From Defluviitaleaceae bacterium (lineage in GTDB: Bacteria > Bacillota > Clostridia > Lachnospirales > WQUN01), in NCBI GenBank assembly GCA_009786925.1, contig WRGY01000117.1, forward strand, positions 1 to 36,515: 36,515 nucleotides of DNA, written 5' to 3'. Below are positions 1 to 36,515 of the stretch, one piece after another (within the stretch, counting starts at the first letter, position 1; every line of letters begins with the position of its first letter). The position numbers were made by a program, and so were the translations under genes. The notes below the pieces were generated by a model. It worked only from the letters and a program-made list of their open reading frames with translations. It made no database searches and had not been told where the DNA came from.

Positions 1-132
1 AAACACTCCATTGATGAATTGCCTTGTATCTTTTGCATTGCCGCCCCATGTACCCTTGTTGCCAATTGTTTGTGGCGAAATAACCGACCATAACGAACCT
101 GAAATGTCGTGCCGCCTGTAAGCATTATCCAC
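1..132 (-). CDS. IS5-family transposase, N-terminal part (cut by window edge)
   Basis: The 44 visible codons begin with a GTG (complement of 130-132), preceded by an AGGGGG ribosome site about 7 nt upstream. They continue open to the window edge. The peptide has the conserved start of IS5-type DDE transposases: YRRHDIS..LW, then GTWGGNAKD.RQFINGVF, which matches the usual 'RHDITDELW ... G.WGGRAKDNRRFINAVFW' block. The family cuts and joins its own element ends. The catalytic DDE residues lie outside the window, so intactness cannot be judged. The element appears to sit against, and probably truncate, the istB remnant that starts near 183. Family is well supported; the exact IS5 subgroup is not. 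Confidence 0.8.
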   Translation of the reverse strand, partial: MDNAYRRHDISGSLWSVISPQTIGNKGTWGGNAKDTRQFINGVF

Positions 133-158
133 GGAAAAGCCCCCTTAATGTTTTTTCC

Positions 159-167
159 ATTATACCA
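159..167 (-). promoter_or_regulatory. Extended -10 promoter of the IS5-type transposase
   Basis: On the minus strand the sequence TGGTATAAT is an extended -10 (TGnTATAAT) about 27 nt upstream of the GTG start of the transposase. No good -35 is seen at 16-18 bp, which is common with extended -10 promoters. Confidence 0.5.
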
Positions 168-182
168 TATTTCTTTTGTCGA

Positions 183-361
183 CACACCCTAGATGGAACG
201 ATATTTTTGCGGATACCAAGATTACAGCTGCTTTGCTTGACCGACTAGTCCATCATTCTCATCTTTTGGATTTTACAAACAGGGATTCTAAGCGGCTGCA
301 TGATGCTCTTTTAAAGCAGTCAACTACAAAATCTCAAAAAAAGAGTGAAAAGAAAGGTTAA
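183..361 (+). pseudogene. IstB (IS21 helper ATPase) C-terminal remnant
   Basis: About 58 codons ending in TAA match the C-terminal tail of IstB-type AAA+ helper proteins: RWNDIFADTKITAALLDRLVHHSHLLDF, normally read as 'W..IFGD..LTTALLDRL.HH.HI.EF', here in segments. The rest of the roughly 250-residue ATPase, including Walker motifs, is absent. Only a TTG is available as a start. In IS21 elements IstB is the AAA+ regulator working with the IstA transposase, and no istA is visible. The lysine-rich end (KSQKKSEKKG) is typical. The adjacent IS5-type element on the minus strand probably cut this gene. It is almost certainly non-functional. Confidence 0.75.
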
Positions 362-365
362 AAGG

Positions 366-393
366 GGCATATAGGAAAATGCACCTATATGCC
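366..393. repeat. Perfect 10-bp hairpin after istB remnant
   Basis: GGCATATAGG at 366-375 and CCTATATGCC at 384-393 are perfect inverted copies around an 8-nt loop, starting 4 nt after the istB stop. There is no T-run, so it is not a standard terminator. It may be a structure associated with an element end. Confidence 0.6.
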
Positions 394-422
394 ACCTTCA
401 AGTTTTTACTTGCGAGTGGTTC

Positions 423-493
423 GTGATGTCAAGGTCGGGTAGTATTTTTTGAGAAAAGCACTCAAAAAATCTCCACCCTTCTCTTGACTTCAC
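423..493. repeat. Long imperfect inverted repeat (71 bp)
   Basis: The left arm (423-453) and right arm (461-493) fold on each other around a 7-nt loop. The inner 10 bp (ATTTTTTGAG / CTCAAAAAAT) are perfect, a GGGT/ACCC block pairs further out, and the outer block GTGA-n-GTCAAG / CTTGAC-n-TCAC pairs with one mismatch. No gene overlaps it. It could be a small non-autonomous element, a recombination site or a structured RNA. The rest of 361-579 is AT-rich without a recognisable gene. Confidence 0.6.
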
Positions 494-579
494 TTCGGTG
501 TTAGCTGAGCTGAAATTTACTTTTATTCCCATTCGACTGCTACACTTTTATCTTTATATTTGCTATATTTTTTTCTTGA

Positions 580-825
580 CAAAAACACAAAATAAGCACA
601 TCATTAAAGCAAGGTGGAGTATTATACTTATCATTCAAACATGGTGATTTTGAAGGTATTCGGAATGGTCGTTTTTTCACGGACTTCTCAAAAGATAGCA
701 TTGCTCAAATAATATCTGATGTAAGTGATTTTACGATTCTCGATACGCAAATTACTTATGATGTTCGAGCTGGGCGTAGTGATGAAGAATGGATAAATTT
801 GATACTTATTAAGCATACACTTTAA
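580..825 (+). pseudogene. Class I SAM-dependent methyltransferase, C-terminal remnant
   Basis: An open frame of 81 codons ends at TAA 823-825 and is closed on the left by a TGA at 577-579, with no start codon at a suitable place. The peptide reads LKQGGVLYLSFKHGDFEG, then RNGRFFTDFS, then a tail with VRAGRSDEEWINLILIK. This is the C-terminal half of small SAM methyltransferases, in which 'LKPGG.LY.SFK.G..EG.R.GR.FTDF' is a recognisable string. The SAM-binding N-terminus is missing. The frame lies 51 nt before an AAA-ATPase N-terminal fragment in the same direction, so the two probably belonged to one operon that has since been deleted internally. Confidence 0.7.
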
Positions 826-876
826 ACAAATTACAAGCAGGAGAAGCACTGCTTAATTTTAGAGGGGGCATGAATA

Positions 877-1089
877 GTGAAACTTTTATATGTGTGGATA
901 GAATCATTTAGGTCAATATATCAACAAGGACTTTCTTTGATAGATGGTTTTGATGTCGATATTAATGATATTTCCGAACCACTAAATCAAAACACAAGCA
1001 GTCATAATAAACAATTTCCATTTAAGAGAGTATGTTTGCCTTCTAATCCACCAAACTTTACTTTATTTTGTTCCATAATGAAATGGTAG
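877..1089 (+). pseudogene. AAA-family ATPase, N-terminal fragment
   Basis: A GTG start with a strong AGAGGGGG site gives 70 codons. The first approximately 30 residues (MKLLYVWIESFRSIYQQGLS in part) resemble the opening strand of SMC/RecF-like AAA ATPases of the 'MKLLYIWI.NYK.I.NQGFN' type, often found in anti-phage or restriction loci. The ORF stops before any Walker A motif, and its last approximately 20 residues do not resemble the family. It is best read as a truncated gene rather than a small protein. The product, if made, cannot bind ATP. Confidence 0.55.
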
Positions 1090-1122
1090 TTTTTCAACTA
1101 TCATTTTTTTAATGGCGGCAAA

Positions 1123-1136
1123 TCCGCTTGTGGCAA
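1123..1136 (+). repeat. 14-nt motif TCCGCTTGTGGCAA (copy 1)
   Basis: This 14-mer recurs exactly on the opposite strand at 4293-4306, directly in front of the large serine recombinase, and a variant (CCGTTTGTGGTAA) lies beside that copy. It may be a recombinase binding site or an operator. Confidence 0.5.
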
Positions 1137-1165
1137 AGGTTTTTGACGCTTTTGGGAGGTGGTGA

Positions 1166-1297
1166 ATGGTCTATGTAGATGTTTACGGTGGAGGTATTTG
1201 CGGTTGTTTCGCTTCTGCTGTAAGCATAACACGCATTATAATTAGCGTAAACAACCGAAATCTCAAAAATATGGAAAGGGCGATTTTATGGAAATAA
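1166..1297 (+). CDS. Possible small protein (43 aa) upstream of tnpV-like gene
   Basis: ATG 1166 follows a good GGGAGGTGGTG ribosome site and runs 43 codons to TAA 1295-1297, overlapping the start of the TnpV-like gene by 10 nt. The N-terminus is glycine- and cysteine-rich (VYGGGICGCFAS). No family was recognised. The ribosome site and overlapping arrangement argue for translation, possibly coupling with the next gene. The short length and mobile context leave real doubt. Confidence 0.35.
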   Translation: MVYVDVYGGGICGCFASAVSITRIIISVNNRNLKNMERAILWK

Positions 1298-1560
1298 GTT
1301 ATGTTCCTGTGGGTGATTATCTTCTGCCAGAAATCCAGTTATCAGACCCACCAGATGCACCACCGCTTGGCAAATATGGCATGATGCACAAGGCGTATCT
1401 GAAAGAACAGAAACCTGCACTATACAGCCGACTTTTATTGTCGGAACGATTATATCCACTTTGTCGTGAAATTGACGATGCTGCGGCAATACGCCTTAAA
1501 ACAATACCCGATAAAGAAGCGGCATATGAAGTTATTCTCCATGAATTGGTATATGATTGA
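1288..1560 (+). CDS. TnpV-like transposon-encoded protein (shortened)
   Basis: This 90-residue protein has the TnpV signature: MEISYVPVGDYLLPEIQL at the start, then GKYGMMHKAYLKEQKPALY.RLLLS, and the ending ILHELVYD. TnpV proteins of Tn4451-type clostridial elements are about 115-120 residues. Here the central linker after residue 60 is shorter, which suggests an internal deletion with both ends kept in frame. An AAAGGG site precedes the ATG. TnpV has no proven biochemical role; it travels with TnpX-type large serine recombinases, and one is encoded at 4331. Family is confident; function is unknown. Confidence 0.75.
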   Translation: MEISYVPVGDYLLPEIQLSDPPDAPPLGKYGMMHKAYLKEQKPALYSRLLLSERLYPLCREIDDAAAIRLKTIPDKEAAYEVILHELVYD

Positions 1561-1565
1561 GCAGG

Positions 1566-1610
1566 AAAACAAGCAAGGCAGGATGATTTTCGACCTGCCT
1601 TGCTTGTTTT
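1566..1610. terminator. Bidirectional intrinsic terminator, 17-bp perfect stem
   Basis: AAAACAAGCAAGGCAGG (1566-1582) pairs perfectly with 1594-1610 around an 11-nt loop. The A-run on one side and T-run on the other allow termination in both directions. It lies exactly between the TnpV-like gene (plus) and the convergent Rpn-family gene (minus), touching the latter's stop codon. Confidence 0.9.
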
Positions 1611-2473
1611 CAAAGTGATTCTATTTCCTCTTGGGTCAATCCTGTAGCTTTTATGATTGTATCCATCGGCATGTTCATATTGATGAGGTTGCGCGCAATA
1701 TCCATACGTTCACCCATGCGCCCTTCATTACGCCCTTCGTTACGTGCCCCACCCATCAATGACACCCAATCTCTCCGCGCCTTTTCACGTTCCTCGTAAA
1801 GCATACGGGTACGTTCGTCGGCAGACAACTCCTTCAGAAAACCAACAGCTTTTTTCATTTGCGGTTTGCGTTCAGCTATCATGTCTAAAACCTCCCCATC
1901 GTTCGATTTGATAAATTTCATCCAATACCATAAATCAGTGTTTTCCGTTGTTTCTGGCAACTTGGATAATTCAAGGGTATTTATTTCCTTTAAGTCTGTA
2001 AATTCCACGCCGTATTTTGTGCGGTAGCGAAATTGGTGATGGTAGTCGTCATCTTCTTTGATTAGGTCATGGTTTGTGATTATTATACTGACTACTCGCT
2101 TAATTGTTTTCCAATTCTCGCCAGAGGACATTTGCTCTGTTATCATTTTAGATTGCTGATAAATAGAGCGTTCCTTTAGTTCAGGGAGTGGCCACAGTTG
2201 AATCTCAATATGGATAATATTTTTGCTCTTTGTGTGAAGTTTTACGTCAAGTACACTATACTTATCATCTGTTGCTTCCTTTTTCACGTAAGGGTCGATA
2301 ATAGTTATTGTATCATATTCTTCATCGGGTATATTAAGCACAGACTTTAAGAAATCCGCAAGTATATCCACATTACGTTGGTCTCCAAATATCAACTTAA
2401 AAATAAAATCTGATGTAACAGGAAGCAACAAAATTTTGTTATTCAATTCAGTAATATCGCTCAAATTATTCAA
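1610..2473 (-). CDS. Rpn-family PD-(D/E)XK nuclease / putative transposase
   Basis: This 287-residue protein belongs to the Rpn (recombination-promoting nuclease, PDDEXK_2) family. It opens with the family block LPVTSDFIFKLIFGD, followed by the nuclease core with D76 in SVLDVKLH and E90-x-Q92 in IIHIEIQ (D-Xn-ExQ variant). The middle has the usual 'ERSIYQQSKM...Q' region, and the C-terminus has the low-complexity NEGRNEGR stretch and a short helical tail ending in GLTQEEIESL. Rpn proteins cleave DNA and raise recombination frequency; many genomes carry many copies. The start is TTG (complement 2471-2473), chosen because AAGGGGA sits 6-7 nt upstream; a TATACT -10 is at 2490-2495. The length is normal, so it is probably intact. 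Confidence 0.88.
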   Translation of the reverse strand: MNNLSDITELNNKILLLPVTSDFIFKLIFGDQRNVDILADFLKSVLNIPDEEYDTITIIDPYVKKEATDDKYSVLDVKLHTKSKNIIHIEIQLWPLPELKERSIYQQSKMITEQMSSGENWKTIKRVVSIIITNHDLIKEDDDYHHQFRYRTKYGVEFTDLKEINTLELSKLPETTENTDLWYWMKFIKSNDGEVLDMIAERKPQMKKAVGFLKELSADERTRMLYEEREKARRDWVSLMGGARNEGRNEGRMGERMDIARNLINMNMPMDTIIKATGLTQEEIESL

Positions 2474-2525
2474 TCCCCTTCATATGGATAGTATACCACG
2501 GATTTATGGATTTTCTACAATAAAA

Positions 2526-3677
2526 TCAAACTTTTGCTTGTGTCGTGGCAGTCTTGCTTCGGCTTTTTCGTACCCGCCCCTGCTCCAACCAAGCCTCAAA
2601 CTCATCAAACCCCAAATTACCTGCAAGGCACTCATCCCTTTTTCGTCCTGCTTCATCAGACCAAGCTAAAAAGTCCTCTTGTGTCATCTTCTTATTGCGG
2701 GTGCGCGAATTAAGTCTGCGATACGCTTTTTTATAAACATCCCAAACAGGATTTTCAGCGACTTTCTTCTCGTATCGCAACATTGCGCCAATTTCATTAC
2801 AACGGCGTTCTGTATCAGCAAAAATACGATTGCAATACTCAGCATCCACCCGTCGCATGGGGATAAAAAAGCGTTCGCAATTCTTACATTTCTTAATATA
2901 AATATCATGCTCAATCATTTTTATAAACTCGAAGCGAAATAAATCCTCGACACCATTTATTTCATATAATTGTTGAACTTCCTGTGTAGCTGTGCGCCCG
3001 TAAAATGTGCGAAACGACCTTTCAAGATAGTAATAATGCCCACCAAACTTGTGCATATGGTATTCGTCCAAAATATCAATATAATCAATAGAGCGTCCAT
3101 CAGGCACTTTAATTTCCTTACGGTAATGAAGTAGAATCTCTAAGTCATGGATAATAAATTTTTGAAACTTGCATAAATGGTCATGCAAAACGGCAATGGC
3201 ATCCTTGACGGCTCGAAAAAGCCGTTTTTCTTTGTCTAAAAAATAGGCTACATCCACGTAAGTGGAATTGGATTTAGGCCACTCGAAATTTAATGCCCAA
3301 CTTAACTTAGCCTCCGCATTGGGTATTTGCCTTTCAAGCGCAACTATAGCCTGTTTGGGTGATTCAATAAAGGCATAGATAAAATCTAAGAGGGTCTGAC
3401 CATACAAATAAACATATTGCTCATGCTGTTGTAATTCACTCATAGATTCTTTCAATGCGGCGATAAATTCAGGTTGCTTTGCGGCGACATGAGCGTGTTC
3501 GCTGTCAAAGGCTTCTGCTATTGCAGAAAAAGCGTCAAGAAACATATCAGGTTCATAACACACAAAATTAAGAAGCGGTTTTCCTAGCTCGTAGGCTATG
3601 CCCCCGATGTTGGAAAAACTGCTTTTTTCGTTGTAAAAATGGATGTTTCCGTCCTTTATATAGACACTTGCGACCAT
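2526..3677 (-). CDS. DUF6076 domain-containing protein
   Basis: This 383-residue protein has a helical, aromatic-rich body and a Cys-rich C-terminal module: KKCKNCERFF, then AEYCNR, then RRCNEIG (about residues 260-300), arranged as a likely zinc ribbon. This architecture is that of DUF6076 proteins of clostridial mobile elements, whose function is not known. The start is set at ATG 3675-3677 because AGGGGTG lies 6 nt upstream. An ATG 39 nt further upstream has no ribosome site. The tail is basic (RVRKSRSKTATTQAKV), which would suit nucleic-acid binding, but that is inference. It is transcribed from a good promoter and may share the transcript with the Rpn gene 52 nt downstream. Confidence 0.72.
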   Translation of the reverse strand: MVASVYIKDGNIHFYNEKSSFSNIGGIAYELGKPLLNFVCYEPDMFLDAFSAIAEAFDSEHAHVAAKQPEFIAALKESMSELQQHEQYVYLYGQTLLDFIYAFIESPKQAIVALERQIPNAEAKLSWALNFEWPKSNSTYVDVAYFLDKEKRLFRAVKDAIAVLHDHLCKFQKFIIHDLEILLHYRKEIKVPDGRSIDYIDILDEYHMHKFGGHYYYLERSFRTFYGRTATQEVQQLYEINGVEDLFRFEFIKMIEHDIYIKKCKNCERFFIPMRRVDAEYCNRIFADTERRCNEIGAMLRYEKKVAENPVWDVYKKAYRRLNSRTRNKKMTQEDFLAWSDEAGRKRDECLAGNLGFDEFEAWLEQGRVRKSRSKTATTQAKV

Positions 3678-3745
3678 TTTGTTCACCCCTGTTAAGCGAA
3701 AATAAGTATATACCATTTAGGCGAATATCTATCAGTATTGCTATT

Positions 3746-3774
3746 ATTGTACTTTAGCCTTGATTTTATGTCAA
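3746..3774 (-). promoter_or_regulatory. Sigma-A-type promoter of the DUF6076 gene
   Basis: On the minus strand TTGACA (3769-3774) is followed after exactly 17 bp by TACAAT (3746-3751). The predicted start site lies about 60 nt upstream of the chosen ATG. Confidence 0.8.
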
Positions 3775-3777
3775 GTA

Positions 3778-4008
3778 TATACGATAATTATTTTAGCGAC
3801 AATGATATAGATTTTGTATTATTGCCGTCAACTGAATAGCCGCACATGCGGCACATGTTCACATCGCCCGGGCCAATCGGGAGGCGATTCAGAAAGTATC
3901 CCGACACTAAATCTGTGGCTTTGGCATCCGCAGACCGCAAGTGGCGTTGCGGCAAGTCAAAATTAATCACAGAAACATCAAAATTATTTTATGAAGGGAG
4001 TCGGTGGT
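3778..4008. other. Divergent spacer between DUF6076 and tnpW
   Basis: The stretch 3840-3960 is more GC-rich than its surroundings. It is open on both strands but has no start with a convincing ribosome site. A minus-strand frame contains a CRMCGY Cys pair followed by GNNTKS, which might be a relic, but no family was recognised. No strong hairpin or repeat was seen. Confidence 0.4.
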
Positions 4009-4194
4009 ATGAATACGAAAAAAATCCAACGTGAAAAGGTAAATTCGCCGCTGGAACCGTACCGTTTTACGAAACGCATCGGCTCCACGGTTTTCAAAGT
4101 CAATGTTAGCTTCAAGCAAGACGCAAAAGAAACAATGGACGAAAAAATTATGCGTCTTATGCGTAATGATGTGCAATTAGGAAAGGTGGTCTGA
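4009..4194 (+). CDS. TnpW-like transposon-encoded protein
   Basis: This 61-residue protein has the TnpW pattern: a short basic leader, then YRFTKRIGSTVFKVNVSF, then KETMDEKIMRLMRNDV. The family consensus is 'F.RTIGRTTY.V..HFS...ET..DKI.RLI.NE'. The start at ATG 4009 is preferred over ATG 3991 because AAGGGAG lies about 10 nt upstream of it. TnpW accompanies TnpX-family serine recombinases in Firmicutes integrative elements, and its biochemical role is not established. The gene is 136 nt upstream of the recombinase in the same direction and is probably co-expressed. Confidence 0.75.
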   Translation: MNTKKIQREKVNSPLEPYRFTKRIGSTVFKVNVSFKQDAKETMDEKIMRLMRNDVQLGKVV

Positions 4195-4196
4195 TT

Positions 4197-4334
4197 GTGA
4201 AATTGAATATGGATTGGGAATGGCGAGAAATCGCCGTTCCCACAAATTTTGCAAAACTTCTGCAAATGCAGTCCGTTTGTGGTAAAATGAAATTGCCACA
4301 AGCGGAAACGCTGCCGGAAAGGGGTTCATTATGA
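4197..4334 (+). CDS. Possible small protein (45 aa) overlapping recombinase start
   Basis: GTG 4197 (2 nt after the TnpW stop, with GAAAGGTGG upstream) opens a 45-codon frame ending in TGA 4332-4334, overlapping the recombinase ATG 4331 as ATGA. The spacing at both ends suggests translational coupling from TnpW to the recombinase. The peptide is not recognised and part of it overlaps the palindromic promoter region 4273-4306. It could be a coupling leader rather than a functional protein. Confidence 0.35.
   Translation: MKLNMDWEWREIAVPTNFAKLLQMQSVCGKMKLPQAETLPERGSL
4273..4306 (+). promoter_or_regulatory. Palindromic promoter/operator before the serine recombinase
   Basis: CCGTTTGTGG (from 4273) and CCACAAGCGG (to 4305) form an imperfect inverted repeat around TAAAATGAAATTG, where TGTGGTAAAAT has an extended -10 shape. 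The right arm contains an exact inverted copy of the 14-mer at 1123-1136. A site read by a repressor or by the recombinase itself would fit, but this is inferred. Confidence 0.5.
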
Positions 4335-6262
4335 ACAACAATATCTGGCAACCGCTCTGCGACAAGAGTATTACAACGCAGTATGACATTTTATATTGCA
4401 GGCTCTCCCGCGATGACGGGTTAGACGATAAGGAGAGCGATTCCATATCCCACCAACGAGAAATCCTAGCCGATTACGCAGCAAAGAATGGTTTTGACCA
4501 TCCGATTTGTGTGGTGGACGATGGATTCACAGGCACGAATTTCCAAAGACCCGGTTGGCAACTCGTTTTACAAGAGATTGAAAACGGCAACGTCCGTTCG
4601 ATAATCTGTAAGAATAAAGACCGTTTCGGCAGGGATTACTTGCGCGTCGGCTTATATAGGGAGATGTTCAAGGAATCGAACATTCGTTTCGTTGCAATAG
4701 GTGATGGCGTAGACAATATCCGTGACGATGACGATTTTGCGCCGTTCCGCGATATTATCGCTGAATTTTTTGCAAGAGATACAAGCAGAAAAATTAAGGC
4801 AGTTTTGCATAACAAAGGGCGAAGTGGAAAGCCACTAACCAACCAAGCAATCTATGGCTACCGTAAAGACCCAAACGACCGCAACAAATGGCTTGTAGAC
4901 GAAACAGCCGCCCCGATTGTTAAGCGAATCTTTCATATGACAATCGAAGGAAAAGGGCCGTTTCAGATTGCACGGACATTTTGTGACGAGAAGATTATAC
5001 GCCCATCATGCCATGTTGCACGGTTAAGTGGTTGCGTCACCGCAAAATCTGAACAAAGCCCATACGGTTGGACGGATGCAACGATTACGCAGATTATCCG
5101 TCGCCCTGAATATATGGGTCACGTCGTCAATTTCAGAACCTACAAGACCTCTTTTAAGACGAAAAAATACAAGCTGAACCCGCCCGAAAAATGGGAAATC
5201 TTCGAGAACGTACATGAAGCGATTATTTCCCCCGGTGAATGGGAAACAGCGCAAAAATGCCGAACAGTTATACGCCGTAAAAACAAGAGTGGAGAAGTTA
5301 ATCCGCTAACAGGACTTGTTTACTGCGGCACATGTGGAAGTCGTATGTACAATCATCGTGGTACACGCTACAGCGAAACCCGCCCATCACAAAATAGCTA
5401 CTGTTGCACCAAGTACAGCAAATATCCGCCAGAGTGTACTCGTCATAATATCTCTGTGAAGTCCCTGCGGGAACTTGTACTAGATGCAATAAAAAATGTT
5501 AGTAGCTATGCAAGTGAGCATGAAGCGGAGTTTGTTGAAAAACTTCGTGAGGATGCACAAATAAAACAAGACGAGCAAGCAAAATCCCAAAAGAAACAGC
5601 TTTTTGCGGACAAACGCCGTGTTGCAGAACTCGATAAGCTAATACAGCAAATTTATGAGGACAAGGTTTCAAAATCCTTGTCGGAAAAGCGATTTGCAGT
5701 ATTATCGGCGCAATATGAATCTGAGCAAGAATCTGTTGAGGCTCGCATAGCCGAAATAGAAAAGGAGCTTGCGCAATTCACAGAAGATGGGGCTAAAGCT
5801 GATAAATTTATTGCACTTGTCCGTAAATACACCACTTTTGAGGAACTCACAAACGCCATGCTAACGGAGTTTGTGGACAAAATAGTGGTGCATGAAGCAG
5901 AACGACAGCGAGGGCAACGCAATCAGAAAGTAGACATCTACCTAAGTTTTATCGGGCAGTTTACCCCGCCGGGTTGTGAGCAGGTATTCCCCGAATACCA
6001 ATCGCCGCAGGACAAGCGCAGGGAGTATCATCGGGAATATTACCAACGCAATAAAGAAGCAATCTCTGCCAAAACCACGAAGCGTTATTATGCGAAAAAA
6101 TCAGAACGCCCCGACCCTCCTGTAAAATCGGCAGAAGAACTTGCCGCAGAGGAAGAATTGCGGGTTGAACGCCGCAAGGCGTATCAACGTGAGTATCAGC
6201 GCGAATGGCGAAAAAAACAGCAAGCTAAAAATCTCCATCTTGAACAGGTGGCGCAAGCGTAA
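4331..6262 (+). CDS. Large serine recombinase, TnpX type
   Basis: This is a 643-residue site-specific recombinase that would excise and integrate the surrounding element through a Ser-DNA intermediate. It has a resolvase catalytic domain (about 15-160) with nucleophile S26 in YCRLSRDD, SISHQRE, the DDGFTGTN.QRPG block and KDRFGRD (R98). A recombinase domain follows (about 170-310, with AIYGYRKD and IIRRPEYMGH). A zinc ribbon has C332 and C335 (YCGTCG) and later Cys near 358 and 369. A coiled coil (about 390-490) and a DUF4368-like segment (FVDKIVVHEAE) come next. The C-terminus is unusual: about 100 residues rich in Tyr, Arg and Glu (repeated REYYQRNKE, YQREYQREWRKK), likely basic helices. 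The length is in the range of TnpX (about 700). It appears intact. Confidence 0.92.
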   Translation: MNNNIWQPLCDKSITTQYDILYCRLSRDDGLDDKESDSISHQREILADYAAKNGFDHPICVVDDGFTGTNFQRPGWQLVLQEIENGNVRSIICKNKDRFGRDYLRVGLYREMFKESNIRFVAIGDGVDNIRDDDDFAPFRDIIAEFFARDTSRKIKAVLHNKGRSGKPLTNQAIYGYRKDPNDRNKWLVDETAAPIVKRIFHMTIEGKGPFQIARTFCDEKIIRPSCHVARLSGCVTAKSEQSPYGWTDATITQIIRRPEYMGHVVNFRTYKTSFKTKKYKLNPPEKWEIFENVHEAIISPGEWETAQKCRTVIRRKNKSGEVNPLTGLVYCGTCGSRMYNHRGTRYSETRPSQNSYCCTKYSKYPPECTRHNISVKSLRELVLDAIKNVSSYASEHEAEFVEKLREDAQIKQDEQAKSQKKQLFADKRRVAELDKLIQQIYEDKVSKSLSEKRFAVLSAQYESEQESVEARIAEIEKELAQFTEDGAKADKFIALVRKYTTFEELTNAMLTEFVDKIVVHEAERQRGQRNQKVDIYLSFIGQFTPPGCEQVFPEYQSPQDKRREYHREYYQRNKEAISAKTTKRYYAKKSERPDPPVKSAEELAAEEELRVERRKAYQREYQREWRKKQQAKNLHLEQVAQA

Positions 6263-6291
6263 TAATTATAACTGCATAAGCAATCAATTTT

Positions 6292-6320
6292 CCTCGGACA
6301 TTAGCGTTCGGGGATTTTTT
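6292..6320 (+). terminator. Weak terminator-like hairpin after the recombinase
   Basis: CCTCG (6292-6296) pairs with CGGGG (6309-6313, one G.U), followed by six T. The stem is short, so termination is likely partial and read-through into the RepA-like gene is plausible. Confidence 0.4.
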
Positions 6321-6350
6321 GTTGCAAAAAAATCGAAGGGAGAAATTCAA

Positions 6351-7367
6351 ATGAGCGAAAATAAAATTAGCGACAAGACCCCAAATGATACCACCCCAAA
6401 AGAGTTTAGCATCATAGACGGAAATACTCTTATGGCGCAGGAATATGAATCGTTGGGGTTTTCTGTCGAAAAAATTCTGCCACATGGAATATTCATCTTG
6501 GCGGGTAGTGGCAAAATCGGAAAGTCGTGGTTGGCTCTTGATATGGCGGTTAGCGTTGCAACAGGTGGCAGTTTATGGGATTTTGGCACAGGGGGAGGCA
6601 CTGTGCTGTATCTCGCGCTGGAGGACAATTACCCACGCCTGCAAGACCGTTTAATTACAATCGACGCGAAAAATAAGGACATATCAAAGCTAAAACTCAC
6701 AACAGCTTCATGCGGAATAAAAAGCGGGTTGTTTGAACAGGCCAATAGCTTTTTCATCCAAAACCCCGACACGAAGCTGATTATCATTGATACGATGGAG
6801 AAAATTCGCGACACCCAAATGAGCGGCAACATTTATTCCCATGACTACCGTGACATGACGCTTTTGCGTGAATTAACAAAGGACAACAAGCTAACAGTTT
6901 TGTTAATCCACCACACAAGAAAATTATCCGATGATGACCCGCTTAACACTTTGTCGGGGAGCATGGGTTTAGTGGGCGCGTCCGATGGTGTGTTTGTTCT
7001 CGAAAAAGAAAAGCGCACAGGCACTAAGGCGAAGCTGACCATTGCCAACCGTGACACGCAGGGGTTTTGCTTCATGTTAGAACTTGCTACCGAAACTTGC
7101 AAATGGCAATTTCTTGGTAACGAAGGTGATTTGCCTCCCGAAATCGAAACAATTATAGAAGAAAAAGACGAATGGCTGTATATGCTAATTGATGATTTTT
7201 TGGAAGATGACTGGCGTGGCACATGTCGTTTTTTTCCGACAGAAGGGGCAAATATACTCAATGCGAACTTGTTTTTGACGATTGCGCACCTTTTTGAAAA
7301 ACTCTTGATGGGCATTACTTCAAATATCTTTTCCATTACCCCCTTGACAATGTTTCTCCGAGAATAG
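6351..7367 (+). CDS. RepA-like AAA/RecA-fold ATPase, altered C-terminus
   Basis: The chosen start ATG 6351 has GAAGGGAG 8-9 nt upstream. The protein (338 aa) is a hexameric-helicase-like RecA-fold ATPase of the AAA_25/RepA type, common in Firmicutes mobile elements, probably assisting element replication. Walker A is GSGKIGKSW (about 52-60), the 'LYLALED' block follows near residue 90, Walker B is KLIIIDTMEKI (about 145), and LLIHHTRK is the sensor strand with SGSMGLVGASDGV after it. This core is complete to about residue 265 (NRDTQGF, W.FLGNEGD). After about residue 290 the sequence (RFFPTEGANILNA...) no longer resembles a DNA-binding tail, and the ORF ends in AT-rich decayed DNA. It is probably 3' truncated. 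Confidence 0.8.
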   Translation: MSENKISDKTPNDTTPKEFSIIDGNTLMAQEYESLGFSVEKILPHGIFILAGSGKIGKSWLALDMAVSVATGGSLWDFGTGGGTVLYLALEDNYPRLQDRLITIDAKNKDISKLKLTTASCGIKSGLFEQANSFFIQNPDTKLIIIDTMEKIRDTQMSGNIYSHDYRDMTLLRELTKDNKLTVLLIHHTRKLSDDDPLNTLSGSMGLVGASDGVFVLEKEKRTGTKAKLTIANRDTQGFCFMLELATETCKWQFLGNEGDLPPEIETIIEEKDEWLYMLIDDFLEDDWRGTCRFFPTEGANILNANLFLTIAHLFEKLLMGITSNIFSITPLTMFLRE

Positions 7368-7580
7368 TTTTTCGACACTAATTCATTTTGACGATAATGT
7401 TGAGCCATTGCTTTATTTTATATAAAAATACTGTTCAAAATAGGCATTGGATGCGTTATTTCCACCCCTCACAGCACACATCCTATGACGAGTTTGCGAA
7501 GCTAATCCCCTTTTTGCCGATGGCGCAAGAGATTATTCAAAACCTTACGCTTTTGTGATTGCTATCGGAGTGTCCGATTC
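7368..7580. other. Decayed DNA between RepA-like gene and hppA promoter
   Basis: This has short open pieces only. One runs in frame to a TGA at 7557-7559 (YDEFAKLIPFLPMAQEIIQN), which may be a remnant of a protein, but no start or family was found. It probably marks the right-hand end of the mobile region. Confidence 0.4.
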
Positions 7581-7609
7581 TTGACAAAGGATACCCCAAG
7601 GCGTAGAAT
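7581..7609 (+). promoter_or_regulatory. Strong sigma-A-type promoter of hppA
   Basis: TTGACA (7581-7586), 17-bp spacer, TAGAAT (7604-7609). The start site would be about 40 nt upstream of the hppA ATG, leaving a short leader. Confidence 0.85.
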
Positions 7610-7658
7610 CGTGTAGAAATCAAATATTTCGGCGAAAGCTGGAAAGGAAGATAGAGGT

Positions 7659-9851
7659 ATGGATTTTGAGTATTTTTTTGCAATCGGCGTAGTGGGTGCT
7701 ATTGTTGCACTGATTTTTGCCTTTATGCAAAGCAGAAAGGTAATGGGCTTTAGCGAGGGTAACGAAAAAATGAAAAAACTCGCCGCGGCCATACGTGAGG
7801 GCGCGGGAGCGTATCTCAAACGCCAGTTTAGAGTAGTCGCAGTGATTTATGTAATTATTGTTGTGGCTCTTGTAGTGTTGGCTGTTTTGGGTCATGCTTC
7901 TCCGTTTATACCGTTTGCATTTCTTTCAGGCGGTATTTTTTCACAGCTTTCGGCTTTCATTGGTATGAAGATTGCTACACGCGCTAACGTGCGTACCGCA
8001 CAGGCCGCAAGCGACAGCCTCAACCAAGGGCTGAAGGTTGCTTTTGCCAGTGGCTCGGTTTTGAGCTTTACGGTTGTAGGGCTTTCTATACTGGACGTTA
8101 GCATTTGGTTTTTGCTTCTGCGCTTTGTATTTAATCTTCATCCTACACAAATCGCCGAAAACATGGTTATGTTTGGCGTTGGTGTTGCCGTATTCGCGCT
8201 GTTTGCGCGTGTTGGCGGAGGTATATTTACTAAAGCCGCAGACGTTGGCGCAGACCTGGTGGGTAAAGTAGAAGCAGGGATTCCCGAAGATGACCCACGC
8301 AACCCCGCCACCATCGCTGACAACGTAGGTGACAACGTAGGTGACGTGGCAGGTATGGGCGCAGACCTCTACGAGTCTTACATCAAATCCATGCACGCAG
8401 GTATGGCTCTCGGTTATGCCGCGTTCTATTATACAGAGACAAATATGACCATGGCGGCTATGTTCCTGCCGATTGCATTGGCTGTGGTTGGTATGATTGC
8501 TTCTCTCATCGGTACCTTCCTTATCCGTACAAAAGAAAACGCTTCCCAAGCACAGTTGCTTACTACACTTCGCACAGGTACCTACACAGCCGCAGGGCTT
8601 GCTGTAGTTGCTTTCGCGCCTGTTACGATGTTTATCATGCAGGGCATGGAGCGTAGTTGGGTCGGCTTGTATGTTTCGATTGTCGCGGGTGTGGCCGCAG
8701 GTGTGGCGATTGCTTACTTTACAGAATATTTTACATCCACACATTACAAACCGACAAAAGACCTCGCAAAAGCCTCTGAAACAGGTGCGGCGACTCTCAT
8801 CATAGCGGGTATTTCTTTGGGAATGAAATCCACGGTACCCTCGGTTGTTATAGTTGTAATCGCGATTATCGCAAGCTTTATCGCCGCAGGCGGTACGATG
8901 GATACAAATGCCGCCACATATTCTATTGACTTTGCATACGGTCTGTATGGCATCGGCCTTGCCGCTGTAGGTATGCTGTCTACACTGGGTATTACCCTTG
9001 CAACCGACGCATACGGTCCCGTAGCCGACAACGCAGGCGGAATAGCAGAAATGAGCCACATGCCATCAGAGGTACGCGAGCGTACGGACGCTCTCGACGC
9101 TTTGGGCAACACAACAGCCGCGACAGGCAAAGGTTTTGCCATCGGCTCTGCGGCACTCACATCACTTGCACTGCTTGTATCATATATCAAAATCGCATCA
9201 CGCCACGTTGCAATCCACAACGGCTACGCAACAGAAGCCGCTGATGGCTCTGTAACAATCCACGCAAACTTCCCGGGTCTCGACCTCTCACTCGACAACC
9301 CAAGCGTACTCGTAGGAGTCCTTCTCGGTGCGATGCTGGTATTTGTATTTAGTGCGATGACGATGAGTGCGGTACAACGCGCCGCACAGTCCATTGTAAT
9401 GGAAGTACGTCGCCAGTTCCGCGAAATCAAAGGCATCATGGAAGAAAAAGCTGACCCGGACTATGCGGCTTGCGTAGACCTATGTACACGCGGCGCACTT
9501 AAAGAAATGGTAGTACCCACACTCACCGCCGTAATCTTGCCTGTGATTACAGGGATTATCTTTGGCGTAGAAGGTGTAGTAGGCTTTATTGCCGGCGCAA
9601 CAGTTGTAGGTTTTGCTGTAGCCGTATTCATGAACAACGCAGGCGGCGCATGGGATAATGCCAAAAAATATATCGAAAGCGGAGAACATGGCGGCAAAGG
9701 TAGTGACTGCCACAAAGCGGCCGTCATCGGTGACACCGTAGGCGACCCCTTCAAAGATACTTCCGGTCCGTCTATTAACACTATGTTTAAACTTGTTTCT
9801 ACCGTTTCGATTACGATTGTAAGTGTTATCGCAGCATATTCTATTTTTTAA
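7659..9851 (+). CDS. hppA: Membrane-bound ion-pumping pyrophosphatase, K+-dependent type
   Basis: This 730-residue polytopic membrane protein (about 16 helices) couples PPi hydrolysis to Na+ and/or H+ export. The PPi/Mg site is intact: DDPRNPATIADNVGDNVGD begins at about residue 211, the second acidic block is TDAYGPVADNAGG, and the third is near the C-terminus (NAKKYIESG..GG.GSDCHKAAVIGDTVGDPFKDTSGPS). A487 in GNTTAATGK is the Ala that marks K+-dependent enzymes (Lys in K+-independent ones). E239 in DLYESY is at the gate-Glu position seen in Na+-PPases such as that of Thermotoga. Na+ pumping is thus likely but not proven from sequence. It is a monocistronic unit with its own promoter and terminator, with GGAAAGGAAG upstream of the ATG. 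Confidence 0.97.
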   Translation: MDFEYFFAIGVVGAIVALIFAFMQSRKVMGFSEGNEKMKKLAAAIREGAGAYLKRQFRVVAVIYVIIVVALVVLAVLGHASPFIPFAFLSGGIFSQLSAFIGMKIATRANVRTAQAASDSLNQGLKVAFASGSVLSFTVVGLSILDVSIWFLLLRFVFNLHPTQIAENMVMFGVGVAVFALFARVGGGIFTKAADVGADLVGKVEAGIPEDDPRNPATIADNVGDNVGDVAGMGADLYESYIKSMHAGMALGYAAFYYTETNMTMAAMFLPIALAVVGMIASLIGTFLIRTKENASQAQLLTTLRTGTYTAAGLAVVAFAPVTMFIMQGMERSWVGLYVSIVAGVAAGVAIAYFTEYFTSTHYKPTKDLAKASETGAATLIIAGISLGMKSTVPSVVIVVIAIIASFIAAGGTMDTNAATYSIDFAYGLYGIGLAAVGMLSTLGITLATDAYGPVADNAGGIAEMSHMPSEVRERTDALDALGNTTAATGKGFAIGSAALTSLALLVSYIKIASRHVAIHNGYATEAADGSVTIHANFPGLDLSLDNPSVLVGVLLGAMLVFVFSAMTMSAVQRAAQSIVMEVRRQFREIKGIMEEKADPDYAACVDLCTRGALKEMVVPTLTAVILPVITGIIFGVEGVVGFIAGATVVGFAVAVFMNNAGGAWDNAKKYIESGEHGGKGSDCHKAAVIGDTVGDPFKDTSGPSINTMFKLVSTVSITIVSVIAAYSIF

Positions 9852-9864
9852 CAATAAGATTAAC

Positions 9865-9905
9865 AAAAAAACTGACATCGCTTTTAACGCGGTGTCAGTT
9901 TTTTT
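9865..9905 (+). terminator. Intrinsic terminator of hppA
   Basis: ACTGACATCGC (9871-9881) pairs with GCGGTGTCAGT (9889-9899, one G.U) around TTTTAAC, followed by a run of seven T. The A-run on the left could also end transcription from the other side. Confidence 0.93.
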
Positions 9906-10038
9906 GTATCCCGGTTTACTACAGACTTCAAAACAAATTGTGGAATAATCGAAATCTCACGCACCGATGTATTTGTTATCCCCAATGGTTAAACTTCCGT
10001 GAACTTTTCGCTCTAGTAGAAGAGTTCTTGAACCTATC

Positions 10039-10206
10039 TCATGCCTGGATTGCTTCGCCCATCACTGCACCTCCGTTTCGAGATAATTCTTCTAATTCTT
10101 CTTCAGTTTCGGCGTTAAATAACGCAAGCCACAAGTCTTTTTCGCTGTTGGCGTTGATTGTTTCAACTTCCGGCATTTTCGGGAGTTCAAAGAAATGCAT
10201 TACATA
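10039..10206 (-). pseudogene. Rpn-family nuclease, C-terminal remnant
   Basis: A minus-strand frame of 55 codons reads HFFELPKMPEVETIN, then NSEKDLWLALFNAETEEELE, then VMGEAIQA and a stop. This is the region just after the nuclease core of PDDEXK_2/Rpn proteins ('ELPK......W..FL.A...EE...L'), but the catalytic N-terminal half is missing and the usual continuation is cut by the stop. It is joined directly to the broken HTH copy A, so it is a fusion scar rather than a gene. 9906-10038 has no recognisable gene. Confidence 0.65.
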
Positions 10207-10362
10207 GCTTCAAAATTGTTTCAACCGTTGGCACACAATGATTGTTTTCAAGGTTGGAAATTTGGTTTTCGCTTATCTCTGTCAGATTAGCAACGGCTTC
10301 CTGTGTCATTCTTAAATCTTTTCTTCGTTTGGATATTTGCTCTCCAATATTGTAATTCATTC
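10187..10362 (-). pseudogene. XRE-family regulator, frameshifted copy A
   Basis: The minus strand from ATG 10362 encodes MNYNIGEQISKRRK and, after a +2 shift, DLRMTQEAVANLTEISENQI, SNLENNHCVPTVETILKL. This is nearly identical in protein to the helix-turn-helix gene at 10547-10855. The shift lies in a run of six A (plus-strand T, 10319-10324) where copy B has four. In the unshifted frame translation stops after 16 residues. The copy also ends early, in sequence joined to the Rpn remnant. The promoter-proximal region is duplicated with it. Confidence 0.75.
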
Positions 10363-10450
10363 GTTCACCCCCTCTGCATTCCAGGGGAAGCCCAAATGAA
10401 TTGCAATGCTTTACATTTAGGGTAAGGCTATGCTGTATTTGGGGTGTGTT
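10206..10450. repeat. Direct repeat copy A (HTH gene start plus upstream region)
   Basis: About 245 bp matches 10701-10945 in the same orientation, with scattered substitutions and one 2-nt indel. It covers the HTH N-terminal coding part, the ribosome site and about 85 bp of upstream DNA. Confidence 0.8.
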
Positions 10451-10466
10451 TATCCATCATGTTAAA

Positions 10467-10502
10467 ACTGGCGCGGAACAGACTAGCCGTTCCTACGCCA
10501 GT
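10467..10502. terminator. Hairpin between the two HTH copies, possible bidirectional terminator
   Basis: ACTGGCG-c-GGAAC (10467-10479) pairs with GTTCC-ta-CGCCAGT (10489-10502) around a 9-nt loop. On the minus strand it is followed by TTTTAAC, so it would mainly end the transcript of HTH copy B. Confidence 0.6.
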
Positions 10503-10546
10503 AGAGTTTTTGTGTTGCACGATTGGTTTTTAATAATCCTCTTTCG

Positions 10547-10855
10547 TCAACAGCAATACAAACTCGCGGATAAGTTTTTGCTGTTTTTCTGTACACAGCA
10601 ATGACTTTTCCGTAATATCGGCAACAATTCGGTTCTCTGCGCTTTTTCCTTGTTCTGTACCCAATAAAAATAATCGGGCGTGACCTTTAAGGCTTTACTT
10701 AGTTTCAAAATGGTTTCAACCGTTGGCACGCAATGATTGTTTTCAAGATTGGAAATTTGATTTTCGCTTATTTCTGTCAGATTGGCAACGGTTTCCTGTG
10801 TCATTCTTAAATCTTTTCTTCGTTTGGCTATTTGCTTCCCGATACTGTGATTCAT
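10547..10855 (-). CDS. XRE-family helix-turn-helix regulator, copy B (likely C-terminal frameshift)
   Basis: This 102-residue DNA-binding regulator starts at ATG 10855. The Cro/CI-type HTH (about 5-60) is complete: IGKQIAKRRKDLRMTQETVA, NLTEISENQISNLENN, VPTVETILKLSKAL, with VTPDYFYW after it. After NKEK the frame reads an unlikely tail ending SLYCC. One base of shift at the A5 run (10642-10646) gives a much more natural tail: ENRIVADITEKSLLCTEKQQ, then KLIREFVLLLTKEDY, ending at 10530. A single-A deletion is therefore likely. The DNA-binding half would still be made. Target genes are unknown; the upstream region is duplicated at copy A. Confidence 0.7.
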   Translation of the reverse strand: MNHSIGKQIAKRRKDLRMTQETVANLTEISENQISNLENNHCVPTVETILKLSKALKVTPDYFYWVQNKEKAQRTELLPILRKSHCCVQKNSKNLSASLYCC

Positions 10856-10945
10856 TCGCTCACCCCTTTGTATTCTAGGGAAAGCCCATACTAATTATAA
10901 TGTTTTATATTTGGGGGGAAGCTGTGTCGCATTTGGAGGTTTGTG
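10701..10945. repeat. Direct repeat copy B (HTH gene start plus upstream region)
   Basis: Partner of 10206-10450, offset by 495 bp. The repeat includes the region where regulator promoter and operator would lie. Confidence 0.8.
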
Positions 10946-10996
10946 CTTAGGAGAATGCCACGAACATTTTTACGCTAAGTTTGGGAGTGATGAAAA

Positions 10997-11374
10997 ATGA
11001 AACTAACAGGCAAAGAAACGGAAATTATGACCGTTTTATGGAAAATCAAAAAGCCCTTAACGACTGCCGAGATTATTGAAATTACACCTAATCGGACATG
11101 GCATGAAGGCTCTATTTTTGCAATTATGAAACGTTTGACAAAAAAAGGCGCGGTGGCGTTGGACGCTTACAAGCCCACGGCGGGAAAACACGCAAGAGTA
11201 TATAAACCGATTATTACAACAGAGGATTACGCAATGAAAATTATAGAAGGTATGGACGATATGGGAATAGAAATTGACGCTATTGTGCTTGCCGAGCGTC
11301 TAAGAAAATCAGCGTCACATAATCACCACACTTTCATGCGCATGAAAATCAAGGTCAGTTTTTTATTTTTGTAA
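10997..11374 (+). CDS. BlaI/MecI/CopY-family winged-helix repressor
   Basis: This 125-residue protein has the BlaI-type winged helix: LTGKETEIMTVLWKIKKPLT, TAEIIEI, then a recognition region SIFAIMKRLTKKGAVALD and a beta wing ending ARVYKPIIT.EDYA. BlaI proteins are dimeric repressors inactivated by proteolysis through a BlaR1-type sensor. No BlaR1 and no beta-lactamase is encoded nearby, so this is an orphan. The last about 10 residues (MRMKIKVSFLFL) look hydrophobic and atypical and may be a replaced C-terminus. A GGGAGTGATG site precedes the ATG. A 12-bp inverted repeat 13 nt downstream contains TACA/TGTA, the core of BlaI-type operators. Confidence 0.75.
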   Translation: MKLTGKETEIMTVLWKIKKPLTTAEIIEITPNRTWHEGSIFAIMKRLTKKGAVALDAYKPTAGKHARVYKPIITTEDYAMKIIEGMDDMGIEIDAIVLAERLRKSASHNHHTFMRMKIKVSFLFL

Positions 11375-11387
11375 ACCTTCCTAACTT

Positions 11388-11432
11388 TTGCTACACTAAG
11401 CTCAATATTCAAAATAAGGTTTAGTGTAGCAA
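11388..11432. repeat. 12-bp perfect inverted repeat downstream of blaI-like gene
   Basis: TTGCTACACTAA (11388-11399) and TTAGTGTAGCAA (11421-11432) with a 21-nt spacer, followed by another GTGTAGCA, making a tandem GTGTAGCA-a-GTGTAGCA. No T-run follows on either strand, which argues against a terminator. It may be an operator or an old element end. Confidence 0.6.
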
Positions 11433-11481
11433 GTGTAGCAGTTTTATAGAGCGTTCACATTTCAGCAAGTCAAAGGCTGTA

Positions 11482-11838
11482 TCAGCTCAAATACCTCGCC
11501 TTATCCACTTCGTCTTGGATTTCCAGTGACCTATCTCCTGCGAGATGTTCCAGATGATGGGTCAACTCATGATGCAGTACATCTTTGAGTTGTCTGCGCC
11601 AGCCGTGTTCGTTCATGTTTCCGTATACTGCGGCTATGGAGCCGTAGTATACGGTGATGTAACGACCGAGGCCGTTTGGCTCTACATTGTAGTGTCCGAG
11701 GATGTAGAGGCCATTTTTGTCGATTTTGGTTTCCGCAGTGAGTACATAGCCGCCATTGAGGCCATTAAAAATGGCCGAAGGCAGTGCATCGGCGATTTGG
11801 TCAAGGATGATTTCGGCTTCTTCGAGGGTAATTGTCAT
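11482..11838 (-). CDS. Zincin-like metallopeptidase family protein
   Basis: This 118-residue protein has a clear HELTHHLEHLAGD near residues 89-101: HExxH plus a third ligand region in the GD that follows, and the Met/Asp-rich tail IQDEVDKARYLS. Upstream are strands including RYITVYYGSI. It fits the short bacterial metallopeptidase family (DUF1025-like) whose substrates are unknown, and it is probably cytoplasmic since no signal peptide is seen. Its ATG overlaps the scpB stop (4 nt, ATGA type), so it is translationally coupled as the last gene of the phe-scp operon. Confidence 0.82.
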   Translation of the reverse strand: MTITLEEAEIILDQIADALPSAIFNGLNGGYVLTAETKIDKNGLYILGHYNVEPNGLGRYITVYYGSIAAVYGNMNEHGWRRQLKDVLHHELTHHLEHLAGDRSLEIQDEVDKARYLS

Positions 11839-12368
11839 GCCCCTAGTCCTTCATCGGGTGTACCGACGAGTTCTTCTACGCTTTTGAGGCCATAGAAGAG
11901 GAGAAATTCTTCTGTTGTACCCAGCAAAATTGGACGACCGGGGATGTCCATGACGCGGCCGCGTTCTTCTACCAGGCCGTACTCCATTAGTCTGTTTACA
12001 CCGTGGTCGCAGTTTACGCCGCGGATATTTTCTATGATTGAACGGGTCACGGGTTGTTTGAATGCGATGATTGCGAGGATTTCTAATAGGGTTTGGCTTA
12101 GTACTTTGCGTGGTTTGGCCTTGAGTAGTTTGGCTATGGCGGGGTAGTAGGAGGGGTTTGTGCAGAGGCGATAGCAGTCGTCAACTTCGCGTAGCTGTAT
12201 GCCTGCGTTTTCTTTTTCGTATGTATCCGCCATGTCGGACAGTAAAATCCGCGTGAGTGGGATGTCTATGGCCAGTGCGTCGGCTAGTTTTGCCACGGGG
12301 ACACTTTCGCCGCTGGCAAACAGAAGGGCTTCGAGCATTTTTGCGCGTTCATTTGTTAGGCCGGGCAT
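11835..12368 (-). CDS. scpB: Segregation and condensation protein B
   Basis: A 177-residue ScpB with two winged-helix domains. Recognisable parts are EALLFASGESVPVAKLADAL (N-terminal), LREVDDCYRLCT, then SQTLLEILAIIAFKQPVTRS and IENIRGVNCDHGVNRLMEYG, ending with a GRPILLGTTEEFLLFYGL block. ScpB works with ScpA and SMC in the condensin that organises replicated chromosomes. The start overlaps the end of scpA by 13 nt. Length is at the lower end of normal (about 180-200). Confidence 0.95.
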   Translation of the reverse strand: MPGLTNERAKMLEALLFASGESVPVAKLADALAIDIPLTRILLSDMADTYEKENAGIQLREVDDCYRLCTNPSYYPAIAKLLKAKPRKVLSQTLLEILAIIAFKQPVTRSIIENIRGVNCDHGVNRLMEYGLVEERGRVMDIPGRPILLGTTEEFLLFYGLKSVEELVGTPDEGLGA

Positions 12369-13081
12369 TTCACTACCTCCACATCAGAAAATGATTTGTT
12401 TTGTGTCGCGCTGATGATTCCTCGGCGTATCATTTCTAAAATCGCAAGAAAGGTCACGACCATCTCGCGGCGGCTAACGCATTTTTGGAAAAGTGCAAGC
12501 AGACTCAAACGCCCTTTTTCTTGCAAGGTTCGTTTTATATAGGCGACTTTTTCTGTCACCGTAAATTTATCTTTTGGCATTTCGCCATAGCCGGCACGTA
12601 CAGTGTCGATTTTTGCGGCGGCACGGCGCATTAGGTCGGCGAGTATTTCTTCGAGTTGTGTGAGCGGCACCATCTCGGGCGGCTCGGTATCCTCCAGCGA
12701 CAACTGTATAAAAGCCTCCTTGTCGCCCTTTCCTTTGACTCTGGCACCCAGAGGTGTCATATCGCTCAACTGCGCCGCAAGCTCCTGCGCCTGCTTGTAT
12801 GCCAAAAGCTGACGTGCCAATGCGTCGCGTGGGTCCTCTTCTTCCCCACCCTCATCTTTGCGCGATGGAAGAAGCAGTCTCGATTTGATTTCCAAAAGTG
12901 TTGCCGCCATCACCAAAAACTCACTTAGATTTTCCATATCCGGTGGCAGAGTGGACACTACTTCCATGTATTCTGCCGTAATCTGCGATATGGGAATATC
13001 ATAAATATCAACTTCGTTTTTATGAATCAGCTTTAAGAGCAAATCCAGCGGCCCTTCAAATGCCTCTAAATGAACATCCAT
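12356..13081 (-). CDS. scpA: Segregation and condensation protein A
   Basis: A 241-residue kleisin subunit of SMC-ScpAB. The N-terminus is diagnostic: FEGPLDLLLKLIHKNEVDIY, DIPISQITAEYMEV, then EFLVMAATLLEIKSRLLLP. The C-terminal winged helix (about 165-235, with LLALFQKCVSRREMVVTFLA) binds the SMC head. An acidic linker (KDEGGEEEDPRDALARQLL) lies in between, as usual. The gene begins immediately after the stop of the S2P-like gene and overlaps scpB. Confidence 0.95.
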   Translation of the reverse strand: MDVHLEAFEGPLDLLLKLIHKNEVDIYDIPISQITAEYMEVVSTLPPDMENLSEFLVMAATLLEIKSRLLLPSRKDEGGEEEDPRDALARQLLAYKQAQELAAQLSDMTPLGARVKGKGDKEAFIQLSLEDTEPPEMVPLTQLEEILADLMRRAAAKIDTVRAGYGEMPKDKFTVTEKVAYIKRTLQEKGRLSLLALFQKCVSRREMVVTFLAILEMIRRGIISATQNKSFSDVEVVKCPA

Positions 13082-13714
13082 CTAAAAAGACACCGCCCGC
13101 TCAAAAATCCATGCAATCGGAGATATGATGCTCTCCAGCACACCAAAAATCAGCAATAAGAACATCAAAATCTGCATGGGTTTTTCATAATGATTGAGTC
13201 TCATGCTGGTATCGGGTGATACAAAAACATGCAAGATTTTATTCATGGCCATCGGGAAAACAGGAATCAAGTTAAAGACCGCCAGCCTGATATTCAAATG
13301 CCCAAACAGATACACCATTGTATTAAAATATCGCACCCATTGCACAGGCGCACCCATAAATCCAAAATTGCCGACTGCCCACTCCATCAGTGGCATCGCA
13401 ATCAGATTGCCTATAAAAATCGTCAACATGCCCACCAGTAGGTTTGCAACAATAGGTGTAGTGTATGTCAACAAAATCCCCTTGCGTTTGTCCTTATAAT
13501 AAAACGGTGACGTGGTAATGGGCTGTCCCCATCCCACCCTAAAGTAGAGCATCATAAAAAAGCCGATAGGCTCAAAAAACCTGAGCGGATTCATAGAAAT
13601 AAACCCGTTTTTCTTGGGTGTAGGGTCGCCCAATGCCGCAGAGGTGCGTGCCTTTACCCATTCATGTATAATCGGCGCGAAAAAAGCACCGGGCAGTAGC
13701 AATAAAAAGACCAC
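13082..13714 (-). CDS. Site-2-protease-like membrane protein lacking the catalytic residues
   Basis: This 210-residue polytopic protein aligns in outline with the short YwhC/FwdE-type M50 proteases that precede scpA in many Firmicutes. Shared features are the GD.TP...G..S.NPL..FEPIGF.MM..FR.GWG.P block, KDRRKG-like KDKRKG, and the 'NLIP' helix. The zinc site is broken. The HExxH motif reads HEWVK (residues 17-21), lacking the second His, and the conserved Asp motif after NLIP reads VFPMAMNK rather than PxxDGxK. It is therefore predicted to have no protease activity, although the fold and position are kept. GTG start with AAGGGAG upstream; 1-nt gap from pheT and none to scpA. Confidence 0.75.
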   Translation of the reverse strand: MVFLLLLPGAFFAPIIHEWVKARTSAALGDPTPKKNGFISMNPLRFFEPIGFFMMLYFRVGWGQPITTSPFYYKDKRKGILLTYTTPIVANLLVGMLTIFIGNLIAMPLMEWAVGNFGFMGAPVQWVRYFNTMVYLFGHLNIRLAVFNLIPVFPMAMNKILHVFVSPDTSMRLNHYEKPMQILMFLLLIFGVLESIISPIAWIFERAVSF

Positions 13715-13715
13715 G

Positions 13716-16166
13716 TTATTTCTCCCTTGTTTCTGCGTTTAGTTGTTTACACAGACGTTTTATTACTGCATTGGCGCAGTTTTCTATTTCTGATGAGTTT
13801 AGGGTTTTTTCGGATGAGACTATTTTTAGGCGGATGGTTATTGATTTTTTGCCCTCGGGGATTTGTTTGCCGCGATATTCTCCTACATAAGAAACAGAGC
13901 GTATTAGCTCGCCTTTTTTGATGGAGGCTGTTATGTCCTGCCATTTTACGCCTTCGTCAAAAAGCAGAGAAATATCATAATCCGAGATGGGGAATGCAGG
14001 CAGATGAGAGAACTTGTTTTCACGCGAGGCAAGGGGTGACAGCGCGTCCAGATTTAGCTCAAACAGCAAAACTGCATGGTTTTTAATCCCGACAGCCAAC
14101 GCGGCTTTTTTTGATAGTAATGCCAATGTGCCTATATTTTCCGTGCCTTTGATGGATAGCCACACTGTTTCGTCTGCCCAGTGGGGCTTTGCAACTTTGT
14201 CGTTTTGGTTGAAGGATAGGGACTCGATATGAGTGAGGCGAGGCATGGCTTCCAGCACACCCTTGGCTTTGCGGAAAAGGGCATCCACCGAGTCCGCACC
14301 ACCCACAAAAGCACCTGCAATACGGCGTTGTTGTATGGGCAGAGCCTCACGCTTGTCATATTTGCTCACAAGGTCGCCCGGCAAAAACACCTGCGCAGAT
14401 TCGAAGATGGCAAACTCGTTGTAGTAACGGACATTGCCGACCACGGCTTTGCATAGGTTTGGGAGGAGTGACGGACGCAGATATTTTTCGTCAGGAGCGG
14501 GGGGAGCCGACAGTGAGAAAAGATTTAACTTGTCGCCTGTGTCACCGAGTATGGCAGCTATGATGTCGTCTTTTAGCCATGGATAGGTGTATACCTCTTG
14601 CATCCCACAGCGCAGAGCCAGATATTCTCGTATATTGCGGTCGGGGTCGGTTTGGTTGATTGCATGGGAAAAGGATGTGGTAATGGGCGCGGCCTCAAAA
14701 TTTTCGTAGCCATGCATACGTGCAAGCTCTTCCATGATGTCGTCGGGTATGGATATATCGCCCGTGGAACGCCAAGACGGCGCGATGGCGTGCAGATGGT
14801 CGCCTTCGAAGGAGGTTTCAAAACCAAGCAAACCCAGTGTACGTGCAATGTCGTCGTTTGGTAGTTGTTTTCCGAGCCTGCTTTCCAGCCATTTTAGCGA
14901 GACTGTGATTTTTTTACGCTCCAAAGGCTGTGGGTAGTTATCCTTGTAGCCTGTGATTTTGTTTTGGGGATATATCTCCGAGAATAGATTTAGCGAAAGC
15001 GCGAGTGCGTCATCTGCTCGTTGCGGGTCTATGGCTTTTTCATAACGTGCGGCGGCATCTGTACGTGCGTCGTAGCGTGATGCTGTGCGCCTTATGCCAA
15101 TCGCGTCAAAGTTAGCAATCTCCAGTATTATTTTGTCTGTCTCGGGCAGTACGGAGTCACGTTTGCCACCCATCACACCTGCGAGGCCTACCGCGCCTTC
15201 GTCGTCAGCGATTACGAGGTCGTCTGCGGTGAGTGTGAGTTCTTGATTGTCAAGCAGGAGGAGCTTTTCGCCCTGATTGGCAGGGCGTACTGTTATATGG
15301 CCACTTATTTTGTCAGAGTCAAATGCATGTGTGGGTTGTCCGGTGGCGAGCATAACATAGTTTGTAATATCCACGATGGCATTAATCGGGCGCAGTCCTA
15401 CACTCCACAGACGCGCTTGCAGGCCAAACGGTGCAGGTTTGACATTAAGCCCTTCTATTTTAAGGCCGATGTAGCGAGGTGATTTTTTTGGCTCAACGAT
15501 TGTGATGTCAAGTGCGGGTGCGGATGGTGCAAAAATGGGGTCGATTGCCTTCATAGGCACACCATAAAACGCTGACAACTCACGCGCAATCCCATAATGT
15601 CCCCAGAGGTCGGGGCGGTTGGTGAGTGATTTATTATCCACTTCTAATATAACATCATCCAAACCCAGTGCAGTTGCTATATTTGTACCCGCGGTTGCGG
15701 TGGTAAAATCAGTGAGGTCTAAAATCGTGGCCTCGCCGTCAGCGTCATTATATGGAAACAGCTCAAAAAGCCCAATCTCTGATGAAGCACAAATCATGCC
15801 AAAGCTCTCTACGCCACGCACCTTAGATTTTTTGATTTCTATGAGGTCGCCCTCACCATGCCAGCGTACCATTGCACCCGGCTGTGAAACGGCTACCTTC
15901 ATGCCTTCACGCAGATTTGTCCCGCCGCATACGATTTCTTTTACCTCGCCGCCTATATCAACCTGACATAATGTGAGTTTGTCGGCATTGGGGTGCTTGT
16001 CCAGTTTTAACACAACGCCCACTGTGATTTTGTCGAACTGCGTGACAATATTATCCCATTTCTCGACTTCTACAGTTGCCATTGTTAGGTCATATGCAAT
16101 TTTTTCTATACTTAGGTCTTTTGGCAGTTCTACATATTCTTTTACCCAATTCATAGAAATTTTCAT
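13716..16166 (-). CDS. pheT: Phenylalanyl-tRNA synthetase beta subunit
   Basis: 816 residues, normal for bacterial PheT. It forms the alpha2-beta2 enzyme charging tRNA-Phe. In order: B1 domain (MKISMNWVKEYVELP), the EMAP-type tRNA-binding OB fold (about 40-150, KHPNADKLTLCQVDIG), the B3/B4 editing domain (SPRYIGLKIEGL, then RPINAIVDITNYVMLATGQP), the B5 domain (about 400-470), the synthetase-like core, and the C-terminal FDX-ACB anticodon-binding domain (about 720-816, FPISDYDISLLFDEGVKW). The editing domain appears intact. It follows pheS by 12 nt. Confidence 0.97.
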   Translation of the reverse strand: MKISMNWVKEYVELPKDLSIEKIAYDLTMATVEVEKWDNIVTQFDKITVGVVLKLDKHPNADKLTLCQVDIGGEVKEIVCGGTNLREGMKVAVSQPGAMVRWHGEGDLIEIKKSKVRGVESFGMICASSEIGLFELFPYNDADGEATILDLTDFTTATAGTNIATALGLDDVILEVDNKSLTNRPDLWGHYGIARELSAFYGVPMKAIDPIFAPSAPALDITIVEPKKSPRYIGLKIEGLNVKPAPFGLQARLWSVGLRPINAIVDITNYVMLATGQPTHAFDSDKISGHITVRPANQGEKLLLLDNQELTLTADDLVIADDEGAVGLAGVMGGKRDSVLPETDKIILEIANFDAIGIRRTASRYDARTDAAARYEKAIDPQRADDALALSLNLFSEIYPQNKITGYKDNYPQPLERKKITVSLKWLESRLGKQLPNDDIARTLGLLGFETSFEGDHLHAIAPSWRSTGDISIPDDIMEELARMHGYENFEAAPITTSFSHAINQTDPDRNIREYLALRCGMQEVYTYPWLKDDIIAAILGDTGDKLNLFSLSAPPAPDEKYLRPSLLPNLCKAVVGNVRYYNEFAIFESAQVFLPGDLVSKYDKREALPIQQRRIAGAFVGGADSVDALFRKAKGVLEAMPRLTHIESLSFNQNDKVAKPHWADETVWLSIKGTENIGTLALLSKKAALAVGIKNHAVLLFELNLDALSPLASRENKFSHLPAFPISDYDISLLFDEGVKWQDITASIKKGELIRSVSYVGEYRGKQIPEGKKSITIRLKIVSSEKTLNSSEIENCANAVIKRLCKQLNAETREK

Positions 16167-16178
16167 CAGTCCACACTC

Positions 16179-17216
16179 CTATCTAAATTGTTCCAAAAAT
16201 CTTAAATCGCCGCTACGCAGCAGTCTTACATCATCTATGCCGTATCTCATCATGACAAGGCGGTCCAGCCCTATGTTTACATAAAATCCCGTAAAATCAG
16301 CAGGGTCAAGAGATGCTGCACGCAGGACATTTGGATGTGGTGAGCCACCGGGCATTACCTCTATCCAGCCCACCTGTTTGCATACGGAACATCCCTTTTG
16401 GTCACAGACCAGACATCCCATATCAATTTCGAAGCCCGGCTCCACAAATGGGAAAAAGCCCACACGCATACGGATGGGTACGTCGCGGCCAAACACTTTG
16501 GACAGTATTGTTTTTATCATTATCATGCCCGAGGCAAACTTAAAATCATGGTCAACGATGAGTGCTTCGTATTGGAAGAAGGCACGCTCGTGGCGTGCGT
16601 CTGTGGCTTCGTTTCGGTAGGCGCGTCCGGGATATACAAAGCGGTATGGTGGCTTGTGGGTTTGCATGTAGCGCACACTTGCACCTGTGAGATGTGGACG
16701 CAGACATAGGCGACGACCGCCGCTCTCTGCATCATGGCCTGCGAGCCAGTATGTGTCCATGCTTTCGCGGGCGGGATGCTCTGCGGGGAAGTTTAGATTA
16801 TCGAAGCAGTAGAGTTCGCTGGATATGTCATCTTCTTGGAATATTTCGAAACCCATTGAGCGGAATGCGTCGTTTAGGTCATAGCACATTTGTGTGATGG
16901 GATGCAGTCCGCCCATCGGCGGCAATATGCCCGGCACGGTAAAATCAAAGTCGGGCGAAATCTCCGAGGCTTTAAGTTGAATTTCTTCTGTGCGGGAGTC
17001 GATGAGGGCTGATAGCTGTTGTTTTATTTGATTGGCGGCTTTTCCGATTTCGGGGCGGATGGCAGGGTCTAGCTTTGGCACCTGTTTTAGGATTTCTGTT
17101 ATTTCGCCCGTTTTGCCGATTAGGGCAGATTTTATTTCTTGCAAAGCGGCGAGATTTGCGACTGCCGCGATTTTTTCCGTTCCGTTTTTCAAAATTGCAT
17201 CGAGTTTTTCTTTCAT
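16179..17216 (-). CDS. pheS: Phenylalanyl-tRNA synthetase alpha subunit
   Basis: 345 residues, the catalytic subunit. It has an N-terminal coiled coil (about 1-85), then the class II core: GGLHPITQMCYDLNDAFRSM, FDNLNFPAEHPAR, LRPHLTGASVRYMQ (motif 2 region), FQYEALIVDHDF, a Cys pair loop (CLVCDQKGCSVCKQVG) and motif 3 GLDRLVMMRYGIDDVRLL. The Cys-rich loop is a slightly unusual insertion with four Cys, possibly binding zinc. ATG 17216 has an excellent GGGAGGTGA site. It is the first gene of the pheS-pheT-S2P-scpA-scpB-metallopeptidase operon. Confidence 0.97.
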   Translation of the reverse strand: MKEKLDAILKNGTEKIAAVANLAALQEIKSALIGKTGEITEILKQVPKLDPAIRPEIGKAANQIKQQLSALIDSRTEEIQLKASEISPDFDFTVPGILPPMGGLHPITQMCYDLNDAFRSMGFEIFQEDDISSELYCFDNLNFPAEHPARESMDTYWLAGHDAESGGRRLCLRPHLTGASVRYMQTHKPPYRFVYPGRAYRNEATDARHERAFFQYEALIVDHDFKFASGMIMIKTILSKVFGRDVPIRMRVGFFPFVEPGFEIDMGCLVCDQKGCSVCKQVGWIEVMPGGSPHPNVLRAASLDPADFTGFYVNIGLDRLVMMRYGIDDVRLLRSGDLRFLEQFR

Positions 17217-17235
17217 AAAAAATCACCTCCCTTCC

Positions 17236-17264
17236 ATTATACGCTAAAAATTTTTTTTTTACAA
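17236..17264 (-). promoter_or_regulatory. Promoter of the pheS operon
   Basis: Minus-strand TTGTAA (17259-17264), 17-bp A/T-rich spacer, TATAAT (17236-17241). The start site would be only about 13 nt before the ATG, so there is no room for a T-box leader. Confidence 0.8.
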
Positions 17265-17272
17265 AAAAAGTC

Positions 17273-17302
17273 TTGACATTTGAATTCATTCTATATGATA
17301 AT
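17273..17302 (+). promoter_or_regulatory. Promoter of the oxidative-stress operon
   Basis: TTGACA (17273-17278) followed by TATGATAAT around 17294-17302 (GATAAT at 18 bp). The -35 is back to back with the pheS promoter, and the -10 is overlapped by the Fur/PerR-like box. Confidence 0.75.
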
Positions 17303-17310
17303 CAATCTCA
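17296..17310 (+). promoter_or_regulatory. Candidate PerR/Fur box
   Basis: TGATAATCAATCTCA fits the 7-1-7 Fur-family box (TGATAATnATTATCA) at 12 of 14 positions and covers the -10. A Fur-family gene is in the operon, so autoregulation is likely. Confidence 0.55.
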
Positions 17311-17340
17311 ATAAGAGGGAGCGCGAAAAACAGCGCGCAT

Positions 17341-17362
17341 GTCGCGCAAAAGTCAGCGCGAC
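17341..17362 (+). other. GC-rich hairpin in the 5' leader of the rubrerythrin gene
   Basis: GTCGCGC (17341-17347) pairs perfectly with GCGCGAC (17356-17362) around an 8-nt loop, 8 nt before the GGGG ribosome site. It could stabilise the mRNA or modulate translation. Confidence 0.5.
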
Positions 17363-17382
17363 TTAGAAAAGGGGATATGAAA

Positions 17383-17928
17383 ATGAAAAAATTCATCTGC
17401 ACAATCTGCGGCTATTGCCACGAGGGCGACGCAGCACCGCAAAAATGCCCGCAATGCCAAGTGCCTGCCGACAAGTTTAAAGAAGCAAGCGGCGGAGGAC
17501 TTCAATATGCGGACGAGCATCGTATAGGCGTGGCAAAAGATGTTGACAAAGACATAGTCGAAGGACTGCGCCAAAACTTTATAGGCGAATGCACAGAGGT
17601 TGGTATGTATCTTGCAATGAGTCGTCAGGCCGACCGCGAGGGCTTCCCCGAGGTAGCAGAGGCATACAAGCGTATTGCATTCGAAGAAGCAGAACATGCC
17701 GCAAAATTTGCAGAGCTCTTGGGCGAAGTCGTTGACGACTCTACCAAGAAAAACCTTGAAAAACGTGTGCTTGCAGAGCATGGCGCAACCCAAGGCAAGC
17801 TTGACCTCGCTCGCAAAGCAAAAGAGCAAAACCTGGATGCCATCCATGACACAGTACATGAGATGTGCAAGGACGAAGCGCGCCACGGCAAAGCATTCCA
17901 AGGACTGCTCGACCGCTATTTTGGCTAA
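17383..17928 (+). CDS. Reverse rubrerythrin (NADH peroxidase-type)
   Basis: This 181-residue protein has rubredoxin first and diiron domain second, the order of reverse rubrerythrins. The N-terminal FeS4 site is C6-x2-C9 and C22-x2-C25 ([16 protein letters not shown]). The diiron four-helix bundle (about 50-181) has [22 protein letters not shown] and [11 protein letters not shown], with the Glu/His ligands intact. It reduces H2O2 in the cytoplasm of anaerobes using electrons passed through rubredoxin-type partners, and the next gene encodes such a partner. The second Met (17383) is chosen over 17377 because GGGG lies 8 nt upstream of it rather than 2. Confidence 0.93.
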
Positions 17929-17931
17929 ACT

Positions 17932-18534
17932 ATGGACGCGCTGTATAAAATCAGCTACGGTCTGTACGTAGCCTCCGCTCACGAAAACGGCAGAGACAAT
18001 GCTTGTATAATAGACGCTTTTATGCAGGTGACAAATGTCGCACCGATTATATGTACGGCAAATATAAACAAAGACAATGCAACCCACGACATGATTAAAA
18101 ATACAAAGAAATTTAATATCTCGGTGCTTACAGCCTCCGCCCCTTTCGAAGATATTTTTAGTCGATTTGGCTTCCAATCAGGGCGGGATGTGGATAAATT
18201 TGACGGCTTCCACTCCACCCGCCGCAGCAAAAACGGCCTCTTGTATCTCACAGACCACACAAACGCCTGCATGTCTTTTGACGTGACAGGCGTGGTGGAC
18301 TTTGGCACGCATACGATGTTTTCGGCCGTCCTTACCGACTCGGCAGTGCTTAGTGACGCAGATAGTGTCACTTATAGCTATTACCAAAAAAATATAAAGC
18401 CCTTGCCACAGGACGGCGGCTTTGTATGCGATATATGTGGTTATGTATATAGGGATGCGGAGCTTCCCGCGGATTATATCTGCCCGCTTTGTAAGGCTTC
18501 GGCCACCAATTTTTCACAACAAAAGGGTGATTAG
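17932..18534 (+). CDS. High-molecular-weight rubredoxin (flavin reductase plus rubredoxin)
   Basis: 200 residues in two domains. The first is an FMN-binding flavin reductase-like domain (about 1-150: LYKISYGLYVASA, then NACIIDAFMQVT, FNISVLT, FGFQSGRDVDKF). The second is a C-terminal rubredoxin (about 160-198) with CDICGYVYRD and YICPLCKA. Such Hrb proteins pass electrons from NADH-dependent oxidoreductases to reductive O2/H2O2-scavenging enzymes. The start is 3 nt after the rubrerythrin stop, so the two are an electron-transfer pair. Confidence 0.92.
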   Translation: MDALYKISYGLYVASAHENGRDNACIIDAFMQVTNVAPIICTANINKDNATHDMIKNTKKFNISVLTASAPFEDIFSRFGFQSGRDVDKFDGFHSTRRSKNGLLYLTDHTNACMSFDVTGVVDFGTHTMFSAVLTDSAVLSDADSVTYSYYQKNIKPLPQDGGFVCDICGYVYRDAELPADYICPLCKASATNFSQQKGD

Positions 18535-18535
18535 G

Positions 18536-18940
18536 ATGAGAAACACTATCCAAAAAAAGCTCGTCTATGCCGCCGTCTGCGACCTAAACATGCACGCCAC
18601 CGCAGAGCAGGTATTTTCTCATGTCACCCTAACCCACCCTACGGTCAGCAAAGCCACGATATATCGCAACCTGCACCAGCTTACCGAAACAGGCGAACTC
18701 ATAAATATAGGTACATTCCATGGCGCGGCGCATTATGACCATAACTGCCACAAGCATCATCATTTTGTCTGCGAAAAATGCCGCTGCGTACATGATGTGC
18801 AGGGCGATTATTCAAACGCCGTACTCCAAAGCCTAAACCCTTCTACAGAGTTTGACATAACAGACTGCAATGTGACCTTTACGGGAATATGCAAAACATG
18901 CGAAAAATCAACCCTGGACAGGAGTGATGCAAGAGGATGA
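18536..18940 (+). CDS. perR: Fur-family regulator, probably PerR
   Basis: 134 residues. An N-terminal winged helix (helix with VSKATIYRNLHQLTETGEL, about 37-55) precedes a His-rich metal-sensing site (HYDHNCHKHHHF, about 66-77) and the structural Zn site C79/C82 (VCEKC) with C119/C122 (GICKTC). Fur proteins lacking iron-transport context but sitting with rubrerythrins are usually PerR, whose His ligands are oxidised by peroxide to relieve repression. Whether it senses peroxide rather than iron cannot be decided from sequence alone. ATG 18536 follows the hrb stop by 1 nt, with an AAAAGGG site. Confidence 0.85.
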   Translation: MRNTIQKKLVYAAVCDLNMHATAEQVFSHVTLTHPTVSKATIYRNLHQLTETGELINIGTFHGAAHYDHNCHKHHHFVCEKCRCVHDVQGDYSNAVLQSLNPSTEFDITDCNVTFTGICKTCEKSTLDRSDARG

Positions 18941-20535
18941 ATCTCCTACTGGTGGACGGCGACTCAGAAAACATAAAAAACTTTAGGGCGCATATACGCG
19001 GGGCTTTTCCGCAAATCCGCATTGTTGGGCATTTTTCTGACTTGGCGGGCAATATGCAAAAGGCAGTGAGAGATTTGAAGCCCGATGTGGTGCTGTCGGA
19101 TATACGTTTTTTTGGCGGGCTTCATTTTGTTAGGTTTAAGGAATTGCGTGACGAGTTTCCGGAAATTAAATTTATCATGTACGGCACATACAACGAGTCC
19201 GATTATATGAAACGCGGGCGGGATTTTGGTGTGCTTGATTTTATGTACAGACCCGTAAAACCCGGCGACCTAAACCGCTGCCTGGATTTTGCACTTACCA
19301 GCCACAAAAAGGCGCAGGAGACGCGGCGTGTAGCAAAGGATATGGAAAGCGAGTATCAAAAAAAGATTTCTCACTACGAAGAAATCTTTTTGCGCTCACT
19401 GTTAGAGGGCGATGTGGCACGCGAAAGCGAAATCAGAGATGGATTTACGTATTTTGGTTTGCCGTTTACCATGGATTTTTCTGTTTTTATCGTGCGGATT
19501 GACCACTACAAGCGTGTGGTTGCAGAGCTTAATGAGATGGAAAAACATATGCGGATTACCAGTGTCCTGTCTGTGGTGCGCGGGATTTTGCGTGATTTCA
19601 AAGCAAAACCGTTTATCCGTGCATTCCACGAAATCCCTATTATCATAAATGCAAACCAGACAGTGGAAGATAAGGTGCTGCTCGGCGACCGCATGAAACA
19701 TGCGATTCTTGAGCGTACCGGGGCGCGTTGTACGATTGGGATAGGGCGTACTTATTCTACGCCTATGGAGATTTCGATTTCTGCGCGAGAAGCGGATGCG
19801 GCGTTTGGATATAGATACCGTATGGGCTATCACGCGGTTATTCCCATAGAATTTGTCGAGCCGGATAATAATATCACCTTCCGCTATCCCCACGCGAGGG
19901 AGAGGCGGCTGGTATACTCCGCCGTAGTGGGCGACTATGAATACAGCAAGGGGCTACTCTCCGAGCTGTTTAATGCTCTCGCACAGTCAGGTCCTATGCC
20001 GGAACATCTCGTAGCAAAGATTGTAATGACCATTGTTTTTAGGATTAGCAGATATATCAGTGAACAAAACTTGCCGTTTGCGGGTGAGGTTGCGCGGTAT
20101 TTCCCTACAGGTGATATTTTGCGGCTGACCACCATAGATGACGGCTATACATTTTTGGATAAGGCTCTGCGTGAGTTTTGCATGTTTATCGGCAAATTTC
20201 ATACAAAAGACTCCTTGCGTCTGCATCTTTCGGCAAAACAGCATGTGCAAAAGCATTATTACGAGACATTTTCTATTGCAAAAATCGCAGTCAAACTCGG
20301 CACGACACCCGAGACACTCAACAAAGTCTTTATGGAGCGCGAAAAGGTCATGCTTTTTGACTATGTCATGTGGGTAAGGGTGCAGGAGGCGCAAAAGCAA
20401 CTGACAGAGAGTGCGACAGAAGAGGACATCATAGCCGTGCAGGTGGGCTTTGACGATGTGCGGTACTTCCGTTCAATCTTTAAAAAATATGTAGGCGAAA
20501 CGCCCGCAGAGTATCGAGCAAGGTCGCAAGGCTAA
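18937..20535 (+). CDS. YesN/AraC-type response regulator
   Basis: 532 residues. It has a receiver domain (1-120) with acidic D7/D9, phosphoacceptor D55 (VVLSDIRF) and K in RPVKPGD. A long middle part (about 130-420) resembles the degenerate GGDEF-like region of YesN regulators ([35 protein letters not shown]). A C-terminal AraC double HTH (about 430-530) has [20 protein letters not shown] and [20 protein letters not shown], then PAEYRA. YesN regulators in Clostridia control glycan use, usually with a YesM kinase, but none is in the window. The ATG overlaps the perR stop by 4 nt, coupling the two genes. It probably controls xylan utilisation, given the next gene. Confidence 0.92.
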
Positions 20536-20554
20536 AACGGAAAGGGGCTTATTT

Positions 20555-22189
20555 ATGATTAAAAATCCGATTTTGAAGGGCTTTAATCCCGACCCGAGCA
20601 TTTGCAGGGTCAATCAAGACTACTACATCGCGACATCTACATTTGAGTGGTTTCCGGGTGTGCAAATCCATCATTCTAAAGACTTAAAAAACTGGCGGCT
20701 GGTCAAAAGACCTCTGGACAGGGTGAGCCAGCTGGACATGAAGGGCAATCCAAACTCAGGTGGGGTATGGGCTCCATGTTTGAGTTACCATGATAACAAG
20801 TTTTGGCTGATTTATTCGGATATAAAAGTAGTGTCGGGAGCATGGAAGGATGGCCACAATTATCTGACCACCTGTGACACGATTGATGGTGAGTGGAGCG
20901 ACCCCATATATCTAAACAGCTCCGGTTTTGACCCTTCGTTATTCCATGACGATGACGGCAAAAAATATTATACAAATATGGTCTGGGACAATAGAGTCAA
21001 CAACCACAGTTTTTATGGCATAACGATGCAAGAGTATGACAGCAAACAAAAAAAGCTCGTGGGCAAACCGCAGATTATCTTTAAGGGGACAGAGTATCAG
21101 TTAACAGAAGCCCCTCATATATACAAAATCAACGGCTACTACTATCTCCTTGTGGCAGAAGGTGGGACTACCTACGCACATGTGGCCAGTTTGGCAAGGA
21201 GCAAGCAAATCAACGGCCCCTATGAAATACACCCCGACAATCCATTACTCACTGCAAAATATTCGCCAAAAAATCCACTGCAAAAAGCAGGACATGCATC
21301 CATCGTACACACTCATACAGATGAGTGGTATTCGGTCTGTTTGGTAGGCAGACCGATAAAAGGTGACGGAAAATCAGGCATCGTAGACGGACGTAACGAA
21401 GATATTGACAGGGAATTGATGAACAGGGGCTACTGTCCGCTTGGGCGGGAAACGGCGATTCAAAAGTTGGAATGGAAAGATGGCTGGCCATATGCAGTAG
21501 GAGGCAAAGCCCCGACAGAAAATACAGAACCACCAAACATGCCCGAGGTAAAATGGGAAACAGCAGTTGCAAAAGACGATTTTGACAGTGAGGAGCTAAA
21601 CATTAATTTCCAGAGTCTAAGGATTCCGCTCTCCGGAGATATTCTTAGCTTAAAAGAAAGAAAGGGGCATCTGCGCTTATATGGGCGTGAGTCACTGACA
21701 TCACATTTTACACAAGCATTTGTTGCAAGGCGGTGGCAGAGTTTTAACTTTAATGCCGAAACAAAAGTCGAGTTTGACCCGACGAGTTTTCAGCAAAATG
21801 CGGGGCTGACATGTTTTTACAACACATTAAACTGGACATCTGCACATGTCACATGGCATGAGGAAAAAGGCAAGGTGCTGGACATTATGACTGCCGAAAA
21901 CGGCGTATTTGCCCAGCCCATAGCAGGTAACGAAATAGTCATACCCAAAAACGCCGATGCCGTGTATATCAGAGCCGAAATCAGAACAGAAAAATACAGC
22001 TATTTTTACTCCTTTGACGGAAACAGCTGGACAGAAATCCCTGTAAAATTGGATGCATATAAACTCTCCGATGATTTTATATCGGGAGGCGGCTTTTTTA
22101 CGGGTGCATTTGTAGGGATGTATTGTCAGGATTTGGTGGGATGCAATCTACATGCGGATTTTGACTACTTTATGTACGAAGAGCTTTAG
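20555..22189 (+). CDS. xynB: GH43 beta-xylosidase
   Basis: 544 residues, the usual size. It has a five-bladed propeller (1-about 320) with the GH43 triad: base D13 (GFNPDPS), pKa modulator D126 (SSGFDPSLF) and acid E185 (LTEAPHIYK). A C-terminal beta-sandwich (about 335-544) carries the substrate-facing loop, as in GH43 subfamily 11 xylosidases. No signal peptide, so it should work inside the cell on imported xylo-oligosaccharides. GGGGC ribosome site, 19 nt after the YesN-type gene, so it is likely co-transcribed with and possibly controlled by that regulator. Confidence 0.93.
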
Positions 22190-22206
22190 GGGCGCGCCCT
22201 CTAAAA
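22185..22206. repeat. GC-rich palindrome at the xynB/asnB junction
   Basis: TTTAG-GGGCGCGCCC-T-CTAAA is a near-perfect palindrome spanning both stop codons of the convergent genes. The flanking T/A-runs are too short and badly placed for a typical terminator, though it may slow polymerase in both directions. Confidence 0.5.
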
Positions 22207-24021
22207 AAACTCTTCATGCCACAGGGCAAACATAAATATTGTCCAGATTTTCCTCGCATTATCCTCTTTGCCGTTTTTGTGGCGAGTGAGTAATGCGAGG
22301 ATTTTTTCTATGTTAAAGTATTCTGACATAAAGTCTTGTTGGAAGGCTTTTTGCACAATACTATAGTATTTTTCTTCGCGTAGCCAGTGGCGGGTGGGTA
22401 CAGGAAAACCCAGTCGCTTTTTTTCGCGTTTATCGCGGAAGTTGCGTTTTGCGGCGCGGCGCAGGGCATATTTCCCGTTGATTTTATTCATGCGGTAGCG
22501 GGTTGGGATTTTTGCGGCTACGGCAAACACTTCTTTGTCGAGGAATGGTACGCGGGACTCCAGTGAGTTTGCCATCGACATTTTGTCGGCCTTCAAAAGA
22601 ATATCTCCGACCAGCCACAGATGTATGTCGAGATACTGCATCTTTGTGATGTCGTCGGCATGGGCAACCTGTGCATAGTATGGCGCGGTGATGTCCCATG
22701 TGGTATGTGTTTTTAGCGGAGAAGCGAGGATTTCGGCTCGTTCGGCCTCGGAGAAGATATTCGCGTTGCCGATAAATCGTTCTTCTATGGTCTTTGATGC
22801 ACGTATAAAATAATTTTTCCCCTTAAACGCAAAGGGGATTTTTTTTGCCAAGAAGCCAAGTGCGCGGCGCACAGGCATAGGCAGTTTCATCATCGGTGCC
22901 AGTGACAGTGGCTCGTGATATATGCCGTATCCACCAAAAAGCTCATCAGCCCCCTCCCCCGACAGCACTCCCTTTACATGCTCTCGTGCAAGCTTGCACA
23001 CAAAATATAATGCAATCGCCGCAGGGTCGGCCAGAGGCTCGTCCATATGATACTGGATAGTAGGCATTGCTTCCCAAAACTCGTCGGTGGAGATGATTTT
23101 GCTTATATTTTCTACGCCCTTTTCGGCAGAGAGATTTTTTGCATGTTCTATTTCACTAAAACCGTCGTAGTCAAAGCCCACGGTAAAGGTCTTTTCCACC
23201 TTATCCGCCACAGCCGCTACATAGCTGCTGTCCACTCCACCCGACAACAGCGAGCCAATCACAACATCCGCACGCTGATGATACTCTACAGAGTTTTTTA
23301 CAATGCTGTCGATTTGTTCCTCGATTTCTTCTATAGAAAGATTTTCGTCGGGTCTAAACTCCGCTTGCCAATATCTTTCAATCGAAAGCTTTCCGTCACG
23401 ATACCGCATAAAATGTGCGGCAGGCAATTTATATATTCCCCTAAAAAATGTCTCGTCAAGTACAGAGTATTGGAAAGAAAGATAACTCTCAAGCGCGGTC
23501 TTGTTGACTTCCTTTACAAATCCCGGATAATCCAAAAACGCCTTGATTTCTGACGCAAACAACAGCTCTCCATCTGCAATCCCGTAGTATAGCGGCTTGA
23601 TTCCAAAAAAATCACGCGCCGCAAAGAGTTCTCCCGTCTCATGGTTGTATATAACAAACGCAAACATCCCACGTAGAGACACCATCATTTTTTCGCCGTA
23701 TTCTTCAAAGAGATGCAGTAATACCTCTGTGTCAGATGTCGTTTTAAATGTGCGCCCCATCTTCTCCAGGTCATCACGCAGCTCTCGGTGATTATAAATT
23801 TCTCCGTTAAAGACAATCGTAAGCCGACCGTCGGCACTGTTCATAGGTTGTCCGCCATGCTCCAAATCAAAAAAAGACAGCCGCCTAAAGCCCAGCGACA
23901 CAGCCCCCGTAACGTGAAAACCCACGCCATCAGGTCCGCGATGTGCCAGACGCTCTGTCATCTTTTTTATTATATCTTCGTCACCGTATTTGCTACCCGT
24001 AAATCCGCAAAACCCGCACAT
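22201..24021 (-). CDS. asnB: Asparagine synthase, glutamine-hydrolysing
   Basis: 606 residues. The N-terminal Ntn-type glutaminase domain starts with catalytic C2 (MCGFCGF) and has HRGPDG, GFRRLSFFDL, FNGEIYN and TSDTEVLL. The C-terminal synthetase domain has the ATP PP-loop SLLSGGVDSS (about residue 258), GVLSGEGADELFGGY, and LLKADKMSMANSLESRVPFL. It converts Asp, Gln and ATP to Asn and Glu. It lies 32 nt downstream of the MdxG-like permease with an AGGTGAGG site, so it is probably the last gene of the sugar-importer operon. Confidence 0.95.
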   Translation of the reverse strand: MCGFCGFTGSKYGDEDIIKKMTERLAHRGPDGVGFHVTGAVSLGFRRLSFFDLEHGGQPMNSADGRLTIVFNGEIYNHRELRDDLEKMGRTFKTTSDTEVLLHLFEEYGEKMMVSLRGMFAFVIYNHETGELFAARDFFGIKPLYYGIADGELLFASEIKAFLDYPGFVKEVNKTALESYLSFQYSVLDETFFRGIYKLPAAHFMRYRDGKLSIERYWQAEFRPDENLSIEEIEEQIDSIVKNSVEYHQRADVVIGSLLSGGVDSSYVAAVADKVEKTFTVGFDYDGFSEIEHAKNLSAEKGVENISKIISTDEFWEAMPTIQYHMDEPLADPAAIALYFVCKLAREHVKGVLSGEGADELFGGYGIYHEPLSLAPMMKLPMPVRRALGFLAKKIPFAFKGKNYFIRASKTIEERFIGNANIFSEAERAEILASPLKTHTTWDITAPYYAQVAHADDITKMQYLDIHLWLVGDILLKADKMSMANSLESRVPFLDKEVFAVAAKIPTRYRMNKINGKYALRRAAKRNFRDKREKKRLGFPVPTRHWLREEKYYSIVQKAFQQDFMSEYFNIEKILALLTRHKNGKEDNARKIWTIFMFALWHEEFF

Positions 24022-24053
24022 TTTAGCCTCACCTTTTTACATTATTTCCATTC

Positions 24054-24890
24054 TTATCCCTTACTAGCCCCGCCCACGATGCCTTCTACATAAAATCTTT
24101 GCGTAAGCAAAAACAGCGTCATCAGCGGAATAGCCACAATCACCGCACCCGCACAAAACTGTGTAAAATACGCACTCACAGTCTCGCGCTCTATCATCTG
24201 TCGTAGCCCTACCGCTACAGTAAAGCGTTCTTGGTTGCCGCGCATCAATATGGACGAGAGCATAAAATCACCCCATGGCGCGATAAACGAGATAATCAGG
24301 GTATAAGTAATAATCGGACGCGAAATCGGGAGTGTAATCTTCCAGAATATATCGTTTTTTGACGCGCCGTCTATGGTTGCGGCTTCGTCTATGGAGCGTG
24401 GAATCGTATCAAAAAAGCCCTTTGCGATTAGGAATCCCGTCGCCGCACCTGCCGAATACACCAATGTAAGCCCTACCAAAGACTGTGTCAGCCCGATGAG
24501 ATTAAGCACATGGAATATGGCGACCAATGCCATAACCCCGGGGAACATCCCGATAATGAGCAGTAGATTCATATATGCGCGGCGCATGGTAAATCGCAAA
24601 CGCGAAAACACATAACTCACCATCAGCACCAAAACAGAAGTAATCAGGCATGAGGCAATAGCCACACGCAATGTATTCCAAAACCAAAGCGGAAAATTAA
24701 AAAGATGTGTATCGGTAAACAGATTGATATAATTTTGAAAAGTAAAGCCACGCGGTATTACATATGAAACAAATGCACCAGGCTCCTCTCGGAAGGAGTG
24801 CATAACAAGCCACGCAATGGGCAAAAGCCAAACTATGCTAAGGATTGCAAGGAAAACATGCGAAAAAACAAGCCCCACCTTTTTTCTCAC
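24054..24890 (-). CDS. mdxG: Maltodextrin-type ABC permease, MdxG/MalG-like
   Basis: 278 residues (the same length as B. subtilis MdxG) with six membrane helices. The EAA loop that docks on the ATPase is IDEAATIDGASKNDIFWKIT, followed by LPISRPI. The N-terminus has LPIAWLVMHSFR and the C-terminus ends FYVEGIVGGASKG, as usual for MalG. It pairs with the MdxF-like protein and overlaps it by 4 nt. The substrate assignment (maltodextrin) rests on family resemblance. Confidence 0.88.
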   Translation of the reverse strand: MRKKVGLVFSHVFLAILSIVWLLPIAWLVMHSFREEPGAFVSYVIPRGFTFQNYINLFTDTHLFNFPLWFWNTLRVAIASCLITSVLVLMVSYVFSRLRFTMRRAYMNLLLIIGMFPGVMALVAIFHVLNLIGLTQSLVGLTLVYSAGAATGFLIAKGFFDTIPRSIDEAATIDGASKNDIFWKITLPISRPIITYTLIISFIAPWGDFMLSSILMRGNQERFTVAVGLRQMIERETVSAYFTQFCAGAVIVAIPLMTLFLLTQRFYVEGIVGGASKG

Positions 24891-26185
24891 GAAAACTCCT
24901 CCTCTCTTTTGCGCGACGCAAGCAGATTAAACGAAATCAAACTAAACGTAGCCACGACGATAAACACAAGGATTCCAATCGTCGCCGCCAGTCGGAAGTC
25001 CTGCTCATTGACCGCAAGACTGTATAACCAAGTAATCAACAAATCCGTCCGACCGGCCTGATAAAGCTCCAATGTAAGCGGCTGTCCCGCCGTAGTCAGC
25101 CAAATTACATTAAAGTTATTGAGATTGCCCACAAACTGCGAAATCAAATACGGTGTCGTAATAAAAAGCATATATGGCAATGTAATTTTTCTAAATGTCA
25201 TAATCGGCCCCGCGCCATCGAGTTTTGCACTTTCGTATAACTCTTCGGGGATATTCATCAAAATACCCGTGGTGATGAGCAGGGTAAACGGAATCCCCAC
25301 CCATAGGTTTGCGAGCAGTACGGTAGTCCTTGCGTGCGTCCCCCAAAACCGTATAGGCTCGTCTATCCATCCCAGATAGTTCATCAAAATAACATTGACC
25401 GTGCCGTTATCATTCAAAAGCTGTCGCAAAACAAGCAATGACACAAACTGCGGTACCGCAATCGTTACCACAAAAAACGAACGCCACATAGCTTTAAATC
25501 GTATTCCCTTTTTGTTGATAAACAAAGCCAAAGCCATGCCGCCTATATAATTGCTAAACGTAGCAATCACAGCCCAAGTAAGAGTCCAACGCAAAATAGA
25601 AAAAAATGTATTGGAAAGTCGAGGATTGGCATATGTGATTTCTCTAAAATTATCCAGCCCGACCCATGTAAAAAGCCGCCCCGGAGGCTGGTTCATCCTG
25701 TCGAAATTTGTAAACGCCATCAAAATCATAAAAATAAGCGGTATGACAGTAAACAAAACCAATCCAATCGTCGGCAATGTTAACAAAACCACATGATATT
25801 TGTCATGCCAAAGTGTATACAAATCTTCTTTAAAACTCGGCGGACTCTCCCCTGCCGCCACCATACGAGCTGCCTTATTCCCCATCCTTATATTCATCAC
25901 ATAAAGCACAATAAAAGCAATACAGGCGACTATGGTCAATACCCCAAAAATCAACACAATCATCGAGTTATCCCCACGGATTACTCTGTTAATCTGCAAA
26001 GCTTCATCCCAAACGGTATGTTGCTCCGTGGCCCCGAGTGTGCGAAACAACAGCAGATTATTTGCCCCAAAAAAGGCCATAAACAAAATAAAAACAACTT
26101 GTGCAACAAAAAACAGCGCGCCCTTGGCTCTCTGCCCATAGTATGCACATCTGCTACCCATGACAAAAAAATTTAAAATCGCCAT
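24887..26185 (-). CDS. mdxF: Maltodextrin-type ABC permease, MdxF/MalF-like
   Basis: 432 residues with eight predicted helices. It has a long N-terminal extension typical of Firmicutes MdxF (RAKGALFFVAQVVFILFMA, LFRTLG) and a EAA loop LYESAKLDGAGPIMTFRKIT, followed by LPYMLF. The start is ATG 26185 since AGAGGGG lies 9 nt upstream; an upstream GTG (26224) sits in a G-run with no ribosome site. It follows the binding protein after a G/C-rich hairpin. No ABC ATPase is encoded nearby, so a shared MsmX/UgpC-type ATPase elsewhere must energise the pair. Confidence 0.88.
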   Translation of the reverse strand: MAILNFFVMGSRCAYYGQRAKGALFFVAQVVFILFMAFFGANNLLLFRTLGATEQHTVWDEALQINRVIRGDNSMIVLIFGVLTIVACIAFIVLYVMNIRMGNKAARMVAAGESPPSFKEDLYTLWHDKYHVVLLTLPTIGLVLFTVIPLIFMILMAFTNFDRMNQPPGRLFTWVGLDNFREITYANPRLSNTFFSILRWTLTWAVIATFSNYIGGMALALFINKKGIRFKAMWRSFFVVTIAVPQFVSLLVLRQLLNDNGTVNVILMNYLGWIDEPIRFWGTHARTTVLLANLWVGIPFTLLITTGILMNIPEELYESAKLDGAGPIMTFRKITLPYMLFITTPYLISQFVGNLNNFNVIWLTTAGQPLTLELYQAGRTDLLITWLYSLAVNEQDFRLAATIGILVFIVVATFSLISFNLLASRKREEEFS

Positions 26186-26215
26186 AAAGCCACGCCCCTC
26201 TATATGTAATCTGCC

Positions 26216-26240
26216 CCCCCCCACTCTTCCGAGGAGGGGC
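26216..26240 (-). other. Intercistronic hairpin with GGAA tetraloop (binding protein/permease)
   Basis: In the minus-strand mRNA CCCC-U-C-CUC folds over a GGAA (GNRA-type) loop onto GAG-U-GGGGGG. It lies just after the binding-protein stop. Such hairpins often keep more mRNA for the binding protein than for permeases. There is no U-run, so full termination is unlikely. Confidence 0.5.
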
Positions 26241-26253
26241 AGTGAATGAGCAA

Positions 26254-27432
26254 TTAATGTCCCATTATTTGTGCGACCATTTCGTCGAGCAGGTCTTGGA
26301 TATTGAGGGTATTGACTTCGCCATTGACTACATGTGTGCCGAACGCTTCTACAGGCCCCCAGTAGCTGCCCTGTACGTCACGTTGCGGGAAGGCATACAT
26401 GGATTGATATGCCAATGCGGCGAGTGCAGGGTTTGCAAGCACGGATGGATGCTGTGCGACTGCGATGTTTGACGGGCCGATTTGATTCATTTCGAAGCTA
26501 AGGAGTTGCATCTCTTCGCCTGTGAGAAAATCCGCAAAATCCATTGCATATACGGGATGCTCTGTTTGGCTGTTAACGCCTACGAGTTTTGTACCCATAA
26601 AGCTGGATAGCTGGACTTGGCGGCCGCCTATGGTAGCGGTGGGGAGTTTTGTTACACCAAAATTTTCGCCGAGGGTTGCTTGTATATCTGCCGCCATCCA
26701 TGTGCCGCCTACACCACCGGAAAGAGTCGTACCTATACCTTCTACGAGTTCTTCTGCCCATCCTGCTTGCCATGCACCACTTTCTGCCATCGCTATCATT
26801 GCATGTGCGGCGGCGAGTCCGTGTGCATTGTTAAAGTCAACTACTTGGCGGTCGCCATCAAGGCCGAGACTGCCTTGCGCAAGGAACCACGAAGCCGTCA
26901 CCCATGCCACATCTATAGGGAATGTAAAGCGGCGGTTTGCGGCAAGAGAAGCCTCTATGATACCGTCGAGTGTGAGTACATCATCAGATGAAATTACACT
27001 ACTGTCGTAATACCAAAAGTAGCCGTTGTCGGCGGTCTGCGGATATGCCCACATACGACCGTCGAGTGTAGCGATATACACCGCAGAATCCATGTTGCGT
27101 GCGCGGATGTCGGCTATATTCCGTGTTACTTCGTATAATACGCCCGCGTTTACAAAATCGCGCAACTGGTCGTCCGCAAAAGCAAAAATATCCGCGGCAG
27201 ATGCAGGATCCTCCAACACACGCTCAAGAGCGTCACCTTCTCCCACCACACCAAATGTGAAATTAAAAGTGGTGTCGGGATGCATCTGTGCAAAACGTTC
27301 TGCCGCTATGTTCAAAAATTCTTGGTTGCCGAGAGGCCCCCATACAAGCAGGTCTACGGTGTCATCATTTCCGCAGGCTGTAAAACCGAGCGCAATCATC
27401 GCAACGATTGCAAAAGCAACTAATTTTTTCAT
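26254..27432 (-). CDS. mdxE: Sugar-binding lipoprotein of ABC importer, MdxE/MalE-like
   Basis: 392 residues, beginning with a lipoprotein signal (MKKLVAFAIVAMIALGFTAC, acylated C20), so it is anchored outside the membrane. The mature part has the family 1 binding-protein pattern: LLVWGPLGNQEFLNIAAERF near the start, AADIFAFADDQLRDFVNAG, WAYPQTADNGYFWYYD, and GVGGTWMAAD, matching MalE-like cluster. It presents maltodextrin-type sugars to the MdxFG-like permeases. The ATG follows GGAGAGG with its own promoter. Confidence 0.88.
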   Translation of the reverse strand: MKKLVAFAIVAMIALGFTACGNDDTVDLLVWGPLGNQEFLNIAAERFAQMHPDTTFNFTFGVVGEGDALERVLEDPASAADIFAFADDQLRDFVNAGVLYEVTRNIADIRARNMDSAVYIATLDGRMWAYPQTADNGYFWYYDSSVISSDDVLTLDGIIEASLAANRRFTFPIDVAWVTASWFLAQGSLGLDGDRQVVDFNNAHGLAAAHAMIAMAESGAWQAGWAEELVEGIGTTLSGGVGGTWMAADIQATLGENFGVTKLPTATIGGRQVQLSSFMGTKLVGVNSQTEHPVYAMDFADFLTGEEMQLLSFEMNQIGPSNIAVAQHPSVLANPALAALAYQSMYAFPQRDVQGSYWGPVEAFGTHVVNGEVNTLNIQDLLDEMVAQIMGH

Positions 27433-27462
27433 TTTGAATTTTCCTCTCCAAATTTTACAATT

Positions 27463-27491
27463 ACATTACATTTTTTCTAATGAAATGTCAA
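27463..27491 (-). promoter_or_regulatory. Promoter of the sugar-importer operon
   Basis: Minus-strand TTGACA (27486-27491), 17 bp, TAATGT (27463-27468), about 30 nt before the binding-protein ATG. No CcpA-type cre was recognised nearby. Confidence 0.75.
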
Positions 27492-27607
27492 TTTAGATGT
27501 TTTGGTCATAACCGCTCAACCTCAAGGTTTAGGATATAGGATGATATAGGGTGTGTGTTGTGAATGGTGGAAATAACGCTATTTTCATGATAAACTAAAC
27601 ATACTGT

Positions 27608-27636
27608 TTGAAAATTTTAGAAGAGCCGGATATTAA
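27608..27636 (+). promoter_or_regulatory. Likely promoter of miaB
   Basis: TTGAAA (27608-27613), 17-bp spacer, TATTAA (27631-27636). The region before it (27492-27607) has no gene; it contains a short near-tandem GATATAGGAT / GATATAGGGT. Confidence 0.6.
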
Positions 27637-27695
27637 AATAGTCGCTTGCCCATTCCACAGGGCGAAATTTTAATGTGAACATGTGGGGAGATGAT

Positions 27696-29048
27696 GTGAC
27701 CTTGGATTTTCGTTATAAGTTAACAGCGCGGAATGACTTGCTTTCTGATGGAGGGCGGCGACCGCGTTTTTTTATCAGGACATATGGTTGTCAGATGAAT
27801 GAACGCGACTCAGAAAAGATGGCAGGGTTGCTTGTGCAGATGGGTTTTGTGGCGGCTCAATCGCAGGACATCGCCGATGTGGTGTTGTATAACACCTGCT
27901 GTGTGCGCGAAAGTGCCGAAGATAAGGTGCTGGGACATTTGAGTGTCTTGCGCAGACAAAAAACAGAGCGGCAGTTTGTGTTAGCAGTGGGCGGTTGTAT
28001 GCCACAGCAAAAAAACATGGAGCAGTTGCTGTGGGACAAGCATAAATATGTGGATTTGATTTTTGGGACAGGCAACAGGCATAGATTGCCCGAGTTTTTG
28101 TGGCGGGTGATAGAAGGTGGCGAGCGTGTCTGCGATATTAGCGAGGGTGACGAGTTGCCGGAAATCGGGGATATAGATGTCGCCTCTCGTGAGTATGCAT
28201 TTAAGGCCGGTGTAAATATAATGTATGGTTGCGACAATTTTTGCTCGTATTGTATAGTGCCGCATGTTCGTGGCCGTGAGCGCAGTCGTTCTGTGAAAGA
28301 TATATTAGAAGAAATACGTGTTTTGGCAAACGACGGAGTAAAGGAAATCATGCTGTTGGGGCAGAATGTAAATTCCTATGCGGGAGAAGTTAATTTTTCG
28401 GAGCTATTAAAACTCGTGCATGATGTCGAAGGGATTAAGCGTATAAGGTTTATGACTTCGCATCCAAAGGATTTTTCTGATGAACTAATCGCGGCTATGC
28501 GTGATTTGCCCAAGGTATGCAAGTCGGTACATCTGCCGCTACAGGCTGGGAGTACGCGAGTGCTTGCCGATATGAATCGCATGTACACAAAGGATGAGTA
28601 TATCGCGCTGGTGATGAGGCTAAAAGAGGCTGTGCCGAATGTGGCGATTAGCACCGATATTATCGTAGCGTATCCCGGCGAAACAGATGACGACTTTGAG
28701 GATACGCTTGATGTGGTGCGCCGCGTGAGGTTTTCCGGCGCGTTTACATTTATATATTCCAAAAGGAGTGGTACACCTGCCGCCGAGCGGACGGATTTGG
28801 TGTCCCGCAAGGTAGCGAATGAGCGGTTTGACAGGCTCACAGCCGAACTTTATCCCATCATGACAGAGATAAACGAAGCAAAAATCGGCAAAGTGTTTGA
28901 TGTGATGGTGGAAGAAAACGGGCGGGGACGTATGGACGACCATACCTTAGTGCATTTTATCGCAACGCAGAGTATGACCGCAGGAGAAATAATCCCGGTG
29001 CGTATCGACGAGGCAAAGACGTTTTATGTAACCGGGGTGAGCGTATGA
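27696..29048 (+). CDS. miaB: tRNA-2-methylthio-N6-dimethylallyladenosine synthase
   Basis: About 450 residues. It adds a methylthio group to i6A37 of tRNAs reading UNN codons. The N-terminal UPF0004 domain has the three cluster Cys in YGCQMN, TCCVRES and VGGCMPQ. The radical-SAM core has C-x3-C-x2-C in YGCDNFCSYCIVPHVRGRE (about residues 178-186). A C-terminal TRAM domain closes the protein (DVMVEENGRGRMDDHT, then GEIIPVRI). The start is uncertain: GTG 27696 is chosen because GGGGAG lies 5 nt upstream; GTG 27675 in the same frame has a weaker site. It ends overlapping the next gene by 4 nt. Confidence 0.95.
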   Translation: MTLDFRYKLTARNDLLSDGGRRPRFFIRTYGCQMNERDSEKMAGLLVQMGFVAAQSQDIADVVLYNTCCVRESAEDKVLGHLSVLRRQKTERQFVLAVGGCMPQQKNMEQLLWDKHKYVDLIFGTGNRHRLPEFLWRVIEGGERVCDISEGDELPEIGDIDVASREYAFKAGVNIMYGCDNFCSYCIVPHVRGRERSRSVKDILEEIRVLANDGVKEIMLLGQNVNSYAGEVNFSELLKLVHDVEGIKRIRFMTSHPKDFSDELIAAMRDLPKVCKSVHLPLQAGSTRVLADMNRMYTKDEYIALVMRLKEAVPNVAISTDIIVAYPGETDDDFEDTLDVVRRVRFSGAFTFIYSKRSGTPAAERTDLVSRKVANERFDRLTAELYPIMTEINEAKIGKVFDVMVEENGRGRMDDHTLVHFIATQSMTAGEIIPVRIDEAKTFYVTGVSV

Positions 29049-29536
29049 AAATAAGAAAATCCATCCTTGCAGACCTTGAGCAGATAGAAGCAATCTACGA
29101 AGGCGCACGCGCATTCATGCGGGATAGCGGCAACCCGTCACAGTGGAAAAACAATCACCCCCCACAAGAAATTGTCGAGGCAGATATAAAAAACGGCGAT
29201 AGCTACGTATGTGTCAGCGACGACGGAGAAATTTTGGCCGTGTTTTTTTTCACAACAAAACCCGACCCTACTTATACAGAAATCAACGGCGCGTGGCTAA
29301 ATAATAAGCCCTATGGTGTCATCCACAGAATCGCCCGCAAAAGCACCCCTGCCGCAAAGGGCGCGGGCAGGTTTTGTATAGAATGGTGCTTCCGCCAAAT
29401 ACAAAACCTACGCATAGACACCCATGAGGACAATGCTCCCATGCTTGTTATGTTAAACCGCTTGGGCTTCGTCCGTTGTGGTATAATCAAGCTGGAAAAC
29501 GGCGAAGACCGTGTTGCACTGCAAAAGATATTTTAA
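29045..29536 (+). CDS. GNAT-family N-acetyltransferase
   Basis: 163 residues. It has the GNAT fold: MKIRKSILADLEQIEAIYEG at the start, RAFMRDSG..QW, EILAVFFFTTKPDPTYTEI, then the acetyl-CoA-binding helix region (IHRIARKS....KGAGRFCIEW), LRIDTHEDNAPMLVMLNRLG and FVRCGIIKLENG at the end. The acceptor is unknown. RNSGNP-type variants of this kind are widespread in Clostridia. Overlaps miaB by 4 nt. Confidence 0.88.
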   Translation: MKIRKSILADLEQIEAIYEGARAFMRDSGNPSQWKNNHPPQEIVEADIKNGDSYVCVSDDGEILAVFFFTTKPDPTYTEINGAWLNNKPYGVIHRIARKSTPAAKGAGRFCIEWCFRQIQNLRIDTHEDNAPMLVMLNRLGFVRCGIIKLENGEDRVALQKIF

Positions 29537-29571
29537 TATAATCAAATATCTTCCAAAAAGGAGTAAATATC

Positions 29572-30288
29572 ATGGTTGTACTAAACACCCAATACAATCT
29601 AATGTATCCTCGCTTGTCGGACATAAGACGAAGGATAGTTGCATACGAAGACGCACTAAAAGGCGAGTTTTTACAGTATCAAATACTCCCGATACCGGAC
29701 GATGCACCCCCGGAAATACCAAGAGTGACTATTACCACAAAGCATGGGCATTCAATGTTACAACTGTCGTTATCAGGGGCAGTTTTCCAGACGGCATATG
29801 ATGATGCGTACAACAAGAGCTGGGAAAAATGTCACGATTACCTTGAAAAAAGGATGGAACAAATTTATGACATTGTTAAACATATATCCCCTGAAAGGAT
29901 TTATACACAGGGGATTACTGCGCAAATAATAGTTAATATACCTGATACAAACCCCGTGGAGTTTTTAACTAAAGGCGTTCCCATTATAGACAAGAATCAA
30001 GATATATGGGATTTTGGATGCTACGCAACTGTAATAAGTCAAAATAAGTATTTTGCTACAGTCCAGATTTCAAATGCAAGGATTGCACATATCCCACTTT
30101 CTGCGGAAAACTATGAGCATAAAAATTATTTGCTTTTTAATATTGAAGCAAACGACAGAAAGATGTTTAACCAAGACAGTAATAACGATTCTGGAAAAGA
30201 GACCACAAAAGACTTGCTTTCATTGATGAAAGAAATAGTTACTGTAAGGATAGATGCATTCATAAGTGGGGGAGTGTTCAAATTATGA
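29572..30288 (+). CDS. Uncharacterised protein, first gene of the protease cassette
   Basis: A 238-residue soluble protein with no signal peptide or membrane helix. I do not recognise its family with certainty. The pattern of alternating strands and a long helix (KHGHSMLQLSLSG, then YNKSWEKCHDYLEKRMEQIY) followed by an IYTQGITAQII strand and a late FNIEAND.. strand recalls the TIGR04255/SecB-like fold, but this is only a resemblance. AAAGGAG precedes ATG 29572, 35 nt after the GNAT gene. Its last 4 nt overlap the next gene, so the two are likely translated together. The DNA is AT-richer than miaB or mutS, suggesting acquisition. Confidence 0.7.
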   Translation: MVVLNTQYNLMYPRLSDIRRRIVAYEDALKGEFLQYQILPIPDDAPPEIPRVTITTKHGHSMLQLSLSGAVFQTAYDDAYNKSWEKCHDYLEKRMEQIYDIVKHISPERIYTQGITAQIIVNIPDTNPVEFLTKGVPIIDKNQDIWDFGCYATVISQNKYFATVQISNARIAHIPLSAENYEHKNYLLFNIEANDRKMFNQDSNNDSGKETTKDLLSLMKEIVTVRIDAFISGGVFKL

Positions 30289-30611
30289 ATATGTTAGGCA
30301 AGCCTATACCTGATTTGTTTGTGCAGTCTTTGCCACGTTTTGTACAATCTCGGAATACTCAATATTGCTATCCAAGTATGTTTTCTGAAATAGATTTGGA
30401 ACATATAACAATTGACGCGATTTCTGCTGCCGAAAAATATCCGCATCACTATTCACTTATTGCTGTTGATGGCAAAGATGAATATGGCACAAGCTATGGT
30501 AGGCTTTTATTCTGCAAGAGTTCACTTGCAGAAATAGATTGGCTTGTGCTTATACATGGAGGGTTTGAAGATGAATCTCTCTGTTATGTAACCGGTGCAG
30601 AATGCCAATAA
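30285..30611 (+). CDS. Uncharacterised protein, second gene of the protease cassette
   Basis: A 108-residue protein with no recognised domain. It has FVQSLPRFVQSRNTQYCYPS, then a helix (IDAISAAEKYPHHYSLIAVD), and a C-terminal strand-rich part (YGRLLFCKSSLAEIDWLVLI). It is soluble and slightly acidic. ATG 30285 overlaps the preceding stop as ATGA, with GGGGGAG upstream. The tight coupling on the left and 12-nt gap on the right make it part of a three-gene unit. Confidence 0.65.
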   Translation: MNMLGKPIPDLFVQSLPRFVQSRNTQYCYPSMFSEIDLEHITIDAISAAEKYPHHYSLIAVDGKDEYGTSYGRLLFCKSSLAEIDWLVLIHGGFEDESLCYVTGAECQ

Positions 30612-30623
30612 GGAGTTTGCGCC

Positions 30624-31178
30624 ATGAATAAGCTAAAGGTCGTGCCTAACAAACTTGACGATAAAATCCGTGTGCAGATATATCATGTGAAAGAAAACAA
30701 AGCAAAAGAAATGACGGCGATTATTGATACAGGTGCGTACAACAGCTATCTTGGCGATAATGCTCTAAAACGGATAGGATACGAAATAAATATTGACAAA
30801 GTAAATAAACATAAAGACAGATTAATCCCTATGCAGGGAATAACCGGCGAAAATCATATCTATCCTCGAAAGTGTCCGGATATTTCAGAAAAAATATATG
30901 CTTCTTTGCCGATTAAACTATCAAATTTATATTTTAGCACAACAATAGTTGTTGACTCGCCTACAATACATTTGCCTGTGTCGTTTCATGTGCAAAAAAA
31001 TGATGTGTTTGTAGATATATCATTTGAGCAGCGAGACATTGTATTAATTGGCATGGATATTTTGAGAGATTTTAATTTTGGTGTAGATATTGAGCAACTC
31101 CCCTTTTTTAGTATTTCTCGTCCCGCTAGTCTTGTGACACCACGAAACAAACCAATAATGCAAATAAAATTCATTTAA
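30624..31178 (+). CDS. Retropepsin-like aspartic protease
   Basis: 184 residues. It has the two hallmarks of a retropepsin-type monomer that works as a dimer: catalytic D35 in AIIDTGAYN (DTGA), and the later hydrophobic-Gly block VLIGMDILRDFNFGVD (about 140-155), which is the LIGxDxL motif. A glycine-containing loop between them (MQGITGENHIYP) would be the flap. No signal peptide or membrane helix, so it should be cytoplasmic. AAGGAG precedes ATG. The substrates are unknown; the two upstream unknown proteins are obvious candidates for substrate or partner. Followed by mutS after 13 nt. Confidence 0.72.
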   Translation: MNKLKVVPNKLDDKIRVQIYHVKENKAKEMTAIIDTGAYNSYLGDNALKRIGYEINIDKVNKHKDRLIPMQGITGENHIYPRKCPDISEKIYASLPIKLSNLYFSTTIVVDSPTIHLPVSFHVQKNDVFVDISFEQRDIVLIGMDILRDFNFGVDIEQLPFFSISRPASLVTPRNKPIMQIKFI

Positions 31179-31191
31179 AGAGGAATCCCCC

Positions 31192-33750
31192 ATGCCAAAA
31201 CTCACCCCAATGATGGAGCAATATTTCGCAATAAAGGCCAATCACAAGGATGCGATATTGATGTTCCGACTGGGGGATTTTTTTGAGATTTTTTTTGACG
31301 ATGCAAAGATTGCGGCCAAGGAGCTGGACATAGCTCTTACAGGTCGTGACTGTGGGCAAGAAGAGCGCGCTCCCATGTGCGGAGTACCTGCCCACGCGGT
31401 AGATGGCTATATCGCAAAGCTTATCGAAAAAGGGTATCGTGTGGCACTTGCCGACCAGGTAGAGGATGCAAAACAGGCAAAAGGTATAGTAAAACGTGAT
31501 GTGGTGCGTGTTATCACCCCGGGTACGGTGACGGATGCTAATTTGTTGGAAGAAGGCCGACACAACTATATCACTGCAATACATAGCAGCAAGGACGGAT
31601 TTGCATTATCATCGGCGGATATTACTACGGGGCTTTTTATGGCTACCTTTATCGAAAAAAACGAAAATAAACTATTGGACGAACTCACTCGCATATCCCC
31701 CGCCGAGGTTGTCCTGCCCGAAAATTTTAGCCTGACCCGCATTATCGAAAATGTCACAGGCATAAAGGCTACAATCGCTCCTGCCTATACCTTCCATCCC
31801 ACAAATGCATATAAATTGCTCGTAGACCACTTTGGCACACTGCATCTGGAGGGCTTTGGCGTATATGACAACGCACCGGAAATCCCTGCCGCGGGCGCGC
31901 TTTTGGCATATCTTGCGGATACACAAAAGCAAGCACTTCTGCAAATCACGCGCCTAAAAACCTACACACAGCAACAGCATATGATTTTGGACAGCTCATC
32001 TCGGCGAAATTTGGAACTTACATCCTCTGCCCGCCACGGCAAAAAAGGCTCGCTCCTTTGGGTGCTTGACCATACAAAAACAGCTATGGGCGCACGCCTT
32101 TTGCGTAATTACATAGACCTTCCGCTTATTAACAGGGAAGAAATAACGCGCCGTCTCGACGCAGTATCCGAGTGGAAGGCTCTGCCAATGGAACGTGCCG
32201 AATTGCGTGAGTATCTCCACGAAATCAATGACCTGGAGCGTGTGATGTCGCGCCTCGCTTCGCGCTACGGCTCTGCACGCGACCTGGCTACGCTACGCGC
32301 AAGCTTACAGCTTTTGCCATCCGTCGAACGTCTGCTGACAAATACAAAAAGCGCGGCAAACTGCGAAATCCGTCGTACATTTGATGCATTGCCCGACATC
32401 TACGAAAAAATAGAGCGGATGATTACCGAAGCCCCTCCCGCTACCGTCCGTGAGGGTGGCATGATTAGGCCGGGCATCAATGCAGAGTTGGATAGCCTGC
32501 GCGATATAAAACAAAACGCCCAAGCCTACATCGCGGACCTCGAAGCCCGCGAAAAAGAACAAACAGGCATAACAAGCCTAAAAATCCGATACAACCGAGT
32601 GTTTGGATATTATATAGAAGTGACGGCTACAAATCTTTCTAAAGTACCCGACCACTACATCCGCCGCCAGACTTTGGCAAACTGCGAGCGTTTTGTGACT
32701 GAGGAGCTAAAAAAGCTCGAAGAAACCTTGTTAAACGCAGACGAAAAAATCGTAACCATCGAGTTTGATTTGTACGACGCACTTAGGCGCGAAATCGTAG
32801 AAGAGATGGTGCGAGTACAATTTGCGGCGGTCACGATTGCTACATTAGACGCATTACAATCACTTGCAGAAGCCGCCGAACGCAATAACTACACAAAGCC
32901 GCATATCACAAACGATTCTCACATAACAATAAAAGGAGGCCGCCACCCCGTAGTAGAAAAACTGACCTCTCACGCCTTTGTGCCAAACTGCACACAAATG
33001 AGCGGCACAGACCATCTCGCCATCATCACAGGCCCGAACATGGCGGGCAAATCTACTTACATGCGCCAAGTCGCCCTCATCGTGCTAATGTCACAAGTAG
33101 GCTCATATGTGCCTGCCGAATCCGCAGAAATTTCTGTATCCGACCGTATATTTACTCGCGTGGGTGCCTCCGACGACCTCGCCACGGGGCAAAGCACCTT
33201 TATGGTGGAGATGACAGAAGTCGCAAATATTTTGAACAATGCGACAAACAAAAGCCTCGTTATTCTTGACGAAATAGGTCGCGGCACAAGCACCTTTGAC
33301 GGTCTTGCAATCGCATGGGCAGTCCTTGAGCATATAGCAAAAAAAATAAGCTCGAAAACACTCTTCGCCACACATTATCACGAACTCACACAGCTCGAAG
33401 GACAACTCGCGGGGGTAAAAAACTACTGTTTTACTGCGCAGGAGACTGACGACGGCGACATCGTATTCTTGCGAAAGCTAATCCACGGCGAAGCCGGCCA
33501 AAGCTACGGAATCCACGTAGCTCGCCTCGCAGGCCTCCCCCCGGAAGTCATCAGCCAAGCCGACGACCTCTTAGAGGATTTTAATACAACGGGAATAACA
33601 AAAAAATCCGCTTCACTCCCCTCACCCAAGCCAAAACCACTCTCAAAAAGAGAGCAAGCCCTGACTCTCGCACTCACAGAAATCGTAATAGACGACATCA
33701 CCCCAAGGCAGGCCATGGATATACTGGCACGGTTAAAGGAAATCCTGTGA
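31192..33750 (+). CDS. mutS: DNA mismatch repair protein MutS
   Basis: 852 residues, full length. The mismatch-reading domain has F30-F31-E32 (LGDFFEIFFDDA, the Phe-x-Glu that wedges at mispairs) and TGRDCGQEERAPMCGVPAHA. The connector, lever and clamp domains follow (TSSARHGKKGSLLWVLDHTK, then NRVFGYYIEVT). The ATPase domain has Walker A TGPNMAGKSTYMRQ (about residue 613), SEISVSDRIFTRVGASDD, STFMVEM and LDEIGRGTSTFDGLAIAWA with an HYHEL following. A C-terminal HTH/dimerisation part ends the protein. It is separated from mutL, usually adjacent, which is not in the window. The 3' end overlaps the convergent thioesterase by 18 nt. Confidence 0.97.
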   Translation: MPKLTPMMEQYFAIKANHKDAILMFRLGDFFEIFFDDAKIAAKELDIALTGRDCGQEERAPMCGVPAHAVDGYIAKLIEKGYRVALADQVEDAKQAKGIVKRDVVRVITPGTVTDANLLEEGRHNYITAIHSSKDGFALSSADITTGLFMATFIEKNENKLLDELTRISPAEVVLPENFSLTRIIENVTGIKATIAPAYTFHPTNAYKLLVDHFGTLHLEGFGVYDNAPEIPAAGALLAYLADTQKQALLQITRLKTYTQQQHMILDSSSRRNLELTSSARHGKKGSLLWVLDHTKTAMGARLLRNYIDLPLINREEITRRLDAVSEWKALPMERAELREYLHEINDLERVMSRLASRYGSARDLATLRASLQLLPSVERLLTNTKSAANCEIRRTFDALPDIYEKIERMITEAPPATVREGGMIRPGINAELDSLRDIKQNAQAYIADLEAREKEQTGITSLKIRYNRVFGYYIEVTATNLSKVPDHYIRRQTLANCERFVTEELKKLEETLLNADEKIVTIEFDLYDALRREIVEEMVRVQFAAVTIATLDALQSLAEAAERNNYTKPHITNDSHITIKGGRHPVVEKLTSHAFVPNCTQMSGTDHLAIITGPNMAGKSTYMRQVALIVLMSQVGSYVPAESAEISVSDRIFTRVGASDDLATGQSTFMVEMTEVANILNNATNKSLVILDEIGRGTSTFDGLAIAWAVLEHIAKKISSKTLFATHYHELTQLEGQLAGVKNYCFTAQETDDGDIVFLRKLIHGEAGQSYGIHVARLAGLPPEVISQADDLLEDFNTTGITKKSASLPSPKPKPLSKREQALTLALTEIVIDDITPRQAMDILARLKEIL

Positions 33751-34458
33751 GCATCCCTTAACCACCGCTGCAAATGTCGTGCGTTCTCCTACCGTGCCTG
33801 TAACGGTAGCAGTCTCGCCTTCATATACTGTAGTGACGACAATCTCTTCACCGAGCCGTGTTTCTGCCAGATAATTAATCTGCACCTCACGCCATGCCCC
33901 CGTAGCTCCCAGTGCATTTGTGATTAGGTCGGCGTAGACGCTGTTGTTCATATGATTGTTTGTGTCGATGTCGGCATATCTTACGGTGTGTACATATTGA
34001 TTGGCCTTAGGCAGTTCTGTGTTAGGCAGAGCAATTTTGACCGGCATGATTTCTACGCCGTAGTTTTCGAAGTCGGGTAATTCCACCGGCAACGCGCTTG
34101 GGCGCAAAATTTTGCGCTCTGCCAAGTCCAGCAAAATCCACATGCTTGTCCATTCCATTATTTTTTTTCCGCCGCCATCATGCATGTCGCCTTTTCGCAA
34201 AAATGTCCCGCGTGCCACGCTGTCAGGCCATGTGCGTATGGTCACTTCTTCGTCATATGTGGGTTCTCGCATGACAGATAGCGCAAACCTTTGCAGAACA
34301 AAGCTCATGCTGTACTGCGAAAGTGCATGGAATCCAATCCCAAGTTCATTTGCATTTATATCAGCGGCTATGTGTACCATGCGCAAAAGTGCGGAGAGTT
34401 TGACCCTACCCGCCGCATCCAAGTCATAGTATGTTATCCTGTGTTTGCCTGTGTACAT
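33733..34458 (-). CDS. Acyl-ACP thioesterase (FatA/FatB-like)
   Basis: 241 residues in two hot-dog domains. The first (about 1-125) has YYDLDAAGRVKLSALLRMVH, then FVLQRFALSVMREPTYDEEV and WPDSVARGTFLRKGD. The second (about 145-241) has the catalytic-type ADIDTNNHMNNSVYADLI (Asp, Asn, His) and INYLAETRLGEEI. It releases free fatty acids from acyl-ACP. The ATG has GGAGAGATG upstream, and it overlaps mutS tail to tail. Confidence 0.9.
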   Translation of the reverse strand: MYTGKHRITYYDLDAAGRVKLSALLRMVHIAADINANELGIGFHALSQYSMSFVLQRFALSVMREPTYDEEVTIRTWPDSVARGTFLRKGDMHDGGGKKIMEWTSMWILLDLAERKILRPSALPVELPDFENYGVEIMPVKIALPNTELPKANQYVHTVRYADIDTNNHMNNSVYADLITNALGATGAWREVQINYLAETRLGEEIVVTTVYEGETATVTGTVGERTTFAAVVKGCSQDFL

Positions 34459-34491
34459 AAATCATCTCTCCGTTTCTCAAAATTTGAATTG

Positions 34492-34520
34492 ATACTAATA
34501 TTAATATGTGTGCATTACAA
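34492..34520 (-). promoter_or_regulatory. Likely promoter of the thioesterase gene
   Basis: Minus-strand TTGTAA (34515-34520), 17 bp, TAGTAT (34492-34497), about 35 nt upstream of the ATG. Confidence 0.5.
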
Positions 34521-34585
34521 GCTTTCCACCAAACGAGTTAATAAAAACAAGAAATATACAAAATAATGACGAATAAACGTTCTTG

Positions 34586-34614
34586 TTGACATAAATGCAC
34601 TATCGCCGTAGAAT
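34586..34614 (+). promoter_or_regulatory. Strong promoter of the chemotaxis receptor
   Basis: TTGACA (34586-34591), 17-bp spacer, TAGAAT (34609-34614). The start site near 34621 gives an approximately 210-nt leader before the receptor ATG. Confidence 0.85.
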
Positions 34615-34656
34615 GAGGGACGCTTTTTTTTTAATATTGTTTGCGGGGGTTGTCGT

Positions 34657-34752
34657 ATGTCCGGTTATCTGCATCGAGCAAGCATACAGAAAAGCAATCT
34701 ACAGATGTGCAATGTCACAGTTGCGTTATTTTTGAGCGTGCGTAAAATATAA
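34657..34752 (+). CDS. Possible leader ORF (31 aa) before the receptor terminator
   Basis: ATG 34657 has a GCGGGGG stretch 9 nt upstream and runs 31 codons to TAA 34750-34752, just 4 nt before the terminator stem. The peptide is hydrophobic in its second half. It may be a leader peptide, a coincidence, or part of a structured RNA. No family recognised. Confidence 0.3.
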   Translation: MSGYLHRASIQKSNLQMCNVTVALFLSVRKI

Positions 34753-34756
34753 AAGT

Positions 34757-34791
34757 GGTATTTGGTGTGTCAGCGCAAATACCGTTTTTTT
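34757..34791 (+). terminator. Intrinsic terminator in the leader of the receptor gene
   Basis: GGTATTTG (34757-34764) pairs with CAAATACC (34776-34783), and a seven-T run follows at 34785-34791. It lies between the promoter and the receptor start, so full termination would block the gene; regulated read-through is likely. Confidence 0.8.
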
Positions 34792-34834
34792 ATTTATATT
34801 AAATTATTATTCAATTAAAGGAGGGCTTCATTTT

Positions 34835-36515
34835 ATGCAAGCCATTAGAAACATGAAAATCAAATCCAAGCTGTTCCTTGGGTTTGGCGTAGTACTTCTC
34901 GCTTTGGTGGTCGTAGCATTCATGGGTGCTACCGACGTTATGGAAGTAGACAGAAGATACGGCGATACCATCGAGTACACCGTGTACAGGTATGGCCAAA
35001 TGCTCGAGCTTGATACCGAGCTGATGGACATACGCAGACTTGTCACCACTATCGCGCTTCAGAGCGGTCAGTTCCCCGACCAGTTAGGCTCGATAGAAGA
35101 ACTGGAGGCACAGGCTCTCTCAACTGCAAACAATGTATCGGCCATCGTCGGACGATTTAGGACTAACCTAATCGCAGACCCGCATATGGACGAGGCTACC
35201 CGCGCAATCCGCATCACCCAAGCCGACGAAATCGAGCGGCTAATCTACAGATACTTAGACGAAACAGTAGAAACGGTAATGGAATACGCACGCCGTGGTC
35301 GCACATACTTGGCCGCAGGTGGCGAGACCATCGCACAATACCGCGAAGCTGCCGTATACTCCATAGTGGACGGTCGCGAAATCATGGCAGACATCGACGT
35401 TCTTTCCGAAGAAATCCTTTCCGGCCTACGCGCCATCATGGATGGCGTACAAGAAGAAATGTACCAGTTCTCATTCCAGACGATGTTGACACTTGTTGTT
35501 ATTTCTGTCATCGGTGCGGGTATGGGTATAGGTGCGGCGTTACTCATCGCTTCGCTGATTTCTAAGCCTGTAAATGAGCTGGTAGGCACACTCACAAACG
35601 TAGCAAGCGGTAATCTTAACATCAACATGAAAACAGACCTGCCCAAGGACGAAATTGGTATAATGACACAAAATGTATACAGCCTCATCAATGTCATAAA
35701 GGGTATGGTAAACGACATCTCGGATATGTCTCACGAAATCTTGGATAACGGTGACATAGACTATCGTATAGATGTCTCTCGTTACCAAGGCAGCTACAAC
35801 GACATGACAAGCAACCTTAACTCCTTTGTAGACGGCTATGCAGAAGAAATCCAAAGCATTATCGCTGCTATGGGCAACGTCGCAGACGGTAACTTTAATG
35901 CAGAGCTTAAAAAGCTCCCCGGTAAAAAAGCAGACCTCAACAAGGCTCTCGACGGTCTTATCTCAAGCCTACGCGGCGTGATGGGCGAAGTAGATGCCAT
36001 GATAGAATCTGCCGCTGTAAAAGGCGACATGCACCTTGAGATTGATGTCAGCAAATATCTCGGTAGCTGGCGCAAAATCATGGAAGGTCTTAACGATATA
36101 GCAAAAGCTGTAGATGCTCCTGTATCAGAAATCATGAATATAATGAACAAACTCTCCAAAGGTGACTTCTCTGAGCATGTATCAGGCAACTACGCCGGTG
36201 ACTTCTTGCAGATGAAAAATTCTGTTAACTCCACCATCGACAACCTATCCAGCTATATCAACGAAATCGCCGACACGCTTACCCGCGTATCCGACGGAGA
36301 CCTTACCATCTCTATCACACGCGAGTACTTGGGTAGCTTTGTAGCAATCAAAGACTCTCTTAACACAATATGTAAGACACTCAACAAAACCATGAGCGAA
36401 ATCAGTTCTGCGTCCGACCAAGTTCTCTCAGGCGCGAAACAAATCTCTGCAAGCTCTATGGACCTCGCGAACGGCGCGTCTACACAGGCAAGCTCCATCG
36501 AAGAACTCAACGCCT
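34835..36515 (+). CDS. Methyl-accepting chemotaxis protein with multiple HAMP-like domains (3' end beyond window)
   Basis: 560 codons are visible and the frame is open at the window edge. There is a short cytoplasmic start, a first membrane helix (about 13-30), a helical sensor domain of about 180 residues (4HB-type), a second membrane helix (about 212-235), then HAMP (ISKPVNELVGTLTNVASGNL). Several further HAMP-like units follow (near 345-360 GNVADGNFNAEL, near 400-440, near 470-490 VSDGDLTISI). The signalling region begins with SSASDQVLSGAKQISASSMD, near the edge. It would relay extracellular cues to CheA. ATG 34835 has AAAGGAGGG 9 nt upstream. The tandem HAMP number is higher than in E. 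coli receptors. Confidence 0.9.
   Translation, partial: MQAIRNMKIKSKLFLGFGVVLLALVVVAFMGATDVMEVDRRYGDTIEYTVYRYGQMLELDTELMDIRRLVTTIALQSGQFPDQLGSIEELEAQALSTANNVSAIVGRFRTNLIADPHMDEATRAIRITQADEIERLIYRYLDETVETVMEYARRGRTYLAAGGETIAQYREAAVYSIVDGREIMADIDVLSEEILSGLRAIMDGVQEEMYQFSFQTMLTLVVISVIGAGMGIGAALLIASLISKPVNELVGTLTNVASGNLNINMKTDLPKDEIGIMTQNVYSLINVIKGMVNDISDMSHEILDNGDIDYRIDVSRYQGSYNDMTSNLNSFVDGYAEEIQSIIAAMGNVADGNFNAELKKLPGKKADLNKALDGLISSLRGVMGEVDAMIESAAVKGDMHLEIDVSKYLGSWRKIMEGLNDIAKAVDAPVSEIMNIMNKLSKGDFSEHVSGNYAGDFLQMKNSVNSTIDNLSSYINEIADTLTRVSDGDLTISITREYLGSFVAIKDSLNTICKTLNKTMSEISSASDQVLSGAKQISASSMDLANGASTQASSIEELNA

Follow-up and report, generated by a model that had tools for sequence, protein, structure and literature searches.

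Retropepsins are already known from bacteria, among them APRc (RC1339), PerP and SpoIIGA (PMC4140852). The pairing of a small protein with a retropepsin also exists already, as the PADLOC candidate PDC-M08, in which a protein of about 86 aa (A) is followed by a single-lobed DTG protease of 128 aa (B); no paper on PDC-M08 was found in the literature searched. TBP-like domains occur as fusions with HEPN RNases that belong to the RNase LS family of defence proteins, and in RNase HIII such a domain binds RNA-DNA hybrids (PMC3710099). Phage-resistance genes are known on ColE1 plasmids of Enterobacteriaceae (PMC5864857).

A cassette of three genes in a 36,515-nt stretch (the window) of the 2.28-Mb draft genome of a termite-gut bacterium is a good candidate for an immune or toxin module of a kind new to bacteria. 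Gene 1 (29572..30288, forward strand, as are all features given here) encodes P1, of 238 aa; gene 2 (30285..30611) encodes P2, a small partner of 108 aa; and gene 3 (30624..31178) encodes P3, a putative single-lobed retropepsin-like aspartic protease of 184 aa. Genes 1 and 2 join in an ATGA overlap, 12 nt separate genes 2 and 3, and plausible Shine-Dalgarno sites precede all three ORFs. The three intact ORFs lie exactly at the coordinates given in the initial annotation, which had described them as tightly coupled and had placed them between the GNAT gene and mutS. The flanking GNAT gene (29045..29536) and mutS (31192..33750) are outside the cassette. Within the window, no further defence gene was found near the cassette. 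The cassette is made of two units that exist apart, gene 1 on the one hand and genes 2 and 3 on the other.

The trio recurs in G003, a congeneric sister species, at another chromosomal place with a histidine kinase/response regulator on one side and an ABC transporter on the other. All three genes are intact there, their order and the ATGA overlap are kept, and the second gap is 6 nt; identity to the window proteins is 38% for P1, 40% for P2 and 35% for P3. Such intact recurrence indicates more than chance, and the preserved order and overlap bear out the joint unit first proposed from the coupling. Recurrence in other genomes had been set as the test of that unit and was found, though in just two species: among 96 relatives the only real matches are the window genome and G003, and the retropepsin-bearing trio is known only from these two, both drafts. 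A retropepsin match in another genome (G060, E 5e-4) proved spurious, as it falls in an ABC-transporter ATPase.

Assignment of P3 to the retropepsins is supported by motifs and profiles, in line with the original reading of this protein. The catalytic motif D35-T-G-A (30726..30737) and the second hallmark, LIGMDIL (31044..31064), are both present, separated by a long insert; the G003 protein keeps DTG and has LIGTDIL as its second motif. P3 thus has the two motifs of clan AA, D-[TS]-G plus hydrophobic-hydrophobic-G in one lobe, and a profile relationship to known members. P3 matches Pfam PF13975 (gag-asp_proteas) at E 2.5e-4, under the curated cut-off, and PADLOC PDC-M08B at E 5.1e-7 in a partial match mostly over the DTG region. 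Two independently built bacterial retropepsin profiles score it at 28.1 and 26.9 bits, against 5.3 and 4.0 bits for the best of 200 shuffled sequences; the corresponding values for G003 P3 are 21.1 and 14.0 bits, against 8.2 and 2.8. Comparison by hhalign relates P3 to bacterial retropepsins at 94-97%. An AlphaFold model built from two sequences has a pLDDT of 40.6, too low to confirm a retropepsin fold. Retropepsins with one DTG per chain are active as homodimers, and with its single DTG P3 should be so as well. No strongly hydrophobic segment appears in its hydropathy profile, so P3 is predicted to be soluble.

P2 is likely to be homologous to the small proteins that accompany other retropepsins. 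Its central motif, KYPHHYSLI..DEYG..YGRLL, lies in the same place as the motif of partners of about 80 aa. In an alignment, KYPxxY and a following G are common to the small proteins of the type found in G006, a second genome of the window's genus whose mutS is 89% identical in its N-terminal part. Scores against a profile of small partners are weak, at 6.8 bits for the window P2 and 7.4 bits for that of G003, with the best of 200 shuffles at 3.1 and 5.4 bits, respectively. The P2 proteins of both trios have an additional N-terminal segment of about 40 aa that is missing from stand-alone partners. At 33 of 37 retropepsin loci, a small ORF of 76-139 aa (mostly 76-97) is coupled to the protease, a count in which a few may be due to chance given that any ORF of 60-150 aa was allowed. 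The end of the small ORF falls anywhere from 3 nt short of the protease start to 61 nt beyond it, usually with overlap, and the Shine-Dalgarno site of the protease is often inside the last codons of the small gene. Genes 2 and 3 thus resemble a single translationally coupled pair that is widespread, which the initial annotation overlooked. A recurrent IGG near the C terminus of the small partners was considered as a functional tail and rejected; it is the in-frame Shine-Dalgarno sequence (ATAGGAGG), a trap for motif searches.

The view that retropepsins are uncommon in bacteria does not hold for these lineages. In this family, 16 of 38 genomes encode retropepsins that match the G006 protease, with up to 11 matches per genome, and PDC-M08B matches occur in 24 of 299 Bacillota genomes. 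Five genomes (G022, G030, G016, G005 and G006) have 6 to 11 retropepsin matches of the small-partner type, several of them clustered on one contig, and this multiplication in some genomes of the family is a lineage-specific expansion.

The cassette is foreign, was acquired horizontally and sits in a slot whose content is exchanged. G+C is 37.5% in gene 1, 37.9% in gene 2 and 34.2% in gene 3, whereas it is 48.2% in miaB, 47.4% in the GNAT gene and 49.3% in mutS; the earlier remark that the cassette is richer in AT than miaB and mutS is thus confirmed, at 34-38% against 47-50% G+C. In G006 a protein 80% identical to that of the GNAT gene is encoded in the same place. When the window is compared with G006 by blastn, only 28566-29545 (75%) and 31189-32178 (80%) align, so that homology ends just past the GNAT stop (29545), resumes three bases 5' of mutS (31189) and leaves an exchanged segment (29546..31188) that has no DNA homology between the two. 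The gap in G006 holds another pair (locus L037), a gene of 82 aa that overlaps a retropepsin gene of 164 aa. With only 21% identity between the window and G006 retropepsins, this is replacement rather than divergence in place. Relatives of the G006 retropepsin with 49-53% identity are found in three other genomes, two of which belong to other genera, as expected for mobile cargo. No such genes lie directly 5' of mutS in seven other genomes of the genus that have mutS. Deviant composition and replacement at the same site together support the acquired module suggested at the outset. About 23 kb from the cassette, the window also contains a mobile-element remnant (1610-6262), consisting of an AT-rich gene for a PDDEXK_2 transposase-type nuclease, a DUF6076 protein gene and a large serine recombinase gene.

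Gene 1 is an orphan family on the evidence of profile searches, with phrog_22817 as its sole match among the databases searched. P1 matches this profile over its full length (residues 4-238, E 1.1e-25) and has no relative in Pfam, NCBIfam, PADLOC or PDB. The best-conserved stretch in family alignments (LPIPDDAPPEIPRV, 29686..29727) contains IPxPDDAPPEIPR in P1 and reads PDxxPPEIPR across relatives. An AlphaFold model of P1 from five sequences (pLDDT 79.6) has the topology b-a-b-b-b-b-a, which then repeats in a less complete form. The best coherent group of Foldseek matches to this model is TATA-binding proteins (E about 2e-4, TM 0.33-0.45). Viral matches include giant-virus proteins, some of them annotated as TFIID or early transcription factors, and the best viral match is an unnamed protein of 202 aa (TM 0.56/0.64). 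The model suggests, with moderate confidence, that P1 approximates a duplicated TBP-like fold of two tandem halves. Resemblance to SecB or TIGR04255 was considered for P1 and set aside, because there is no NCBIfam match and Foldseek points to TBP-like proteins.

Relatives of gene 1 are sparse. They occur in 7 of 398 genomes from the phylum, including the window genome and one match with a broken frame (G392), and in 4 of 295 genomes in the order, including the window genome, G003 and one marginal match (G038); the broken-frame and marginal matches were set aside. They nearly always head short coupled downstream genes, often with overlap, and these partners form several unrelated sets. In four loci (Leptospira phage LE1, Bacillaceae UBA7792, G200 and G641) the partners are a gene of 99-115 aa and a QGDI/NTCD protein of 189-216 aa. 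In three others (G176, G454 and G218) they are a gene of 168-197 aa, whose reading frame is less certain in G218, and a protein of 146-171 aa that looks HEPN-like from its motifs as read by eye, with no HEPN match in Pfam. On ColE1-like plasmids of Enterobacterales the partner is a single gene for a transmembrane protein, to judge from a strongly hydrophobic segment; 27 plasmid records contain a gene-1 relative, and the second gene was inspected in several. A lone gene of 108 aa is the partner in G146. The first reading missed that gene 1 forms a family of its own, which travels with other partners too. On several plasmids of about 3 kb, from E. coli, Salmonella and Klebsiella, the gene-1 relative and its hydrophobic partner are a main cargo and are annotated only as hypothetical. 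The cassette of the Klebsiella plasmid gave no DNA match in RefSeq E. coli chromosomes and plasmids ('distant' mode).

The neighbours of gene-1 relatives are suggestive of an association with defence genes or mobile elements. For example, the relative in G176 adjoins a Dsr1-like SIR2 protein (E 1e-43), that in G454 is near the Pycsar cyclase PycC (E 1e-118) and an FRG gene, and that of the Leptospira element is near an NsnB/AriA-like ATPase (E 2.6e-52). By reading of the surrounding genes, apparent prophage lysis genes adjoin the relative in G200, and a relaxase gene is near that in G641. The gene-1 protein of phage LE1 (KF114877.1) is 28% identical to P1, and scans of viral contigs with genes 1 and 3 found only this Leptospira element. 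The link to defence proposed in the initial annotation thus gains from the company kept by gene-1 relatives and from the match of P3 to candidate PDC-M08B.

The preferred reading is a three-gene conflict module, anti-phage or toxin-antitoxin-like, with roughly a sensor or coupler, a small protein and a protease as its parts. This reading has about an even chance of being correct, and each individual role has less. Gene 1 would be the sensor or coupler and the small-protein/retropepsin pair the effector arm. P3, the effector, would be active only as a homodimer, and P2, made together with it, would keep the protease inactive as an inhibitor, or may be its chaperone or substrate. P1 may sense a signal linked to infection, possibly nucleic acid by analogy with RNase HIII and its TBP-like domain, and would then release or localise the protease upon infection. 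The freed retropepsin would cleave host or phage proteins, and infection would be stopped.

Alternatively, genes 2 and 3 may be a complete stand-alone PDC-M08-like pair, with gene 1 an independent fellow traveller. Most such pairs lack gene 1, and a pair of this form fills the slot in G006. However, the ATGA overlap of genes 1 and 2 is shared by both species although the chromosomal location differs, short and often overlapping genes directly follow nearly all gene-1 relatives elsewhere, and the extra N-terminal segment of P2 is found in both trios and is absent from stand-alone partners, all of which makes independence of the two units unlikely. The cassette could also serve selfish maintenance or superinfection exclusion by mobile elements, with no anti-phage benefit to the host, as might be expected from gene-1 relatives on ColE1-like plasmids, in a Leptospira phage and near the relaxase gene of G641. 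Selfish maintenance is difficult to reconcile with the chromosomal copies that neighbour Dsr1 and Pycsar genes, and also with the window cassette, which is flanked by housekeeping genes and adjoins no mobile-element gene; this explanation is quite unlikely.

A regulatory protease module like PerP or SpoIIGA, which cleaves a host regulator on a cellular cue and takes part in no conflict, has a similarly small chance. Patchy distribution (2 of 96 relatives, the window genome and G003), foreign composition and exchange of the cassette are ill-suited to a conserved host regulator, and relatives of gene 1 reside on phages and plasmids. The described bacterial proteins of this type are nevertheless developmental or surface-processing enzymes (PMC4140852), which lends the regulatory module some precedent. 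Loss of protease function in P3, which would then serve as a binding protein, would be in keeping with its divergence, evident in the Pfam match under the curated cut-off, and with the long insert between its hallmark motifs. This idea is very improbable, as both species preserve DTG and L-I-G-x-D-I-L at an overall identity of 35%.

The conflict module favoured here shares parts with several known systems. Like PDC-M08, it has a small protein and then a single-lobed DTG protease, and the G006 pair matches both parts of PDC-M08 weakly. The window P3 differs in its greater length, its match to B is partial and mainly over the DTG region, and nothing upstream of it matches A; P2 has no PADLOC match in the window or in G003, and no PADLOC model matches gene 1. 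P3 is like the retropepsins of MEROPS A2 type (RC1339/APRc, PerP, SpoIIGA) in its single DTG and LIGMDIL, but is unlike APRc and SpoIIGA in being predicted soluble and unlike all three in its coupling to a small partner and gene 1. Gene 1 matches phrog_22817 along its length, whereas genes 2 and 3 of the LE1 cassette differ from those of the window and include no retropepsin. As in RnlA of RNase LS, in which a TBP-like element is combined with HEPN, distant gene-1 cassettes may join a TBP-like element with a HEPN-type effector; in these cassettes, however, the two are separate proteins, no sequence relation was found, and the window effector would be a protease. Toxin-antitoxin-chaperone (SecB-like) modules also have three short coupled genes, but P1 has no SecB match in Pfam or NCBIfam, and no SecB is among the Foldseek matches listed for P1. 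No description of the gene-1 family, of its changing partners or of its combination with a retropepsin pair was found in the literature searched; the cassette, putatively of a sensor-effector or toxin-antitoxin kind, is therefore a member of no named system on these comparisons.

More tentatively, gene 1 may found a modular immune class in which a duplicated TBP-like sensor has recruited unrelated effectors, namely a retropepsin, a HEPN-type RNase, a QGDI/NTCD protein and a membrane protein; this is somewhat less probable than not. If so, the window version uses an aspartic protease of HIV type as its effector, and single-lobed aspartic proteases join the effectors of bacterial immune or toxin systems. 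An orphan family on Enterobacteriaceae plasmids would gain a function that is directly testable in E. coli, and the abundance of coupled small-protein/retropepsin pairs in some gut bacteria would be explained. The trio also offers a concrete route toward testing PDC-M08.

The Leptospira phage and its partner proteins have further features. In LE1 the gene-1 cassette is directly 5' of a set of genes for His-Xaa-Ser radical-SAM peptide maturation (hxsA, D, B, C), and this stretch, which has the NsnB/AriA-like ATPase upstream, has the appearance of a cargo region. Membership of the trio in a His-Xaa-Ser radical-SAM system was considered and rejected, as LE1 lacks the retropepsin and the other loci read have no hxs genes; in the window genome, radical-SAM matches are below cut-off only. 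The QGDI/NTCD protein forms a conserved family with no Pfam match in the members tested (loci L014, L022, L023 and L103). The C terminus of its upstream partner (LFP.IRDFT.EE..Y) resembles the N terminus of the QGDI/NTCD protein itself (LFPSI.PYTKE).
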